A stretch of 58,635 bases of DNA, taken from Verrucomicrobiota bacterium. Lineage in GTDB: Bacteria > Verrucomicrobiota > Verrucomicrobiia > Limisphaerales > UBA8199. The position numbers and the translations under genes were made by a program. Positions 1-58,635 of the stretch are shown piece after piece. The notes below the pieces were generated by a model. That model searched no databases. It saw only the letters and a list, made by a program, of their open reading frames with translations, and was not told the origin of the DNA. Position 1 is the stretch's first letter, and every line of letters starts with the position of its first letter. The stretch is from the NCBI GenBank assembly GCA_029974925.1, contig JARKQH010000206.1, positions 1-58,635 on the forward strand, given 5' to 3'.

Positions 1-94
1 ACCCCCGGCTACTGTCTGAAACCCTTTCAGGGTTTTGAAGACGGGTTGGGGAAGGGGTAGGGGAAGTGCCGGACTGATGACGGGCGTTGTGGGG

Positions 95-274
95 GCGTGG
101 GAGGTGTGGAGACGAGACGTCTCCACCCCCGAAGTCATTGACGGTGTGCATGGGGGCTGGGACGTCTCGTCCCAGGGGGTGTTGGTTTCGAGGGCGTGGG
201 AGGTGTGGAGACGGGATGTCGCCTCCCCCGAAGTAATTGAGGGTCTCGGGATCGGGGCTGGGACGTCTGGTCCC
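95..274. repeat. Two diverged tandem copies of an about 80-bp GC-rich unit
   Basis: The stretches 95-173 and 194-274 are clearly related: both start GCGTGGGAGGTGTGGAGACG, share the CCCCCGAAGTNATTGA core and end GGGACGTCT-GTCCC. The period is about 99 bp. A third partial piece (GACGAGACGTCGCC) lies near 310. The first 25 bases of the window contain a short inverted repeat (AACCC-TTTC-AGGGTT) that may be the edge of another repeated element. I see no convincing gene in 1-637; the overlapping open frames have no recognisable content. Confidence 0.6.
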
Positions 275-578
275 GGAAAAAGTTCTGGGTTGCGAGGGGA
301 GGCCACGGCGACGAGACGTCGCCCGCCCCGAGCTGGAGCGCGCTGAGCTCTGCGTCCCTTCGAGCCTCTGCAGTTGGCTTCACCATGAACCACCCCCAAG
401 GCACTGGTAAACCCGCGACTGAGGCTGATGGCTGCCGCTCGCCGTTGCATCGTGGCGCTCTTTGCGGGAGCTTCACCTCCCGACGGTCGGCCTCGCGCCA
501 AGGGCGCAAAGGCCGCCAGGAAACTGCCGTGTGTGGTGCGTGTTCTGCGGGCCGGCCCCCCCCGAAAAGAAATCAAAC

Positions 579-618
579 TTGGACAGGAGTTGTCCGAGCT
601 CGGACACGGTTTGTCCAA
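579..618. promoter_or_regulatory. 40-bp coaxial double palindrome, candidate operator
   Basis: The inner perfect 16-bp palindrome TGTCCGAGCTCGGACA (591-606) is nested symmetrically inside the outer arms TTGGACA (579-585) and TGTCCAA (612-618). Both share the same centre at 598.5, so there are four TGTCC/GGACA half sites. The element ends 19 bases before the ATG at 638 and directly abuts the A/T-rich stretch TATATA (620-625), so a protein bound here would cover the promoter of the next gene. The binding protein is unknown. Confidence 0.6.
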
Positions 619-637
619 CTATATAGGGTAAAAAGCT

Positions 638-1180
638 ATGAATGAGAGCAACATCACCTCAAACGGCGGGGCAGTCGCCCCGGTGGAAGTTCCGGTTTAC
701 TGCGTGGCCAACTGGGACGAGAAGTATGAAACCCACCAGACGGGCAAGCTCAACGAGCGCGGGTGGGTGCGGTGGCCCCGGCAGCTTGACGACCTGAGTT
801 ATCGGCGGCTGGCGGCGCATCCGCGGGCGTGCGAGGCGCTGGCGGCCTGGGGGGTGATTTTGCAGGTCGCCAGCCAGGGGGAGGGGGGCTGGTTGATGCG
901 GCGGGGGGAGCCGTTGACGGCGGAGGACCTGGCGTTGGTCAGCGGGCTGCCGGCGGCGGTGTTCGAGCTGGCGCTGCCGCTGTTGGCCAGCCCGGCCATT
1001 GGGTGGCTGGAGGTGGTGGTGGTGGTGGTGGCGGCGGCGGGGGCGAGCCCGGCCCAAGGCGTTTCGGCGGCGGAATCGGGGCCGAAGGACAGGACGGAGT
1101 CCGCGCGGCCCGAAGGGGTGGACGGTCCCGGGGCGGGGCGGCGGGGCGGGGCGGCGACGCAAGGCGGAGGCGTGGCATGA
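638..1180 (+). CDS. Replisome-organiser-like conserved hypothetical protein
   Basis: This is a 180-residue protein. The first 130 residues (VANWDEKYET..., SYRRLAAHP, a stretch AWGVILQVASQ, and SPAIGWLEV) follow the layout of N-terminal phage-replisome-organiser-like winged-helix domains that are common in Planctomycetes and Verrucomicrobia. That assignment is by pattern memory only. The normal family continues with a longer variable C-terminal part. Here the tail is low complexity, beginning with a run of six valines encoded by (GGT)6 at 1012-1029 and followed by Gly/Ala/Arg-rich sequence. AGGG at 625-628 lies 9 bases before the ATG and supports this start. The 40-bp palindrome directly upstream suggests tight repression. 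Function in this organism is unknown. Confidence 0.55.
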   Translation: MNESNITSNGGAVAPVEVPVYCVANWDEKYETHQTGKLNERGWVRWPRQLDDLSYRRLAAHPRACEALAAWGVILQVASQGEGGWLMRRGEPLTAEDLALVSGLPAAVFELALPLLASPAIGWLEVVVVVVAAAGASPAQGVSAAESGPKDRTESARPEGVDGPGAGRRGGAATQGGGVA

Positions 1181-1234
1181 CTTCCGCTGTTGCTTTACAG
1201 GGGGCGGAAACGCGATATGATGGAGACCATTCCT

Positions 1235-4200
1235 ATGTCTGCGCTCGCACGCATTTTAAGATGGGTGGTGATGCTGCTTGGATTCGGAACCGGCATCGGG
1301 GTGACCGGCCAGGTCCGTGACGGGGGCATTGACCCATGGAATCTTGGGAAGGGGGACTGGATTTATTACCTGAGCATGGCCACCAACAAGCTGGGTGGGA
1401 ACGTGCCGGCGGTGACCAACGAGGCGAGCCTCATGCTGCACTACCGGGCGCACGGCATCCGCTACCTCATCATCAAGGCCGCCACCAGCGATCAATTGTT
1501 CAACGGGAGTTACCAATTCCCCCAGTTCAACAGCAACATTGTCAACATTGCCCACGCCCACCATCTGCTGGTCTTTGGCTACAATCGTTCCTACGGCTCG
1601 AATATTGTCGGGGAAATCGCCATCGCCGATTACGTGTTTCAGCAGGGAGCCGACGGTTTTGTGTTCGACGCCGAGGCGGAGTGGGAAAAGGACAAGCCCT
1701 GGATCGGCGACGAAGGCCCGGCGAAGGCCTGGCAGTTGTGTTCGGCCGTGCGGTCAAACTGGCCGAACAAGTTTCTGGCTCACGCGCCCTTCCCCATCAT
1801 CAGCTATCACACCTCCTTTCCGTACAAAGAGTTTGGATATTGGTGCGACGCGGTCATGCCGCAAATCTATCCGGCCGGGTGGACGGGGGTCAAAAGCCGG
1901 CCCAGCGGCGGAATAGATTGGACGGATGTGAACTGGCACAACTGGCACGAGTCGCTCCGGGGGACCAGCAGCGTGATCAACGGCCAGACCATTTACTGGA
2001 CCAACGCGATCAAACCCCTGGCGCCGGTCAACCACGTGTATGGCCCGAACCCGCCCAACCAGGGCGTGTCTGAAATCCCGCCCGAATTCGTCATGGAATT
2101 TGTGGATTACCTGGTGGCCGATCCCCATGCCCAAACCGCCGGCGGATATCGTGGCGCCAGTTTCTGGCGGGCGGACCTGCACGGGGCCCAGCAATGGGCC
2201 AACATAAAGGCCGTCACCATCGGCGATTTTCCCGGAACGGTGAACAACCTGGTCCTGGACGACGCCCGGGCCAGCGTCAGCGGCAACTGGAACCCGACCC
2301 GCACCTTCTACAATGGCCGTTTTTACGGCGAGGGCAGCGGCACCGACACCAATTCCTTCGGCACCAATTACCTGACCAAGGCGCGGGGCAGCGGGGACGC
2401 CTTCGTCCAGTTCACCCCGACCATCCTTCAGGCGGGGGACTATGATGTGTATGAATGGCATCCCACGCTGGCGGCGGCATCGGCGCAAGCGCCGTTTCTC
2501 ATCACGCACAGCGGTGGAACCACGCTCGTGCTGGCGAACCAGCGCACCAATGCGGGACGCTGGAGCCTGCTGGGGCGGTTCAATTTCGCCGCGGGCGCCT
2601 CGGGGAACATCCGCGTCCTGGACAGCGTGGCCGAACCGGGCGCGGTGGCCATCGCGGACGGCATCAAACTGGTATTTGCGGCGCCCACTTCGGCGCCCGC
2701 GCCGCCCACTGAGCTCACGGCAACCCCCGTGAGTCCCACCGAAATCGCCCTGAGCTGGCGCGACAATGCCACGAACGAAACCGGTCTGGTGGTCGCCCGG
2801 GCCGAAGCGGCCGGGGGACCGTATGCCGAAGTGGCCGCGCTGCCGGCCAACCGGACGCAGTACACGGACGCCGGCCTGACGCCGGCCCGGACCTATTGGT
2901 ACGTGGTGCGGGCGGTCAACGCCGCGGGCGCGTCCCCGGATGCCGGCCCGGTCCAAGCGACCACCCCGGCGCTGGTGCCTCCCACAATTCTGGCGCAGCC
3001 TCGAGGACTGGCCTTGATGCCGGGGTTGAGCGCGCAGTTTTCCGTGCTGGCTTCGGGCAGCCCGCCGTTGAGATACCAGTGGTTGTTCGAGGGCGCGGCG
3101 ATTCCGGGCGCCACGAACTCGGTGTTGACTCTGCCTTCAGTCCAATCCAGCAATGCCGGAATTTATGCCGTGACGGTCAGCAACGCGGCGGGAGCGATTA
3201 CCAGCGCGAACGCGCAGTTGTCGCTGGCGGCCGTCGGCGCCTGGGGCGACAACCAATTCGAGCAGGCGTGGGTCAGCGCCGAGGCCACCAACCTCATCGC
3301 TGTGGCGGCGGGAGGCTGGCACAATCTCGGACTGCATCCGGACGGCCGCGTCGTTGGCTGGGGCTGCAATGGAGACGGGCAATGCCAGTCCCCGCCTGAT
3401 TTGCGCGACGCGGTGGCCATTGCCGCCGGCGGCTACCACAGCCTGGCCATCCGGGCGGGCGGGCAGGTGGTGGCGTGGGGCGCGAACGACTCCGGACAAT
3501 GCGCCGTTCCACCCGGGTTGCGGGACGTGGTCGCGGTGGCGGCCGGCGACTGGCACAGCCTCGCGCTGCGGGCTGACGGCACCGTCGTGGCGTGGGGAGA
3601 CAACAGTTGCGGGCAGAGCAGCGTGCCGCCCAGGCTGAGCGGCGTCACGGCCATCGCGGCGGGAGGCAGACATTGCCTGGCCCTCCGGACCAACGGCACA
3701 GTGGCGGCTTGGGGCGACAACCTGGACGAGACCGGCAGTTTTGCCGGCCAGAGCCTGGCGCCCTGGGGACTGACCGACGTGGTGGGGATTGCGGCGGGGG
3801 ACGCGCACAGCCTGGCCGTGCGCGCTGACGGCACCGTGGTGGCTTGGGGCGCCAATTCCCACGGGCAGGGGGTGGCGCCTGCAGCGTTGACCACGGCGGT
3901 GGCGGTTGCCGCCGGCGGCCAGCATAGCCTGGCGCTGACTGAAGCGGGCGGCGTGGTGGCTTGGGGGGCGGCGTGGAACGGGCAGTGCGCCCTGCCGGCG
4001 GGCCTGACTAATGTGATCGCTGTGGCCGGCGGCAAGCAGCATACCGTGGTGCTGGTGGCGGACGCGGTCCCCGTGCCGCGGCTGTTGCGCCCGGCATGGC
4101 AGGATGGCCGGTTTTCCGCTGTCATCCAGACGCTGCTGCGTCATCATTACAGTTTGGAATTCAAGGATCACCTGTCGGACCCCGACTGGATGAGCCTCTC

Positions 4201-4288
4201 CGCCGCCCCGGGGAATGGCGCGTTACGCTTGGTATCCGATCCCGCCGCGGCCGCCCCCGCCCGCTTCTATCGGCTGCGGACCTGGTAA
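1235..4288 (+). CDS. Secreted multidomain protein: barrel-like hydrolase domain, FnIII, Ig-like, RCC1 repeats
   Basis: I chose the ATG at 1235 (1017 residues) because GGAGA (1222-1226) sits 8 bases upstream and the new N-terminus MSALARILRWVVMLLGFG is a clean signal peptide; the frame is open from 1190. Residues about 25-330 resemble a TIM-barrel glycosidase-like domain (FDAEAEW, MPQIYPAGW). About 340-480 looks like a golvesin/Xly-type carbohydrate-binding beta domain. About 485-585 is a fibronectin III domain (LTATPVSPTEIALSWRDNA), and 585-665 is Ig-like (PPLRYQWLFEGAAIPGATNS). About 670-940 holds around seven RCC1 repeats of the form AAGxxHSLALRADGTVVAWG. The C-terminus is a short beta region typical of verrucomicrobial secreted proteins. 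Likely exported and acting on polysaccharide or surfaces; the substrate is unknown. Confidence 0.7.
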   Translation: MSALARILRWVVMLLGFGTGIGVTGQVRDGGIDPWNLGKGDWIYYLSMATNKLGGNVPAVTNEASLMLHYRAHGIRYLIIKAATSDQLFNGSYQFPQFNSNIVNIAHAHHLLVFGYNRSYGSNIVGEIAIADYVFQQGADGFVFDAEAEWEKDKPWIGDEGPAKAWQLCSAVRSNWPNKFLAHAPFPIISYHTSFPYKEFGYWCDAVMPQIYPAGWTGVKSRPSGGIDWTDVNWHNWHESLRGTSSVINGQTIYWTNAIKPLAPVNHVYGPNPPNQGVSEIPPEFVMEFVDYLVADPHAQTAGGYRGASFWRADLHGAQQWANIKAVTIGDFPGTVNNLVLDDARASVSGNWNPTRTFYNGRFYGEGSGTDTNSFGTNYLTKARGSGDAFVQFTPTILQAGDYDVYEWHPTLAAASAQAPFLITHSGGTTLVLANQRTNAGRWSLLGRFNFAAGASGNIRVLDSVAEPGAVAIADGIKLVFAAPTSAPAPPTELTATPVSPTEIALSWRDNATNETGLVVARAEAAGGPYAEVAALPANRTQYTDAGLTPARTYWYVVRAVNAAGASPDAGPVQATTPALVPPTILAQPRGLALMPGLSAQFSVLASGSPPLRYQWLFEGAAIPGATNSVLTLPSVQSSNAGIYAVTVSNAAGAITSANAQLSLAAVGAWGDNQFEQAWVSAEATNLIAVAAGGWHNLGLHPDGRVVGWGCNGDGQCQSPPDLRDAVAIAAGGYHSLAIRAGGQVVAWGANDSGQCAVPPGLRDVVAVAAGDWHSLALRADGTVVAWGDNSCGQSSVPPRLSGVTAIAAGGRHCLALRTNGTVAAWGDNLDETGSFAGQSLAPWGLTDVVGIAAGDAHSLAVRADGTVVAWGANSHGQGVAPAALTTAVAVAAGGQHSLALTEAGGVVAWGAAWNGQCALPAGLTNVIAVAGGKQHTVVLVADAVPVPRLLRPAWQDGRFSAVIQTLLRHHYSLEFKDHLSDPDWMSLSAAPGNGALRLVSDPAAAAPARFYRLRTW

Positions 4289-4480
4289 GCTCTGACGGCG
4301 GGAAGGGGATGATTCAAAGGGGGACCCCCACCCGTTGCGGCCGCCGGGCCGGCCTCCCCTTTCACCCACCGCGGCGGAGCAGCGCAGCCGATTTTCCGCT
4401 CGCCCGGCTTCGCCGATCTGTGTTAAACTAGTGGTGTGATGATGAGTGGCCGATTCTCCAACCTCGGGGAGGTCCTGCCC

Positions 4481-4771
4481 ATGCCGCATGTCGCTGAGTT
4501 CTGCCGGCGCTGGCGCATCACCCGCCTTGAAATATTCGGCTCGGCCCTGCGCGACGATTTCGATTCAAACAGTGACGTGGACCTTGTCGCCACTTACGCT
4601 CCCGATGTCCATTGGAGTCTGCTCGACCGTTCCCGCATGAGGCTGGAGTTAGAATCGCTGCTGGGGCGGAGCGTGGATCTTCTAAACCGGCGGGCGCTCG
4701 AGAAGGCCGTGCATCAACAACGTGCCGCGGAAATCCTGGCGCAAGCCCAGCCCGTTTATGCCGAACCGTGA
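4481..4771 (+). CDS. MNT-type nucleotidyltransferase, antitoxin-like (MntA family)
   Basis: A 96-residue minimal nucleotidyltransferase. The motif GSALRDDFDSNSDVDLV carries the GSx-DxD active-site pattern of MNT proteins, which in HEPN/MNT modules AMPylate and silence the HEPN toxin RNase. The ATG at 4481 is preferred because GGGGAGG (4466-4472) lies 8 bases upstream, and family members start close to the CRRWRI-type helix; ATGs at 4439 and 4442 are possible. The end overlaps by 14 bases with the ATG of a HEPN-like reading frame, the normal arrangement, but that partner is broken. The gene itself looks intact, so it may be an orphan antitoxin. Confidence 0.75.
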   Translation: MPHVAEFCRRWRITRLEIFGSALRDDFDSNSDVDLVATYAPDVHWSLLDRSRMRLELESLLGRSVDLLNRRALEKAVHQQRAAEILAQAQPVYAEP

Positions 4772-4992
4772 CCGCCAGGCGCTCGAGGACACGCTTGTGC
4801 GGCGCGGAAGATTACCCTCTACGCGCGTGACGCGACTCGGGAGAGCCTTGCTCAGGTCCCCATGCGTCTGGACGCGGTGCTCTATGAAATCGTCGTGATT
4901 GGAGAGGCGGCGACGAACTATGGGAGGTAATCGAACGCGATCTTCCCGATTTGACCCTCAAGCTCGACAAGATTCTCACCGAAACCCCCTGG
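4758..4992 (+). pseudogene. Decayed HEPN (DUF86-type) toxin remnant
   Basis: Starting at the ATG at 4758, three reading frames must be joined to see the family. MPNRDRQALEDTL is in the first. After a shift near 4808 comes ITLYARDATRESLAQVPMRL and then EIVVIGEAA. After a second shift near 4918 comes LWEVIERDLPDLTLKLDKIL. The order and wording match HEPN toxins, but the segment between IGEAA and LWEV is missing. In intact proteins that segment carries the catalytic RxxxxH motif. The toxin therefore cannot be functional as read. It lies immediately behind the MNT gene, as expected of a former type VII toxin-antitoxin pair. Confidence 0.75.
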
Positions 4993-5161
4993 CCTGCGCA
5001 CCGCACCCGGCATGGTGGCAGGCTCGGGCGGTCCCCCGACTCTTGAGTTCCGGGAGCAACGCCTCGGCGGCGGTCCTTCTTGACGCCGGCAATCCGATGG
5101 CCGGGCGCGGGAGCGGAGCGCCGAGGTTTCGAGCGGCCCGTCGCTCCCGGCCAGTGCCGTT

Positions 5162-5977
5162 TCAAGGGCCAATTTCCACCCGGCCGGTAAAGGAAAAATC
5201 CGCCGGGCCGGTCAGGCGCACGTCCGAAAACCCGCCGCCCTCGTCACGGAAACTGACCTCGAGGAGGTCGCCGCTCCGCACCTGCACCTTCACCGGCGAG
5301 CGGAAACCGTGAACCCGGCACGAGATCAAGGCGGAAGCCGACACGCCGGTTCCGCAGGCGAGCGTCTCATCCTCGACGCCGCGCTCGAAGGTGCGGACCC
5401 GAATCTGGTCGGGCCCGAGGACCTGCACGAAATTGACATTCGTGCCCTTCGGCCCGAAGTGCGGATGGCGCCGGATTTCCGCCCCGAGCTCCCGCACGCT
5501 CACTTTTTCCGTATCGGGCACGTACAACACCGCGTGCGGCACGCCGGTGCTCACAAAGTGGAGGGTCAGCGGGCCGGTGGACAGGGTGACTTGCTGATTC
5601 AGCCGCAGGTCCCGCGGCGAGGTGAGATTGACGGTGACGCGCTCGCCCTGAAAGGTGGCGTGGATGACGCCGGCGCCGGTGAGGAAGGAAAAACCGTCCC
5701 GCACGCCGGTCAGTTTCTGGACGAAGCGCGCGAAACAGCGGGCGCCGTTGCCGCACATCTCGCCGGTGCTGCCGTCGCTGTTGTAAAACTCCCACGCCCA
5801 ATCGGCCTCGCCCGCGGGAGCGGGGACCAACAGAATCAGACCGTCGGCGCCAATGCCGCGGTGGCGGTCGCACAAACGGGCGACCTGCGCGGGCGTGAGC
5901 CGCACCTGCTGCTGCCGATTGTCCAGCAGGATGAAATCGTTGCCCGCGCCGTTCATTTTGGTGAAATCCAAAACCAT
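5162..5977 (-). CDS. dapF: Diaminopimelate epimerase
   Basis: This enzyme interconverts LL- and meso-diaminopimelate, the penultimate step of lysine synthesis, and supplies the peptidoglycan cross-link amino acid. The 271-residue protein opens with FTKMNGAGNDFILLD, a family hallmark. It carries both catalytic cysteine motifs: MCGNGARC (Cys about 75) and ETLACGTG (Cys about 220). The ATG at 5977 is used; an in-frame TTG three codons upstream is possible. It is a stand-alone minus-strand gene followed by no obvious partner. Length is normal for the family. Confidence 0.95.
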   Translation of the reverse strand: MVLDFTKMNGAGNDFILLDNRQQQVRLTPAQVARLCDRHRGIGADGLILLVPAPAGEADWAWEFYNSDGSTGEMCGNGARCFARFVQKLTGVRDGFSFLTGAGVIHATFQGERVTVNLTSPRDLRLNQQVTLSTGPLTLHFVSTGVPHAVLYVPDTEKVSVRELGAEIRRHPHFGPKGTNVNFVQVLGPDQIRVRTFERGVEDETLACGTGVSASALISCRVHGFRSPVKVQVRSGDLLEVSFRDEGGGFSDVRLTGPADFSFTGRVEIGP

Positions 5978-6036
5978 GCCCGGCAAAGTACCGTTCGCGC
6001 CGCAAAGCGCAACCGGGATTTGGGCGACGCGGCGGA

Positions 6037-7284
6037 TTACAGGGAGTATTGCGGGATTTTCAGCGTCTCGCCGTCCTTCATGGCGGACAGATGGGCGTAG
6101 TAACCGGGAACGGTCATGTTGAGCGCGTCAATCACATCCACGGCCGGCTTGCGTTTTCGAAGGATGGCGTCAATGAAATCATCCGTCAGGTAGCCATGGG
6201 ACCCGCCATGCCCGCCGGGCGCCACCCCCGGCGGCAGGGCGTATTTGCGGGTCTGGACGCCTTTGGCCAGCGCGTCCTTCAGCCGCTGCTTTCCGGTGGC
6301 GTCGCCCACAAAACCGTCCGCGCGGCCGTTGCGCCAGTCATACCCGGCATATTCGCCCCGGATGCGGCCCGCTTCCAGGTACTCGCCCTGCGAGCCGCAA
6401 ATGATGATGCGGCACAGGCCGCCTTCGCTGGTGCGGAACAGCGCCACCTCGGATTTGAAGACGTTGCCAATGGCATTGGGCTGGCGCAGGCTGGCGTCAA
6501 AGGGCGCCGTGCCCAGGCAGCTCACCTCGACGAAACTGCGGTGGGTGACCCCCACGTAATAGGCGGTGGCGTGCGTCGGGTACCACATGGGACAGCCGTT
6601 CTTGCGCCAGTCTTTATACGAGGGCAGCGGGGGCGAGCCCAGGGAATGGGGATGGCAATACTCCCCCTCGGAATAGACGAGGCGGCCAAACACGTCCGCC
6701 GCATACAGCTTTTCCATCGCGTAAAGGTCGTCGTGAAAGACCGACGTCTCGAACATCGCGTACACCAGGCCGCGGTTCTTCTTCACGCACTCGAGCAGCC
6801 GTTCCGCGTCTTCGATGTCGCCCCGAAAAGCCGGCACGGCGGTGCAGACGTGCTTGCCGTGATTCAAGACTTCGATGCAATGCCGCGCATGCGACGGCGC
6901 GTCGGTCGCCACAAAAATGGCTTCGATCGAGTCGTCCTTGACCATCTCCTCCAGCGACGGGTAGGTCTTGCCGCACTTGACCTGCCGGGCCAGCGCGGCG
7001 CAGCGGTCGGGAAAGAGGTCGCTCACCGCCACCACCTCGACGTTGGGATGATCCTGGAATCCGAACGCGGCGGAGAACTTGCAGTAGCCGTAACCGACCA
7101 GGCCGACGCGGATTTTGCGGTCGCTGAACGGCTGCCAGGTCTTCGTTCGGTCGTAGTCGGTTCGGGTCTGGTCAAAACCGGGGATGACTTCCGCGCCCTG
7201 GGCGGGGCGCAGGAGGGCGGGAGCGGCTGCGACGGCGGTGGCGGTGGTTCCCAGAAAAGCGCGGCGGGTGAGCGGGGTTCGCAT
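6037..7284 (-). CDS. Secreted Gfo/Idh/MocA-family oxidoreductase with Tat signal
   Basis: A 415-residue protein. The start at 7284 gives MRTPLTRRAFLGTTATAVAAAPALL, a twin-arginine signal with a hydrophobic core and Ala-rich cleavage region. A Rossmann fold follows (VGLVGYGYCKFSAAFGFQDHP...VSDLF), then the dehydrogenase domain. The usual EKP motif after GKHV is replaced by TAVPA, so the catalytic lysine of typical family members appears absent. Cofactor and sugar substrate cannot be assigned. Such exported members are abundant in Verrucomicrobia and usually act on sugars or cyclitols, which fits the glycan-degrading genes in this window. Confidence 0.8.
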   Translation of the reverse strand: MRTPLTRRAFLGTTATAVAAAPALLRPAQGAEVIPGFDQTRTDYDRTKTWQPFSDRKIRVGLVGYGYCKFSAAFGFQDHPNVEVVAVSDLFPDRCAALARQVKCGKTYPSLEEMVKDDSIEAIFVATDAPSHARHCIEVLNHGKHVCTAVPAFRGDIEDAERLLECVKKNRGLVYAMFETSVFHDDLYAMEKLYAADVFGRLVYSEGEYCHPHSLGSPPLPSYKDWRKNGCPMWYPTHATAYYVGVTHRSFVEVSCLGTAPFDASLRQPNAIGNVFKSEVALFRTSEGGLCRIIICGSQGEYLEAGRIRGEYAGYDWRNGRADGFVGDATGKQRLKDALAKGVQTRKYALPPGVAPGGHGGSHGYLTDDFIDAILRKRKPAVDVIDALNMTVPGYYAHLSAMKDGETLKIPQYSL

Positions 7285-7424
7285 AAGCAACACCCGCGAG
7301 TTTAGGACGGAGCCTGCGGCTGACAATCCTCTTTTCGAAGCCCTGAGGTTCGGGGCGCCGCAGCGCCCGGCTTGGGGTGATCGAACTTCCGGGCAGTCCG
7401 CTGCGGGCGACGGCGCGGGCCGCG

Positions 7425-7541
7425 TTAATCGTTGGTGACCCAGCCCTTGCCGGGGATGAACTCGCGGCTGCCCGACGAGGACTTGCAGCCCGCAGTGATG
7501 ACCATCAGGGCCAGCAGCACCGCCATACAAATCTTTGACAT
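7425..7541 (-). CDS. Very small predicted lipoprotein, 38 residues
   Basis: Reading the minus strand from the ATG at 7541 gives MSKICMAVLLALMVITAGCK followed by SSSGSREFIPGKGWVTND and a TAA at 7425. The N-terminus has a basic start, a hydrophobic core and a lipobox-like ITAGC, so the mature product would be only about 20 residues attached to a lipid. No strong ribosome site is visible. It lies 140 bases upstream of the Tat-dehydrogenase on the same strand. The typical signal layout makes a chance ORF unlikely, but function is unknown. Confidence 0.6.
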   Translation of the reverse strand: MSKICMAVLLALMVITAGCKSSSGSREFIPGKGWVTND

Positions 7542-7610
7542 GCCAAAAATTTAATCCAGATTGGGCTCGGGGCAAGCGATTCGCGACGCAGCCCCCGGCA
7601 GGATGCGAAC

Positions 7611-8171
7611 ATGGCGGAGACGCAAAACTACTTGAAAGGCCAGTTGCTGCTGGATGGCGGACAACTGCGCGGCTCGTTTTTTCAGCGGACCGTGGTTTTG
7701 ATTTGCCAGCACGATGCCGAGGGGGCCTTCGGCCTGGTGCTGAACCGGGGCACGGGCAGCAATGCCGGAGACGTCATCGTGGGCGATTTGCCGGAGTCGC
7801 TCAAAAACTCGCCGCTCTATGTGGGCGGGCCGGTCCAACCGACGGCCTTGAGTTACCTTCACACCGACGCCTTTCTGCCCGATGCCAATGTGATGCCCAA
7901 CCTGTCCCTGGGGCACTCGCTGGACGATTTGATCGAGCTGGGCGAGTCCTTTTCGCCCACGCGCAAAATCAAGCTGTTTGCCGGTTACGCCGGCTGGAGC
8001 GCCGGCCAGCTCGAGGACGAAATCCGGCGCGACGCCTGGTTGCTGCACCCGGCAACCCTGGACCTGGTCTTCGATAACGACCCCGACCGGCTGTGGCAGC
8101 GCATCCTCCGGCAAAAGGGCTGGCGCTACCGTCTCCTGGCGGAAATGCCCGAGGACCCCTCGTTGAACTGA
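7611..8171 (+). CDS. YqgE/AlgH family protein (DUF179)
   Basis: A 186-residue protein. Hallmarks are the N-terminal LKGQLLLDGGQLRGSFFQRTVVLICQ-type strand (GxL...xF.rTVv.i..H), GAFGLVLNR, and SPLYVGGPVQP. The later GYAGWSAGQLEDEI and the SWL-like DAWLLHP are also standard for the family. YqgE/AlgH proteins are widespread in bacteria. In Pseudomonas AlgH has been linked to alginate regulation, but the biochemical role is unsettled. It lies just upstream of selA on the same strand; the 87-base gap gives no clear operon evidence. Confidence 0.9.
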   Translation: MAETQNYLKGQLLLDGGQLRGSFFQRTVVLICQHDAEGAFGLVLNRGTGSNAGDVIVGDLPESLKNSPLYVGGPVQPTALSYLHTDAFLPDANVMPNLSLGHSLDDLIELGESFSPTRKIKLFAGYAGWSAGQLEDEIRRDAWLLHPATLDLVFDNDPDRLWQRILRQKGWRYRLLAEMPEDPSLN

Positions 8172-8258
8172 GGGTTTGGCCCGCCCCCCACGGCGCCGGG
8201 GCCCGGCGTCAAGACCGGGATTGCCTTGGCGGCACGGGCAGGCCACATTGAACGCGCT

Positions 8259-9665
8259 GTGCCTGCGGACACCAAACAACCGTTGCTCCAGCGGATTCCG
8301 TCGCTGACCGATCTGCTCAAGCGGGCGGCCATCCAGCAGTGGCTCGAGACCCATCCTCACACCCTGGTCACCCACGTGCTGCGGCAGGCCGCGGCCGAAC
8401 TGCGCGACCGCATCCTTGACGGCAGCCTGGCCGACCCTGCCGCCATCACCGCCGAGGCCGTCGAGCGGCGGGCCGGAGCCCTCCTGGCGGATCAAACCCG
8501 GCCCCGGATTCGGGCCGCCATCAACGCCACCGGCATCCTCCTTCACACCGGCTTGGGGCGGGCCGTGTTCCCCGAGAGCGTGGTGGACTCGATTGTGCCC
8601 GCCCTCAAGGGCTATTGCACGCTGGCGGTCCACCCGGAATCGGGCGAACGGGTCGAACGCGACGAGCTGGTGGAGGACCTTCTGGCGGAACTGACCGGGG
8701 CGGAAGCGGCCACGGTGGTGAACAACAACGCGGCGGCGACCCTGCTGGTGCTGGCCGGGCTGGCGGCGCAGCGGGAGGTCATTGTTTCGCGCGGGCAGTT
8801 GATTGAAATTGGCGGCTCCTTCCGCCTTCCCGAGGTCATGGCCCAGAGCCAGGCGCGGCTGGTCGAAGTCGGCGCCACCAACCGGACGCACCTCGCCGAT
8901 TACCAACGCGCCATCACCGCGCAGACCGCCGCCCTCATGCGGGTGCATCCCAGCAATTACCGCATCGTCGGCTTTGCCGGGACCCCCTCGTTGGCCGAGC
9001 TGGCCGCCCTCGCCCGCCGTCACAACTTGCTGCTCATTGACGACCTTGGGGCCGGCGCGCTGGTGGACTTGCGCCAGTTTGGCCTGCCGCAGGAGCCCAT
9101 CGTCCGGGAATCCATCGCGGCCGGCGCGGACATCGTGTTGTTCAGCGGCGACAAATTGATCGGCGGCAGCCAGGCGGGCATCCTTGTCGGCCGCCGCCCC
9201 TTGATTCAACAACTGAGAAAGCACCCGCTGATGCGGGCGATGCGCGTGGACAAAACCTGTCTGATGGTGCTCGAGCGCACCTTGCACCTGTTCCGGCATC
9301 CGGAGCGGCTGCGCCGCGAGCATCCGCTTTACCGCATGATTTGCCAGCCGTTGGAAACGGTTCGCGCCCGGGCGGTGGCCTTGCAGGCGGGGCTCGCGGC
9401 GCTGGGGTCCGCAGCCAGAGTCGAAATCGCCGACAGCGTGGCCTATCTTGGGAGCGGCTCGCTGCCCACGGAAGCCATCCCGAGTGTGACGGTCGGGCTG
9501 CAGGCCCGCGACGTGGGGGCCGGCGAGCTGGCCCGGCGCTTGCGCCTGGACGAAGCCTGCGTGTTCAGCCGGATTGAATCCGACCAGGTCAAACTCGACA
9601 TGAGAACCGTCGCCGACGAGCAGGTGCCGGCCATTGTCCAGGCCGTCCGCCGGGCCATCTCATGA
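8259..9665 (+). CDS. selA: L-seryl-tRNA(Sec) selenium transferase
   Basis: SelA is a pyridoxal-phosphate enzyme that converts seryl-tRNA(Sec) to selenocysteinyl-tRNA(Sec) using selenophosphate. The protein shows IPSLTDLLKR near the start, INATGILLHTGLGRA, and the PLP-lysine motif FSGDKLIGGSQAG. From the chosen GTG at 8259 the lysine is residue 299, close to Lys295 of the E. coli enzyme. A TTG at 8226 would add 11 residues. Length is 468 residues, normal. selB follows 37 bases downstream in the same direction, so the two are probably co-transcribed. Together they show that this organism decodes some UGA codons as selenocysteine. Confidence 0.96.
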   Translation: MPADTKQPLLQRIPSLTDLLKRAAIQQWLETHPHTLVTHVLRQAAAELRDRILDGSLADPAAITAEAVERRAGALLADQTRPRIRAAINATGILLHTGLGRAVFPESVVDSIVPALKGYCTLAVHPESGERVERDELVEDLLAELTGAEAATVVNNNAAATLLVLAGLAAQREVIVSRGQLIEIGGSFRLPEVMAQSQARLVEVGATNRTHLADYQRAITAQTAALMRVHPSNYRIVGFAGTPSLAELAALARRHNLLLIDDLGAGALVDLRQFGLPQEPIVRESIAAGADIVLFSGDKLIGGSQAGILVGRRPLIQQLRKHPLMRAMRVDKTCLMVLERTLHLFRHPERLRREHPLYRMICQPLETVRARAVALQAGLAALGSAARVEIADSVAYLGSGSLPTEAIPSVTVGLQARDVGAGELARRLRLDEACVFSRIESDQVKLDMRTVADEQVPAIVQAVRRAIS

Positions 9666-9702
9666 GCGCTCGCCGGCCGCGCGCCCCCCTGGCTTTGTCC
9701 CC

Positions 9703-11661
9703 ATGACCTCCGCCCGAAGACACATCATGCTCGGCACCGCCGGTCACGTGGACCACGGGAAGACCGCCTTGGTGAAACTCCTGACGGGGTGCGACACCGA
9801 CACCTTGACCGAGGAAAAGGAGCGGGGCTTGACCATAGACCTGGGCTTTGCCCCCTGCCGGCTGGCGGACCAGCGCATTGTCGGCGTGGTGGACGTGCCG
9901 GGCCATGTGGACTTCATTCGCAACATGGTGGCCGGGGCGCATGGCGTGGACGTGGTCATCCTCGTGGTCGCGGCCGACGACGGCATCATGCCCCAAACCC
10001 GGGAACACCTCCAAATCCTCACCTTGATGGGACTCCGCCATGGTCTGGTGGCCTTGACCAAGATTGACCTGGTCGAGCCGGCGCGGCGCGACGAGGTCGC
10101 CGCCGAACTGCGGCAGTTGCTGGCCGGGACGTTCCTGCGGGAGGCGCCCATCTGTCCGATGTCAAACCTCACCGGCGAGGGCTTTGAAGGTTTTTTTGAC
10201 GCCCTGAACCAGGTCGTGAACGGCTGTCAGGAACGGCCCGTGAGCGGGGTGTTCCGGCTCTGGGTCGAGGACGTGTTCTCGCTGCGCGGGCCGGGGACGA
10301 TCCTCACCGGCATTCCCACCGGCGGAATCGTGCGCGCGGGAGAATCGCTGGCGTTGCTGCCCGGCGAGGTGACCGGCCGGGTCCGGCGCATGCAGGTTTA
10401 CGGCGAAGACGCCGTCGAAGGCCGGGCCGGCGAATGTGTGGCGCTCAATATCCCCGAATTGGACCCCCGCCACGTCCGGCGGGGCATGCTGCTTTGCCCG
10501 CCGGAAACGCTCTCCCCCGTGGCGATGGCCGAGGCGGAGCTGCAATTGCTGCCGGACCTCAAGACCCGGGTTCCGGACCTGGTCCGGATTCAGCTTCACG
10601 TCGGGACGGCCTCCGTGCCGGCCCAGGTGGCGATGCTGGAAACCCCGACGATGAGCGGCGGGCAGCGGCAGATGGTCCAGTTGCGTCTGGCCGAGCCGCT
10701 GCCGGTGATTCCGGGCGAACGCTTTGTGGCGCGGGCGAATCTGGGCCAGGGGGACCATGCCGGTCTCGCGACCATCGGCGGCGGACGGATTCTGGGCACG
10801 ACCAACGTGCGGCTGCGGCGCCGCCGGCCGTGGACCCTCGAGGCCCTGGCGGCGCGGCGCGAGGCGCTGGATTGTCCCGCCGCCTGGTGCGAGTTGATGC
10901 TGCGTGAATCCCGCGAGCCCCTGTCGCTGTCCCGGCTTCAGCAAAAGTGTCTCCTGCGCCAAGAGGAGTTGAACGCGTTGTTGAATCCGCTCGAGGCGGG
11001 CGGCCGCGTGATCCGGCTCCCCGGCGGCCTGTGGACTCATCGTCAAACCGTGGATCAGGCGGCCGCCAGGCTGCTGGGGATTGTCCAGTCCTTTCACGCC
11101 GCAAATCCACAACGCGCCGGCCTTGAAGCGCAGGAATTGTTTGCCCGGGCGCGGGCCAACCCCGTCGTGGGCACATTGGCCGTCGAGTCGCTGATCCAAA
11201 GCGGGAAACTCGAGCGCTCCGGCACGGTGCTTGCGCGCAAGGGTTGGAGCGCCCGCCTTACCGATCGCGACGCGCAACTGTGCGAGAAGCTGGTGGGTCT
11301 GATGCGCCAGGCCAAATGGTCGCCGCCCTCCCCCGGCGAGCTGGCCGTGGCGCTGAAGGAGCCGTTGGAACGGGTCGGCAAGATGATTCGCTTGCTGACG
11401 GACCGTGGGCAGTTGGTCCAGATTGAGAGGGACCTCGTGCTCCATCCCGAGGCCCTCGAAGCCGCGCGCCAGACGGCCCTTGGCCTCTTTGCCAAAAAAC
11501 CCGTGTTCTCCACCATGGAATTCCGCGACGCGCTGGGCGTCAGCCGCAAATACGCCGTCCCCATCCTGGACTATTTCGACCGCATCCGGCTCACCGTGCG
11601 CACCGGGCACGACCGCACGCCGGGTGTCGAAGCCCGCAAGGCGCTGCAAAAGCCCGCGTGA
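9703..11661 (+). CDS. selB: Selenocysteine-specific elongation factor
   Basis: SelB is the dedicated GTPase that carries Sec-tRNA(Sec) to ribosomes paused at UGA and reads the SECIS hairpin through its C-terminal winged-helix domains. Visible GTPase motifs are GTAGHVDHGKTALVK (G1), DVPGHVDF (G3) and TKID (G4). Beta-barrel domains follow to about residue 340. The remaining 300 residues contain several winged-helix segments ending in FRDALGVSRKYAVPILDYFD...RTGHDR, which is characteristic of SelB. The ATG at 9703 gives 652 residues and starts just before the first strand; an ATG at 9634 inside selA is less likely. No tRNA(Sec) gene was found beside it. Confidence 0.95.
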   Translation: MTSARRHIMLGTAGHVDHGKTALVKLLTGCDTDTLTEEKERGLTIDLGFAPCRLADQRIVGVVDVPGHVDFIRNMVAGAHGVDVVILVVAADDGIMPQTREHLQILTLMGLRHGLVALTKIDLVEPARRDEVAAELRQLLAGTFLREAPICPMSNLTGEGFEGFFDALNQVVNGCQERPVSGVFRLWVEDVFSLRGPGTILTGIPTGGIVRAGESLALLPGEVTGRVRRMQVYGEDAVEGRAGECVALNIPELDPRHVRRGMLLCPPETLSPVAMAEAELQLLPDLKTRVPDLVRIQLHVGTASVPAQVAMLETPTMSGGQRQMVQLRLAEPLPVIPGERFVARANLGQGDHAGLATIGGGRILGTTNVRLRRRRPWTLEALAARREALDCPAAWCELMLRESREPLSLSRLQQKCLLRQEELNALLNPLEAGGRVIRLPGGLWTHRQTVDQAAARLLGIVQSFHAANPQRAGLEAQELFARARANPVVGTLAVESLIQSGKLERSGTVLARKGWSARLTDRDAQLCEKLVGLMRQAKWSPPSPGELAVALKEPLERVGKMIRLLTDRGQLVQIERDLVLHPEALEAARQTALGLFAKKPVFSTMEFRDALGVSRKYAVPILDYFDRIRLTVRTGHDRTPGVEARKALQKPA

Positions 11662-11724
11662 GCGGCCGCGCGCCGCCAGAGGGAAGGGAGGCCAGCCGGC
11701 CTGTGCGGTCTGTCAAGGGCGTCG

Positions 11725-11774
11725 GGAGGCGGCCTCCTCCGTGGGCCCGCCCCGGCCGCCCTAGTAAAGGCCGG
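11725..11774. terminator. GC-rich hairpins between convergent genes
   Basis: Between the end of selB and the end of the convergent fucosidase gene lie two small hairpins: GGAGG-CGG-CCTCC (11725-11737) and CCGGCC...GGCCGG (11752-11774). No T-tract follows either, so they are at best weak bidirectional terminators. Confidence 0.35.
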
Positions 11775-11783
11775 CCGGAGGGC

Positions 11784-13220
11784 TCAGCGCGCAGGCTCGA
11801 GCTTGAGCGCCACCACACTGACGACCGGGTCCGGCGCCGTTGCCGGGACCTGAACGGTCCACGTCCGGCCGGTGGGGCTCACCGTTGCCTTGCCGCCGCC
11901 GGCCAGCAGCCACGCTTTCACCGGCTCGCTGCCCCGGAGGGCGGGGATTTCCAACCTGCCGTTCCTGGGCCAGTCGAACACGTGGAGGTAAAGGCGCTCG
12001 GGACCGCCTTTGCCGGCCTTTTGGGTGCAGCGGCCCCAGGCCAGTTTCTCATACGGGCTGGCCGTCGTGCCGTAGATGGCTTCGCCATTGACTCGCATCC
12101 AGGCGCCAATGTCGCGCAGCGCCCGGACGCTTTCCTCCGGCACCGACCCGTCTCCCTTGGGTCCGATGTTGAGGAGGTAGTTGCCGCCTTTGCTGGCAAT
12201 GTCCACCAGGTTGCGGATGAGCGTTGCGCTGGATTTCCAGGCGTGATCGTGTGCGCTGTAACCCCAGGTGGTGTTCATCGTCATGCACGTCTCCCAGTCC
12301 ACCCCCGGCATCCCGGTGTCGGGGATGTGCTGTTCGGGGGTGATAAAGTCGCCGTACTTGGGATCGAGCTGCGGCAGGTAGCCTTCGGTGCCCATGCCGG
12401 CCCACCCGGCTTCGCGGCTCCGAAACAGGCGGTTGTTCATGATGATGCGAGGCCGTTTGGCCCGGACCCGCTCCATCAGGTCGAAGGCGTTCCAGGCTTC
12501 CTGTCCTTGAAAGTCAATCGCGCTGTAGTCCCACCACAGAATGTCCACGGGGTAGCGGGAAACCAGCTCGTCAACCTGGGCGCGCAGAAAGGCCTTGTAT
12601 TTGGCATGGTCGCGCTCCCCGTTGGGATAGGGCCTGCCTTTCAACGGATGCGGCAGTTGCTGGGATTTCTGGTAGGCGTATTGGTCGTGATGCCAGTCTA
12701 TCACCGAATGATAGAACCCGACCCGCAACCGCCTGGCGCGCGCGGCCTGCACGATCTCGCAAACCAGGTCGCGCCCCAGCAGGTTGCCGGCGTCAAAATC
12801 GCTGACCTTCGAATCATGCAGGGCAAACCCGTCGTGATGCTTGGTCGTGAAGACCAGGTACCGGCAGCCGGCCTCCCGCGCCAGTTGCGCCCATTCGCGG
12901 GCGAAGCCCTCCTTGGGCTTGAAAAGCGGAAAGGCGGCTTTGGTGTACGTGTCGGTGTCCGCCTTCACCCGTTGCTGAATCCACTCCATCCCGCCGCGCG
13001 TGCCCACGGGCTTGCCTTCCCAGGTCCCCGCCAGGCCGGAATAGAGGCCCCAGTGCACAAACAAACCGAACCGCGCCTGGCGCCACCAGGCCATGCGCTG
13101 GTCGCGCTGCGCGGGCGTTTCGCCCGCGGGTGCCCCGCCTGCGGCCGGGGAATTCATCAGGCAAATGACGCTCAGGGCAAGGACGGCGGCGGCGGTTCGG
13201 ACTCGCAAATGGCGGTTCAT
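11784..13220 (-). CDS. Alpha-L-fucosidase, GH29
   Basis: A 478-residue exported enzyme expected to release alpha-L-fucose from glycans. The start at 13220 gives MNRHLRVRTAAAVLALSVIC, a signal peptide; longer in-frame starts are out of keeping with that. GH29 hallmarks are WWRQARFGLFVHWGLYSG near residue 50, YLVFTTKHHDGF, and DILWWDYSAID, which carries the expected nucleophile aspartate. NYLLNIGPKGDG is a standard C-terminal-side motif of the barrel. A beta-sandwich follows. It is divergent from the BNR/LamG gene with only 91 bases between them, so both may respond to the same signal. Confidence 0.93.
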   Translation of the reverse strand: MNRHLRVRTAAAVLALSVICLMNSPAAGGAPAGETPAQRDQRMAWWRQARFGLFVHWGLYSGLAGTWEGKPVGTRGGMEWIQQRVKADTDTYTKAAFPLFKPKEGFAREWAQLAREAGCRYLVFTTKHHDGFALHDSKVSDFDAGNLLGRDLVCEIVQAARARRLRVGFYHSVIDWHHDQYAYQKSQQLPHPLKGRPYPNGERDHAKYKAFLRAQVDELVSRYPVDILWWDYSAIDFQGQEAWNAFDLMERVRAKRPRIIMNNRLFRSREAGWAGMGTEGYLPQLDPKYGDFITPEQHIPDTGMPGVDWETCMTMNTTWGYSAHDHAWKSSATLIRNLVDIASKGGNYLLNIGPKGDGSVPEESVRALRDIGAWMRVNGEAIYGTTASPYEKLAWGRCTQKAGKGGPERLYLHVFDWPRNGRLEIPALRGSEPVKAWLLAGGGKATVSPTGRTWTVQVPATAPDPVVSVVALKLEPAR

Positions 13221-13311
13221 ACTCAACGGGATGCAGCTTGTCGCAGGACCGGCGCCCAGACAAGTAAAAAGAGAATCTGGCACCCGGTTCGGATTTGACG
13301 TAGAATGAACC

Positions 13312-16300
13312 ATGATGAAGCGTTTTGTGGCCCGTCTCCCGCTGGTCTGCGTCACGGGGTGTTTGCTGTCCGCCGGTTGCCCCGCGCCGGTTCAGGCCGC
13401 CGCTCACTTGCTGGCCCCCGATGGCGTCTGGTGTTGGTTCGGAAACCCCCGGGCCTTGTTCAAAGACGGCCGCCTCTATTTCGGCTACGTCCGGTATGCC
13501 GATGGCCGCGTCTGCCTCAACACCTTCGATCCGCTCACCGCCGAGTCGCGGCTGCTCTGGGCCAGCGACATGACCCAGCGCGATGATCACGACAACCCCG
13601 GCCTCCTGAAATTAAGTGACGGCCGAATGCTGGCGATTTATGCCAAGCACGGCAACGAGACGCGCTTTTACTACCGCGTCACGGCCGGCGCCGACACCGC
13701 CACACCGTCCAACTGGAGTCCCGAGCTGGCTTACACCAACACCACCGCCGGCGTCACCTATGCCAATCCGTATCAGCTCGGCGCCGAGTCCGGCCGCATT
13801 TACAACTTCTTTCGCAATTTGAACTTCAATCCCACCTTCGTGACCTCGGATGCGTCGGGAACCAACTGGTCTGCGCCGCAGATTCTCATCAAAACCGGCA
13901 CCGGCAGTTACCGGCCCTATGTCCAATACTGCTCGGATTTCGAGCGCCGCATTGATTTCACCTATACCGACGGCCATCCCGACGTCGCCGCCGTCCCGAC
14001 CTCGCTCTACCACGCCTATTATCAGGACGGCGCGTTGTGGAAATCCGACGGCTCCTTGTTGAAGTACTTGACCAACGCCCCGCTGCTGCACGATTCGGGC
14101 GAACGCGGCACGGTCATCTATCAATATAGCGCGGCGCCCAGCAGCGACCCCAACGTCCACATTCCCTACGGGCGCGCCTGGTGCTGGGACCTGCTCTACC
14201 ATACCAACGGCGCTCCGGTGGCGGCGTTCTCCGTGCAGGTGACCAACGTGATGGGCGCCAATTGGTACAACGACCGCCTTTACTATTATTACGCGCGATG
14301 GACCGGGTCGAACTGGCAAAAGCGGTTCATCGCGCACGCGGGCCGGCCGCTTTACAACACCCAGCGTTATTATGCGGGCGGGATCAGCCTCGACCCCAAC
14401 AACCCGGACGTCGTCTATCTGGCCAGCAATGCCGCCGATCCGTTTGCCCTCGGCGACCTGGCCAACGTGCCGCTCCGCCCGGATGACCGCTACGAAATCT
14501 TTCGCGGGCAGACTCAGGACGGGGGGCTGACGTTTACCTGGCAGGCCGTCACCACCAATTCCACAATGGACAACCTGCGCCCCTACGTTCCGCGCGGCAA
14601 TCCCTTCCCCTACGGAGTGATTTGGTATGCGGGCGTCTATACCAGTTATACCGTTTGGGACACCGCCGTTTACGGCATTTTTTCCACGAACCTCGCGCCC
14701 GTGACCCTCGTGCCCAACCATCCGCCGGCGGTATTCTTGCTGAGCCCGACGGTGACTCCCCTGGTGCTGACCCACCCGCAGAACCATCTCGAATTGCGGG
14801 CCACGGCGAGCGACGATGGCCAGCCCGGCCCGCTGAACGTGGCCTGGAGCACGGTCCAAGGCCCCGCCAACGCCACGTTCGCCAACGCCACCAGCCTGCT
14901 TACCAGCGTCCGTTTCCCCCAGCCGGGCGCGTATGTGCTGCGGCTGAGCGCCGATGACTCGGTCAAAAGCAATCGGGTGGACCAGGCCGTCCTCGTCGGC
15001 GCGGCGGAACCGGCCGCCTCCGATTTGGCGCTGTGGTTGAAGCTGGATGAAACCTGGGGCACCACGGCGGTGGACAGCTCCGGCAACGGCAACCACGGGG
15101 TGCTGGCGGGAGACGGGGTCTGGAAGCCGGCAGGGGGGCCGCGGGGCGGGGCGATGGAGTTCAACGGCACCAACTCATTCATCAACGTGCCCGACGCGCC
15201 CAACCTGGACAACACCGCGGCGTTCACGCTGGCGTATTGGCTGCGGGCGGATGCCTACACCACCGGCGGGGCGGGGCTGGTTTCCAAGCGCAACGCCATC
15301 AGCGACAACAACGCCTTCACCACGTTTCTCCAGGTGGACCGCCTGATTAATGTGGACATTGACGGAAGCAACAACCGGTTTACCAGCGTCACCGCCATCG
15401 AAACCGGCCGCTGGTATCATGTCGCGATCACCTTCGACGGCTCGCAGCCCACCAATCAACGAGCCCGGCTCTACCTCAACGGCGCCCTGGACCGCGTCGC
15501 GGCCGAAAGCAGCCCCGCCGTGCCCAACTACAACTCATCGGTCAAAATCGGCCTGACGCACTCCAACGTCACAACCTATTTCAAGGGCGCGATGGATGAC
15601 ATCCGGTTCTACCGGCGCGCGTTGCCGGCCGAAGAGATTGTGGCGCTGGCGGCGGCAGGCCAGGCGCCCAGCGCCGTCACGCCGCCCGCCTTCGCCGCCA
15701 CCAACCGCGTCCCCGCCTGGCTGGCGGGCACGGTCGCCGGCGACCCCTCGCACGGCCCCGTCGCCGCGTTTTGGTCCGCCGACTCCGGCCCGGCGCCAGT
15801 TCAGTTTGCCGAACCGGCCAATCCCGCGAGCGTCGTGACCTTCAACGCCCCGGGACAATACGGGCTCCGGTTGTGGGCCAGCAACCACGCCGCCCAGGTG
15901 TTCGCGTTGCTGCCGGTTACCGTGAGTCCGAACGAGAAGCTCTATGCGGACTGGGTCAGCCTGGCGTTTCCGGGGGAAACGAATGAGATGATCATCGGGC
16001 CCCACGGCGATCCCGACCTCGATGGGGTTCGCAACCTGGTCGAGTTTGCGCTGGGTCTGACCCCCGGCATTCCGGATGCCCGCCCATTCGGACCCGCTTC
16101 GCCGGGCCTCCCGGTGGGCGGCCTGGTCGAGGTCTCAAACGCCAGCCACCTCGTCCTGCGCGTCAAACGCCCCACGGGCCTCCTCCAAATCGCTTACGCC
16201 GTCGAAATCTCGCCGGACCTGGTGCAATGGTTCGACGCGCCGCCCCCGTCGGGTCCCGTGGACAATGGCGATGGAACCGAAACGCTGGTCTTTCAGGACC

Positions 16301-16359
16301 CGGTCGCCACGCGCGACGCGCCCAGCCGCTACCTGCGCCTGCGAGTCACCTTGTTTTGA
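13312..16359 (+). CDS. Secreted BNR-repeat and LamG-domain protein
   Basis: A 1015-residue exported protein. The N-terminus MMKRFVARLPLVCVTGCLLS is a signal peptide; a lipoprotein site at LSAGC is possible but atypical. Residues about 35-465 form a BNR/beta-propeller-like domain of the kind annotated as BNR repeat-containing (WFGNPRALFKDGRLYFGYV, DDHDNPGLLKLSDGRMLAIY). An Ig/PKD-like segment spans about 480-565. Residues about 575-790 form a concanavalin/LamG-like domain (LKLDETWGTTAVDSSGNGNHG, GRWYHVAITFDG, AMDDIRFYRRAL). A second beta segment and a short C-terminal domain follow. Likely binds or processes polysaccharide; no catalytic residues can be named. Confidence 0.8.
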   Translation: MMKRFVARLPLVCVTGCLLSAGCPAPVQAAAHLLAPDGVWCWFGNPRALFKDGRLYFGYVRYADGRVCLNTFDPLTAESRLLWASDMTQRDDHDNPGLLKLSDGRMLAIYAKHGNETRFYYRVTAGADTATPSNWSPELAYTNTTAGVTYANPYQLGAESGRIYNFFRNLNFNPTFVTSDASGTNWSAPQILIKTGTGSYRPYVQYCSDFERRIDFTYTDGHPDVAAVPTSLYHAYYQDGALWKSDGSLLKYLTNAPLLHDSGERGTVIYQYSAAPSSDPNVHIPYGRAWCWDLLYHTNGAPVAAFSVQVTNVMGANWYNDRLYYYYARWTGSNWQKRFIAHAGRPLYNTQRYYAGGISLDPNNPDVVYLASNAADPFALGDLANVPLRPDDRYEIFRGQTQDGGLTFTWQAVTTNSTMDNLRPYVPRGNPFPYGVIWYAGVYTSYTVWDTAVYGIFSTNLAPVTLVPNHPPAVFLLSPTVTPLVLTHPQNHLELRATASDDGQPGPLNVAWSTVQGPANATFANATSLLTSVRFPQPGAYVLRLSADDSVKSNRVDQAVLVGAAEPAASDLALWLKLDETWGTTAVDSSGNGNHGVLAGDGVWKPAGGPRGGAMEFNGTNSFINVPDAPNLDNTAAFTLAYWLRADAYTTGGAGLVSKRNAISDNNAFTTFLQVDRLINVDIDGSNNRFTSVTAIETGRWYHVAITFDGSQPTNQRARLYLNGALDRVAAESSPAVPNYNSSVKIGLTHSNVTTYFKGAMDDIRFYRRALPAEEIVALAAAGQAPSAVTPPAFAATNRVPAWLAGTVAGDPSHGPVAAFWSADSGPAPVQFAEPANPASVVTFNAPGQYGLRLWASNHAAQVFALLPVTVSPNEKLYADWVSLAFPGETNEMIIGPHGDPDLDGVRNLVEFALGLTPGIPDARPFGPASPGLPVGGLVEVSNASHLVLRVKRPTGLLQIAYAVEISPDLVQWFDAPPPSGPVDNGDGTETLVFQDPVATRDAPSRYLRLRVTLF

Positions 16360-16602
16360 ACCTCTGACCCGGCCCCGGTTGTCCCGCCACACGCGCCGCT
16401 GCGCCTGCCCCCTCCGCCGCGGGGCAGGCGAGACTCGCTGGCCTGAAATGGCTCATCGAACCAAAACAAAAAATGCGGTAATCTCAGTTCTTTTGCTGTT
16501 TAGCCAATGAGGTTTAAGCCCCCGAACAGCGACGCCACGCCCGGCTTGAGCTTGATTCTGAGCCGGCCACATGGTTTAATCTGGGAAAACCGGGCTCAGA
16601 CG

Positions 16603-19600
16603 ATGCCGATGAAGTTCCTGACGCGCCTATTGTTGTTCCTGCTGGCGGGTTTCGTAGTGGGCTCCGAACGCCTTGAGGGAGGGATCATCATCAGCGAGTT
16701 CCTCGCCGAAAACGACGGCGGCCTTGTTGACGCGGATGGGGACTCGCCCGACTGGATTGAGATTCTCAACGATTCTTCGCAAGCCGTCAATCTGGGCGGC
16801 TGGCACTTGACCGATACCCCGGCGAACCTGACCCGCTGGACGTTCCCCTCGACCAACCTGCCGGCGGGCGGCTTCCTGGTGGTCTTCGCCTCCGGTAAAA
16901 ACCGGACCACGCCCGGGGGAGAACTGCACACCAACTTCCAACTGAACAATGCCGGCGGGTGGCTGGCGCTGGTTCAACCGGACGGCGCCATCGCCCACGC
17001 TTACGACCCCGCCTATCCGCCGCAACGCCGCAACGCGTCATTCGGCATCGTCCAGCGAGTCCGGCTGATTTCGTCCGGCGCCACGGGCCGGTACCACGTT
17101 CCGACCAATAACAATCTGGGCGCCACCTGGACCAGCCGCACCTTTGGGGACAGCAGTTGGACCCTGGCGACCAACGGCATCGGATACGACCGAAACCAGC
17201 CGCCGGGCACGGCGTTGCCGGTGGTGCTCGCGGTGGACTTTGACGAACGCGGGACCGCGCCAGTCACCCAGGACGGCTTCGTCTCCTTCGTGATCAATTC
17301 CAACATCAGCAGCACGACAATCCAAACCAATCCCACCACCCGCATCTATGGCGGCCTCTCGCTGACTTTCTCGAACACCCACCCCCTGGGCTACGATGAC
17401 CGCCTCCGCACCACGCCCGTCAATAGCGGCAGTTTCACCACCTCGGCCCTGCTGCGGGATCACATCATGTCGCGCGAGTTGACCGGCACGGGCGGACTGG
17501 ACCTCGCCTTCAGCGGGCTGCTCCCCTCCCAACCCCATGCCGTGACGGTCTGGTCCTACGACACCGGCAGCAGCGGCCGGCGCGTTTCAAATTGGTACGC
17601 CAACGGCGTCCTGGTCCGCAGCAATTACAGCTTTGACGGCAGCATCCTGCCGGTCACCGACGACGACTATCAATTCACCTTTGCCGCGATGACCACGCCG
17701 GAGGGCGGCCTGCTGGTTTCCGGCCGGCGCGACCTCAGCAGCCTGGCCAACAATCCGGCGGTGCAGATCAACGCCATCCGCCTGGCGCGCGTCGCCTACC
17801 GGAGCCAGTTGACCTCCGACGTCGAAGCCGCCCTCTACAACCGAAACAGCTCCCTTTACTTCCGCCTGCCTTTCACCGTGACGGACGCGAGCTCGCTGAC
17901 AGCCCTGGAACTGCGGGTTCGTTATGATGACGGCTTTGTGGCTTATGTGAACGGACAGTCGGTGGCGGCCCGCAACGCCCCGGCCACGCCGGCCTACAAC
18001 TCCGCAGCGACCGCCACCCACCTCGGGTTTGATTACGAGACGATCCCGGTCCCCCTGGCTCCCGGTCTGCTGGTCAATGGCACCAACATCCTGGCCATTC
18101 ACGGGTTGAATGTGGCCCCCAATGACACGGACTTTTTCCTGCAAGCCGAGGTGATTGGCGTGGTGGGCAGCAACCATCCCGTCCGCTATCACTGGCCGCC
18201 CACGCCCGGTTCGGCCAACGGCGAGGGCTATTCCGGCTTTGTTGCCGACACCAAATTCAGTGTCAATCGCGGTTTCTACGACACGCCGGTCCAGGTGGCG
18301 ATTACTTCAGCCACGCCCTCTGTCACGATCTATTGGACCACCAACGGGAGCGCGCCCTCGCCCACCAACGGCTTCGTCTTCCAGCAGCCCATCCTCGTGG
18401 ACCGGACGCTGGCCGTGCGGGCGGCCGCCTACGCCCCCGGCCTGATTCCGACCGAGGTTGAAACGCACAGTTACCTCTTCCTGAGCCAGGTGCTGACCCA
18501 GGCGGCGGTGCAGCCGGGTTATCCCACCGTCTGGCAGGGGAGTTATCCCGCCGATTACGGGATGGACCCGAACGTGGTGAACCATCCGGTTTATTCGCAA
18601 ACGATTTCGAACGACCTGCGCGCGCTGCCCACGTTGTCCGTGGTGATGGCGCACGAGGACCTCTGGGGTGCAAGCTCCGGCATCTATCGAAACTCGACCA
18701 GTTCCGGCCCGGGCTGGGAACGCGCGGCCAGCGTCGAGTTGATTGACTCGAATGGCGCGACGAGATTCGCCGTCAACTGCGGGATTGAAATTCACGGCAA
18801 CGCCAGCCGCGACAACGCCCGCACCCCCAAGCATTCCTTCCGCCTGTCCTTCAAGAGCGAGTACGGCCCGGCGCGGCTGCGTTATGACTGGTTTGACGAC
18901 CGGGTGCGGAGTTTCGACCGGATCGTGTTGCGCGGGCTTGGGTTTTGCGACGCCTGGACCACCCGGTATTCCGACACCTCGCCCGTGCCGGGAACTTCGC
19001 TCATCGGGTTGCGTTACCGTCCGGAAAACGCCACCTACTTGAAAGACACCTGGATCAAGGAAACGTTGCGCGAGATGGGGCACCTGGCGACCCGGTCGGA
19101 CTTTGCCCATCTCTACCTCAACGGCCTGTATTGGGGCCTCATCAATCCCTCGGAGCGCATTGACGCGGCGTTTGCCGCCTCGCATCTGGGGGGCCGCGAG
19201 ATGGACTGGGACGTCATGGCGGGCGACGAAAGCTACGCGGTGGCCGAGTTGCGGGACGGATTCCGTGATGACTGGGACCAATTGATGGCGCAGGTGAACG
19301 CCGGGATCACCAACGAGGCCAGCTACCAGGCCGTGCTCGAAAAAGTGGAGGTCGTCAACCTGGTTGATTACATGATGGTTCACGGCGTGGCGGAGATGGA
19401 GGATTGGCCGTTCCACAACTGGTACGCCATTCACCGCCGCGCCACCAACGGCCTGCCGGCCACGCGCTGGATTTTTCTTCCCTGGGACCAGGAGGTCGGG
19501 ATGGACCGTTTTGTGCGGCGCGATCGCATCCTGGCCGGGGCCGACAGCGCCAACACCCCCGGCCGAATCTACACGAAACTTCGAGCCTACCCCGAATTCC

Positions 19601-21978
19601 GCCGCCTGTATGGCGACCGCGTGCAGAAACACTTTTTCAACGGGGGCGCGCTGTCGCTCAGCAACTGCATCGCCCGCTTCGAGCGGCTGGGCGCGCGCAT
19701 CTTTCAGGCCCTGGTGCCGGAATCGGCACGGTGGGGCGACGCGCGCGAGTTCACCATTGGCGCCAACCCGGGCACGGGGCAGACCTTTACCCGCGATGAA
19801 TGGTGGGTGCCCGAGATGCGGCAGCTTTACAGCAACTACTTCGGCAATCTTCACGAGCTGTATCTCAGCAACTTCCAGGCAGCCGGGCTCTACCCTCTGA
19901 CCGGCGCGCCGGAATTCAGCCAGTTCGGCGGCGGGGTGCCTGCCGGGTTCAGCCTCACCCTCAGCCACACCAATCCCGCCGGCGCCATTTTCTACACGCT
20001 GGATGGCTCGGACCCGCGGGAGTACGGGACCGGCAACGTGGCCGCCGGCGCGCAGGCCTACGCCCTGCCCATTCCCATCAACGCGCCCACCGAGGTGAAC
20101 GCGCGTGTGCTTGACTCCCGCGGGTGGAGCGCGCTGGTGGCCGCGACCTTTTATCCGCCGCAAAATCTCCAAGCCCTGGCGCTGACCGAAATCATGTATC
20201 ATCCCCCCGGCTTGGGCGTCACGAACAGCGACGAGTTCGAGTTCCTGGAGTTGAAGAATTGCGGCGCCAACACGCTCAACCTGAGCGGACTCACCTTCAG
20301 CCAGGGCATCAGTTTCACCTTTACCAACGGCACCCTTCTGGCACCCGGAGCCTTCTTTGTCCTGGTCCGCAACCCCGCCGCCTTCTCCGCCCGTTACCCG
20401 GGCGTCGGCATCGGCGGCGTCTTTACCGGAAAACTGGACAATTCGGGCGAGACGGTCACGCTCGCGCACCCCACCGGCACCCGCGTGTGGTCCATCACCT
20501 GGAGCGACTCCGCCCCCTGGCCGGTGGCGGCCGATGGCCTGGGTTTCTCGCTGGTTCCCCGTCAACCCGGTTTGACACAAGCGCCCGACCGGGGGGCGGC
20601 GTGGCGCGCCAGCGCCCAGCCGGGCGGTTCACCGGGCGCGGACGATCCCGAGCCGGACATTCCGCCCGTGGTCATCAACGAGGTGCTGGCCCACACCGAT
20701 CCCCCCCTGCTCGACGCGGTCGAGCTCCTGAACCCCACCGGCAGCAACGCGCTGATCGGCGGCTGGTATCTTACCGATGATCCGGCCATGCCCTGCAAAT
20801 TCCGCTTGCCGTCAGACACCCTCATCCCACCCGGCGGCACGGTGTTCTTCGACGCCAGCCAGTTTAACGCCAACCCCGGCTCCCCCACCAATTTTTCCCT
20901 GAGCTCGACTGGCGACGATGTCTATCTGTTCTCAGCGGGACCCGATGGCCAGCTCACCAGTTACAGCCACGGCGTGGTTTTTGGCGCGTCGTTCAACGGC
21001 GTCAGTTTCGGCCGGGTGGTCAACGAGGTCGGGGACGAGTTTTTCGCGCCGCAGGTGGCGCGGACGCTTGGGGCGCCGAATGCCGGCCCGCAAGTCGGCC
21101 CCATCGTGTTCAACGAAGTGCACTATCATCCCGAACCGGGCGGTTTCGAGTTTGTCGAGCTGTTGAACAACTCGGACCTGGCGGTGCCCTTGTTTCATGG
21201 GCTGCATCCGGCCAATACCTGGCAGGTCAACGGCATCGGCTTTGTGTTTCCCACCAATGTTGTCCTCGGCGCCCGGGAGTTGCTGGTTCTGGCCGGCGCC
21301 GATCCTGCCACTTTCCGCGCCCGCTACGAGGTTCCGGCGGAGGTTCGGGTGCTGGGGCCGTTCCCCGGCGCGCTGCAAAATGACGGGGAGAATTTGCAAC
21401 TGCTCGCGCCGGACAATCCCAACACCAACGGGGTGCCTTATGTGGCGGTCGAGGAATTGCGCTACAACGACCGGGCGCCGTGGCCGGCGGCCGCCGATGG
21501 CAGCGGTCTCTCGCTCCAGCGCCGCAATCCCGCAGCCTTTGCCAACAGCCCCGCCAACTGGCAGGCGGCTGCCCCGACGCCCGGGCGCCTGCTGGCGGCG
21601 GCCGATACGGACGGGGACGGCATGCCGGACCTGTGGGAGAGCGAGCACGGCACCAATCCCTTGGCGCCGGATGCCGGCGACGATGCCGATCAGGACGGCT
21701 TCACCAATCTTCAGGAGTACCTCGCAGGCACCGACCCGCAATCGGCCCAAAGCCGCTTCGAGTTGACCGCCACGGCCGCACCGGGCCGCGTCCGGCTCAG
21801 CTTCACCGCGGTGTCAAATCGGAGCTATACGGTCCTCTGGAGGGACGCGTTGGGGGGCGGGGCTTGGATGAAATGGACCAATGTGCCGGCGCACCCCACC
21901 AACCGCCCCGTCGTGCTGGAGGATTCGCCGACGGCGGGCGCCCGATTCTACCGGCTGACGACGCCGGCCTGGGATTAG
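16603..21978 (+). CDS. Giant secreted lamin-tail-domain / CotH-kinase-like protein
   Basis: A 1791-residue protein. The start at 16603 gives MPMKFLTRLLLFLLAGFVVG, a signal peptide; the upstream open frame to 16507 has none. Lamin-tail domains occur near residues 25-130 (IIISEFLAENDGGLVDADGD) and again around 1185-1300, 1360-1470 and 1500-1620. A chitobiase-C-like segment is at about 555-620 (VTIYWTTNGSAPS), with a second copy near 1120-1150 (AIFYTLDGSDPREYG). The centre, about 650-1080, resembles CotH kinase (GIEIHGNASR, YLNGLYWGLINPSERID, PWDQEVGMDRF). Near the C-terminus DTDGDGMPDLWE and DADQDGFTNLQEYLAGTDP are calcium-binding type-3-like repeats. Such proteins are typical of Verrucomicrobia; role unknown, probably cell-surface. 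Confidence 0.85.
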   Translation: MPMKFLTRLLLFLLAGFVVGSERLEGGIIISEFLAENDGGLVDADGDSPDWIEILNDSSQAVNLGGWHLTDTPANLTRWTFPSTNLPAGGFLVVFASGKNRTTPGGELHTNFQLNNAGGWLALVQPDGAIAHAYDPAYPPQRRNASFGIVQRVRLISSGATGRYHVPTNNNLGATWTSRTFGDSSWTLATNGIGYDRNQPPGTALPVVLAVDFDERGTAPVTQDGFVSFVINSNISSTTIQTNPTTRIYGGLSLTFSNTHPLGYDDRLRTTPVNSGSFTTSALLRDHIMSRELTGTGGLDLAFSGLLPSQPHAVTVWSYDTGSSGRRVSNWYANGVLVRSNYSFDGSILPVTDDDYQFTFAAMTTPEGGLLVSGRRDLSSLANNPAVQINAIRLARVAYRSQLTSDVEAALYNRNSSLYFRLPFTVTDASSLTALELRVRYDDGFVAYVNGQSVAARNAPATPAYNSAATATHLGFDYETIPVPLAPGLLVNGTNILAIHGLNVAPNDTDFFLQAEVIGVVGSNHPVRYHWPPTPGSANGEGYSGFVADTKFSVNRGFYDTPVQVAITSATPSVTIYWTTNGSAPSPTNGFVFQQPILVDRTLAVRAAAYAPGLIPTEVETHSYLFLSQVLTQAAVQPGYPTVWQGSYPADYGMDPNVVNHPVYSQTISNDLRALPTLSVVMAHEDLWGASSGIYRNSTSSGPGWERAASVELIDSNGATRFAVNCGIEIHGNASRDNARTPKHSFRLSFKSEYGPARLRYDWFDDRVRSFDRIVLRGLGFCDAWTTRYSDTSPVPGTSLIGLRYRPENATYLKDTWIKETLREMGHLATRSDFAHLYLNGLYWGLINPSERIDAAFAASHLGGREMDWDVMAGDESYAVAELRDGFRDDWDQLMAQVNAGITNEASYQAVLEKVEVVNLVDYMMVHGVAEMEDWPFHNWYAIHRRATNGLPATRWIFLPWDQEVGMDRFVRRDRILAGADSANTPGRIYTKLRAYPEFRRLYGDRVQKHFFNGGALSLSNCIARFERLGARIFQALVPESARWGDAREFTIGANPGTGQTFTRDEWWVPEMRQLYSNYFGNLHELYLSNFQAAGLYPLTGAPEFSQFGGGVPAGFSLTLSHTNPAGAIFYTLDGSDPREYGTGNVAAGAQAYALPIPINAPTEVNARVLDSRGWSALVAATFYPPQNLQALALTEIMYHPPGLGVTNSDEFEFLELKNCGANTLNLSGLTFSQGISFTFTNGTLLAPGAFFVLVRNPAAFSARYPGVGIGGVFTGKLDNSGETVTLAHPTGTRVWSITWSDSAPWPVAADGLGFSLVPRQPGLTQAPDRGAAWRASAQPGGSPGADDPEPDIPPVVINEVLAHTDPPLLDAVELLNPTGSNALIGGWYLTDDPAMPCKFRLPSDTLIPPGGTVFFDASQFNANPGSPTNFSLSSTGDDVYLFSAGPDGQLTSYSHGVVFGASFNGVSFGRVVNEVGDEFFAPQVARTLGAPNAGPQVGPIVFNEVHYHPEPGGFEFVELLNNSDLAVPLFHGLHPANTWQVNGIGFVFPTNVVLGARELLVLAGADPATFRARYEVPAEVRVLGPFPGALQNDGENLQLLAPDNPNTNGVPYVAVEELRYNDRAPWPAAADGSGLSLQRRNPAAFANSPANWQAAAPTPGRLLAAADTDGDGMPDLWESEHGTNPLAPDAGDDADQDGFTNLQEYLAGTDPQSAQSRFELTATAAPGRVRLSFTAVSNRSYTVLWRDALGGGAWMKWTNVPAHPTNRPVVLEDSPTAGARFYRLTTPAWD

Positions 21979-22000
21979 ACACTTCTGGAAAAAAATCGAA

Positions 22001-22029
22001 CGCGCCACCCGGGTTCGCCGGGTGGCGCG
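22001..22029. terminator. Strong bidirectional terminator hairpin
   Basis: A perfect 12-bp stem (22001-22012 paired with 22018-22029, arms CGCGCCACCCGG / CCGGGTGGCGCG) with loop GTTCG lies between the convergent LTD/CotH and secretin genes. An A-rich stretch precedes it (21989-21995), which would give a U-tract for the minus-strand transcript, so it most likely ends the secretin message. Confidence 0.8.
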
Positions 22030-22074
22030 GGGAACATCAGATACTATTGTAACGGCACCCTTCTGCCGAACCGA

Positions 22075-23760
22075 CTATTGAGGAACTTCCTCGAAATTCC
22101 CGCCGGCGGCGGCCTTTTCGGCCTTGATCTGCTTGGCGCTTTGACCGCTGTCCCAGGCAGACCAATCCGGCTCAACCTCGTCGCTCTTGGGCGCCGGGGT
22201 CTTCAGATACTTCGATTCCGTCGGCTGGAAGTCCTCATCCTGAACGATGGTCGGAGTCAAGAACACCATCAGGTTGGACTTCTGGCGCGACTTGGAGTCG
22301 CTGCGGAACAATCCGCCCAACACGGGGATGTCGCCCAGCACGGGCACCTTGGAATTGCCCTTGCGAATGTCGTCCTGCACCAGGCCGCCGAGGACCAGCG
22401 TGTTGCCGCTGGGAATCATGACCCGCGTTTCCATCTTGCGGAGGTCGTATTCATCCACCTCGAAGATGCCGTTGTTCACGACTTTCGTCACCGTCCCCGC
22501 ATTGCGCGACACTTCCGGCGACACCTTCAGGTTCACGTAGTTGTTGGCCGAAATGCGCGGCGTGACATTCAGAATCACACCCAGGTTGGTGTAGGTGATT
22601 TGCGAACCACCGGAAACCTGGACGGTGCCCGGGGTGATGTTGATGATCGGCGAGGCGCGGGTCACTTCGATGCGGGCCGGCTCGTTGTCGAGCGTCACGG
22701 TTCGCGGCGAGGAAATGACCTTCGCTTCCCCGTACTTGTTGAGGAAGGAAATCACCGCGTTGACCCCATCGGCATTCAGGAATGCCGTGTGGGTGCTCAA
22801 GCCCCGGCCGGTCAAATCCGTGATGAACTTGGGCCAGGGCTTGTCGGCATTGAGGCCCGCCAGCGGCGCATGCTCGCTGTCATCCGGGACGGGATTGAAC
22901 TGGCGGTTGTTGCCCCAGGAAACGTTCTGGCGCTCGAGCGTGCCCGCCCAATCAACGCCTTTGCGAGTCTCGGGATTGATCGAAGTCTCCAGCAAGCGGG
23001 CTTCAATCAACACCTGCTTGGTGGGCGTGTCCAGTTTCTCGATCATCGTGCGCGCGTCGGCCAGCTCCTTTTCGGTGGCCAGGATGACCAACTGGCTCGT
23101 CCGCACATCGGCCACCACTTTGCTCCGCTTGTCCGTCAGCGTGCTCTGAACCGCAATGACGATGTTGCTCGGCATGGCGTACTTGAGCTGGATAATGTCC
23201 GTCACCAGCGGGTCCGGCGCGGCCGGGTCCTTGACCATGATGCGGGCAATCTTGCTCTTGGGATCCTCCACCAACTGGAGGTTGTAATTGTTCAGCAAGG
23301 CGCTCAGGGCCTGGCCGGCGGTGACATTCTCCCAGCGGATGGAAACCATCGGCTGCGGGACCGGGCGGCCATCCGGCCCGGGCTGCCCGAAAGTCACTTT
23401 GGGATCCAGCATGTAGTTCAGCCCAGCCTGGCGAGCCAGGTTCTTGATCGCATCGGTCAACGGCACATCATCCATCACGATGAGGGGAATGACCATGTCC
23501 GCGGAGCCGGCATCCAGGGCCGGAGCGCTGGCGGCCGGAGCCGCTTCGTTGACAATTGGCGGCGCGGCCGGAGGCGCGGCGGGCTCGGCGGCCGGAGCCG
23601 GGTCAGCGGCCGTTTGTTCCAAAGCCGGCGGCGGCGCCGCTTGCTCGGCGGCGGGCGCGCCGTCCATTGGATTGGCCGGTGGCGGAGTTTCCTGGGCATA
23701 CGCGGCGACGCAGCCGGCGATCAGCCCAACCATGGTAAACAGGCGTAGTCTCGATTTCAT
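22075..23760 (-). CDS. Outer-membrane secretin (type II/IV system)
   Basis: A 561-residue secretin. MKSRLRLFTMVGLIAGCVAAYAQ is a signal peptide. A Pro/Ala-rich linker spans about 24-85. An STN/N0-like domain lies at about 88-180 (DAIKNLARQAGLNYML; AGQALSALLNNYNL). An N1-like domain follows at about 180-260 (IIQLKYAMPSNI..LTDKRSKVVADVRTSQL). The secretin pore domain ends with VPVLGDIPVLGGLFRSDSKS and NLMVFLTPTIV, the family signature. It would form the outer-membrane channel of a type II secretion or type IV pilus-like machine. No other secretion gene is adjacent, although pilT lies about 21 kb away. Verrucomicrobia often encode such lone secretins, so GspD or PilQ cannot be chosen. Confidence 0.9.
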   Translation of the reverse strand: MKSRLRLFTMVGLIAGCVAAYAQETPPPANPMDGAPAAEQAAPPPALEQTAADPAPAAEPAAPPAAPPIVNEAAPAASAPALDAGSADMVIPLIVMDDVPLTDAIKNLARQAGLNYMLDPKVTFGQPGPDGRPVPQPMVSIRWENVTAGQALSALLNNYNLQLVEDPKSKIARIMVKDPAAPDPLVTDIIQLKYAMPSNIVIAVQSTLTDKRSKVVADVRTSQLVILATEKELADARTMIEKLDTPTKQVLIEARLLETSINPETRKGVDWAGTLERQNVSWGNNRQFNPVPDDSEHAPLAGLNADKPWPKFITDLTGRGLSTHTAFLNADGVNAVISFLNKYGEAKVISSPRTVTLDNEPARIEVTRASPIINITPGTVQVSGGSQITYTNLGVILNVTPRISANNYVNLKVSPEVSRNAGTVTKVVNNGIFEVDEYDLRKMETRVMIPSGNTLVLGGLVQDDIRKGNSKVPVLGDIPVLGGLFRSDSKSRQKSNLMVFLTPTIVQDEDFQPTESKYLKTPAPKSDEVEPDWSAWDSGQSAKQIKAEKAAAGGNFEEVPQ

Positions 23761-23836
23761 TTGTTTCTATTAGTTCTGATGTTCACAAGGCACCGTGCCG
23801 TGTGTTTTGGGTTAGCTTCAAGCAGTCGGGGTGCCA

Positions 23837-24062
23837 ATGCGTCCGGAACCGTCAGAAACCCTTGTCACTAGGCGGGAACTGACCCATCCAGCGGGCCTTC
23901 GTCCCGTTTTTGGACAAACTGCAACGGTCTCACCAGCCATGTCGGCTTCGTTCAGCCCCTGGTTATTCCCTCTGGTGGCAACGCCCCCGCCGCCACTTCG
24001 GCCGCCGAGCCCGACCAGCGCCTTGAATTGACCTCCCGGCCGCTCCAGTTTTTCGGCGAGCT
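23837..24062 (+). pseudogene. Decayed 5' fragment of the amidohydrolase gene found intact at 32418
   Basis: Bases about 23975-24058 match 32745-32823 inside the 985-residue amidohydrolase gene at high identity; both contain AACGCCCCCGCCGCCACTTC and CCGCTCCAGTTTTTCGGC. The similarity extends leftwards with more changes (CTCACCA...TCGGCTTCGTTCAGCCCCTGG against CTCACCA...CCGGCTTCATTGACCCCCTGG). It perhaps reaches a start-like AATGCGT near 23836, matching AATGCGTACC at 32417. No frame is maintained and several small deletions are needed. This is a relic of the same gene's beginning, about 8.7 kb away from the intact copy. Confidence 0.75.
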
Positions 24063-24243
24063 GTTGTCCCGGACGGAGGGGGGTGCGGGCAGGCGGCGGG
24101 TGGCCATGACCAGCGCCAGGCGCCTGCCCGCTTATGGTCCCGTTCCTTCCTTTTACCGTCTGAGTCGCTGGTCAAATCAGAACATACTTGACAACTCGAG
24201 CACGCTTGGCGTAAAAAAATAATCGTCACCACGAATCGAAGCG

Positions 24244-24864
24244 ATGGAAAAGCAATCTGACGCACGCCCGGTTCACCCTCGCGATCAAAATGTCTCAAAG
24301 GGCAGTGAGCCACCCGTCGGGGGCGGAAGCCGAAGCGCCGGACTGACAGAGCGGTGGTCGGCACTGGCCGCACGGTTGCTTGAGTGCCGTTTTAGCATCG
24401 CTGACATGGCTCGCGCGCAAGGACTGAGTGTGCGCCAGTTCGAACGGGTATTCAGGCGCCGATTCAACTGTTGCCCACGTCACGCAGCGGCACGCTTGCG
24501 AATGGCGATAGCTCTGCAACGGTTGGTCACAAACGCGCGCGTAAAAGAAATCGCTGCTGAACTTGGCTTCTACGACTCCGCCCACTTCTGTCGTGCTTTT
24601 CATCAGTACTTTGGCCTGCGTCCGTCTCAACTGCGCCGGACGCTGATCAAAAGTCGGCACACGAGCATCGAGAGAGAGAGAGAGAGAACATTCTGCAGAG
24701 GGGGGCCCACATGTCGCAGCTCTACAACAAAATGTCGCGTTTTTACAGGAATCGGGCCTTCCCGGAGCGGTGGCAGGTGCCAAGAATCCGCAATGTGGGA
24801 TGCAAGAGGCATGGGATGCCGACTGTGGGTCCGGAGAGGCCTTCCGCCCCCCATCTCACGATAA
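24244..24864 (+). CDS. AraC-type DNA-binding regulator with an unusual tail
   Basis: A 206-residue protein. Residues about 38-137 contain the two helix-turn-helix motifs of AraC proteins: FSIADMARAQGLSVRQFERVFRRRF and the second, IAAELGFYDSAHFCRAFHQYFG. It has no ligand domain beyond about 35 residues. After the DNA-binding domain the coding sequence runs through (GA)9 at 24670-24687 into a Cys/Arg-rich tail of about 60 residues that looks unlike a folded protein. A 2-base slip in the repeat would switch to a different tail; both other frames are also open to about 24860. It precedes the Trp/Cys-rich secreted gene by 34 bases and may control it. Confidence 0.75.
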   Translation: MEKQSDARPVHPRDQNVSKGSEPPVGGGSRSAGLTERWSALAARLLECRFSIADMARAQGLSVRQFERVFRRRFNCCPRHAAARLRMAIALQRLVTNARVKEIAAELGFYDSAHFCRAFHQYFGLRPSQLRRTLIKSRHTSIERERERTFCRGGPTCRSSTTKCRVFTGIGPSRSGGRCQESAMWDARGMGCRLWVRRGLPPPISR

Positions 24865-24898
24865 GGCGATCAACTAACTAACGAGTAACGAGATCACG

Positions 24899-25744
24899 AT
24901 GAATGCGCGTTTATCAACAGTTCTGGCAGCAATGCTGAGTGTCCTCGGTGCAGGCGCAACTCCTGCTGTGACGACAACGTGGACCTCTGCTACAACATCG
25001 TTCGACTACAAGGATGAGGGCAGCCGCACTGACAACTATGTATGGTGGAACGGTAATTGGAGCGGGTCTTCGCATAGTTGGGCAACGGTGTGGTCGAAAG
25101 CTGTAACTCCCAGTACTTTCCTTTATAGCGGCCACGTTTGGGATGACATGTTTTGGTTTGGCCGCTTTTGTGGGTCTTGTTCGTCTCATTCCTACCGAAG
25201 CGATTGGTGGGACAATATGACAGCAGTGTCCGCCGCCCCAGCGTTGCCTCAGACGCAGGAACTTTCTGAGGGCGGTTCAGGCGGGCCGGCGGACCTGTGG
25301 GTGACCCACATCGGCACCTGGACAGCACGGTACAGATATATCGAGGATGGAGTCATTCAAACCGACGAAACACACACCTACCATAATGCCGAGTGGTTGA
25401 ATATCCTTTACGCAAGCCGCGGAGCAGACACTTACAGCGCGAGCGCTCACACGGTGTTCCAGTCGGAGCCGGGTGACGATCCGCAACACACCGGCTACGA
25501 GTCTTGGAACCACCAGGAGCAGCTTTCTTGTTCTTTAGCCTGCCAAGCGTCATATTGTGGGCCAGAGAACACTCAGGCACTTTTGAATTGGTCCCTGTAC
25601 CCTTGGTCTTATTTTGACAATGTAACTTCTGGAGGCGCCGGCCGAGCCAGCTTGCTGAACCCGGGTGACATCGCCGGCCCCGGCGGGCAAGCATCTTGGC
25701 CGCTGGAAAGGGTATGGGTCGAATTTACGCAAGTTGTGCAATGA
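24899..25744 (+). CDS. Secreted Trp/Cys-rich protein of unknown function
   Basis: A 281-residue protein with an N-terminal signal peptide (MNARLSTVLAAMLSVLGAGA). The mature part is unusually rich in Trp, Ser, Tyr and His (YVWWNGNWSGSSHSWATVWS). It holds two cysteine clusters, FCGSCSSHS near residue 97 and CSLACQASYCG near 213, suggesting disulfides or metal binding. Composition and codon use are less GC-rich than the neighbouring housekeeping genes, consistent with acquisition by transfer. I do not recognise the family. An imperfect hairpin GCCGCAC...GTGCGGC (25752-25772) just after the stop may end the transcript. Confidence 0.65.
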   Translation: MNARLSTVLAAMLSVLGAGATPAVTTTWTSATTSFDYKDEGSRTDNYVWWNGNWSGSSHSWATVWSKAVTPSTFLYSGHVWDDMFWFGRFCGSCSSHSYRSDWWDNMTAVSAAPALPQTQELSEGGSGGPADLWVTHIGTWTARYRYIEDGVIQTDETHTYHNAEWLNILYASRGADTYSASAHTVFQSEPGDDPQHTGYESWNHQEQLSCSLACQASYCGPENTQALLNWSLYPWSYFDNVTSGGAGRASLLNPGDIAGPGGQASWPLERVWVEFTQVVQ

Positions 25745-25751
25745 GACCATC

Positions 25752-25772
25752 GCCGCACGTCACGGGTGCGGC
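25752..25772 (+). terminator. Hairpin after the Trp/Cys-rich gene
   Basis: Arms GCCGCAC and GTGCGGC form a 7-bp stem with a 7-base loop, starting 7 bases after the stop at 25744. No T-tract follows, so termination is only possible. It separates this gene from the four-gene membrane operon that begins at 25884. Confidence 0.4.
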
Positions 25773-25883
25773 TTGCGACAGCGTGGCGTGCAGGCCGCTC
25801 GCAGCAGACATTCGAGCATGCGCCGACAAGCGCGGTGCCATCACGAACGTTAGGCGCAGGATTCGCAGACACAAGTCCACCCC

Positions 25884-26924
25884 ATGAACTCCACGCAAGT
25901 TGTTGGCGCGGTGGCCGTGGTTCTGGCGGGAGCGGTGTTGGGCTTCCTTGCGGGCCGCGCAATCCCCGCCGCGTCCTCCGGGGGTGACCCGGCCACGGGT
26001 GCCCCTGACGAAAGAATTGCCCCGGCGCCGCGGATGCTGAGGGAGATTGATGGGGGCTGGTCGTGGTCTCGCGTGGCGAGCGATGACCTCATGCAGTTCG
26101 TCGCGAACCTCCGGAGCGTCGGTTGCCCTGAGGCCACAATCGGGGACATTATTCACGCCCGCGTGTGGGCAGACTACGACAAAAAGATCGGTCGCCTGTT
26201 GGATCCGCTGGCCCGGTATTGGAGCACCGCCGCGGAATTGAGGGCGACGGCTGACCAGATCAAAGCGCTTCGCCGGGAGCGGGACCAGGTATGGGCGGCA
26301 CTGAAACTGGAAACTTCCGCTTTTGACTTTTCCAGCGCCCTCTCGCCGGAAAAGCAGCGGTATGTGACCGAGGCGCTCAAGACATATCCCAAGATCAATG
26401 TCGGAGCGGACGCCCCTGCGGCGGACAAGGAGCGCGCCTTGCAGAACCGCAAGGCCCGGATTGAATACCTCTCCCGATTCCTCACGCCGGAGGAGTTGCT
26501 CGACTACCGCATCGCGCATGACGGCGACGCGTTTGCCGTCAGGAATTCTATGAGCGGACTGACCCTCAGCGATGCGGAGTTTCGACGGGTTTTCGACTTC
26601 TTGGACGGGCAAAGCCTGAACCGGACAAATGGCCTCCTGGCGCCGGACCTGGAAGTCAAGTTGAGGGAGACGTTGGGTGACACCCGGTATTCCCAATACC
26701 GCCAAGACGCCGAAGCGCTGAACCCCGTGCTGCGGTCATGGGCGCGTTCGGTGAGGCTGACCGAGGATCAAACGCGTAAGCTGATTGAGTTGCGCTCAGC
26801 CGCCAACGCGCTCGGCATGCCACGGTACCGGGAGGAAGCAGCAAAAATCATCCAAGACCGGTCCTTGATCGAATTTTACTTTGGGAATCCAATACTTTGG
26901 CGCGGCACAAATCCGCCCCCCTGA
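25884..26924 (+). CDS. Membrane-anchored periplasmic protein, paralogue 1
   Basis: A 346-residue protein. One N-terminal membrane segment (VVGAVAVVLAGAVLGFLAG) is followed by a Pro/Gly-rich linker and then a mostly helical, charged domain. Its features LRSVGCPEATIGDII, NRKARIEYLSRFLTPEELLDYRIAHDGDA and a C-terminal helical region recur in the next gene, so the two are paralogues from an old duplication. The next start is 1 base beyond this stop. I do not recognise a family with known function; the anchored helical form suggests a periplasmic structural or scaffold role. Confidence 0.65.
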   Translation: MNSTQVVGAVAVVLAGAVLGFLAGRAIPAASSGGDPATGAPDERIAPAPRMLREIDGGWSWSRVASDDLMQFVANLRSVGCPEATIGDIIHARVWADYDKKIGRLLDPLARYWSTAAELRATADQIKALRRERDQVWAALKLETSAFDFSSALSPEKQRYVTEALKTYPKINVGADAPAADKERALQNRKARIEYLSRFLTPEELLDYRIAHDGDAFAVRNSMSGLTLSDAEFRRVFDFLDGQSLNRTNGLLAPDLEVKLRETLGDTRYSQYRQDAEALNPVLRSWARSVRLTEDQTRKLIELRSAANALGMPRYREEAAKIIQDRSLIEFYFGNPILWRGTNPPP

Positions 26925-26925
26925 C

Positions 26926-27948
26926 ATGAAACGAATCCTCGCGCTCGTGCCCATCGTCCTGATGGTTTTCACCGCTGCGTTTGTGGCGGGAAGATGGTCT
27001 GTGGCGACGGCTCGCGTGAAAGCCCAAGCGCCACCCCCCGTCGCACCGCCAAGCCGCGAGCCGATGCGGGAACCGGAAGGGGAAACAATCATTCCATTCC
27101 ACTGGTCTCGCCTGGAATCCACCAATTATGCAACGTATGCCGACAACCTGCGAGCCGTCGGCTGCCCCGAAGCTGTGCTTACCGCGATTATCCAAGCGGA
27201 CCTGACCAGAGCCTACGCGCCAAGATTTGCCGAGGCGTCCAAAGCCGTCGCCGGTTTGCCCTTGCCCGAGGTCGAGAAGCAACGCCGACACGCGGAGATC
27301 AAGCGGGAGATCGAATCCATCCTCTATGACCAGCTTAGACTTCAGCGACCTGAACGCCAGGCCCACTCCCGGTTTGCGGCGCAGCAGGAGGAGAAAATTG
27401 CCGAGGCATGGAGGCTGTTTCCCCAACCACAAGCCGATCCCACAAATCCTGAAAGCATCGCTCAGGCCCGGAGCAATCGGGAGGCGCGACTCCAATTTCT
27501 TTCGCAGCACCTTTCTGCGGACGAGTTGTTGTACTACAAATTGGAGCGCGAAGGAGATGCGCGGCGCGTGGAAATGCTCCTGGCCGGGATGCAGCCTACC
27601 AAAGAGGAGTTCCTGCGCGTTGCAGCGGCGGTGGGGAACAGGGACGTGCGCGCTGTCAATGGCAAGTTGCCGGACGACGTGAGAGAGATACTGCAGGGGG
27701 TGCTTTCCCCGGAGCGCTTCGCTCTGCTCATGGACCTCCAGCGGCCGGAATACCGGGCCATTGTATTCAACGCCATCCTGCCGTTCGACCTTGCGCCGGA
27801 TGTGGCAAGCCGCCTGGTTGCCCTGCGTCGGAACACCTATCCAACTGACCCTGCATCGTATGCAGAGGCGGTGAAGGCGTTGTTGGAGCCCTCCCAAGCG
27901 CAGTGGTACCTGAACAACAAACTGATCCACCCTGACGCATCGCCGTGA
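26926..27948 (+). CDS. Membrane-anchored periplasmic protein, paralogue 2
   Basis: A 340-residue protein. The ATG at 26926 gives MKRILALVPIVLMVFTAAFVAG, an N-terminal anchor, and lies one base after the preceding stop; the frame is open upstream but without a signal. The soluble part matches the preceding gene in order: NLRAVGCPEAVLTAII, then NREARLQFLSQHLSADELLYYKLEREGDA. The final stop overlaps the GTG start of the next gene in a GTGA overlap, so the four genes appear translationally coupled. Function is unknown. Confidence 0.65.
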   Translation: MKRILALVPIVLMVFTAAFVAGRWSVATARVKAQAPPPVAPPSREPMREPEGETIIPFHWSRLESTNYATYADNLRAVGCPEAVLTAIIQADLTRAYAPRFAEASKAVAGLPLPEVEKQRRHAEIKREIESILYDQLRLQRPERQAHSRFAAQQEEKIAEAWRLFPQPQADPTNPESIAQARSNREARLQFLSQHLSADELLYYKLEREGDARRVEMLLAGMQPTKEEFLRVAAAVGNRDVRAVNGKLPDDVREILQGVLSPERFALLMDLQRPEYRAIVFNAILPFDLAPDVASRLVALRRNTYPTDPASYAEAVKALLEPSQAQWYLNNKLIHPDASP

Positions 27949-28874
27949 GCAACAAACCCAACCTGGCGCTGCGCCTGACGGTCTCAGTTCTTGGGGGCGC
28001 GGTTCTTTCTGTCAGCGAGCCTGCGGCATTCCTGGATCAGGAAGTTGCCATGGTCGTGTTGCAGAGAATGCCAACCGGCCAGCGCGGACAAACTGCCCTT
28101 GTAACGCTGCCGGCCAAAAGCTGTGAAGAGGAAATTGCCCGCCAAATCTTTTCCCTCAAATCAATGGGCGTACGCGGCGTGCTGCTTTTTGTTCCGGCAC
28201 ACCGAGCTCGAGGCGCAGCGGTCTTCCGAGAAGCCCTGCGCTTGGAGGGCGTGGTTTGGGTTACTGATCCGCGCAGCCTGGCCCCCACGCTCGCGCGATT
28301 CGCCACCTGTCGCCCCTTGCTGGTATGTACGAGGTTGGGGTCGGCAGTCATCGCAGAGCCGGGACCGCACCCAATGCTTAGCGCCACGGCACTGGCGCTG
28401 ACGTGCGCGGAGGACGTTGCCACATTCAAACGGATAGGCGATAGCCCTTTCAAGCTTCTGTTTCCCCGCGGTCGGAATGTTGTTCAGGACAAAGCCACGA
28501 ATGCGTTTCTAGCCTGTGTTGCGCTGCAAGAAGACCGGCCTGTACCCCGTTACAGCACCCCGGCCCGTCAGAAGGCGCCAGTTGAGTACGCCGCGGACGT
28601 CTGCCAAGCACTCCTTGACAGGCGATATCTAATCGAGCTTGACATTTCCGCCAGGTGTACGCTGGCTGGTCTGATCGGACTGCTTTTTGCTTGCTTGAAA
28701 AAGCCACCCGCCTGTTTGGTTGCGGCCATTCTCTTGATGGCGGTTCTCTTCGTAACTGCTCTGCTGGCGAAAGCGCAGCTTCCTATTGGATCGGTCGCGC
28801 TGATTTGTATCTTCACCTTGGCGACACGGGACCTCTTCGTGAGGACGGCAGTCCATGCGCCTGCCAACTGTTAA
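27945..28874 (+). CDS. Membrane protein with sensor-like extracellular domain, CHASE2-like at best
   Basis: A 309-residue protein starting with GTG, overlapping the previous stop by 4 bases. One weak N-terminal hydrophobic segment is followed by an alpha/beta domain containing LVTLPAKS...SLKSMGVRGVLLFVP. Two or three membrane segments close the protein at about 235-300 (ACLVAAILLMAVLFVTALLA; IGSVALICIFTLATRDLF). The layout of an extracytoplasmic alpha/beta domain followed by C-terminal membrane helices recalls CHASE2, but the match is weak. A similar stretch recurs in the middle of the next protein. It overlaps the next start by 20 bases. Unknown function. Confidence 0.55.
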   Translation: MSNKPNLALRLTVSVLGGAVLSVSEPAAFLDQEVAMVVLQRMPTGQRGQTALVTLPAKSCEEEIARQIFSLKSMGVRGVLLFVPAHRARGAAVFREALRLEGVVWVTDPRSLAPTLARFATCRPLLVCTRLGSAVIAEPGPHPMLSATALALTCAEDVATFKRIGDSPFKLLFPRGRNVVQDKATNAFLACVALQEDRPVPRYSTPARQKAPVEYAADVCQALLDRRYLIELDISARCTLAGLIGLLFACLKKPPACLVAAILLMAVLFVTALLAKAQLPIGSVALICIFTLATRDLFVRTAVHAPANC

Positions 28875-30924
28875 ACCACCGGGCCGCTGGCGGTCACTTC
28901 CCATCTTCCTTGCCACAATATCGCTCGCGCTGAGTGCATTGTGGGAGCCATTTCTGCATCACCGGCACGAGCAGGCCCTTCAGGTAGTGGGCTTGCTGCT
29001 CGTGGCGTCCTGGAGCTGGCTTTCTCTGAAACTCGCAGAACCAGAGCGCAGGTCTGTGGAGCGGGCTGTTTTTGTTTTGTTCTTGGGGGTGAGTTCAGTG
29101 ATGGCAATCTTCCCGGGCATGTTACAACCCGAGCCACTCTTTTCAGCCAGCTACCGCGGTATACCGCGATGGCGAGGTTGGGTTCTTGATCCTAACAACT
29201 CCGGGGTGGTGTTGGCCTTGGCCTGCGTCATCGCGCTTCGGCTCAGAGGGGAGGCGCGAAAAGAATTTCACCACGTCCTCTTTGTGCTTGCCGGGCTCCA
29301 CGCTTTTCAATTGGCGCGATCATTCAGCCGCATCGGGCAGCTTGTGCTGGTACTGGCACTCGCTACGTGGCTGTGCCCCAAGTGGCAGGGCGCAAGTCGG
29401 AAGTCGAAACTGGCGGCTTCGGGAGCAGCGCTCGGCCTCCTGCTGGCGATGTCGATGAGCTTATCCTGGCTGCGTTCGTCAGACATACTCCTACTCCGCA
29501 GACTGGCCTCTGTTTCCAATGTCATGGACCTGCCGTGGGCAAACCGACTCTACGTCTTGCCTGGCGCCATCCAGGCGATGCTGGACCGTCCCTTGGTCGG
29601 GTGGGGTTGGGGGGAGGTGCTCCCGATCCACCGGAAACTTTATTGCCCAATATTTCTGCCCGACAACACGGCGGTCTTGCTGAATGACTATGCCCATCTT
29701 GGCGCGAGTTACGGGGTTCCCATGCTTGTCCTCGTCCTGTTCATCCTCATTTGGTGTCTGTTGCAGGGGAAGAATTCGTATGCCAAAATGACTGTTCTGG
29801 CACTGTCCGTCGCGATGTTTTTTCAAGGGGTGATCCGTGTTCCGCTTACGTTTATCCCCCTGTGCATCAGCCTCGGCCTGCTGCTAGGCGAGACGCCTCC
29901 CTGGCGCCGGAAGAGCTGGCGACTGCCGGCGCCACCGCTCGCTCCGACCATGGGGGCACTGGTGTTTCTTGCTGCTTGGGGCGTCGGACCGTTGCTAGAA
30001 AGCGACTTGAGGATAAGCGCTGGTCGAGACAGGATAGTCATTGTTGGAAAAGGGGTCCGCCCGTTCACAATTGGTTTCGTCACGGACGGCAATTTGGCTG
30101 ATTATGGTCGGGAGGCGCGTGCCGCCGCCTCACTAGGTGTGCGGGCCGTTATTCTGCACCCGCGCGCGTTGGAAGATTTTGAACACGAATACGGGACCAA
30201 CGGCTGGCTTATCACTGACCTCCCAGGAGAGAGACGGCTTACGCCAGGTGAGATCAAAGCGCCGAGGGCGGTGCTGCGCGGGGTGCAGGCAGTCCGCAAG
30301 GTGTTTGACGCCGCGAAATTCGAGAAGGCGCCAGCCCAGCCATCACCGGACAGGCCCTACCCGCTTGGACTCGTGGTAACCGCCCTGTTCTTTGTCAGCC
30401 TGCTGGTGTTGATCAGAGAATGTGCGCTTCACTCGCTTCGTCCGGTCGCTGCGGCCAGCGTCGCGACCGCTGCTTCCCTGCTTTGTCTCGGTGTCCAGTC
30501 GCGACCGTCGGGCTGGCTTGAAGAAAACCTTCTGGTCGTGGAATGGGCAAACCAGATGCGCCCGGTGCAGGTGCCCGATGAAATATACCGCGAATACGTT
30601 GTCAACCCCGTTGTCGGGCCTACCTTCGTCCTTCGCAATCGCCGTGAGGTTTGGCACACGTTTTACCAGACAGCGAAAGCGGACGACCCCCGGGAGGTTC
30701 TTGACCGGCTGAAAGAATCCATTGACGCTCAGGTTTTGGTTGTTCCAAGCACCACTGAAACGGTTAAGTCCTTCGATGAGGTTTGGCGCACTCGGACCTG
30801 CACCGCCGCAGAACGGTGGCATCTATTGGTGGCGGCGCTTCGCACGCTGAACATACCGGCTCGAATACGGGACCAACGAGCGGAAGTCTGGGTGGATGGC
30901 GAATGGATCCCCGCAGCCCGCTGA
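28855..30924 (+). CDS. O-antigen-ligase-like membrane protein fused to a transglutaminase-like end
   Basis: A 689-residue protein. Residues 1-375 hold about ten membrane segments with the order and motifs of Wzy/O-antigen ligase proteins (RGWVLDPNNSGVVLALA; LARSFSRIGQLVLVLALAT; MLDRPLVGWGWGE). A periplasmic alpha/beta part with AAASLGVRAVILHPR follows. Two further membrane segments lie near 500-550. The C-terminal 110 residues resemble a transglutaminase-like fold: CTAAERWHLLVAALRTLNIPARI then AEVWVDGEWIPA. The cysteine is present, but the usual histidine before the W is not obvious, so activity is doubtful. The fusion and operon suggest surface-glycan assembly or ligation. Confidence 0.65.
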   Translation: MRLPTVKPPGRWRSLPIFLATISLALSALWEPFLHHRHEQALQVVGLLLVASWSWLSLKLAEPERRSVERAVFVLFLGVSSVMAIFPGMLQPEPLFSASYRGIPRWRGWVLDPNNSGVVLALACVIALRLRGEARKEFHHVLFVLAGLHAFQLARSFSRIGQLVLVLALATWLCPKWQGASRKSKLAASGAALGLLLAMSMSLSWLRSSDILLLRRLASVSNVMDLPWANRLYVLPGAIQAMLDRPLVGWGWGEVLPIHRKLYCPIFLPDNTAVLLNDYAHLGASYGVPMLVLVLFILIWCLLQGKNSYAKMTVLALSVAMFFQGVIRVPLTFIPLCISLGLLLGETPPWRRKSWRLPAPPLAPTMGALVFLAAWGVGPLLESDLRISAGRDRIVIVGKGVRPFTIGFVTDGNLADYGREARAAASLGVRAVILHPRALEDFEHEYGTNGWLITDLPGERRLTPGEIKAPRAVLRGVQAVRKVFDAAKFEKAPAQPSPDRPYPLGLVVTALFFVSLLVLIRECALHSLRPVAAASVATAASLLCLGVQSRPSGWLEENLLVVEWANQMRPVQVPDEIYREYVVNPVVGPTFVLRNRREVWHTFYQTAKADDPREVLDRLKESIDAQVLVVPSTTETVKSFDEVWRTRTCTAAERWHLLVAALRTLNIPARIRDQRAEVWVDGEWIPAAR

Positions 30925-31370
30925 TTCGGCCCGTGCCTCCGCTTTGTGCTGGATCAACGCGCGCAGCACCGAGCTTGGCCCCGCCCGGATCTGCAGCAAG
31001 AATACCTTTTTGTGATGCTGGGGGAATCACACCACGTGACCACAGCATTCCGACATCCGTACGCCCTCGAGAATTGCCAAAGGGTCTCGTCCGGGGCGGT
31101 GGGGGAGTGTTCGAAAACCCCTGCAGGTCAGGGGCCGCTCACCCGGAGCGTGTGCCCGAGATAGGCTGATCGGGTTCCGGTCGGCGGACAGGTGCGCCCG
31201 GCTGCCCGCTTATAGTCTCCCGCCCCCGACATGCGAGAGGTAAAGCCCAGCGTCCTCCTTCGCGTCGATTACCAGGATCCACCCACGATTCGCTGCGGCG
31301 GGTCTGGCTTTAAGACGCGACCTTGCCGGTTCGTTCGCCCAATGCTGGGGTCGCGGAATCGCAGGGATTA
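30925..31370. other. Gene-free 446-base gap before the IS element
   Basis: No convincing gene is seen. There is a weak hairpin CCCCTG-CAGGT-CAGGGG (31118-31134). On the minus strand a short protein-like string VIDAKEDAGLYLSHVG (about 31215-31265) may be a remnant of something lost, but it is too short to assign. Confidence 0.4.
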
Positions 31371-31426
31371 GAGCGTTTCCATAAATAATGTAGCGTGTTT
31401 GAGGGAAGGGTGATAGACTTCTGGCC

Positions 31427-31861
31427 GTGAAAGCTATCCCCGTCGCCATTCGCGAGCGCATCATTCAACTCTACGACCAGGGAAAGCGCACGGCCGAGAT
31501 CGCCGCCAGTTTCGGCTACTGCGTCGCGGCGGTGCGCCGGATCCGCCAGCAATTCAGAGCACGCGGCACGCTCCAGCCGCAGACCCACCGGTGTGGCCGC
31601 AAGACGCTCCTGACCGCCTCCCGCAAGGCCCGCCTGCTCCAATTGCTGGAGCAGCGACCGGATGCCACGCTGGCGGAACTGGGCGCGCCATTCAAGCGGC
31701 CCACCTCCACCATGGACCTGTGGCTCACCCGTTTGGGGTGGAGCCTTAAAAAAAACGCTGCACGCCAGCGAGCAGTCGCGGCCCGACGTGGTGGCGCGAA
31801 GAAAGGCATGGCCGCAACGACTGGCAGGCGTGGCCGCCGAGCATCTGGTGTTCGTGGATGA
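31427..31861 (+). CDS. IS630 transposase, first frame (DNA-binding part)
   Basis: A 144-residue frame. The first 110 residues are the helix-turn-helix region (IRERIIQLYDQGKRTAEIAASFGYCVAAVRRI, and RPDATLAELGAPF further on). The frame is meaningful up to SLKK at the A8 run (31748-31755). After that the sequence RAVAARRGGAKK is out of register with the family. The true protein continues in the second frame by a +1 shift (or equivalent transcript slippage) at A8, a route known for some IS630 members. A GTG precedes the AAAGC context at 31427. Confidence 0.85.
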   Translation: MKAIPVAIRERIIQLYDQGKRTAEIAASFGYCVAAVRRIRQQFRARGTLQPQTHRCGRKTLLTASRKARLLQLLEQRPDATLAELGAPFKRPTSTMDLWLTRLGWSLKKNAARQRAVAARRGGAKKGMAATTGRRGRRASGVRG

Positions 31862-32351
31862 AAGCGGGGCCCATACGCAGATGACCCGGCGCTACGGGCG
31901 CAGCCCCATCGGCCAGCGGCTGGCGTGTCCGATCCCGCACGGACATTACCAGACGACCACCCTGATCGCCGCCGTGCGGCTCAAGGGACCACAGGTGCCG
32001 TGGTTGTTTGGCGGGGCGATGGATGGGGAGTTGTTTCTGGCTTGGGTGAAGCAGGGATTGGTGGACTGTTTGCAACCCGAGGACGTCGTGGTCATGGATA
32101 ATCTGGCCACGCACAAGGTGGCCGGTGTGCGGGAGGCGATCGAAGGTGCCGGAGCACGCCTGGAGTATCTGCCACCGTATTCGCCGGACTTCAACCCCAT
32201 TGAGCCGATGTGGAGCAAGGTGAAGCAGGGGTTGAAAAGCCGGCAGCCACGGACTGCCCGCCAACTGCACAAGGCTGCCGGGGCTGCGTTTGCCGCCGTC
32301 ACACCCGCTGACTGCCAAGGGTTCTTTTCACACGCCGGCTACGCTATATAA
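31749..32351 (+). CDS. IS630 transposase, second frame (DDE catalytic part)
   Basis: The catalytic half, entered by frameshift at A8. It reads KKTLHASEQSRPDVVARRKAW, then VFVDESGAHT (first Asp), VVMDNLATHKV (second Asp) and YSPDFNPIEPMWSKVK (Glu), the DDE triad of IS630 transposases. The frame is open from 31662, but only the part after the slip matches the family. Length of the joined product is about 307 residues, normal for the family, so the element looks potentially active. Confidence 0.85.
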   Translation, partial: KKTLHASEQSRPDVVARRKAWPQRLAGVAAEHLVFVDESGAHTQMTRRYGRSPIGQRLACPIPHGHYQTTTLIAAVRLKGPQVPWLFGGAMDGELFLAWVKQGLVDCLQPEDVVVMDNLATHKVAGVREAIEGAGARLEYLPPYSPDFNPIEPMWSKVKQGLKSRQPRTARQLHKAAGAAFAAVTPADCQGFFSHAGYAI

Positions 32352-32417
32352 TTTATGGAAATGCTCTAAGCCGCGACTTGTCCCTGCCCACGCCCCGTGC
32401 AATACTGCGTGTCAGCA

Positions 32418-35375
32418 ATGCGTACCTTCCGTAACCTTTGTTGCGCCACAGGGTTGGGCCTTCTGCTGTGTTTTTCCCACGCGGGAGTTTGCGCCGTTCA
32501 CGGCGCCAGCCTGCTGCCGCCCGGGTTCCGTCCCCTGCCGCTCGGCATTCATGCGCTGGTGGGCGCCAAAGTGGTGCCCTCGCCCGGCAGCGAAATCGCC
32601 AACGGCACCGTCCTGATCCGCGACGGCTTGATCGAGGCCGTCGGCCAGGACGTCCCCGTGCCGGCCGATGCGCGGGTCTGGACCTGCCGCGGGCTCACCA
32701 TTTATGCCGGCTTCATTGACCCCCTGGTGGTTCCCGCCGCCACCAACGCCCCCGCCGCCACTTCGGCCGCCGAGCCCGACCGGCGCCTCGAGTTGACCTC
32801 CCCGCCGCTCCAGTTTTTCGGCGCCCCCGGAGTCCAGACGGACCCCGGCGCCGCCGGGCCGGGGGCGGCCGTGTCCCGGATCCGGCCCGAGGAGCGCAGG
32901 GTCCGGCATTACACCCCGCAGCCCAAGGAACTCGAGCCGCTCCGTGACCTGGGATTCACCGCCGGTGTCATGGCGCCCGCCAGCGGCATTCTGCGGGGAA
33001 CCAGCGCCCTGGTGCTGCTGACGGAGGAAAACCCCAACGAGCTTGTGCTCAAGCCGGACGTCTTCCAGCACGTGAGTTTCGAGACCGCTCCGGCAGCCGA
33101 CCGGCTCTATCCCAGCTCCCTGATGGGAATCATCGCGGCCGTGCGCCAAACCTTTCTTGACGCCCGCCACTACGCGGCCGACTGGGAGGATTTCCGCGCC
33201 GGTTCACGCCCGCGCTCCCGTCCGCCCTTCGATCCGTCGTTGGAAGCCCTCCAGCCGGTGCTCGCGAAGAAGACCCCCGTGCTGTTTGAACCCGGCAGCG
33301 CCCTGATGGCGGACCGCGCGGCGCGGCTGGGCCGCGAGCTCGAGATCGAGTTTTGTCTCGTTTCCTCCGGGCAGGAATGGCGCCGGCCCGACCTGGCGCG
33401 GGCCAGCCGGGCCGCCTTCATCGTCCCGCTGGATTTTCCCGAACTGCCCAAAATGCCGGAGCCGGAGGACTGGGACCCGGTTGACCTCGACGCCTTGCGG
33501 GCGTGGGATTGGGCGGCGGAGAATCCCGCCCTGCTCCGGCGGCAGGGGCTGGATATTGCGCTGACCACTTATGGCTTGAAAGACCGCAAAAAGTTCCGCG
33601 CCCACCTGCGCCGGGCGCTGGATCGCGGGCTGAGCGAAACCGATGCCCTCGCCGCCCTGACGGTGATTCCGGCGCGTCTCTGCGGCGCCAGCGATTACCT
33701 TGGCACCATCGAACCCGGCAAATTGGCCAATCTCACCGTCGTGGAGGGCGGCGGCTACTTCGAGCCCGATGCCCCCCTCCACTCCGTGTGGATTGAGGGC
33801 CGCATCCACCTTCCCGCCGCGGCGCCCAAATCGGGCAAGAGCGGCGCCGGAGAAGCCGATGCCGCCACGTCTCACCCGGCGGAACCGACAAAGGCGGCGG
33901 CGAAAGAAAAGCCGGCCCGGGACGAGGCCTTGCGCGCGGCGCACCGGTCCCGCGTGGCGCAATCGCCGCTGGAGGGCCGCGGGCCGGTGGCCGAACCGCG
34001 GTCGGTCCTGGTGAAGGAGGCGGTGGTCTGGACGTGCGGCCCCGCCGGGGTGCTGAGCAATGCGGACCTGCTCATCGCGGAGGGCAAGGTCAAAGCCGTG
34101 GGCCGCGGGCTTTCCGTGCGCTCGGATTATCCGGGGCCGCCGCTGGTGATTGAAGGCGCGGGGTTTCACGTCACGCCGGGGCTGATTGACGCGCACAGTC
34201 ATACCGCCATCCTCGGGGCGGTCAACGAATCCACCCTGCCTTCGACCGCCATGGTGCGCATCGCGGACGTGGTGAACTCCGAAACCGACCATCTCTACCA
34301 GCAGCTCGCCGGCGGGGTCACCACCGTCAACCTCTACCACGGTTCCGCCAATCCGATCGGGGGCCAGAGTTGTGTGATCAAGCTGCGGGACGGGGCGCCG
34401 CCGCACGAACTCATCTTCGACGCCGCCCCGCCCGGCATCAAGTTCGCCCTGGGTGAGAACGTCAAGCAGGCCAACTGGGGCGACAAAGCCGTGACCCGTT
34501 TTCCCCAGACCCGCATGGGCGTTCAGGCTTTCATCGCCAATCGCTTCACCGCCGCGCGCCAGTACCTGGCCGAGTGGGACGATTACCGCGCCGGGCGCCG
34601 CCGGCCCGGCGCGGGCGTGCCCCGGCGCGATCTCGAGCTCGAGGCGCTGGGCGAGGTGCTCCAAGGCAAACGCTGGATTCACTGCCACGCCTATCGCCAG
34701 GATGAAATCCTCATGATGCTTCGGCTCATGGAGCAATTCGGCGTCACGGTGGGCACCTTCGAGCATGTCCTGGAGGGCTACAAGGTGGCCGACGAAATCG
34801 CCCGCCACGGCGCGGGCGCATCCACCTTTGCGGACTGGTGGGCCTACAAGTTCGAGGTTTATGACGCCATTCCCTACAACGGCGCCCTGATGCATCAACG
34901 CGGCGTGCTGGTTTCCTTCAACTCCGACAGCTCCGAAATGGCGCGGCGCCTGTACGGCGAGGCGGCCAAAGCGGTCAAGTTCGGCGGCCTGGCCGAGACG
35001 GAGGCGCTCAAACTGGTGACGCTGAATCCCGCCAGGCAACTGCGGCTCGACTCGCGCATTGGCAGCCTTGAACCCGGCAAAGACGCCGATTTCGTCGTCT
35101 GGTCCGGCGCCCCGCTGGATTCCACCAGTCTTTGTCTTCAAACCTGGATTGAGGGCCGGAAGTATTTCGACCGGGCGCTGGCCGCTGAACGGGCCGGCCG
35201 CCTGGCCCGCGAGCGCGAAGCGCTGATCGCCAAGGCCAGGCAAATCCAGAAGCTTTCCGGCACCCGCGGGTCTCGCGACGAGGCCGACGACCCCGCCGCG
35301 TTCTTCAAGACCTGCCTCGAACACCAGCACGACGGTTTGGACCGCGACTGCCTGGACGATGTCACCCTGCGCTAA
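32418..35375 (+). CDS. Exported double-domain amidohydrolase-family protein
   Basis: A 985-residue protein, two amidohydrolase-like units in one chain. The ATG at 32418 gives MRTFRNLCCATGLGLLLCFSHAG, a signal peptide. The first unit (about 40-470) has the fold markers (GLTIYAGFIDPLV; IEPGKLANLTVVEGG) but lacks the HxH metal motif. A charged linker follows at about 475-540. The second unit (about 545-940) keeps GLIDAHSHTA and IHCHAYRQDEI and ends GSLEPGKDADFVVWSG, so it should bind metal. It may hydrolyse a cyclic amide or peptide outside the cytoplasm. A second amidohydrolase follows with one base between. The 5' end is duplicated as a relic at 23837-24062. Confidence 0.85.
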   Translation: MRTFRNLCCATGLGLLLCFSHAGVCAVHGASLLPPGFRPLPLGIHALVGAKVVPSPGSEIANGTVLIRDGLIEAVGQDVPVPADARVWTCRGLTIYAGFIDPLVVPAATNAPAATSAAEPDRRLELTSPPLQFFGAPGVQTDPGAAGPGAAVSRIRPEERRVRHYTPQPKELEPLRDLGFTAGVMAPASGILRGTSALVLLTEENPNELVLKPDVFQHVSFETAPAADRLYPSSLMGIIAAVRQTFLDARHYAADWEDFRAGSRPRSRPPFDPSLEALQPVLAKKTPVLFEPGSALMADRAARLGRELEIEFCLVSSGQEWRRPDLARASRAAFIVPLDFPELPKMPEPEDWDPVDLDALRAWDWAAENPALLRRQGLDIALTTYGLKDRKKFRAHLRRALDRGLSETDALAALTVIPARLCGASDYLGTIEPGKLANLTVVEGGGYFEPDAPLHSVWIEGRIHLPAAAPKSGKSGAGEADAATSHPAEPTKAAAKEKPARDEALRAAHRSRVAQSPLEGRGPVAEPRSVLVKEAVVWTCGPAGVLSNADLLIAEGKVKAVGRGLSVRSDYPGPPLVIEGAGFHVTPGLIDAHSHTAILGAVNESTLPSTAMVRIADVVNSETDHLYQQLAGGVTTVNLYHGSANPIGGQSCVIKLRDGAPPHELIFDAAPPGIKFALGENVKQANWGDKAVTRFPQTRMGVQAFIANRFTAARQYLAEWDDYRAGRRRPGAGVPRRDLELEALGEVLQGKRWIHCHAYRQDEILMMLRLMEQFGVTVGTFEHVLEGYKVADEIARHGAGASTFADWWAYKFEVYDAIPYNGALMHQRGVLVSFNSDSSEMARRLYGEAAKAVKFGGLAETEALKLVTLNPARQLRLDSRIGSLEPGKDADFVVWSGAPLDSTSLCLQTWIEGRKYFDRALAAERAGRLAREREALIAKARQIQKLSGTRGSRDEADDPAAFFKTCLEHQHDGLDRDCLDDVTLR

Positions 35376-35376
35376 C

Positions 35377-36699
35377 ATGAAGCTCCTGACCCTGCCTGCT
35401 CCCCTTTGCCTCCTGAGCTTGGCGGCCGCCCTGGCCGCCAACGCCTCGGGTCAACCGCTCCTGCTCACTGGCGCCACCGTCCATCCGGTCACGGCGCCTC
35501 CGCTCTCGCCCGGCCAGGTGCTCATCCAAGCGGGCAAAATCGCCGCTGTGGGCACGAACCTTGATGCGCCCGGCGCCACGATCCTTGATCTCTCCGGCCA
35601 GCACCTTTACCCCGGTTTGATCGCCTTGAACACCGTCCTCGGCCTCACGGAGATCAGCGCCGTTCGCGCCACCGAGGACACCACCGAGGTGGGCGATTAC
35701 ACCCCCGAGGTTCAATCCTGGATTGCCGTCAACCCGGACTCCGAGCTGATCCCTGTTGCCCGCGCCAACGGCATTGCCTGTTTCGAACCCGCCCCTCGCG
35801 GCGGCATCGTCGCCGGACAATCCGCGCTGCTGGCCACCGACGGCTGGGGCATCGAGCAGATGACCCTCCGCCAGCCCCTCGCCCTGCACCTCTACTGGCC
35901 GGCCATGGACTTGAACCTCGCAAACCGTCCCCCGACAAAAACCAGGCCCAAGTCTCTCGAAGAGCAGGCGCGCGAACGCCAGACCAAACTTCGCGACCTG
36001 ATGGCGTTTTTCGAGGAAGCCAGAGCCTACGCCCAGGCCAAAGCCGCGGCCGCCAAGGGCAAGGCCGCTCCGCCCCCCCTCGTCCCCGCCTGGGAAGCCA
36101 TGCTGCCGTATGTCGAGGGCCGTCTCCCCGTCGTCGTTCACGCGGACACCACCCGCCAAATCCGCGCCGTCCTCGCCTGGGCAAGCACCAACCACTTCCG
36201 GCTCATGCTCGCCGGCGGACGCGAAGCCGCCCGCGTCGCCGACCTCATCGCTGCGGCCAAAATCCCCGTTATTTACACCCACACGTTTACCCAGCCCTTC
36301 CGCGACACCGACGCTTACGACACCCCCTTCGCCACGCCCGGGATTTTGCGCCGTGCTGGGGTCAAAATCGCCTTCAGCATCGGCTCCGACAGCTTCAACG
36401 CCCCGCTCATCAAGAATCTCCCCTACGCCGCGGCCCAGGCCGTCGCCTTCGGTCTCCCCCGCGAGGAAGCCCTCAAAGCCATTACCCTTTACCCCGCCCA
36501 GATGGGCGGCATTGCCGACCGGCTCGGCTCGATCGAAGCCGGCAAGGACGCCTCGCTGTTCGCCGCCACCGGGGACATTCTCGACATCCGCTCCCGCGTC
36601 ACCCGCATGTGGATCGCCGGCGCGGAGGTCAGCCTCGAAAACCGGCACACCCGGCTCTACCAAAAATACCAGGCCCGTCCCAAGCCGAAGTCGCCGTAA
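35377..36699 (+). CDS. Exported amidohydrolase-like protein without metal ligands
   Basis: A 440-residue protein. The start at 35377, one base after the previous stop, gives MKLLTLPAPLCLLSLAAALA, a signal peptide. Typical amidohydrolase entry and exit motifs are present (LYPGLIALNT; GSIEAGKDASLFAATGD), but the HxH and downstream histidines expected of active enzymes are not visible in the first strand. It may be a regulatory or structural partner of the preceding protein, forming a heteromer. Tight coupling supports joint action. Confidence 0.8.
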   Translation: MKLLTLPAPLCLLSLAAALAANASGQPLLLTGATVHPVTAPPLSPGQVLIQAGKIAAVGTNLDAPGATILDLSGQHLYPGLIALNTVLGLTEISAVRATEDTTEVGDYTPEVQSWIAVNPDSELIPVARANGIACFEPAPRGGIVAGQSALLATDGWGIEQMTLRQPLALHLYWPAMDLNLANRPPTKTRPKSLEEQARERQTKLRDLMAFFEEARAYAQAKAAAAKGKAAPPPLVPAWEAMLPYVEGRLPVVVHADTTRQIRAVLAWASTNHFRLMLAGGREAARVADLIAAAKIPVIYTHTFTQPFRDTDAYDTPFATPGILRRAGVKIAFSIGSDSFNAPLIKNLPYAAAQAVAFGLPREEALKAITLYPAQMGGIADRLGSIEAGKDASLFAATGDILDIRSRVTRMWIAGAEVSLENRHTRLYQKYQARPKPKSP

Positions 36700-36872
36700 G
36701 CCCGGCCCCCGGCGCCAGCCGGACGATCTATTGGGCTGGAACGGGGTCCCGGCCGGCGGGCAGGGTCGGGCGTTGATCAGCTCACCTGCCCCCCGAAAGG
36801 CAAGGCCCCCACGGGTTCTGTTTTGATTGGATTTATTTTGATTTGCATCGCCCCCCGCGCAAGCATGGGCGC

Positions 36873-38102
36873 ATGAAGAATCGAATCGGGCTGTTCCTGC
36901 TGGCCGCCTTCGCCCTCGCGTGCTCCGCGGCGGCCGAAGTCAAACTCGGCAACGAAGTCCTCGCCGCTTCCGGCTTCAAGGTGCTCAAGGGCAAACGCGT
37001 CGGGCTGATCACCAACCCCTCCGGCGTCAACCGCAACCTCGACTCGACCCTCGAAATCCTGCGGGCCGCCCCCGGCGTCAACCTCGTTGCTCTCTTCGGC
37101 CCCGAACACGGCATTTACGGCGATGTTCCCGCCGGCGACAAAATCCAGAGCCGCACCGACGAACGCACCGGGCTGCCCGTCCATTCCCTCTACGGCGTCA
37201 CCCGCAAGCCCACCCCCGAGATGCTCGCCGGTCTGGACGCCCTGGTCTATGACCTTCAAGACACCGGCTGCCGCTCCTACACCTATATCAGCACCATGGG
37301 CGTCGCCATGGAAGCGTGCGCCGAAGCCGGCCTCGAGTTTATCGTCCTGGACCGCCCCAACCCGCTCGGCGGCTTGCGCGTCGAAGGCCCCATGCTCGAG
37401 GACAAATTCCGCTCCTTTGTCAGCCAGTGGGACGTCCCCTACGTTTATGGCATGACCTGCGGCGAACTTGCCCGCATGATCAACGGCGAACGCTGGATCA
37501 AAAAACCCTGCAAACTCACCGTCGTGCCCCTCAAAGGCTGGAAACGCTGGATGACCTGGCGCGACACCGGCCTGCCGTGGGTGCCCGCCTCGCCCCACGT
37601 TCCCCACGGCGAGTCGCCCCTCTTCCAGGTGGCCGTCGGCATGCTCGGCGAAATCGGCGGCGTCAGCACCGGCATCGGCTACACCCTGCCTTTCCAGTGC
37701 ATCGCCGCGCCCGGCCTGGACCCGCACCAGTTCGCCGCGGCCCTCAACAGCCACCGGCTGCCCGGCATCCGCTTCAAACCCATCACCTACAAACCTTACT
37801 ACTTTACCTTCAAGGACCAGGTCATCAGCGGCGTGCAACTTTACTTTACCGACCCCGCCCGCGCGCCGCTGACCGCCGTCAACTTCTACGCGCTCGAGGC
37901 GCTCAAAAAAACCGCCGGCCTCGACCTCTTCGCCGAAGCCGTCAAGGCCAACAAGAGCTTTGCCATGTTTGACAAAGTCAACGGCACGGACGCCACCCGC
38001 CTTGCCCTCCAGGCCGACACCCCGGCCGCCCAAATTGTCGCCGCCTGGGCCCCGGGCGAGCAGGCCTTCCGCGCTCAGCGGAAGAAATACCTCCTCTACT
38101 GA
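36873..38102 (+). CDS. DUF1343 family protein, NamZ-like exo-N-acetylmuramidase
   Basis: A 409-residue exported protein; the start at 36873 gives MKNRIGLFLLAAFALACSAA. The family hallmarks GLITNPSGVNRNLDSTLEIL, LFGPEHGIYGD, YDLQDTGCRSYTYISTM and VLDRPNPLGG are all present. Characterised members (NamZ) remove terminal N-acetylmuramic acid from peptidoglycan fragments. This fits the following lytic transglycosylase and suggests cell-wall recycling or scavenging. Length is normal. Confidence 0.9.
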   Translation: MKNRIGLFLLAAFALACSAAAEVKLGNEVLAASGFKVLKGKRVGLITNPSGVNRNLDSTLEILRAAPGVNLVALFGPEHGIYGDVPAGDKIQSRTDERTGLPVHSLYGVTRKPTPEMLAGLDALVYDLQDTGCRSYTYISTMGVAMEACAEAGLEFIVLDRPNPLGGLRVEGPMLEDKFRSFVSQWDVPYVYGMTCGELARMINGERWIKKPCKLTVVPLKGWKRWMTWRDTGLPWVPASPHVPHGESPLFQVAVGMLGEIGGVSTGIGYTLPFQCIAAPGLDPHQFAAALNSHRLPGIRFKPITYKPYYFTFKDQVISGVQLYFTDPARAPLTAVNFYALEALKKTAGLDLFAEAVKANKSFAMFDKVNGTDATRLALQADTPAAQIVAAWAPGEQAFRAQRKKYLLY

Positions 38103-38356
38103 GCCCCCCCGCCTGCGCCGGGCGGGTCGGGTTTGCGGGCTGCATGCCCCCCTCAGGTCTCTCCAGCTTGCGCTGTCCCCGTTTGTGTCCTGGGGAAACA
38201 CCCTGGCCAACAGGCCGGCCAGCACACCAGCTTCTGCCGGGTGCAGCCAATTTGGCCCGTCGAGGTCATGGCACCGAGACCCTGTCCCTGCGCCGGCGCG
38301 GGGCCGCGCCATTCTGGCGTGGCGCGGGGCTGGGCAGTCTGGTAGGAATGATTTCC

Positions 38357-40333
38357 ATGAAATCGCACCATGCACTGCCGCGCGGTTGGTTTTGGCTTCC
38401 GACCGTGCTTTTTGCCAGCGTCGTCATTGGCCGGCCGGTGGGAATGGAGGAACTGTACCGCCTGGACCGACTGGCCGTTTTCAAGAGCTCGGCCGCCATC
38501 GGTTCGGTTTCGAGCTATGACCGGTCGGGAGGCAACGACGATGGCTTTTCCGGACGGTACTCCTTTGTTCGCAAGGAGGGGGACTACCTGGTGTTGGCGG
38601 ATTTGAAGGGGCCGGGGGTGATTTACCGGGTTTGGACTCCGACGCCGACGGAGGACCGGCTGGAATTTTTATTCGACGGCGAGGCCCGGCCCCGGCTTGA
38701 GCTCAAGTTTGTGGATTTGTTTCTGGGCAAGCACCCCCTGTTTCCCGCGCCGTTGGCAGGCTTTGGGGCCGGCGGCTACTACTGCTACGTCCCGCTGCCT
38801 TTCGAGAAATCCTGCGTGGTGCGGATTCGGGCCCCCAAGGTTCAGTTTTACCAGATCAATCACGCGCGCTACGAAAGCGGCGCTCCGGTAAAAACGTTTC
38901 AGCCCGATCTGCCGCCGGCCGAGCTCGACCACCGCTCGAAGGCCCTCGAGTTGTTTCGCGGGGCGGGAACGGATGTCAGCCGCTTTATCGCGCCGCCCGG
39001 GGCGTCGGTCGAGGTCGCGGCCTCGGCCTTTTCGCTGGCTCCAGCGGCCGCGCAGAAAGTGTTCGAGGCCCGGCAAGGCGGGCGGATCATCGGCTTGCGG
39101 GTCTCGCCCGCGAGCGTGGTGGCGGGCAAAGCGCGCGATCTGCTGCTCCGTATTTCATTCGATGGCGAGCCGCCGGCGGTGCTGTGTCCGTTGGGGGATT
39201 TCTTCGGATACGCCTGGGGGCAGCCGGCGATGAAATCGCTGTTGGTGGGCACCGTGGGCGAAACCAATTACTGTTATTTTCCCATGCCATTCCGTCAGTC
39301 CGCGTTGGTCGAGCTGGTGTCGGAGCGGTCGCAACCGGCCGACTTGCGCGTTGAAATCCTCCATTGTCGGTCTCCCCAGGCGGCGGACGAGGGGAGGTTC
39401 CACGCCCTGTGGCGCCGGGAGAACCCGACTCGCCTCGGCGAGCCCTACACGATGCTGCGGACGGAGGGGCGGGGGCACCTGGTGGGAGTGGTGCTGCAGG
39501 CGCAGGGATTCGAGTCGGGCAAAACGCTGTTCTTCGAAGGGGATGATCAGACGACAGTGGATGGCGAGCTGGTCATTCACGGGACGGGTTCGGAGGATTT
39601 CTTCAATGGCGGCTGGTATGACGTGCCGGACCGGTGGGAGAAGCGGATTTCGTTTCCCCTGAGCGGGTGTCTGGGTTACGCCAAACACCTGGGACGAACG
39701 GGCGCCTATCGTTTGTTCCTCGGGGACGCCTACGCCTTTCGCAAGAGTCTGCTGCAGACCATCGAGCATGCGGGCGAGAAAAACAGCATCCCCACCGATT
39801 ATTGCAGTGTGAGTTATTGGTACGCGGACCGCGCGCCCGCGGGCGGCATCACCCTCCCGCCCTTGAAAGACCGCGCAGTCGTGGACTTGAAAGAACTCGT
39901 GTTTCCGGCCGGCTGGCAACTGCCGATTTACGCCTGGTCCTTTGACCGCGCCACCCTGACGCGCAAACGGGAAAAAATTGGCAACGAGGAGCTGCGCTAC
40001 CTGTCGCTGACCGCAAGCGGGACCGATTGGTTCGGCCCGCATTTCATCTCGCCGATTTGCGACGTGCCGGCGGGTGGCCGCTACGCCGTGTACCTCGAGG
40101 CTGTGAAAGGCCCGGGCCAGGCCATCGTCCAATTGTTCCAGAACGAAAACCCGGCGGGCGAGCCGGTTGACCTCCATGCCGGCGAGCCGGTTCGGAGCCA
40201 GCGGCTGCTGCTGGGCCGGCTCGAACTGGCGGAAGGCCCCAACAACCTGATGCTGAAACTGGTCGGCAAGAACGAGAAATCAGCGGGCCTCGGCCTGGAC
40301 CTCGTGAATGTGGTGCTGGTGAAGGAGGACTGA
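38357..40333 (+). CDS. DUF2961 / GH172-family protein
   Basis: A 658-residue exported protein. I chose the ATG at 38357 because TAGGA (38343-38347) is 9 bases upstream and the N-terminus is a signal peptide; an ATG at 38348 is also possible. Family motifs are seen in SSYDRSGGNDDGFSG, PGVIYRVWTP, GGYYCYVPLPFEKSC and HGTGSEDFFNGGWY. DUF2961 proteins include GH172 enzymes acting on fructofuranose or arabinofuranose linkages. The C-terminus adds a beta-sandwich. The lytic transglycosylase gene starts 3 bases after the stop. Confidence 0.85.
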   Translation: MKSHHALPRGWFWLPTVLFASVVIGRPVGMEELYRLDRLAVFKSSAAIGSVSSYDRSGGNDDGFSGRYSFVRKEGDYLVLADLKGPGVIYRVWTPTPTEDRLEFLFDGEARPRLELKFVDLFLGKHPLFPAPLAGFGAGGYYCYVPLPFEKSCVVRIRAPKVQFYQINHARYESGAPVKTFQPDLPPAELDHRSKALELFRGAGTDVSRFIAPPGASVEVAASAFSLAPAAAQKVFEARQGGRIIGLRVSPASVVAGKARDLLLRISFDGEPPAVLCPLGDFFGYAWGQPAMKSLLVGTVGETNYCYFPMPFRQSALVELVSERSQPADLRVEILHCRSPQAADEGRFHALWRRENPTRLGEPYTMLRTEGRGHLVGVVLQAQGFESGKTLFFEGDDQTTVDGELVIHGTGSEDFFNGGWYDVPDRWEKRISFPLSGCLGYAKHLGRTGAYRLFLGDAYAFRKSLLQTIEHAGEKNSIPTDYCSVSYWYADRAPAGGITLPPLKDRAVVDLKELVFPAGWQLPIYAWSFDRATLTRKREKIGNEELRYLSLTASGTDWFGPHFISPICDVPAGGRYAVYLEAVKGPGQAIVQLFQNENPAGEPVDLHAGEPVRSQRLLLGRLELAEGPNNLMLKLVGKNEKSAGLGLDLVNVVLVKED

Positions 40334-40336
40334 GCC

Positions 40337-41305
40337 GTGTTCGGGCGGCAGTGGTGGGTTGCACTGATTGCGGCCGGTGTGGCCGCCGCGCCGGTCCCTG
40401 CCCAGGAGCTGGAGCTGGAGCTGGACCTGGAGGAAATGGCCCAATCGGTCGAAGCCTGGGCGGTGGAAAACCTGGACGAGAATGCGCTGCGGGTGCTGCG
40501 TGAAGCGGACCGGGAGCAAGTCTTGCGGTTCTTCACCGACATCCAGAAACAACTTCACGGGGACTACGTGCTCGACTTGGGCGGGTTGAAAGACGCGGCC
40601 CGGGCCGCACTCCCGCTGCTCCAACAATACGAGGAAACCGCGCCGTACGCCGCCTGGCTCAAACCGCGGCTGGATTACTTCGAGGTGGCGGATCAACTCA
40701 TCCTAAAAGTGCCCCCGCCCAAACCGGAGCCTGGCCAGCCGCCGCCGCCGCGCACCAATCCCCCGCCCGCGCTGCAACGGGAAATCTGGGTGCAAAAGCT
40801 GGCCGGGGAACCGTGGCCGCCGGCGGCCAAAACCCTTGTCCCCCAACTCAAGCCGATTTTCAAACAGGCCGGGGTTCCGCCGGAGCTGGTATGGATCGCG
40901 GAGGTGGAATCGTCGTTCGATCCCCGGGCCCGGAGCCCGGCAGGCGCGGCGGGACTGTTTCAGTTGATGCCGGCCACGGCGCGGCAACATGGCTTGCGAA
41001 CCACCTGGCCGCTGGATCAGCGGCTCAAACCGGAGCCCAGCGCCCGAGCAGCCGCCCAACACCTTGCTTACCTGTACCGCCAGTTCAAAGACTGGCGCCT
41101 CGCGCTGGCGGCCTACAACGCCGGCGAAGGCACCGTTCGCAACGCGCTGAAACGACAGGCCGCCGCCAGCTTTGACGCGATCGCCAGTCGTCTGCCCGCC
41201 GAAACCCAGATGTATGTGCCGAAGGTGGAGGCCGTGTTGCTCCGCCGCGAAGGTCTTTCGCTCAATCGCCTGCGTTTTCCCCCTGCTCCCGCAGGAAAGT
41301 CGTGA
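40337..41305 (+). CDS. Membrane-bound or exported lytic transglycosylase (SLT domain)
   Basis: A 322-residue protein starting with GTG at 40337, three bases after the previous stop. A signal peptide (WWVALIAAGVAAAPVPAQ) is followed by an acidic helical region. The SLT/MltD-type catalytic domain lies at about residues 170-290: VWIAEVESSFDPRARSP (catalytic Glu), GAAGLFQLMPATARQHGL, and LALAAYNAGEGTVRNAL. It would cleave peptidoglycan glycan strands. Together with the NamZ-like gene it points to wall turnover. Confidence 0.9.
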   Translation: MFGRQWWVALIAAGVAAAPVPAQELELELDLEEMAQSVEAWAVENLDENALRVLREADREQVLRFFTDIQKQLHGDYVLDLGGLKDAARAALPLLQQYEETAPYAAWLKPRLDYFEVADQLILKVPPPKPEPGQPPPPRTNPPPALQREIWVQKLAGEPWPPAAKTLVPQLKPIFKQAGVPPELVWIAEVESSFDPRARSPAGAAGLFQLMPATARQHGLRTTWPLDQRLKPEPSARAAAQHLAYLYRQFKDWRLALAAYNAGEGTVRNALKRQAAASFDAIASRLPAETQMYVPKVEAVLLRREGLSLNRLRFPPAPAGKS

Positions 41306-41341
41306 AGCCTGCCCCGGCGGTTTTTTCGCCGTGCGGGTTCG

Positions 41342-41370
41342 TTGACAGGGGGGGGTGGCACTGATAGTTT
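41342..41370 (+). promoter_or_regulatory. Sigma-70-like promoter before ileS
   Basis: TTGACA (41342-41347), a 17-base spacer, and TAGTTT (41365-41370) with TG one base before the -10 (extended -10). The start codon of ileS follows 22 bases later. Confidence 0.65.
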
Positions 41371-41391
41371 CCGCCTTCTTTAAGGCCTTGC

Positions 41392-44211
41392 ATGGACTAC
41401 AAGAACTCGTTGAATCTGCCACGAACGGACTTTTCGATGAAAGCCGACCTGGTGGCGCGGGAACCTGAGCGTTTGCGACGCTGGGAGGCCGCCGGTCTGT
41501 ACCAGCAAATTCAGGCTCAGCGCGCCGGGGCGAAGAAGTTTGTGCTCCACGACGGTCCGCCCTTTGCCAATGGGGACGTGCACATCGGCACGGCGCTGAA
41601 CAAGATTCTCAAGGACATCCTGGTGAAGTACAAGAGCTTGCGGGGCTACCAGGCGCCTTACATTCCCGGCTGGGATTGTCACGGCCTGCCGATCGAATTC
41701 AAGGTCACCCAGGAGATGCGCAAGAGCGGGCAGGCCGCGGCCGACGCCGCGGCGATCCGCAAGGCGTGCGAGGCGTATGCCCAAAAATACATTGGCATTC
41801 AGCGGGAGCAGTTCCGCCGGCTGGGCGTGTTGGGAGAATGGGACCATCCCTACCTGACGCTCGACAAGGCCTACGAGGCCGAGGAATTGCGGTTGTTTGC
41901 GGACCTGGTCGAGCAGGGGTTTGTTTACCGGGGCAAGAAGCCGGTTTATTGGAGCATTCCCTGCCGGACGGCGCTGGCCGAGGCGGAGGTCGAATACCAG
42001 GACCACGTCAGCCCCAGTGTGTACGTGAAATTCCGGCTGGTGGGACATCCCGGAACCTCGGTGGTAATCTGGACCACGACGCCGTGGACGCTGCCGGCCA
42101 ATCTGGCAGTGGCCTACAACTCGACGTTCAGCTATTCGCTGGTGCGGGTCGGCGAGGAGGAACTGATCGTCTCCGCGCTGCTGCTGCCCGCCATTGCCGA
42201 AAAATGCGGCTGGTCGGGCTACGAGATTGTGCGCAGTCTGGACGGCGGGCATTTGAGCGGGCTGGAATACGAGCATCCTTTCTGTCAGCGCACGGGCCGT
42301 TTCTTTGCGGGCGACAGTTTCGTGGACAACACCACCGGCACGGGGTTCGTCCATATCGCCCCCGGGCACGGCCTGGACGACTACCTGCTGGGGATGAAGG
42401 AAGGGCTGCCGATTTATTCGCCGGTGGATGACGACGGGCGGTTCATCCACACCAGCGATCTGCCGGTGGCGCAGCAGATGCCGGCCGCCATGGTGGGCGC
42501 GTCCATTTTGGAGAAGCACGGCAAGAGCGAAGCCAACGAAGCGGTGCTGCACGAATTGCGGGTGCGCAAGGCGCTGGTGCACCAGGAAAACTACCACCAC
42601 AGCTATCCCCACTGCTGGCGCAGCAAAACGCCCATCATTTTCCGGGCGATGGACCAATGGTTCATCCGCGTGGACCACGTCGTGGACGGGGTCAGTTTCC
42701 GCGAGCGGGCGCTGCAGGAAATCGAGCGGGTTGAATGGGTGCCGGACTGGGGCCGGAGCCGGATTGAAGCGGCCGTCAAGGCGCGGCCGGACTGGTGCAT
42801 TTCGCGGCAGCGCTCGTGGGGCGTGCCGATTCCGGCCTTCTATGACGCTCACGGCCAGGCGATCCTCGACGCGCGGGTGGTCCGCAACGCGGCGGATTTG
42901 TTCGAGAAGCACGGGTCCAACATCTGGTTCGAGCAGCCCGCAGCCGAGCTCTGGGCGGCGCTCAAGCCGCCGGGATGGACGGGGCCCGAGCCGGCGAGCA
43001 AATCCACCGACACGCTGGATGTATGGATTGACTCGGGTTCCTCCTCGCGGGCGGTCATCGCCCGCCGGGAGGCGCTGCGCGGAACGAGCCGGCCGCACCA
43101 ATGCGACATGTATCTGGAGGGCAGCGACCAGCACCGCGGCTGGTTCCAGTCCTCGCTCCTGCTGTCCCTGGCGGGCCACGGCAGCGCCCCGTTCCGCACC
43201 GTCCTGACGCACGGTTTCATGGTGGACGCGGACCGGGAGAAAATCTCCAAAAGCAAGCAGGGGCAGGGCGGATACGAGAAACCGCAGACGGCGGAAGCCT
43301 ATGTGAAGAAATGGGGCGCGGACATCGTGCGGCTGTGGGTTTCCTCGCAGGATTTTCGCAACGACATCATTGTGAGCGAGGAGCGGATCGCGAAGGTGGC
43401 GGAAACCTATCGCAGTTTGCGCAACGCGCTCCGCTACCAGCTTTCAAACCTTTACGATTTTGATCCGGCCCGCGACGCGGTGCCGGCGGAGCAGCTCACC
43501 GCGCTGGACCGTTGGATTCTGGACGAGTTCTCGCGGCTGGAACAGGAGGTCATGGCCGCCTATGACCGCTACGAGTTTCATGTGGTTTATCAGAAGCTGA
43601 GCCAGTTCGTGGCGGTCGAGCTTTCGGCAATTTATCACGATGTGGTCAAGGACCGGCTTTACACCGATGCGGCCTCCTCCTTGCGGCGGCGCTCGACCCA
43701 GACGGCCCTGCATTGGCTGGTGGGCGGCTTGTGCCGGATGCTGGCCCCGATCCTGGCTTTCACGGCCGACGAAGCGTGGGAATGGGTTCCGGGCCGGAGC
43801 GCCGGGTCGGTGCATCTGTTGAGCTGGGAGCCGCTTGACCTGCGGCTGACGGAGGCGGACCGGGCGGTTTGGAACGCGCTGTTCAAGCTGCGGGAGGCGG
43901 CCCTCCCGGTGCTGGAGGAGGCGCGGCAGGCCAAACAAATCGGCAAGGCGCTGGATGCCCAACTGGTCTTCACCGGACCGGCCTCGGCGCTGGCGCCGGC
44001 GGCGGCGCGGGTGGAAGACCTGCGCGAACTGCTGAATGTGTCGCAATTGGAGGTCAGGCCGGGGGAGGGCGCCGAGGTATCCGTGACGGTCCACAAGGCC
44101 GCGGGCGAGAAATGCGAACGCTGCTGGCACTGGGAGACCAGCGTCGGCGCCAGCGCCGAACATCCGACCCTTTGCCGCCGCTGTGTCGAGGTGGTGCGGA
44201 CGCCGGCCTAA
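41392..44211 (+). CDS. ileS: Isoleucyl-tRNA synthetase
   Basis: Charges tRNA(Ile) with isoleucine and edits valine. The 939-residue class I enzyme has FANGDVHIGTALNKILKD (HIGH motif) near residue 64, WDCHGLPIE, the editing domain with VIWTTTPWTLPAN, DVWIDSGSS, and KISKSK (KMSKS) near 617. The C-terminus binds zinc: CERCWHW and CRRC. Full length, and the start fits the normal MDYKNSLNLP beginning. A good promoter lies just upstream. Confidence 0.97.
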   Translation: MDYKNSLNLPRTDFSMKADLVAREPERLRRWEAAGLYQQIQAQRAGAKKFVLHDGPPFANGDVHIGTALNKILKDILVKYKSLRGYQAPYIPGWDCHGLPIEFKVTQEMRKSGQAAADAAAIRKACEAYAQKYIGIQREQFRRLGVLGEWDHPYLTLDKAYEAEELRLFADLVEQGFVYRGKKPVYWSIPCRTALAEAEVEYQDHVSPSVYVKFRLVGHPGTSVVIWTTTPWTLPANLAVAYNSTFSYSLVRVGEEELIVSALLLPAIAEKCGWSGYEIVRSLDGGHLSGLEYEHPFCQRTGRFFAGDSFVDNTTGTGFVHIAPGHGLDDYLLGMKEGLPIYSPVDDDGRFIHTSDLPVAQQMPAAMVGASILEKHGKSEANEAVLHELRVRKALVHQENYHHSYPHCWRSKTPIIFRAMDQWFIRVDHVVDGVSFRERALQEIERVEWVPDWGRSRIEAAVKARPDWCISRQRSWGVPIPAFYDAHGQAILDARVVRNAADLFEKHGSNIWFEQPAAELWAALKPPGWTGPEPASKSTDTLDVWIDSGSSSRAVIARREALRGTSRPHQCDMYLEGSDQHRGWFQSSLLLSLAGHGSAPFRTVLTHGFMVDADREKISKSKQGQGGYEKPQTAEAYVKKWGADIVRLWVSSQDFRNDIIVSEERIAKVAETYRSLRNALRYQLSNLYDFDPARDAVPAEQLTALDRWILDEFSRLEQEVMAAYDRYEFHVVYQKLSQFVAVELSAIYHDVVKDRLYTDAASSLRRRSTQTALHWLVGGLCRMLAPILAFTADEAWEWVPGRSAGSVHLLSWEPLDLRLTEADRAVWNALFKLREAALPVLEEARQAKQIGKALDAQLVFTGPASALAPAAARVEDLRELLNVSQLEVRPGEGAEVSVTVHKAAGEKCERCWHWETSVGASAEHPTLCRRCVEVVRTPA

Positions 44212-44324
44212 TCCATGACGACCCCCGCGCGTCGGGCGGCCTCCGCGCTTTCATAGACCTCGATGCGCTTGCCATCGGTATCGCAGCCAAAAGCAGGGAA
44301 CCTGCGCTGAGGCAAGGCGTGCAT
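44208..44324 (-). CDS. Possible small protein, 38 residues
   Basis: The minus strand from the ATG at 44324 reads MHALPQRRFPAFGCDTDGKR then IEVYESAEAARRAGVVMD and stops at 44208, overlapping the end of ileS. The EVYESAEAARRAGV part resembles NUMOD1-type or other small helix motifs, and its composition is more protein-like than chance. It could be a small conserved gene or the tail of a lost one. No ribosome site supports the start. Confidence 0.35.
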   Translation of the reverse strand: MHALPQRRFPAFGCDTDGKRIEVYESAEAARRAGVVMD

Positions 44325-44501
44325 GAGGTTTCCCAATATGCAGGGGCCGTTGGTTTAGCGCGTCAAGACCCGATTTTGCGATTGTTTTGCGCCGGGCCGC
44401 GCGGCGTCCGCACCCGCGGCCCGGGCGCCTTCCCCCGCCCGGCTCTGGGAACCGGACTTTTTCGTGCTTTCCGCTCCGGGGCTTTTTGGTAGGCTGGCAG
44501 C

Positions 44502-45590
44502 ATGGAACTGTTTCATCGCATTTTGGAGACGGCCGTCAAAGGCGGCGCCTCGGATGTGCATCTGAAGATCGGCACGCCGGTGGTTTTCCGGATCAACCGG
44601 CAGTTGATTGCCATCGAATGCCCCTATCCGACCGAGGAATGGATGAAGACCGTGGTCGAGCAGGTGACCCCGGCGCATTTGCGCAAGCGGCTGGAACAGG
44701 AGCGGGAGATAGACTTTTCGTATTACGTCCCGAACATCGGGCGGTTCCGGACCAACCTGTTTCAGCAGCGGGGGCAGTGGTGCCTGGCGATGCGGTATGT
44801 CAAGACCGTGGTCCCGAGTTTCGAGGAGCTGGGGTTGCTGGAGCAGATTCGCAAGATCGCCGAATCCCCGCGCGGGATTGTGCTGGTGGCGGGCTCGACC
44901 GGGTGCGGCAAATCCACGACGCTGGCGGCGATGATCGAGCATATCAACGCCAATTTCAAAAAGCACATCATCACGCTGGAGGACCCGATCGAGTATGTCT
45001 TCGAGGACAACCAGTGCATCGTCGAGCAGCGGGAGGTCGGGCTGGACACGCTCTCGTTCCACCACGCGCTCAAGCACGTGCTGCGGCAGGACCCGGACAT
45101 CATCATGATCGGCGAGATGCGTGATTCGATCAGCTTCACGGCGGCGATGAGCGCGGCCGACACGGGGCACCTGGTGCTTTCGACCCTGCACACCACCAAC
45201 GCCGCGCAATCGGTGAACCGGATTCTGGACTTTTTCAAGGCCGATGAGCGGGAACAAATCCGGCGGCAGTTGGCCGGGACGCTGCAGGCGGTGATCTGCC
45301 AGCGCATGGTCAACACGCTGGCCGGGGGGATGACCCCGGCGCTCGAGATCATGATCAACACGCCGACGGTGAAAAAGTTGATTGAGGAAAACCGGCTGGA
45401 CAAACTGCCGGCCGCCATCGAGACGGGGATTGACGACGGCATGCTGAATTTCAACCAGGCGCTGTTCAACCTGGTCAAGGCCGGCAAGGTCAGCGAACAG
45501 GAAGCCCTCAACAAGGCCACCAACCCGCAGGCGCTGGAGATGAATTTCAAGGGCATCTTCCTGGACGAAGGCCGCCGCATTCTGCAATAG
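44502..45590 (+). CDS. pilT: PilT-like twitching motility ATPase
   Basis: A 362-residue retraction ATPase of type IV pili. Visible motifs: SDVHLKIGTPVVFRIN at the N-terminal PAS-like domain, VAGSTGCGKSTTLAAM (Walker A, about residue 131), LEDPIEYVF (Asp box), LRQDPDIIMIGEMRD (Walker B), STLHTTNA (His box). C-terminal residues vary. Length fits PilT. The neighbours do not form a pilus cluster; it probably works with pilus proteins encoded elsewhere. Confidence 0.92.
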   Translation: MELFHRILETAVKGGASDVHLKIGTPVVFRINRQLIAIECPYPTEEWMKTVVEQVTPAHLRKRLEQEREIDFSYYVPNIGRFRTNLFQQRGQWCLAMRYVKTVVPSFEELGLLEQIRKIAESPRGIVLVAGSTGCGKSTTLAAMIEHINANFKKHIITLEDPIEYVFEDNQCIVEQREVGLDTLSFHHALKHVLRQDPDIIMIGEMRDSISFTAAMSAADTGHLVLSTLHTTNAAQSVNRILDFFKADEREQIRRQLAGTLQAVICQRMVNTLAGGMTPALEIMINTPTVKKLIEENRLDKLPAAIETGIDDGMLNFNQALFNLVKAGKVSEQEALNKATNPQALEMNFKGIFLDEGRRILQ

Positions 45591-45637
45591 CCCCGGGCCG
45601 GCGACCCGGCCGGCCGCGCCCGCCCAGGGGGGCTGGC

Positions 45638-47011
45638 TCAGGCGCGACCCTCGCGCAGAGCGCCGCGCGCCGGCCCCGCCGCAAAACGGCGCGGCGCAAC
45701 ATAAAGCGCGCCGCCCTCGAGGTGCTTGAGGATCATCTCGACGGTGCGGTCAATGGCGCCCAGGTTCTCGCGCACCACCTGGAGGGCATTCTGGCCCAGT
45801 TGCCGCCGGCGCTCTTCATCGGACAGCAACTCCGCAATCGCTGCCTCAAGCTGCGTGGCATCCTGGACCTGGACCGCTCCCTGCCGCGCCAGAAAGCTGG
45901 CGACAATTTCGCGGAAATTCTGCATGTTCGGCCCGAAGACCATCGGTTTGGCCAGGGCGCCGGGCTCGATGGGATTCTGGCCGCCATGGGCCAGGAGGCT
46001 TTTGCCGATGAAAATCACCGTCGCCTGCTCGTAGAAATACTTCAGCTCGCCCGTGGTGTTCACCAGCAGGCAGTCCACGGTGCCGCGCGCATGCTGCGTC
46101 GAGAGACTGATCTCGTTGCGAAACACGTAGCGAATCCCGAGGGATTCCAGCTCCCGCCCCACCTCGCGGCTGCGCTCGAAGTGACGGGGAACCAACACCA
46201 GGAACAGGTCCGGAAAACGCGCCCGCAGCCGCAGGTAACACTGGGCCAGCAACAGTTCCTCGCCGGCGTGGGTGCTGCCGCCGACCAGCACCCGGGCGCC
46301 CGGGGGCACTCCCAGCTTGCGGAACATCTCCGGCACATCCACCAGGCGCCGCTCCTCGAGCTTCGCGGCATCATACTTCAAACTCCCCACGATCTGAATC
46401 GCTTCGGGCCGGCAGCCGAGCCGCAGCAACCGCGCCGCATCCGCCTCGTTTTGCGCCCCCACGCCCGTGAAGGAGGCAAACAGCTTGCGAAACAGGAATC
46501 CGAACAGAAGATAGCGCGGGTAGGAGCGGTCCGACAGCCGGGCATTGACCAGGAACACCGGGATGCCAAGCTGCCGGGCTTTCCAAAGAAAATTCGGCCA
46601 GATTTCGGCTTCGATGAGGACGATGGCCTCGGGGCGGACGGTGTTGAGGGCGCGGCTGACACACCCCCGCCAGTCTATGGGGTAATAAATCTTGCTGATG
46701 TGATTGGGCAGCTTTCGCTGCAGCTCCCCCATGCCGGTGGTGGTCGTGGTGGACACCACAATCTTCAAGTTGGGCAGTCGCGGCTCGAGGGCGCGAATCA
46801 ACTGCGTGCAAACATTCACCTCGCCGACACTGACGGCGTGCATCCAGAGGATGTGGCGGTTGGTGATGGCTTGCTTGAACTTGGAGTTATAACGACCGAA
46901 CCGTTGGGCAAAGCCGGTTTGCCAGTTGCCCCGCCGCCACATTCGAAAAAAGTAGTACGGCGATGAGAGGATGAAGAAGATGACAAATACTATGTTGTAA
47001 AGGACTTGCAC
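45638..47011 (-). CDS. waaA: 3-deoxy-D-manno-octulosonic acid transferase
   Basis: WaaA (KdtA) adds Kdo to lipid A in the inner membrane, so the outer membrane contains lipopolysaccharide. The protein has an N-terminal membrane helix (VLYNIVFVIFFIL), HAVSVGEV, VVSTTTTTGMG, EAEIWPNFLW, VNARLSDRSYPRY, GSTHAGEE and the donor motif LLAHGGQNPIEP. The GTG at 47011 gives 457 residues; a TTG at 47029 is an alternative, with no ribosome site for either. Confidence 0.93.
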   Translation of the reverse strand: MQVLYNIVFVIFFILSSPYYFFRMWRRGNWQTGFAQRFGRYNSKFKQAITNRHILWMHAVSVGEVNVCTQLIRALEPRLPNLKIVVSTTTTTGMGELQRKLPNHISKIYYPIDWRGCVSRALNTVRPEAIVLIEAEIWPNFLWKARQLGIPVFLVNARLSDRSYPRYLLFGFLFRKLFASFTGVGAQNEADAARLLRLGCRPEAIQIVGSLKYDAAKLEERRLVDVPEMFRKLGVPPGARVLVGGSTHAGEELLLAQCYLRLRARFPDLFLVLVPRHFERSREVGRELESLGIRYVFRNEISLSTQHARGTVDCLLVNTTGELKYFYEQATVIFIGKSLLAHGGQNPIEPGALAKPMVFGPNMQNFREIVASFLARQGAVQVQDATQLEAAIAELLSDEERRRQLGQNALQVVRENLGAIDRTVEMILKHLEGGALYVAPRRFAAGPARGALREGRA

Positions 47012-47168
47012 AGTGGCAACGCTTGCCAAATCTAAGATGCCGCCATGCTCCTCAATCCACCGGGTTTTGGCAAGGAATTACGCCGCGCCGGCCCAAAACG
47101 GGCAAAGGCCGCAGGCGCGTGGCGGCCTGGACTGCGAACGCGGGGCTCGGGTTATTGACTTTTCCGTC

Positions 47169-47726
47169 CTATCGCGGCGGCAAAGGGCCGACCGAGGTTT
47201 GAGCCACCGGCGCCAGTTTGCGACTGGGGTAGCCTTTGACGTTCACCCCGCGCTGTCGCAATGACTCCGCGAGGGCTGGACGGAAATCGGCAGGACTCCT
47301 TTTCAAAGCCGCCTTCAAGGCCGCGGTCGCCTTTCGACCCGGAATCCGTGTCAGCGCGCAGCGGGCGTCCTCGCGAACTGCCTCGTCGGCCAGCAGGGCG
47401 GCGATGGGGCCAACCGCGGACGGGCCGCCGATTTCCGACAGCAGCCAGAGCAGTTCCCGCCGTCCGCCAGCCCCGGCATGTTTGAGCGCCGCCAGCAATT
47501 CCCGCTCGACCGCTTGGGCTTCCCCCCGCGCTCCCGGCCGGCCCGCGTGACGCACAATCCGGTACAACGCCCGCTTTCCGCGCCGCACGATTTCCGCCTG
47601 GGGGTCGCTCAACAATTCCGCCAACGGTCCCACCGCCGCCGAACCATGGTTTCCGGCGCTTTGCCACGCGGCGGCACTCACCGCGTCATCCGAACTCCGG
47701 ATGGCAGCGATCAAGTCAGAGCACAT
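47169..47726 (-). CDS. HEAT-repeat-like protein
   Basis: A 185-residue protein made almost entirely of helical repeats of HEAT/PBS-lyase type: WQSAGNHGSAAVGPLAELLSDP, ELLWLLSEIGGPSAVGPIAALL and ATAALKAALKRSP. No signal peptide. Its start overlaps the stop of the dehydrogenase by 11 bases, so the two are translationally coupled. In Verrucomicrobia such repeats often accompany secreted dehydrogenases; the role may be protein binding. Confidence 0.75.
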   Translation of the reverse strand: MCSDLIAAIRSSDDAVSAAAWQSAGNHGSAAVGPLAELLSDPQAEIVRRGKRALYRIVRHAGRPGARGEAQAVERELLAALKHAGAGGRRELLWLLSEIGGPSAVGPIAALLADEAVREDARCALTRIPGRKATAALKAALKRSPADFRPALAESLRQRGVNVKGYPSRKLAPVAQTSVGPLPPR

Positions 47727-49062
47727 AAGGATACCGTTGCGGCCGGCTCAACAGGCGATTGGCCTGCTCGTCTCCCACCACCTCCTGCCGGGTCCCGTCC
47801 CAGACGAGTTTCCGGCCCAGGAGATAGGCGAGGTTGCCCAGGTTGCAAAGCGTCGCGGTGCGATGGCCGATCTCGATGTCAACGGCGGGCCGCAGATGCC
47901 CCTCGCGAATCGCTTTGAACCAATCGGCCTTGTGATTCATGTTGAAGTCTTCGTATTCGTCCGTGCGGTACACTTCCTGCCCCCCAGGCGGCAGCTTGAA
48001 ATGGATGGCTTCCGGATTGGCCGGCCGGTAGCCGCCCTCCCATTCCAGCACCAAATGACCGTTATCGCCCCAGAAAACATTCCCAAATTCGGTCTGCCCC
48101 ACCTTGTTCCCGGGCTGTCCCCACTCCAGCGTCCAATCGGGGTCTTTGAACTGGTAGATTACCTCCATCTCGACCGGACAATCCCAGAGGCCCCGGGCCG
48201 GAGGCCGCCCCTTCGCCTCCACGGTAAACGAGGTCTGATGATCCGCATTCATGCACCACAGGATGGTGCTGAACTGGTGCGCGCCGCGGTCCCGAATCTG
48301 GCCGCCGCCTGATTCCATCAACCAGCGGAAATGCGCGGGCTGATAGCGGAGATTGTGGGGGCGCCAGGGCAGCGGCCCCAGCCACAGGTCCCAATCCAGT
48401 CCCTCGGGTGGGGGGCTGTCCGGCACCGGCTTTTCATCCACGGGGTTTGCATAGTGCCAACAGGAGACCCTTCGCACCTTGCCGACAATCCCGTTGCGAA
48501 TGGCGCGGCAGGTGTGCCACGCGCCCTTGGCCGTTCGCGCCTGGGCGCCGACCTGCACCGCCACCTTGTTGGCCCGGGCGGCGGCCACCATCGCCTGGCC
48601 CTCCCGCACCGTCACCGACGCGGGCTTTTCGACATACACGTGCTTGCCCGTCTGGCACGCATGCACCGTCTGGACCGCGTGCCAGTGGTCCGGGGTCGCA
48701 ATCACCACCGCGTCAATGTCCTTTCGCTCGAGCACGTACCGGTAGTCCCGATAGGGAGTCACGCCCGCCCCGGCATTCTCCACCGCCGCCTCCAGCCGGT
48801 TGTCGTCCACATCACACACCGCCGCCACCCGCACTTTCCCCTCCTGCTGAAAACGCATCATGTTGGCCAGGTGCGTCATCCCCATGCCTCCCACACCGAT
48901 GTGCGCAATCACCAGCCGCTGGTTGGCTCCAACCCGTCCCGGGTTCCCCAGAACCTCCGGGGACGCCAGGCCGAATGACACCGCCCCGCCCGCCAAAGCG
49001 GTCACTTTGAGAAAACTGCGACGGGTCAGACCGTCGCCTCTGGCGGTCACAACGCGACTCAT
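47716..49062 (-). CDS. Exported Gfo/Idh/MocA oxidoreductase with Tat signal
   Basis: A 448-residue protein. The N-terminus contains LTRRSFLKVTALAGGAVSFG, a twin-arginine signal. The Rossmann domain is VIAHIGVGGMGMTHLAN...AAVCDVDDNR, with the EKP motif in KHVYVEKPASVTVREG. The C-terminal domain (SGGGQIRDRGAHQFSTIL) is typical. It probably oxidises sugars in the periplasm. It lies 63 bases after the true end of the selenoprotein candidate, on the same strand, and is coupled to the HEAT gene. Confidence 0.85.
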   Translation of the reverse strand: MSRVVTARGDGLTRRSFLKVTALAGGAVSFGLASPEVLGNPGRVGANQRLVIAHIGVGGMGMTHLANMMRFQQEGKVRVAAVCDVDDNRLEAAVENAGAGVTPYRDYRYVLERKDIDAVVIATPDHWHAVQTVHACQTGKHVYVEKPASVTVREGQAMVAAARANKVAVQVGAQARTAKGAWHTCRAIRNGIVGKVRRVSCWHYANPVDEKPVPDSPPPEGLDWDLWLGPLPWRPHNLRYQPAHFRWLMESGGGQIRDRGAHQFSTILWCMNADHQTSFTVEAKGRPPARGLWDCPVEMEVIYQFKDPDWTLEWGQPGNKVGQTEFGNVFWGDNGHLVLEWEGGYRPANPEAIHFKLPPGGQEVYRTDEYEDFNMNHKADWFKAIREGHLRPAVDIEIGHRTATLCNLGNLAYLLGRKLVWDGTRQEVVGDEQANRLLSRPQRYPYVL

Positions 49063-49125
49063 TTCATGAGTTCAATCCACAGTTCGGCCCCCGGGTCCGC
49101 GCCGGCGGAGGGCGGCCGGTCTGGT

Positions 49126-50646
49126 TTACAGGTTTGCCTCGACGGGCTTGCTGACCGTTTGCAGCGCTCCGAGGTCAAAATCCACCTTCACGCTGACTTT
49201 CCCGCCCACGAGATTCTTTGGTACTCGCCATGAGTACGAGCAGGTGCCCCCTCAGCCAAACTCCAGGTTGCCGTTCGCCAACCGTTTACCTTTGGCGTCG
49301 GTGACCGTGAACACCGGTTTTGGCGGGTCTTCTCGAAACTGTTGGCCGGTGCCGAAGACCGAATAAACCTCCCCGGCGGCGCCCACAACCCGCGCACCGA
49401 TGCGGAGTACGAAATCGGAGTCCGAGGCGGTTTTTTTGGGGATGCTGGTGGTGGCCGAACGTTTGTCGGCAGTGAGCTCGATTTCAAGGGGCGCGCCGCA
49501 GCGGAGTTGGGCCGGCGTGACCGCGTGGAAGCGGAGGGGTTCTTGGAAGAGTCGTTGGGAGCCCGAGACCATGACGGGCTGGCGCCCAGGACTTTCTCCC
49601 AGGAGGGTGCAGGCATAGAACCGGTATTGGCCGGGCGGCACCAGAATCTTGCCGCCGGCCGCGCCAGCGCGAAGCAGTTGCCAGTTGCCATCGGCTTGCT
49701 GCCAGCCCAGGCTCACGTTGCGAACCTCGTTGCCGCGGGGCTCGAGGGTCACCTCGGCCAGCGGCTGGGTCCACGGCTCGACGCGCAGGGAGCGGCACTG
49801 GGGGCCCAGCTCGACCCGGAGCGGTCGGGCGCCCGTGTAGAGGAGGGGTCCGAACGGCGCGGCCTCGGCTTGGAAAGGGTCGCTTTCAAATGCGCCGGAC
49901 CCATCCGCATCCACCAGCAGACTGTCGCCGGGGCGGAAGAACCAGTTGGTTTGGGCGCTGCTCTTGTAGAGCTGGGGCTGGGCCGCCTCGCCCAGGCTCA
50001 GGCTGGCATCCCCGTCGTACACGCCCATTTTGACCTTGGCGCCCGCCACTTCGACCGTGGTGTCCAGGTACCAGCCGGCTTTGAGCCGCAACTGGCCGAT
50101 CAGGAGGGCCAGCATCTGACCGTTGGCGGACCGGAGTCCGCTGATGGCGGCGCGGTTGTAAACATGCAACTGGGCGTGGTAAACCGGCCGCGCGCCCGGA
50201 AACAACCCCTCGACTGCCAGCTCGATCGGCCCGAACAAGGCGGACTCGGTCGTCGCGGAGGAGGTGGGACGGCGGTCCGTCGGGAGGGGCACGCGCCCCA
50301 CCACGGGGTCATCGGTCAAATCCCCGTTCCGGTTTGCGTCCACGATCAACCGGTCATAACCCTTTCCCTTGCCCTCGGACTCGTCCAGCCGGAAAACGCA
50401 CAGCGTCTTGCCCGCACCGGTGCGCCATTCGCCATACAGCGCCTGCGGCGAGGCGGCCTTCGGCTCCCGCTTGATGCCCGCCGCCTTGGCCGGCCGCAAC
50501 ATGGCGGAAATCCCGGAGCCGCCCGGGAAGGCCATCACCTCTTTGGCGGGAACGGTCCGAAACTCAAGGGGGAACTCTTCCGCGGCGGCCAGGCACATCG
50601 TCATGCCCAGTGCCGGCGCCAGCCAACCCACGGTAATTCGTGTCAC
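49126..50646 (-). CDS. Candidate selenoprotein: secreted protein with in-frame UGA as Sec465
   Basis: The GTG at 50646, 6 bases after AAGGAA, gives a signal peptide (RITVGWLAPALGMTMCLAAA) and a beta-rich protein with Asp-rich calcium-like motifs (VDANRNGDLTDDP; VDADGSGAFESDP). A TGA occurs at 49254-49252 after NLEFG. Reading it as Sec continues 41 codons, GGTCSYSWRVPKNLVGGKV and on to SKPVEANL, to a TAA at 49128-49126. The tail has alternating hydrophobic strand sequence and looks like the end of a folded domain. Sec465 and Cys469 form a U-x3-C pair, as in redox motifs. SelA and SelB are encoded in this window. If the TGA were a real stop, the product would be 464 residues, ending at Gly464. 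It likely heads an operon with the dehydrogenase and HEAT genes. Confidence 0.75.
49222..49254 (-). promoter_or_regulatory. Candidate bacterial SECIS hairpin after the UGA
   Basis: Nine bases after the UGA the message can fold UGCUCG (49242-49237) with CGAGUA (49227-49222). If the innermost G-C pair opens, the loop begins GU, as in SelB-bound loops. An alternative stem is GUACUC (49237-49232) with GAGUAC (49226-49221) and loop AUGGC. Loop distance from the UGA (15-20 bases) is compatible with bacterial SECIS spacing. Confidence 0.5.
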
Positions 50647-50790
50647 AAAATTCCTTTCGCGCGTGATGTTTGCCCGAGCCTGCGCCCCGCTTCCCAATTT
50701 GTCAAGCAGGCGAAAAGACCCCGGGCCAAACGACTGGATTTTCCGGGGGGCTCGAATCAGTCGGCCGCCCGGCGCGGTGGAAGGGCAGCG

Positions 50791-50927
50791 GGGCTTGCTC
50801 TGCAAGCCCGAACCGGCAGATCGGAGGTCTGCCCCACGGAACGCACAGGATGGCAGTCAAGGGCCCCCCTGAGGCCGCCTCGTGGGGCAGAGCTCTGCTC
50901 TGCCAGTCGCCGGAAACTCCGTTTCCG
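50791..50927. repeat. Cluster of four short hairpins
   Basis: Perfect small inverted repeats in series: GGGCTTGC-TCT-GCAAGCCC (50791-50809), GGCAGA...TCTGCC (50815-50833), GGCAGAG-CTCTG-CTCTGCC (50886-50904) and CGGAAAC-TCC-GTTTCCG (50911-50927). They lie in the 403-base gap between two divergent genes, where I see no other gene. They look like a degenerate mobile or repetitive element; similar repeats may occur elsewhere in the genome. Confidence 0.55.
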
Positions 50928-51049
50928 GGGGATAGTATCGTCGAGGCAATTCAAGGCTTGGCGGCCGCGTTCATTTGGGCTATTGACCCTCGCGAAAGTC
51001 GCGGCTGGCGCGGTCCGTGAGTGGGACGCTCCGGCGGCGGCGAATTGCG

Positions 51050-51433
51050 ATGAACCCGATAGACGATTTGCCCCATGTCCTGCAGGCGATTGAAACCGCG
51101 GTGGTGCGGGTTTGGCGCCAGCACCGGGACATGACCAACTATGCGGTGCTGCGCGTTTACGAGGCCGCGATTGTTTACTATCACGCCTTGGAACGGGGCC
51201 TGACACCCAAACCGGTCAATTTCACGGGCGTGGATGCCCTGCTTTACGACGCGGTCCATGAAGCGTGCGAATGGAGCCTGGGTCGCAGACCGGGGCCGGA
51301 ATCCATCAAGGAACCGATCCGGACCGAGGACTTGGTGGCCTGCCTGCGGCGGTTGAAGAAATCGGTGGATTTCTGGACCAAACAGGGCGGCCGCCAGGGG
51401 TACCTGACCTACATCCAGCAATTCCTTCGCTGA
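51050..51433 (+). CDS. Conserved hypothetical protein
   Basis: A 127-residue helical protein. The ATG at 51050 is used; an earlier frame start at 51017 lacks support. Sequence features: VLQAIETAVVRVWRQHRDMTN, YEAAIVYYHALERGL, and CLRRLKKSVDFWTKQGGRQG. No known domain is recognised; it looks soluble and cytoplasmic. Downstream, purF-like runs in the opposite direction. Confidence 0.7.
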   Translation: MNPIDDLPHVLQAIETAVVRVWRQHRDMTNYAVLRVYEAAIVYYHALERGLTPKPVNFTGVDALLYDAVHEACEWSLGRRPGPESIKEPIRTEDLVACLRRLKKSVDFWTKQGGRQGYLTYIQQFLR

Positions 51434-51484
51434 ACCGGGCGGTGCGGGGCTCGTCGGGGCGCCCCGTCCTGCCAGCCGGCTGCT

Positions 51485-52885
51485 TTACTCCCGGCCGTCC
51501 CAGCAATAGGTGCAAAGCCGCTCCCGGGGCAGGCCGATGGCATTTACCAGGTCGTCGAGTTGCTGGTACTGGAGGGTGGTGAGCCCCAGCCGATGCCGAA
51601 TCCGCTCCACCATCTCCCGGTATTTGGGCGAATCCGGCTGCGAATATTCCGGCGGGGGCGGGCCCTCCTGGCCTTCCAGCTCCTTGATGGCGCGGCGGCC
51701 GGCGAGGTCCAGCTCGGATTTCGAGCGGGAGAAATTCAGAAACTTGCAGCCAAAGATCAAGGGGGGACAGGCCGGGCGCATGTGGACCTCCCTGGCTCCA
51801 TAGTCAAACAGCCGCCGGACGGTGTCGCGCAGTTGCGTGCCGCGCACGATTGAATCCTCACAGAACAGGAGGCGCTGGCCCTGGATCAGTTCCTTGATGG
51901 GAATGATCTTCATGCGGGCGACCAGTTCGCGGGTGGGCTGGTCCTGCGGCATGAAACTGCGCGACCAGGTCGGAGTATATTTGACGAACGGGCGGCGGAA
52001 CGGCACCCGCTTCTCGAGCGCATAGCCCATGGCGTGGCCCGTGCCGGAGTCGGGAATCCCGGCGACGACGTCCACGGGGGTCGGGTCGCGCCGGGCCAGG
52101 GCCGCGCCGCAGCGGTAGCGGGCTTCCTCGGCGTTGACGCCGTCATATGTTGAAGCCGGGTAACCGTAATAAACCCAGAAAAAGGCGCACATTTGGCAAC
52201 GCGAGCGCGGCAGGGCCACCGTCTCGACCCCCTCCGGCGTCAGCCGGACGATTTCGCCGGGGCCAAGGTCCCGGAAGGGTTCATAGCCAAGGTTGGGAAA
52301 CGCGCAGCTTTCCATCGTGGCGGCATAGGCGCCCGGCTTGCGCCCCAGCACCAGGGGCGTGCGTCCCAGTTTGTCCCGCGCCGCATAGACTCCCTTGTCG
52401 GTGAGCAACAGCATCGAACAGGACCCCGCGATCGCGTTCTGAGCGATCTCGATCCCCTCGGCAAAAGTCGCGCCTTGGTTGATGTACAAAGCCGCCAGCT
52501 CCGTGGGGTTTATCTCCGTCCCGCTCATTTCCGAAAAATGCGCCGACCTGAGGCTGTAGGCCTTTCTGACCAGCTCGGCCGCGTTGGCAATCCGGCCCAC
52601 CGTCACAATCGCATAATTGCCCAGGTGCGATCCAATGATCAGCGGTTGATCCTCGGTATCGCTGATGACCCCGATGCCCATCCGGCCTTTGAGTTTGAGC
52701 ACGTCCTGCTCGAACTTGGACCGGAACTGGGCATTGGAGATGTCGTGAATGAACCGCGTGCAGCCCGCGCCGTCATGCACGGCCAGGCCGCCCCGGCGGG
52801 TGCCCAAGTGGGAATGATAATCCGTTCCGTAGAACAGATCGTTAACACAATCGTCTTTTGAAACGACACCAAAATAGCCGCCCAT
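51485..52885 (-). CDS. purF: Amidophosphoribosyltransferase-like protein (PurF) without N-terminal Cys
   Basis: Canonical PurF starts purine synthesis by transferring ammonia from glutamine to PRPP. This 466-residue protein has the class II amidotransferase domain (YGTDYHSHLGTRRGGLAV) and the PRTase part (VVAGIPDSGTGHAMGY; LLFCEDSIVRGTQLRDTV). However, the start codon is followed by GGYFG, not CGI. The catalytic Cys that becomes residue 1 is therefore absent, so glutamine hydrolysis is doubtful and free ammonia or another protein may supply nitrogen. The ATG at 52885 has no in-frame alternative with a Cys. The C-terminal half also contains a CTYCW motif. Confidence 0.8.
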   Translation of the reverse strand: MGGYFGVVSKDDCVNDLFYGTDYHSHLGTRRGGLAVHDGAGCTRFIHDISNAQFRSKFEQDVLKLKGRMGIGVISDTEDQPLIIGSHLGNYAIVTVGRIANAAELVRKAYSLRSAHFSEMSGTEINPTELAALYINQGATFAEGIEIAQNAIAGSCSMLLLTDKGVYAARDKLGRTPLVLGRKPGAYAATMESCAFPNLGYEPFRDLGPGEIVRLTPEGVETVALPRSRCQMCAFFWVYYGYPASTYDGVNAEEARYRCGAALARRDPTPVDVVAGIPDSGTGHAMGYALEKRVPFRRPFVKYTPTWSRSFMPQDQPTRELVARMKIIPIKELIQGQRLLFCEDSIVRGTQLRDTVRRLFDYGAREVHMRPACPPLIFGCKFLNFSRSKSELDLAGRRAIKELEGQEGPPPPEYSQPDSPKYREMVERIRHRLGLTTLQYQQLDDLVNAIGLPRERLCTYCWDGRE

Positions 52886-53129
52886 AAGAAATCAACGCTC
52901 TGGCGGATCACGCATCCGCGGCCGCCAGCTTGCGTTTGCCCGGCCGCGCGGTAAAGGGAAAAACTCGGCGGCGGGCGGCGGGGCGGGCGCGGGACGGGCC
53001 GCCTTCCTGAACCGGCCCTGGCGGGCACGCGCGCGGACGGCAACGAACGGTTTGCGGGACCTGGGGAGCGCGTTTGGCCCCCGCGCACTTTCCTCTTTGC
53101 TCAGGCGTTGCCAGACATACACTGGCCGC

Positions 53130-54137
53130 ATGAGTTTGTTCGCAGCAGGCCGGTTTCCGGCTTATCGCCCACGGCGTTTGCGCCAGTCGCCCGTGCTCCG
53201 GGCGCTGGTGCGGGAAACCCAGCTCGACCCGGCGCACCTGGTGCTGCCGCTGTTTGTGCGTTCCGGGCGCAAGCTCCGGCGGCCCATCGGCGCCATGCCG
53301 GGCGTGTGTCAGTTGTCGCCGGATGAATTGGTCAAAGAGGCGGCGCAGGCGGCGGAAGCGGGGGTGCCGGCCGTGTTGTTATTCGGCATCCCGGACCGCA
53401 AGGACGCCAAAGCCTCGGGGGCCTATGCCCGCAACGGCATCGTCCAGCAGGCGGTGCGGTTGTTGAAGCAGGAGCTGCCCGGGTTGCTGGTCATCACCGA
53501 CGTTTGCCTGTGCGAATACATGGACCATGGCCACTGCGGGCTGGTGCGGCGTGAGGCGCGCGGCGCCCGGATTTTGAACGATCCGACGCTCAAGTTGCTG
53601 GCCCGCACGGCGGCCAGCCACGCCGAGGCCGGCGCGGATGTGGTGGCGCCCAGCGACATGATGGACGGCCGGGTTCGCGCCATCCGCCAGGAATTGGACC
53701 GCCTGGGCTTTTCGGAAACGCCGATCATGTCCTATGCCGCGAAGTTCGCCTCCGCCTTCTACGGGCCGTTCCGCGAGGCGGCGGAATCCGCGCCGCGGTT
53801 CGGCGACCGGCGCAGTTACCAGATGGATGCGGCCAATGCCGCGGAAGCGTTGCGCGAGGTGGCGCTGGATATTGAGGAGGGGGCGGACATCGTGATGGTC
53901 AAACCCGCGCTGGCTTATCTGGACATTATCCACCGCGTCAAGACCCGGTTTGGGTATCCCACGGCGGCTTACGCCGTGAGCGCGGAACACGCGATGATCA
54001 AAGCCGCCGCCGCCCAGGGCTGGATTGATGAACAGGCGGTCACGCTCGAAAGCCTGCTGGCCATGCGGCGGGCGGGCGCCGACATCCTGATCACTTATGC
54101 GGCGACGGATGTGGCCCGCTGGCTGCGGAGAAAATAA
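53130..54137 (+). CDS. hemB: Delta-aminolevulinic acid dehydratase (porphobilinogen synthase)
   Basis: Joins two 5-aminolevulinates to porphobilinogen in heme synthesis. The 335-residue protein shows RPRRLRQSPVLRALVRET, VLPLFVRSG, DVCLCEYMDHGHCG (zinc-binding cysteines), SDMMDGRV, and the two active lysines in SYAAKFASAFYGPF and VMVKPALAYLD. The ATG at 53130 fits the family N-terminus; the open frame begins at 53052 without support. Full length. Confidence 0.96.
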   Translation: MSLFAAGRFPAYRPRRLRQSPVLRALVRETQLDPAHLVLPLFVRSGRKLRRPIGAMPGVCQLSPDELVKEAAQAAEAGVPAVLLFGIPDRKDAKASGAYARNGIVQQAVRLLKQELPGLLVITDVCLCEYMDHGHCGLVRREARGARILNDPTLKLLARTAASHAEAGADVVAPSDMMDGRVRAIRQELDRLGFSETPIMSYAAKFASAFYGPFREAAESAPRFGDRRSYQMDAANAAEALREVALDIEEGADIVMVKPALAYLDIIHRVKTRFGYPTAAYAVSAEHAMIKAAAAQGWIDEQAVTLESLLAMRRAGADILITYAATDVARWLRRK

Positions 54138-54191
54138 TCCGGCCGCGGGAGGGTTCCACGGCGCAGGTTGAACTCCGGCCGGGGGGAGCAG

Positions 54192-54217
54192 CCGGCGCGC
54201 GCGGCGCGCGAAGCCGG
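54192..54217. terminator. GC-rich hairpin between hemB and FHA genes
   Basis: CCGGC (54192-54196) pairs with GCCGG (54213-54217), and an inner GCGCG/CGCGC stem extends it. It lies in the 81-base gap between the convergent hemB and FHA genes and could terminate both transcripts. No T-tract is seen. Confidence 0.4.
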
Positions 54218-54218
54218 T

Positions 54219-54755
54219 CTATTTGCCGGCGATGGCAAAGACGTAAATCAAAAGCAGAACGATCACCACGCCCAGAATAATGCCCCCAATGGCGAACATC
54301 TTGTTGACCTTGTTTTCCTTCTTGGAAAAGCCCTTGCCCGCCGTGTCGAAGCCGGTGGTGCGCGTGCCTTGTTCGAGTTCGTTCAGGCTCACGCCGCGGG
54401 TCATGGCGAGCGTTTGATCCGCCACCTTTTTGGGTGGCGGGGGCGGCGGGGCCGGGGCAGCCCCGGGAGCGCCGGTTTCCAAGCGCATCTCGATTTGTCC
54501 CAGGCGCAGAGTCTGCCCGGGCTTGAGCACCTTCTCGGTAATTTTTTCCCCGTCAATGTAAGTGCCGTTGGTCGAATTCAGATCGCGCACCACGACCTCC
54601 TCGCCGCGCAACAACACTTCGCAGTGATGGCTCGAAACCGAAGGTTCCGGAATCTGAATCATGTTGTCCTCCAAACGCCCAACCGTGGTCTTTTCCACCG
54701 TCAGGTCGTACGTGCGTCCGGCCAGTCCCGCGCTCAGGAGAACAAGTTTCGCCAT
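54219..54755 (-). CDS. FHA-domain membrane protein
   Basis: A 178-residue protein. Residues 1-95 form a forkhead-associated domain: VGRLEDNMIQIPEPSVSSHHCEV and DLNSTNGTYIDG carry the conserved GR, SxxH and NxT/G positions that bind phosphothreonine. A Pro-rich linker follows at about 96-110. A C-terminal membrane helix (GGIILGVVIVLLLIYVFAIA) anchors it with the FHA domain inside. It probably recruits a phosphorylated partner of a Ser/Thr kinase to the membrane. The promoter is recognised upstream. Confidence 0.9.
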   Translation of the reverse strand: MAKLVLLSAGLAGRTYDLTVEKTTVGRLEDNMIQIPEPSVSSHHCEVLLRGEEVVVRDLNSTNGTYIDGEKITEKVLKPGQTLRLGQIEMRLETGAPGAAPAPPPPPPKKVADQTLAMTRGVSLNELEQGTRTTGFDTAGKGFSKKENKVNKMFAIGGIILGVVIVLLLIYVFAIAGK

Positions 54756-54773
54756 AATGACTTAGGTTTCGCG

Positions 54774-54801
54774 ATTATCACTTTCAGCCGAATCAAGTCA
54801 A
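54774..54801 (-). promoter_or_regulatory. Sigma-70-like promoter of the FHA gene
   Basis: On the minus strand TTGACT (54801-54796), a 16-base spacer and GATAAT (54779-54774) match the -35 and -10 consensus well. The ATG follows about 18 bases after the -10. Confidence 0.7.
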
Positions 54802-54924
54802 CCGTAAACGTTGAATGCCCGGCCAATCAAGCCATTTGCACCGGAAAGTGGGTCCAGCCTTTCCGGCCGCCCACGCGAGGGTTCCCCGGGCGGGAAGGTG
54901 GGGACCGCGGAAGCCGGCGGGGAC

Positions 54925-56079
54925 TCAAGCTTTGCAAATCAGCTCACGGAACCGCGCAAACAGGGGGGTTGAATCGTGAGGCCCGGGCGAGGCTTCGGGA
55001 TGATACTGGACGCAGAAGATCGGCTTGCTCCGGTGCCGCATCCCCTCGACCGTCTGGTCATTGAGGTTAATCCGGTCCACCACCACCTCCGATGGCAGGG
55101 AGGCTGCATCCACCGCAAACCCGTGGTTTTGGGAGGTGATTTCAACCCGCCCCGATTCCAGGTCTTTGACCGGCTGGTTGCCGCCCCGATGTCCGAACTT
55201 GAGCTTGAAGGTCCTGCCGCCAAAGGCCTGGCCAAGGATTTGGTGTCCCAGGCAAATCCCGAAAATCGGCAGGCCGGTCTGAACCAGCTCGCGGACCGTG
55301 GAAACCGCATAGCCGAGCGCGGCCGGGTCGCCGGGCCCGTTCGACAGGAAAATTCCCGCGGGCTTGTGCCGGAGGGCATCGGCTGCCGAAGCGGTGGCCG
55401 GAAGGACCCGGACGCGAAACCCGTGCTGCCGCAAGCGGCGCAGGATGTTGTACTTCATCCCGTAATCGAACGCCACGATGGGAAGGTCAGCCGGCGGCAG
55501 GGCCGCGCGAACCTGGCGGGGGTCGCCAGCCAGGCCTTGCGTCAGGCGGAATTCCGCGCTCTGCTCATCGTTTTCGTCCCAGACGAAGGACTCGCGGTGG
55601 GTCACCTCTTTGACGTAATCCACCCCAATCAATCCCGGCCATGCCTTGGCGCGCCGCAAGGCTTCCTCGTCCGCGATGTCCTCGGTGGAAATGAACCCAT
55701 TGAGCGCGCCGCGCACACGGAGCTTCTTGGTCAGCGCCCGTGTGTCCACCCCCTGGATGCCCGGAATCCCGTTCTGCTCCAGATACTCCGCCAGCGAGGC
55801 CTCGGCCCGCCAGTTGCTCACCACCGGCGACAACTCCCGGATTACAAACCCCGCCACGTGCGGGCGCCACGACTCGACGTCCTGCCGGCTCACGCCGTAA
55901 TTGCCGATCAGGGGATAGGTCATGGTCACGATCTGCCACTTGTAGGACGGGTCGGTCAGGATTTCCTGATACCCCGTCATCGAAGTGTTAAAGCACACCT
56001 CGCCGCAGGCGGACGCGCGCGCGCCAAATCCTTCACCGCGGAACAGGGAACCGTCTTCCAGTGCCAATACAGCCTTCAT
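54925..56079 (-). CDS. carA: Carbamoyl-phosphate synthase small subunit
   Basis: Glutaminase subunit that feeds ammonia to CarB for arginine and pyrimidine synthesis. The 384-residue protein opens [19 protein letters not shown] and has [16 protein letters not shown]. The class I amidotransferase triad lies in [17 protein letters not shown] (Cys) and [11 protein letters not shown] (His, Glu). Full length. carB is not in this window. Confidence 0.95.
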
Positions 56080-56352
56080 TGCAAAAACCGACCGGCGGAT
56101 GCTAGGCGAGCCCGCCCCCCGGTCAAGCGCAACCTACCACAGATTTTGCCGCCGCGCCCGCCCCGGTTTGAGTTTCGCAAAGATTCCTGACGGCCCGGCG
56201 CCCGCTTCGCGGGCAACGAGCGAGCCGCGGCGGGTCAATCAACGCCGGGATGGCCGGCGCGCGACATCAAGCGACGGAAGTGTGCGCGAGTTCGCAATAC
56301 GCGGGTTTGGAATACTTGCCTTTGGTTTGAATCGCCTGGATACTTCAACGCC

Positions 56353-57447
56353 GTGCGGGACACCATCCATTTTGCCATCGTCGGCTGCGGCGGAATCACG
56401 TTGCAGAACCATTTGCCGGGTCTGGCCCTTTGCCCTCAGGCCCGCCTGAAAGCGTTGTGCGATGCGGACGGGGCCACGCTCGAGCGGGCGCGCCAGCAGA
56501 CCGGGGTGGAGCTGGTTGCGACGGATTACCGGGAGGTCGTGCGCCGCGAGGACGTGGACGCGGTGATCATTGCCACGCCCAACCACACGCATGCGCCGAT
56601 CGCGCTGGAAGCCATCGCGCACAGGAAACACGTTTTGTGCGAGAAGCCCCTCGCGCTCAATGCCGCGGACGCGCGGGCCATGGCGGCGGCGGCGGACCGC
56701 GCCGGCGTGCGGCACATGACGGCCTTCACGTACCGTTTTGTGCCGGCCATGCGCTACCTGACCGAGCTGGTCAGGCGAGGCGACCTGGGCCAGCCGTACC
56801 ATTTCCGCTCCTGCCGGTTGCAGGACTGGGGCACGCGCGGGCTGGGCTGGCGTCAGGTCAAACGGCTGGCGGGCAGCGGCGAGCTGGGCGACATGCTGAG
56901 TCATCGAATTGATTTTGCCCACCTGCTGGTGGGGCCCATGAGCCGTCTGGTGGCCCACCTGGCGCAATGGCACCCGGTCCGCGGCGGGCAGCCCAACGAA
57001 TTGGACGATTGGGTGGCAATCCTGGCCTGCTTCCGCTCCGGCGCCACCGGCGTGCTGGAAAGCAGCAAGCTCGCCAGCGGGCGCAACGAAAGCTGGCGCA
57101 GCCTGGATTATGTGGAAATCAACGGAAGCGAGGCGTCGTTTGTCTTCCGGACGGGCGAATGGGACCGTCTCCAGTTCGGCAAACGCGGCGGACCGGGGCT
57201 GGAAACCCTCCCGGTTCCCGAATCGTATTGGAAACTGCCCGGTTCACCCCGGGACCCGCGCCAGGGCGATCCGCTGGTGACTTTCCGCTACGATCAGATT
57301 TGGGAATTCGTCCAGGCGATCCGGGAGCAGCGGCCGTGTGTTCCGGATTTTCACGATGGCGCGCGGGCACAGGGGGTGATGGATGCCGCGCTGCAATCGG
57401 CTGAAAGCCGGCAATGGGTGGACCTTGCGGCGGAGGAACAGGATTGA
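56353..57447 (+). CDS. Cytoplasmic Gfo/Idh/MocA oxidoreductase
   Basis: A 364-residue protein without signal peptide, starting GTG at 56353. The N-terminal Rossmann fold is FAIVGCGGITLQNHLPGL...LCDADG, and the EKP motif is in KHVLCEKPLALNAADARAM. The C-terminal part (YRFVPAMRYLTELVRRGDLG) is typical. Its stop is 17 bases before the SDR gene, so the two may act on the same sugar or cyclitol pathway. The substrate cannot be inferred. Confidence 0.88.
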   Translation: MRDTIHFAIVGCGGITLQNHLPGLALCPQARLKALCDADGATLERARQQTGVELVATDYREVVRREDVDAVIIATPNHTHAPIALEAIAHRKHVLCEKPLALNAADARAMAAAADRAGVRHMTAFTYRFVPAMRYLTELVRRGDLGQPYHFRSCRLQDWGTRGLGWRQVKRLAGSGELGDMLSHRIDFAHLLVGPMSRLVAHLAQWHPVRGGQPNELDDWVAILACFRSGATGVLESSKLASGRNESWRSLDYVEINGSEASFVFRTGEWDRLQFGKRGGPGLETLPVPESYWKLPGSPRDPRQGDPLVTFRYDQIWEFVQAIREQRPCVPDFHDGARAQGVMDAALQSAESRQWVDLAAEEQD

Positions 57448-57464
57448 CCTTGAAACCAGCGATT

Positions 57465-58175
57465 ATGAATCAAACTTGCATCGTAACGGGCGCCGGCAGC
57501 GGAGTGGGGCGGGCGGTGGTCTTGAAGCTGGCGGAGCGAGGCTGGCCAGTGGCCCTGGTGGGCCACCGCGCGGAAAACCTGCGGGAAACCGCCCGGCTGG
57601 CCGGCGAGGGGACCTCGCGGGTGCGGGCATACGCCTGCGACGTGGGGGATGCGGCGGCGGTCATGACCACCTGCCGGCAAATCGAGCAGGACCTCGGCCC
57701 GGTTGGGGTGCTGGTGAACAGCGCCGGCACCAACGTGCCCCGGCGGGCCTTGGCGGAGCTGTCGCTGGAGGATTACCACCGGATGATTGCCACCAACCTG
57801 CATGGGGCGTTTTACTTCGTCCAGGCCGTGCTGCCGGGAATGCGCGAGCGCGGCGAAGGCACCATCGTCAACATCGTCTCGGACGCCGGGAAACTCGCCT
57901 CGCCCAAGGCCGGCCCGGGCTATGTCATGAGCAAGTTCGGCCTGGCCGGCCTGACCCAAAGCATCAACGCCGAGGAACGCGCGCGCGGCATCCGGGCGTG
58001 CGCCATCTTCCCCGGCGACATTGACACGCCGCTGCTCGAGAAACGCCCCCAGCCCCCCGACGCGGCCGCGCGGCAACGCATGATGCGCGCCGAGGATGTG
58101 GCTGAATGTGTCCTGTTCTGCCTTCAGCTTCCTCCGCGGGTGATCGTCGAGGAAATGTTGGTGCGGCCGCGCTGA
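57465..58175 (+). CDS. Short-chain dehydrogenase/reductase
   Basis: A 236-residue classical SDR. It has TGAGSGVGRAVVLKLAERG for NAD(P) binding, LVNSAGTN, and NIVSDAGK with the active serine. YVMSKFGLAGL supplies the Tyr-x3-Lys catalytic pair. The ATG at 57465 is used. It lies 17 bases after the dehydrogenase gene and is probably co-transcribed. It may reduce a ketose produced by the partner. Confidence 0.9.
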   Translation: MNQTCIVTGAGSGVGRAVVLKLAERGWPVALVGHRAENLRETARLAGEGTSRVRAYACDVGDAAAVMTTCRQIEQDLGPVGVLVNSAGTNVPRRALAELSLEDYHRMIATNLHGAFYFVQAVLPGMRERGEGTIVNIVSDAGKLASPKAGPGYVMSKFGLAGLTQSINAEERARGIRACAIFPGDIDTPLLEKRPQPPDAAARQRMMRAEDVAECVLFCLQLPPRVIVEEMLVRPR

Positions 58176-58243
58176 ACCAGTCGAAACCGGTTGTCAGGCT
58201 CCGGGGAAGCCGGTTATGCTTGTCGCAGTTACCCCAGAACCGT

Positions 58244-58504
58244 ATGGAAAACGAACTGCGCTACATCACCGGCGAGCCCGTCCATGCCGGGGATCGTGTC
58301 CAATACAACACCACCTACGCAACGGTGGTTTTCGTGAGTGACGGCACCAACGAAGAGTTCGAGCCCGGCTATGCCGAGTACAGCGGCAGTGAGCGGGGCA
58401 TCATCATCTGCGACGACGATGGCGAGGTCACGACTCTGGGCGATCCGGACGAGCGCCTCACTTTCATAGATCGCGGCAGCGACTTTTCCTCCAACTCCGC
58501 TTAA
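58244..58504 (+). CDS. Small conserved hypothetical protein
   Basis: An 86-residue acidic protein. Sequence features: YITGEPVHAGDRVQYNTTYAT, then VVFVSDGTNEEFEPGYAEYS and DDDGEVTTLGDPDERLTF. It resembles small beta-rich proteins with a short SH3-like fold. No known function. The stop overlaps the end of the convergent partial gene. Confidence 0.7.
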   Translation: MENELRYITGEPVHAGDRVQYNTTYATVVFVSDGTNEEFEPGYAEYSGSERGIIICDDDGEVTTLGDPDERLTFIDRGSDFSSNSA

Positions 58505-58635
58505 AGCCGGTAGAGCCGGCTCAGAGCGTCCCGCGCCAGCTCGGCAATGCCGGACAGGGTGCGGGCGTCCCGCCGCTGCACCAGCAGCTCGACCCACTCG
58601 GAAAAAGCCGCCTCGCGGTCGGTTTCCGGTTCCGG
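58501..58635 (-). CDS. Partial gene, C-terminal end only
   Basis: The minus strand is open from the window edge to a TAA at 58501. The 44 residues read PEPETDREAAFSEWVELLVQ and then RRDARTLSGIAELARDALSR ending LYRL. It is cut by the window edge, overlaps the preceding stop tail to tail, and has no recognisable domain in the visible part. Confidence 0.6.
   Translation of the reverse strand, partial: PEPETDREAAFSEWVELLVQRRDARTLSGIAELARDALSRLYRL

Follow-up and report, generated by a model that had tools for sequence, protein, structure and literature searches.

The locus

The window, by which is meant the whole stretch of 58,635 nucleotides that was analysed, carries on its minus strand a gene that opens with a GTG at 50646, behind the ribosome-binding-like sequence AAAGGA, and runs through 464 codons to a TGA at 49252-49254. 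Downstream of this TGA the same frame continues with 41 sense codons (GGTCSYSWRVPKNLVGGKVSVKVDFDLGALQTVSKPVEANL) before it ends in a TAA at 49126-49128, and the end extended in this way lies 63 bases from the next gene, which starts at 49062. Reading of the minus-strand frame confirms the in-frame TGA and the coding tail that the initial annotation had described, and its numbering (Sec465, Cys469) and the 63-base gap are correct. The SelA and SelB genes that it had placed in the window both score above the curated cut-offs (Table 1).

Table 1 Features of the selenoprotein gene and of the Sec machinery in the window
Feature	Coordinates	Strand	Basis
Whole putative selenoprotein gene, 506 residues with Sec465; GTG start, TAA stop	49126..50646	-	
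Signal-peptide-like N-terminus, residues 1-22	50581..50646	-	Sequence inspection and hydrophobic stretch; no signal-peptide program
N-terminal all-beta region, residues 23-381, with DANRNGDLTDD motif	49504..50580	-	AlphaFold model, alignment
C-terminal Ig-like Sec domain, residues 382-506	49126..49503	-	Model; kept in relatives
UGA codon, predicted Sec465	49252..49254	-	TGA in 93/95 pattern-selected and 146/148 profile-selected sequences
Cys469, putative Sec partner in UGGTC	49240..49242	-	Kept by most members; L131, L132, L165, L166 lack it
SECIS-like hairpin, stem GUACUC/GAGUAC, loop AUGGC	49221..49237	-	Comparative evidence
selA	8226..9665	+	TIGR00474, 526.7 bits, cut-off 267.9
selB	9634..11661	+	TIGR00475, 306.5 bits, cut-off 242.25

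The motif of the N-terminal region (residues ~103-113) resembles the acidic loop of an EF-hand (DxNxNGDLTDD) and possibly binds calcium. The loop is present in most of the subtypes that have an N-terminal region.

Relatives and the codon at the Sec position

Relatives were retrieved without use of the Sec codon. To avoid bias, the genomes of ~85,000 species were scanned with the pattern TC[SAT][YH]SWRVP, which is taken from behind that codon. The scan gave 79 loci from Verrucomicrobiota, Planctomycetota, Hydrogenedentota, Sumerlaeota/BRC1 and Lentisphaerae, together with single Omnitrophota and Riflebacteria MAGs; most genomes in the comparison are MAGs. TGA occupies the Sec position in 93 of the 95 occurrences selected by the pattern and Cys in none, the two exceptions being a gene in which Sec has moved by one residue (L076) and a degenerate copy (L060). 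When the Sec position was set to X, profile searches returned exactly one TGA in 9/9, 43/45 and 24/24 matches, and over all loci collected TGA is found there in 146 of 148 profile-matched segments, again without a single Cys. Matches occur in 31 of 293 genomes of the same order, with one TGA in every match to the Sec region; a single family of small genomes is the exception. A second gene of the same genome (contig C296) contains the identical EFG-UGA-GGTCSYSWRVP followed by ~280 residues of membrane domain, and a third (C106) reads FEFG-UGA-GGVCTLSWREP.

More than 100 relatives conserve the tail and the membrane domains of 270-320 residues that follow the UGA, and the codons behind the UGA are under purifying selection (dN/dS 0.08-0.38 in five close pairs). 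The initial annotation had expected relatives with either Cys (GCGGTCSYSW) or Sec at this position and a matching tail, and had regarded a tail without similarity anywhere as a refutation. The tail has many relatives and these conserve the UGA, but the anticipated Cys forms did not appear, either in profile or protein searches of ~1,040 genomes or in the pattern scan, a result that is bounded by those searches. Cys homologues aligned to the UGA are the usual criterion for the discovery of selenoproteins, although they do not strictly define them. A UGA that is conserved without Cys forms is the stronger and more unusual evidence for Sec.

The family is not uniform around this codon. The gene with the displaced Sec (L076:4832) encodes GUGASTC, and its hairpin apparently lies three bases farther away to match. 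Four members (L131, L132, L165, L166) retain the UGA and have lost the Cys of UGGTC. A subfamily with the sequence UDGTCGYSWRVP (L065, L070, L096, L107) often has two or three tandem Sec genes beside a membrane-type gene of the family. No member was found on viral contigs.

Six genomes, all from the family f32, have relatives without the UGA and possess neither SelB nor tRNA-Sec. Where the C-terminus is covered, these proteins retain the tail as well as the N-terminal part, while UGGTC is gone and QDFLGWWWQIP replaces EFGUGGTCSYSWRVP. Homologues from SelB-less species that stop at exactly the UGA would have spoken against a selenoprotein; here the loop is dropped and the tail is kept. Judged from these sequences, loss of Sec decoding accompanies loss of the loop and not its replacement by Cys.

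A conserved hairpin behind the UGA

The conserved stem pairs 49237-49232 with 49226-49221 around a loop at 49231-49227. It begins 14 bases after the UGA, which corrects the distance of 9 bases given in the initial annotation. With 6 bp, a 5-nt loop and 20 nt from UGA to loop it fits the bSECIS model, which allows a stem of 4-16 bp, a loop of 3-9 nt and 16-37 nt between UGA and loop (PMC13188914). GUACUC-RUGGC-GAGUAC or close variants of it are found at the same distance after the UGA in 94 distinct sequences. A further criterion for bacterial selenoproteins is a G at the first or second position of the apical loop. This loop is AUGGC in the window, and about half of the members have GUGGC, or a UGG triloop when an extra G-C pair forms.

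Rfam, at gathering and at relaxed thresholds, reports nothing relevant at the UGA. The folding energy of the hairpin alone is not significant, so that the case for the hairpin rests on covariation and codon use. Across 82 sequences 99.6% of cells are paired with 11 double changes, and none of 500 shuffles is as good. The Tyr codon in the stem is always TAC and never TAT. Among 87 diverged sequences, Tyr TAC is matched with Val GTA in 73 and His CAC with Val GTG in 11, in addition to two U-G pairs. GTA accounts for 2% of the Val codons in genes of the window and for 85% of those in the hairpin, and the corresponding values for CGA among Arg codons are 3% and 94%. Divergent members keep 6/6 pairs with other stems (GGCCAC/GUGGCC, GGCUAC/GUAGCC, GUAUUC/GAAUAC), as does a divergent member from the window's own genome (GCUCUC/GAGAGC), and four further divergent members have a hairpin that is shifted in register. 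As read from the alignments, the compensatory changes, which include silent Val positions, are the mark of selection on the RNA that is independent of the protein.

Sec machinery and its co-occurrence with the family

The genome that contains the window has all of selA, selB, tRNA-Sec and selD. Its tRNA-Sec scores 70.7 bits, in agreement with ARAGORN, and its SelD (L143, C108:7318-8256) has an in-frame TGA and thus itself contains Sec, which makes this known selenoprotein a positive control within the same genome. A second selD, without a TGA, lies on C426 (L144).

SelB exceeds its cut-off in 80 of the 293 same-order genomes. It is present in 16 of the 18 genomes with UGA-type matches versus none of the 13 whose matches are all of the non-UGA kind (p=5e-7; p=2.7e-8 for the association over all 293), although related genomes are not independent observations. 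The two UGA-type genomes that lack SelB are 57% and 75% complete. In the wider set tRNA-Sec was detected in 26 of 32 family genomes as opposed to none of the six genomes with Sec-less orthologues, and three of the 32 showed neither SelB above the cut-off nor tRNA-Sec. Genes of the family adjoin tRNA-Sec or selB in several genomes. One planctomycete contig (G682:C183:22826-33185, L148 region) has a tRNA-Sec surrounded by four UGA-containing genes of the family.

The readthrough ORFs themselves end in TGA in 61 of the 110 readable cases, followed by TAA (30) and TAG (19). TGA therefore still acts as a true stop and the codon is not reassigned.

Structure, genomic neighbourhood and possible function

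The AlphaFold model of residues 23-506, built from 75 aligned sequences, is all-beta with a mean pLDDT of 91.7 and a pTM of 0.89. Its last ~120 residues are modelled as a sandwich of Ig/Fn3/MG type, for which VIA comparisons reach Z 10 without a specific match, and within this sandwich Sec lies in a turn or loop before a strand. A relative of the C296 type was modelled with the same domain and seven membrane helices, and its comparison with the PDB gave no clear match. Foldseek returned no confident specific relative for either model, and nDsbD is not among the matches listed, which excludes nothing. For the Sec domain of the second model, the fold that matches best is that of the sulfur carrier SoxYZ (E 0.075), which is not significant and serves as a lead only. 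A sequence-profile search of the PDB gave no match. Pfam likewise has no match for the window protein; run on nine relatives and 51 members of A6 as well, it found no DsbD-type family in any of these proteins, and three weak matches among the A6 members, each in a single protein, were judged to be due to chance.

A membrane polyferredoxin with a Fer4_5 domain is encoded in the flanks of 23 of the 79 loci versus an expected ~0.4%, a value derived from the three Fer4_5 genes in the window's own genome. On contig C270 of that genome (L142 5250-6821) tRNA-Sec is followed by a gene for such a polyferredoxin. In L020, L025 and L028, which come from other genomes, related NGDLTDD N-terminal regions appear, by eye, to be fused not to the Sec domain but to a thioredoxin domain of the TlpA type. 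Directly downstream of two family genes lie similar secreted proteins of an unknown family (QWLEYHTSA in L099:5116-6324, QWLQYRVSA in L139:3035-4198) that have no Pfam match.

Sec-x-Cys spacing is typical of redox sites. The most likely function, favoured with some reserve, is an extracytoplasmic selenol redox site formed by Sec-x3-Cys; this role is inferred from general Sec chemistry and context, and the activity itself is uncertain.

Interpretation

More than 140 relatives preserve the tail, the UGA and the hairpin, which puts the observation far beyond chance. The UGA at 49252-49254 is very probably decoded as selenocysteine (probability about 0.95), a reading drawn from sequence comparison, with no evidence from selenium or tail peptides. 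The conserved UGA, the hairpin and the machinery support the view of the initial annotation that the gene encodes a UGA-read-through selenoprotein of an unrecognised family, which is found neither in the current inventory nor in NCBIfam. The system of SelA, SelB, tRNA-Sec and SelD would insert Sec under the direction of the hairpin. The product would be an all-beta protein bearing a signal peptide, with the UGGTC loop in its C-terminal Ig-like domain. Outside the cytoplasm the Sec selenolate may serve as a redox or nucleophilic site, for which Cys469 would usually be the resolving partner in a selenenylsulfide. In many relatives the Sec domain is attached to a seven-helix membrane part, and the membrane polyferredoxin that is encoded close by is a candidate for the supply of electrons.

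Sec could also be incorporated and act mainly as a ligand or carrier site for metal(loid)s or soft metals in a secreted binding protein, and not as a redox couple with Cys469. This is the less likely function by a good way but stays possible because some members lack the Cys, and secreted Ig-like proteins with one Sec as well as the weak resemblance to SoxYZ are compatible with it. Conservation of the Cys in most members, its spacing from Sec and the frequency of the polyferredoxin neighbour all argue for the redox couple.

Insertion of another amino acid, by near-cognate suppression with Trp or Arg or by reassignment, is highly improbable. The tail would be produced in this case too and the hairpin would be a selenium-independent stimulator of readthrough, but this leaves unexplained the co-occurrence with SelB and tRNA-Sec and the family genes that adjoin tRNA-Sec; the Sec-decoding relatives have no Trp or Arg codon at the site, one degenerate copy excepted, and TGA remains a stop in the same genes. 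An ordinary stop, by which the protein would end at Gly464 as in the standard table-11 reading and the downstream frame would be a relic or chance, can hardly be upheld against the conservation of tail and membrane domains, the purifying selection behind the UGA and the SelB-less orthologues that retain the tail in one open frame. Codon reassignment as such is rejected by the TGA stops of many of the same genes, and a frameshift within the gene or a sequencing error by the recurrence of the UGA in more than 100 independent contigs.

Decoding of the UGA as Sec would define a large selenoprotein family, often with several genes per genome, from phyla that selenoproteome surveys have hardly covered. 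Its near-invariant hairpin, in which compensatory changes are clear, also offers a good natural data set on the rules of bacterial SECIS elements. The family also raises the question of which chemistry truly requires selenium. A wider and tentative proposal, not quite favoured over its negation, is that the domain is an ancient extracytoplasmic redox domain of PVC-type phyla with an obligate need for selenium that Cys cannot replace, which together with the polyferredoxin and the seven-helix anchor would form an undescribed route of electron transfer and may help to retain Sec decoding.

Comparison with known systems

The 2026 inventory lists 119 families of prokaryotic selenoproteins, and neither a motif of the UGGTC type nor the present family is among them (PMC13188914, Table 1). 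The paper on planctomycete selenoproteins, as far as its accessible part goes, names other families, and an earlier listing in a supplement cannot be excluded (PMC4807772). The proteins almost certainly form a family of secreted selenoproteins, from bacteria of several phyla, that has not been listed before. The deep-Sep paper of 2025 states that Cys homologues now seem to exist for every known selenoprotein and that its filter would remove those without them (PMC12013277). The present family appears to break this rule, and since no Cys version was found, methods that rely on Sec/Cys pairs would miss it. 'Hypothetical protein DG' (NF049953) resembles it in a short motif, GUxG, with Sec next to Gly, but DG has Cys homologues (PMC12013277), and neither its model nor any other in NCBIfam matches any of 75 family members.

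With the bacterial selenoproteins that depend on SelA, SelB, SelC, SelD and a bSECIS the family shares the in-frame UGA, a stem-loop that lies within the coding sequence at the spacing of a bSECIS, the full machinery and the co-occurrence with SelB. It differs in that no Cys homologue was found, in the unusually strong sequence conservation of its hairpin and in a fold that is Ig-like and not thioredoxin-like. MG-type domains of alpha-2-macroglobulin (A2M) and Fn3-like beta-sandwich domains are similar in structure (model residues 363-484 superpose on a domain of E. coli A2M with Z 9.5, rmsd 2.0 and 75 aligned), but they have no Sec or redox loop and many Fn3/Ig domains score alike. One Sec-less sequence (L164) is an MG-like match, and MG2 (PF01835) in L054 stays below its cut-off (13.9 bits against 32.8, E 0.074).

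The N-terminal domain of DsbD is a periplasmic Ig-like redox domain. The Sec domain is like it in its modelled Ig-like fold, in a predicted extracytoplasmic loop with two chalcogens, whose redox activity is inferred, and in the junction of some relatives to a membrane domain. It is set apart from DsbD by the UGGTC motif in place of a C-x5-C pair, by the presence of Sec and by a different membrane part.
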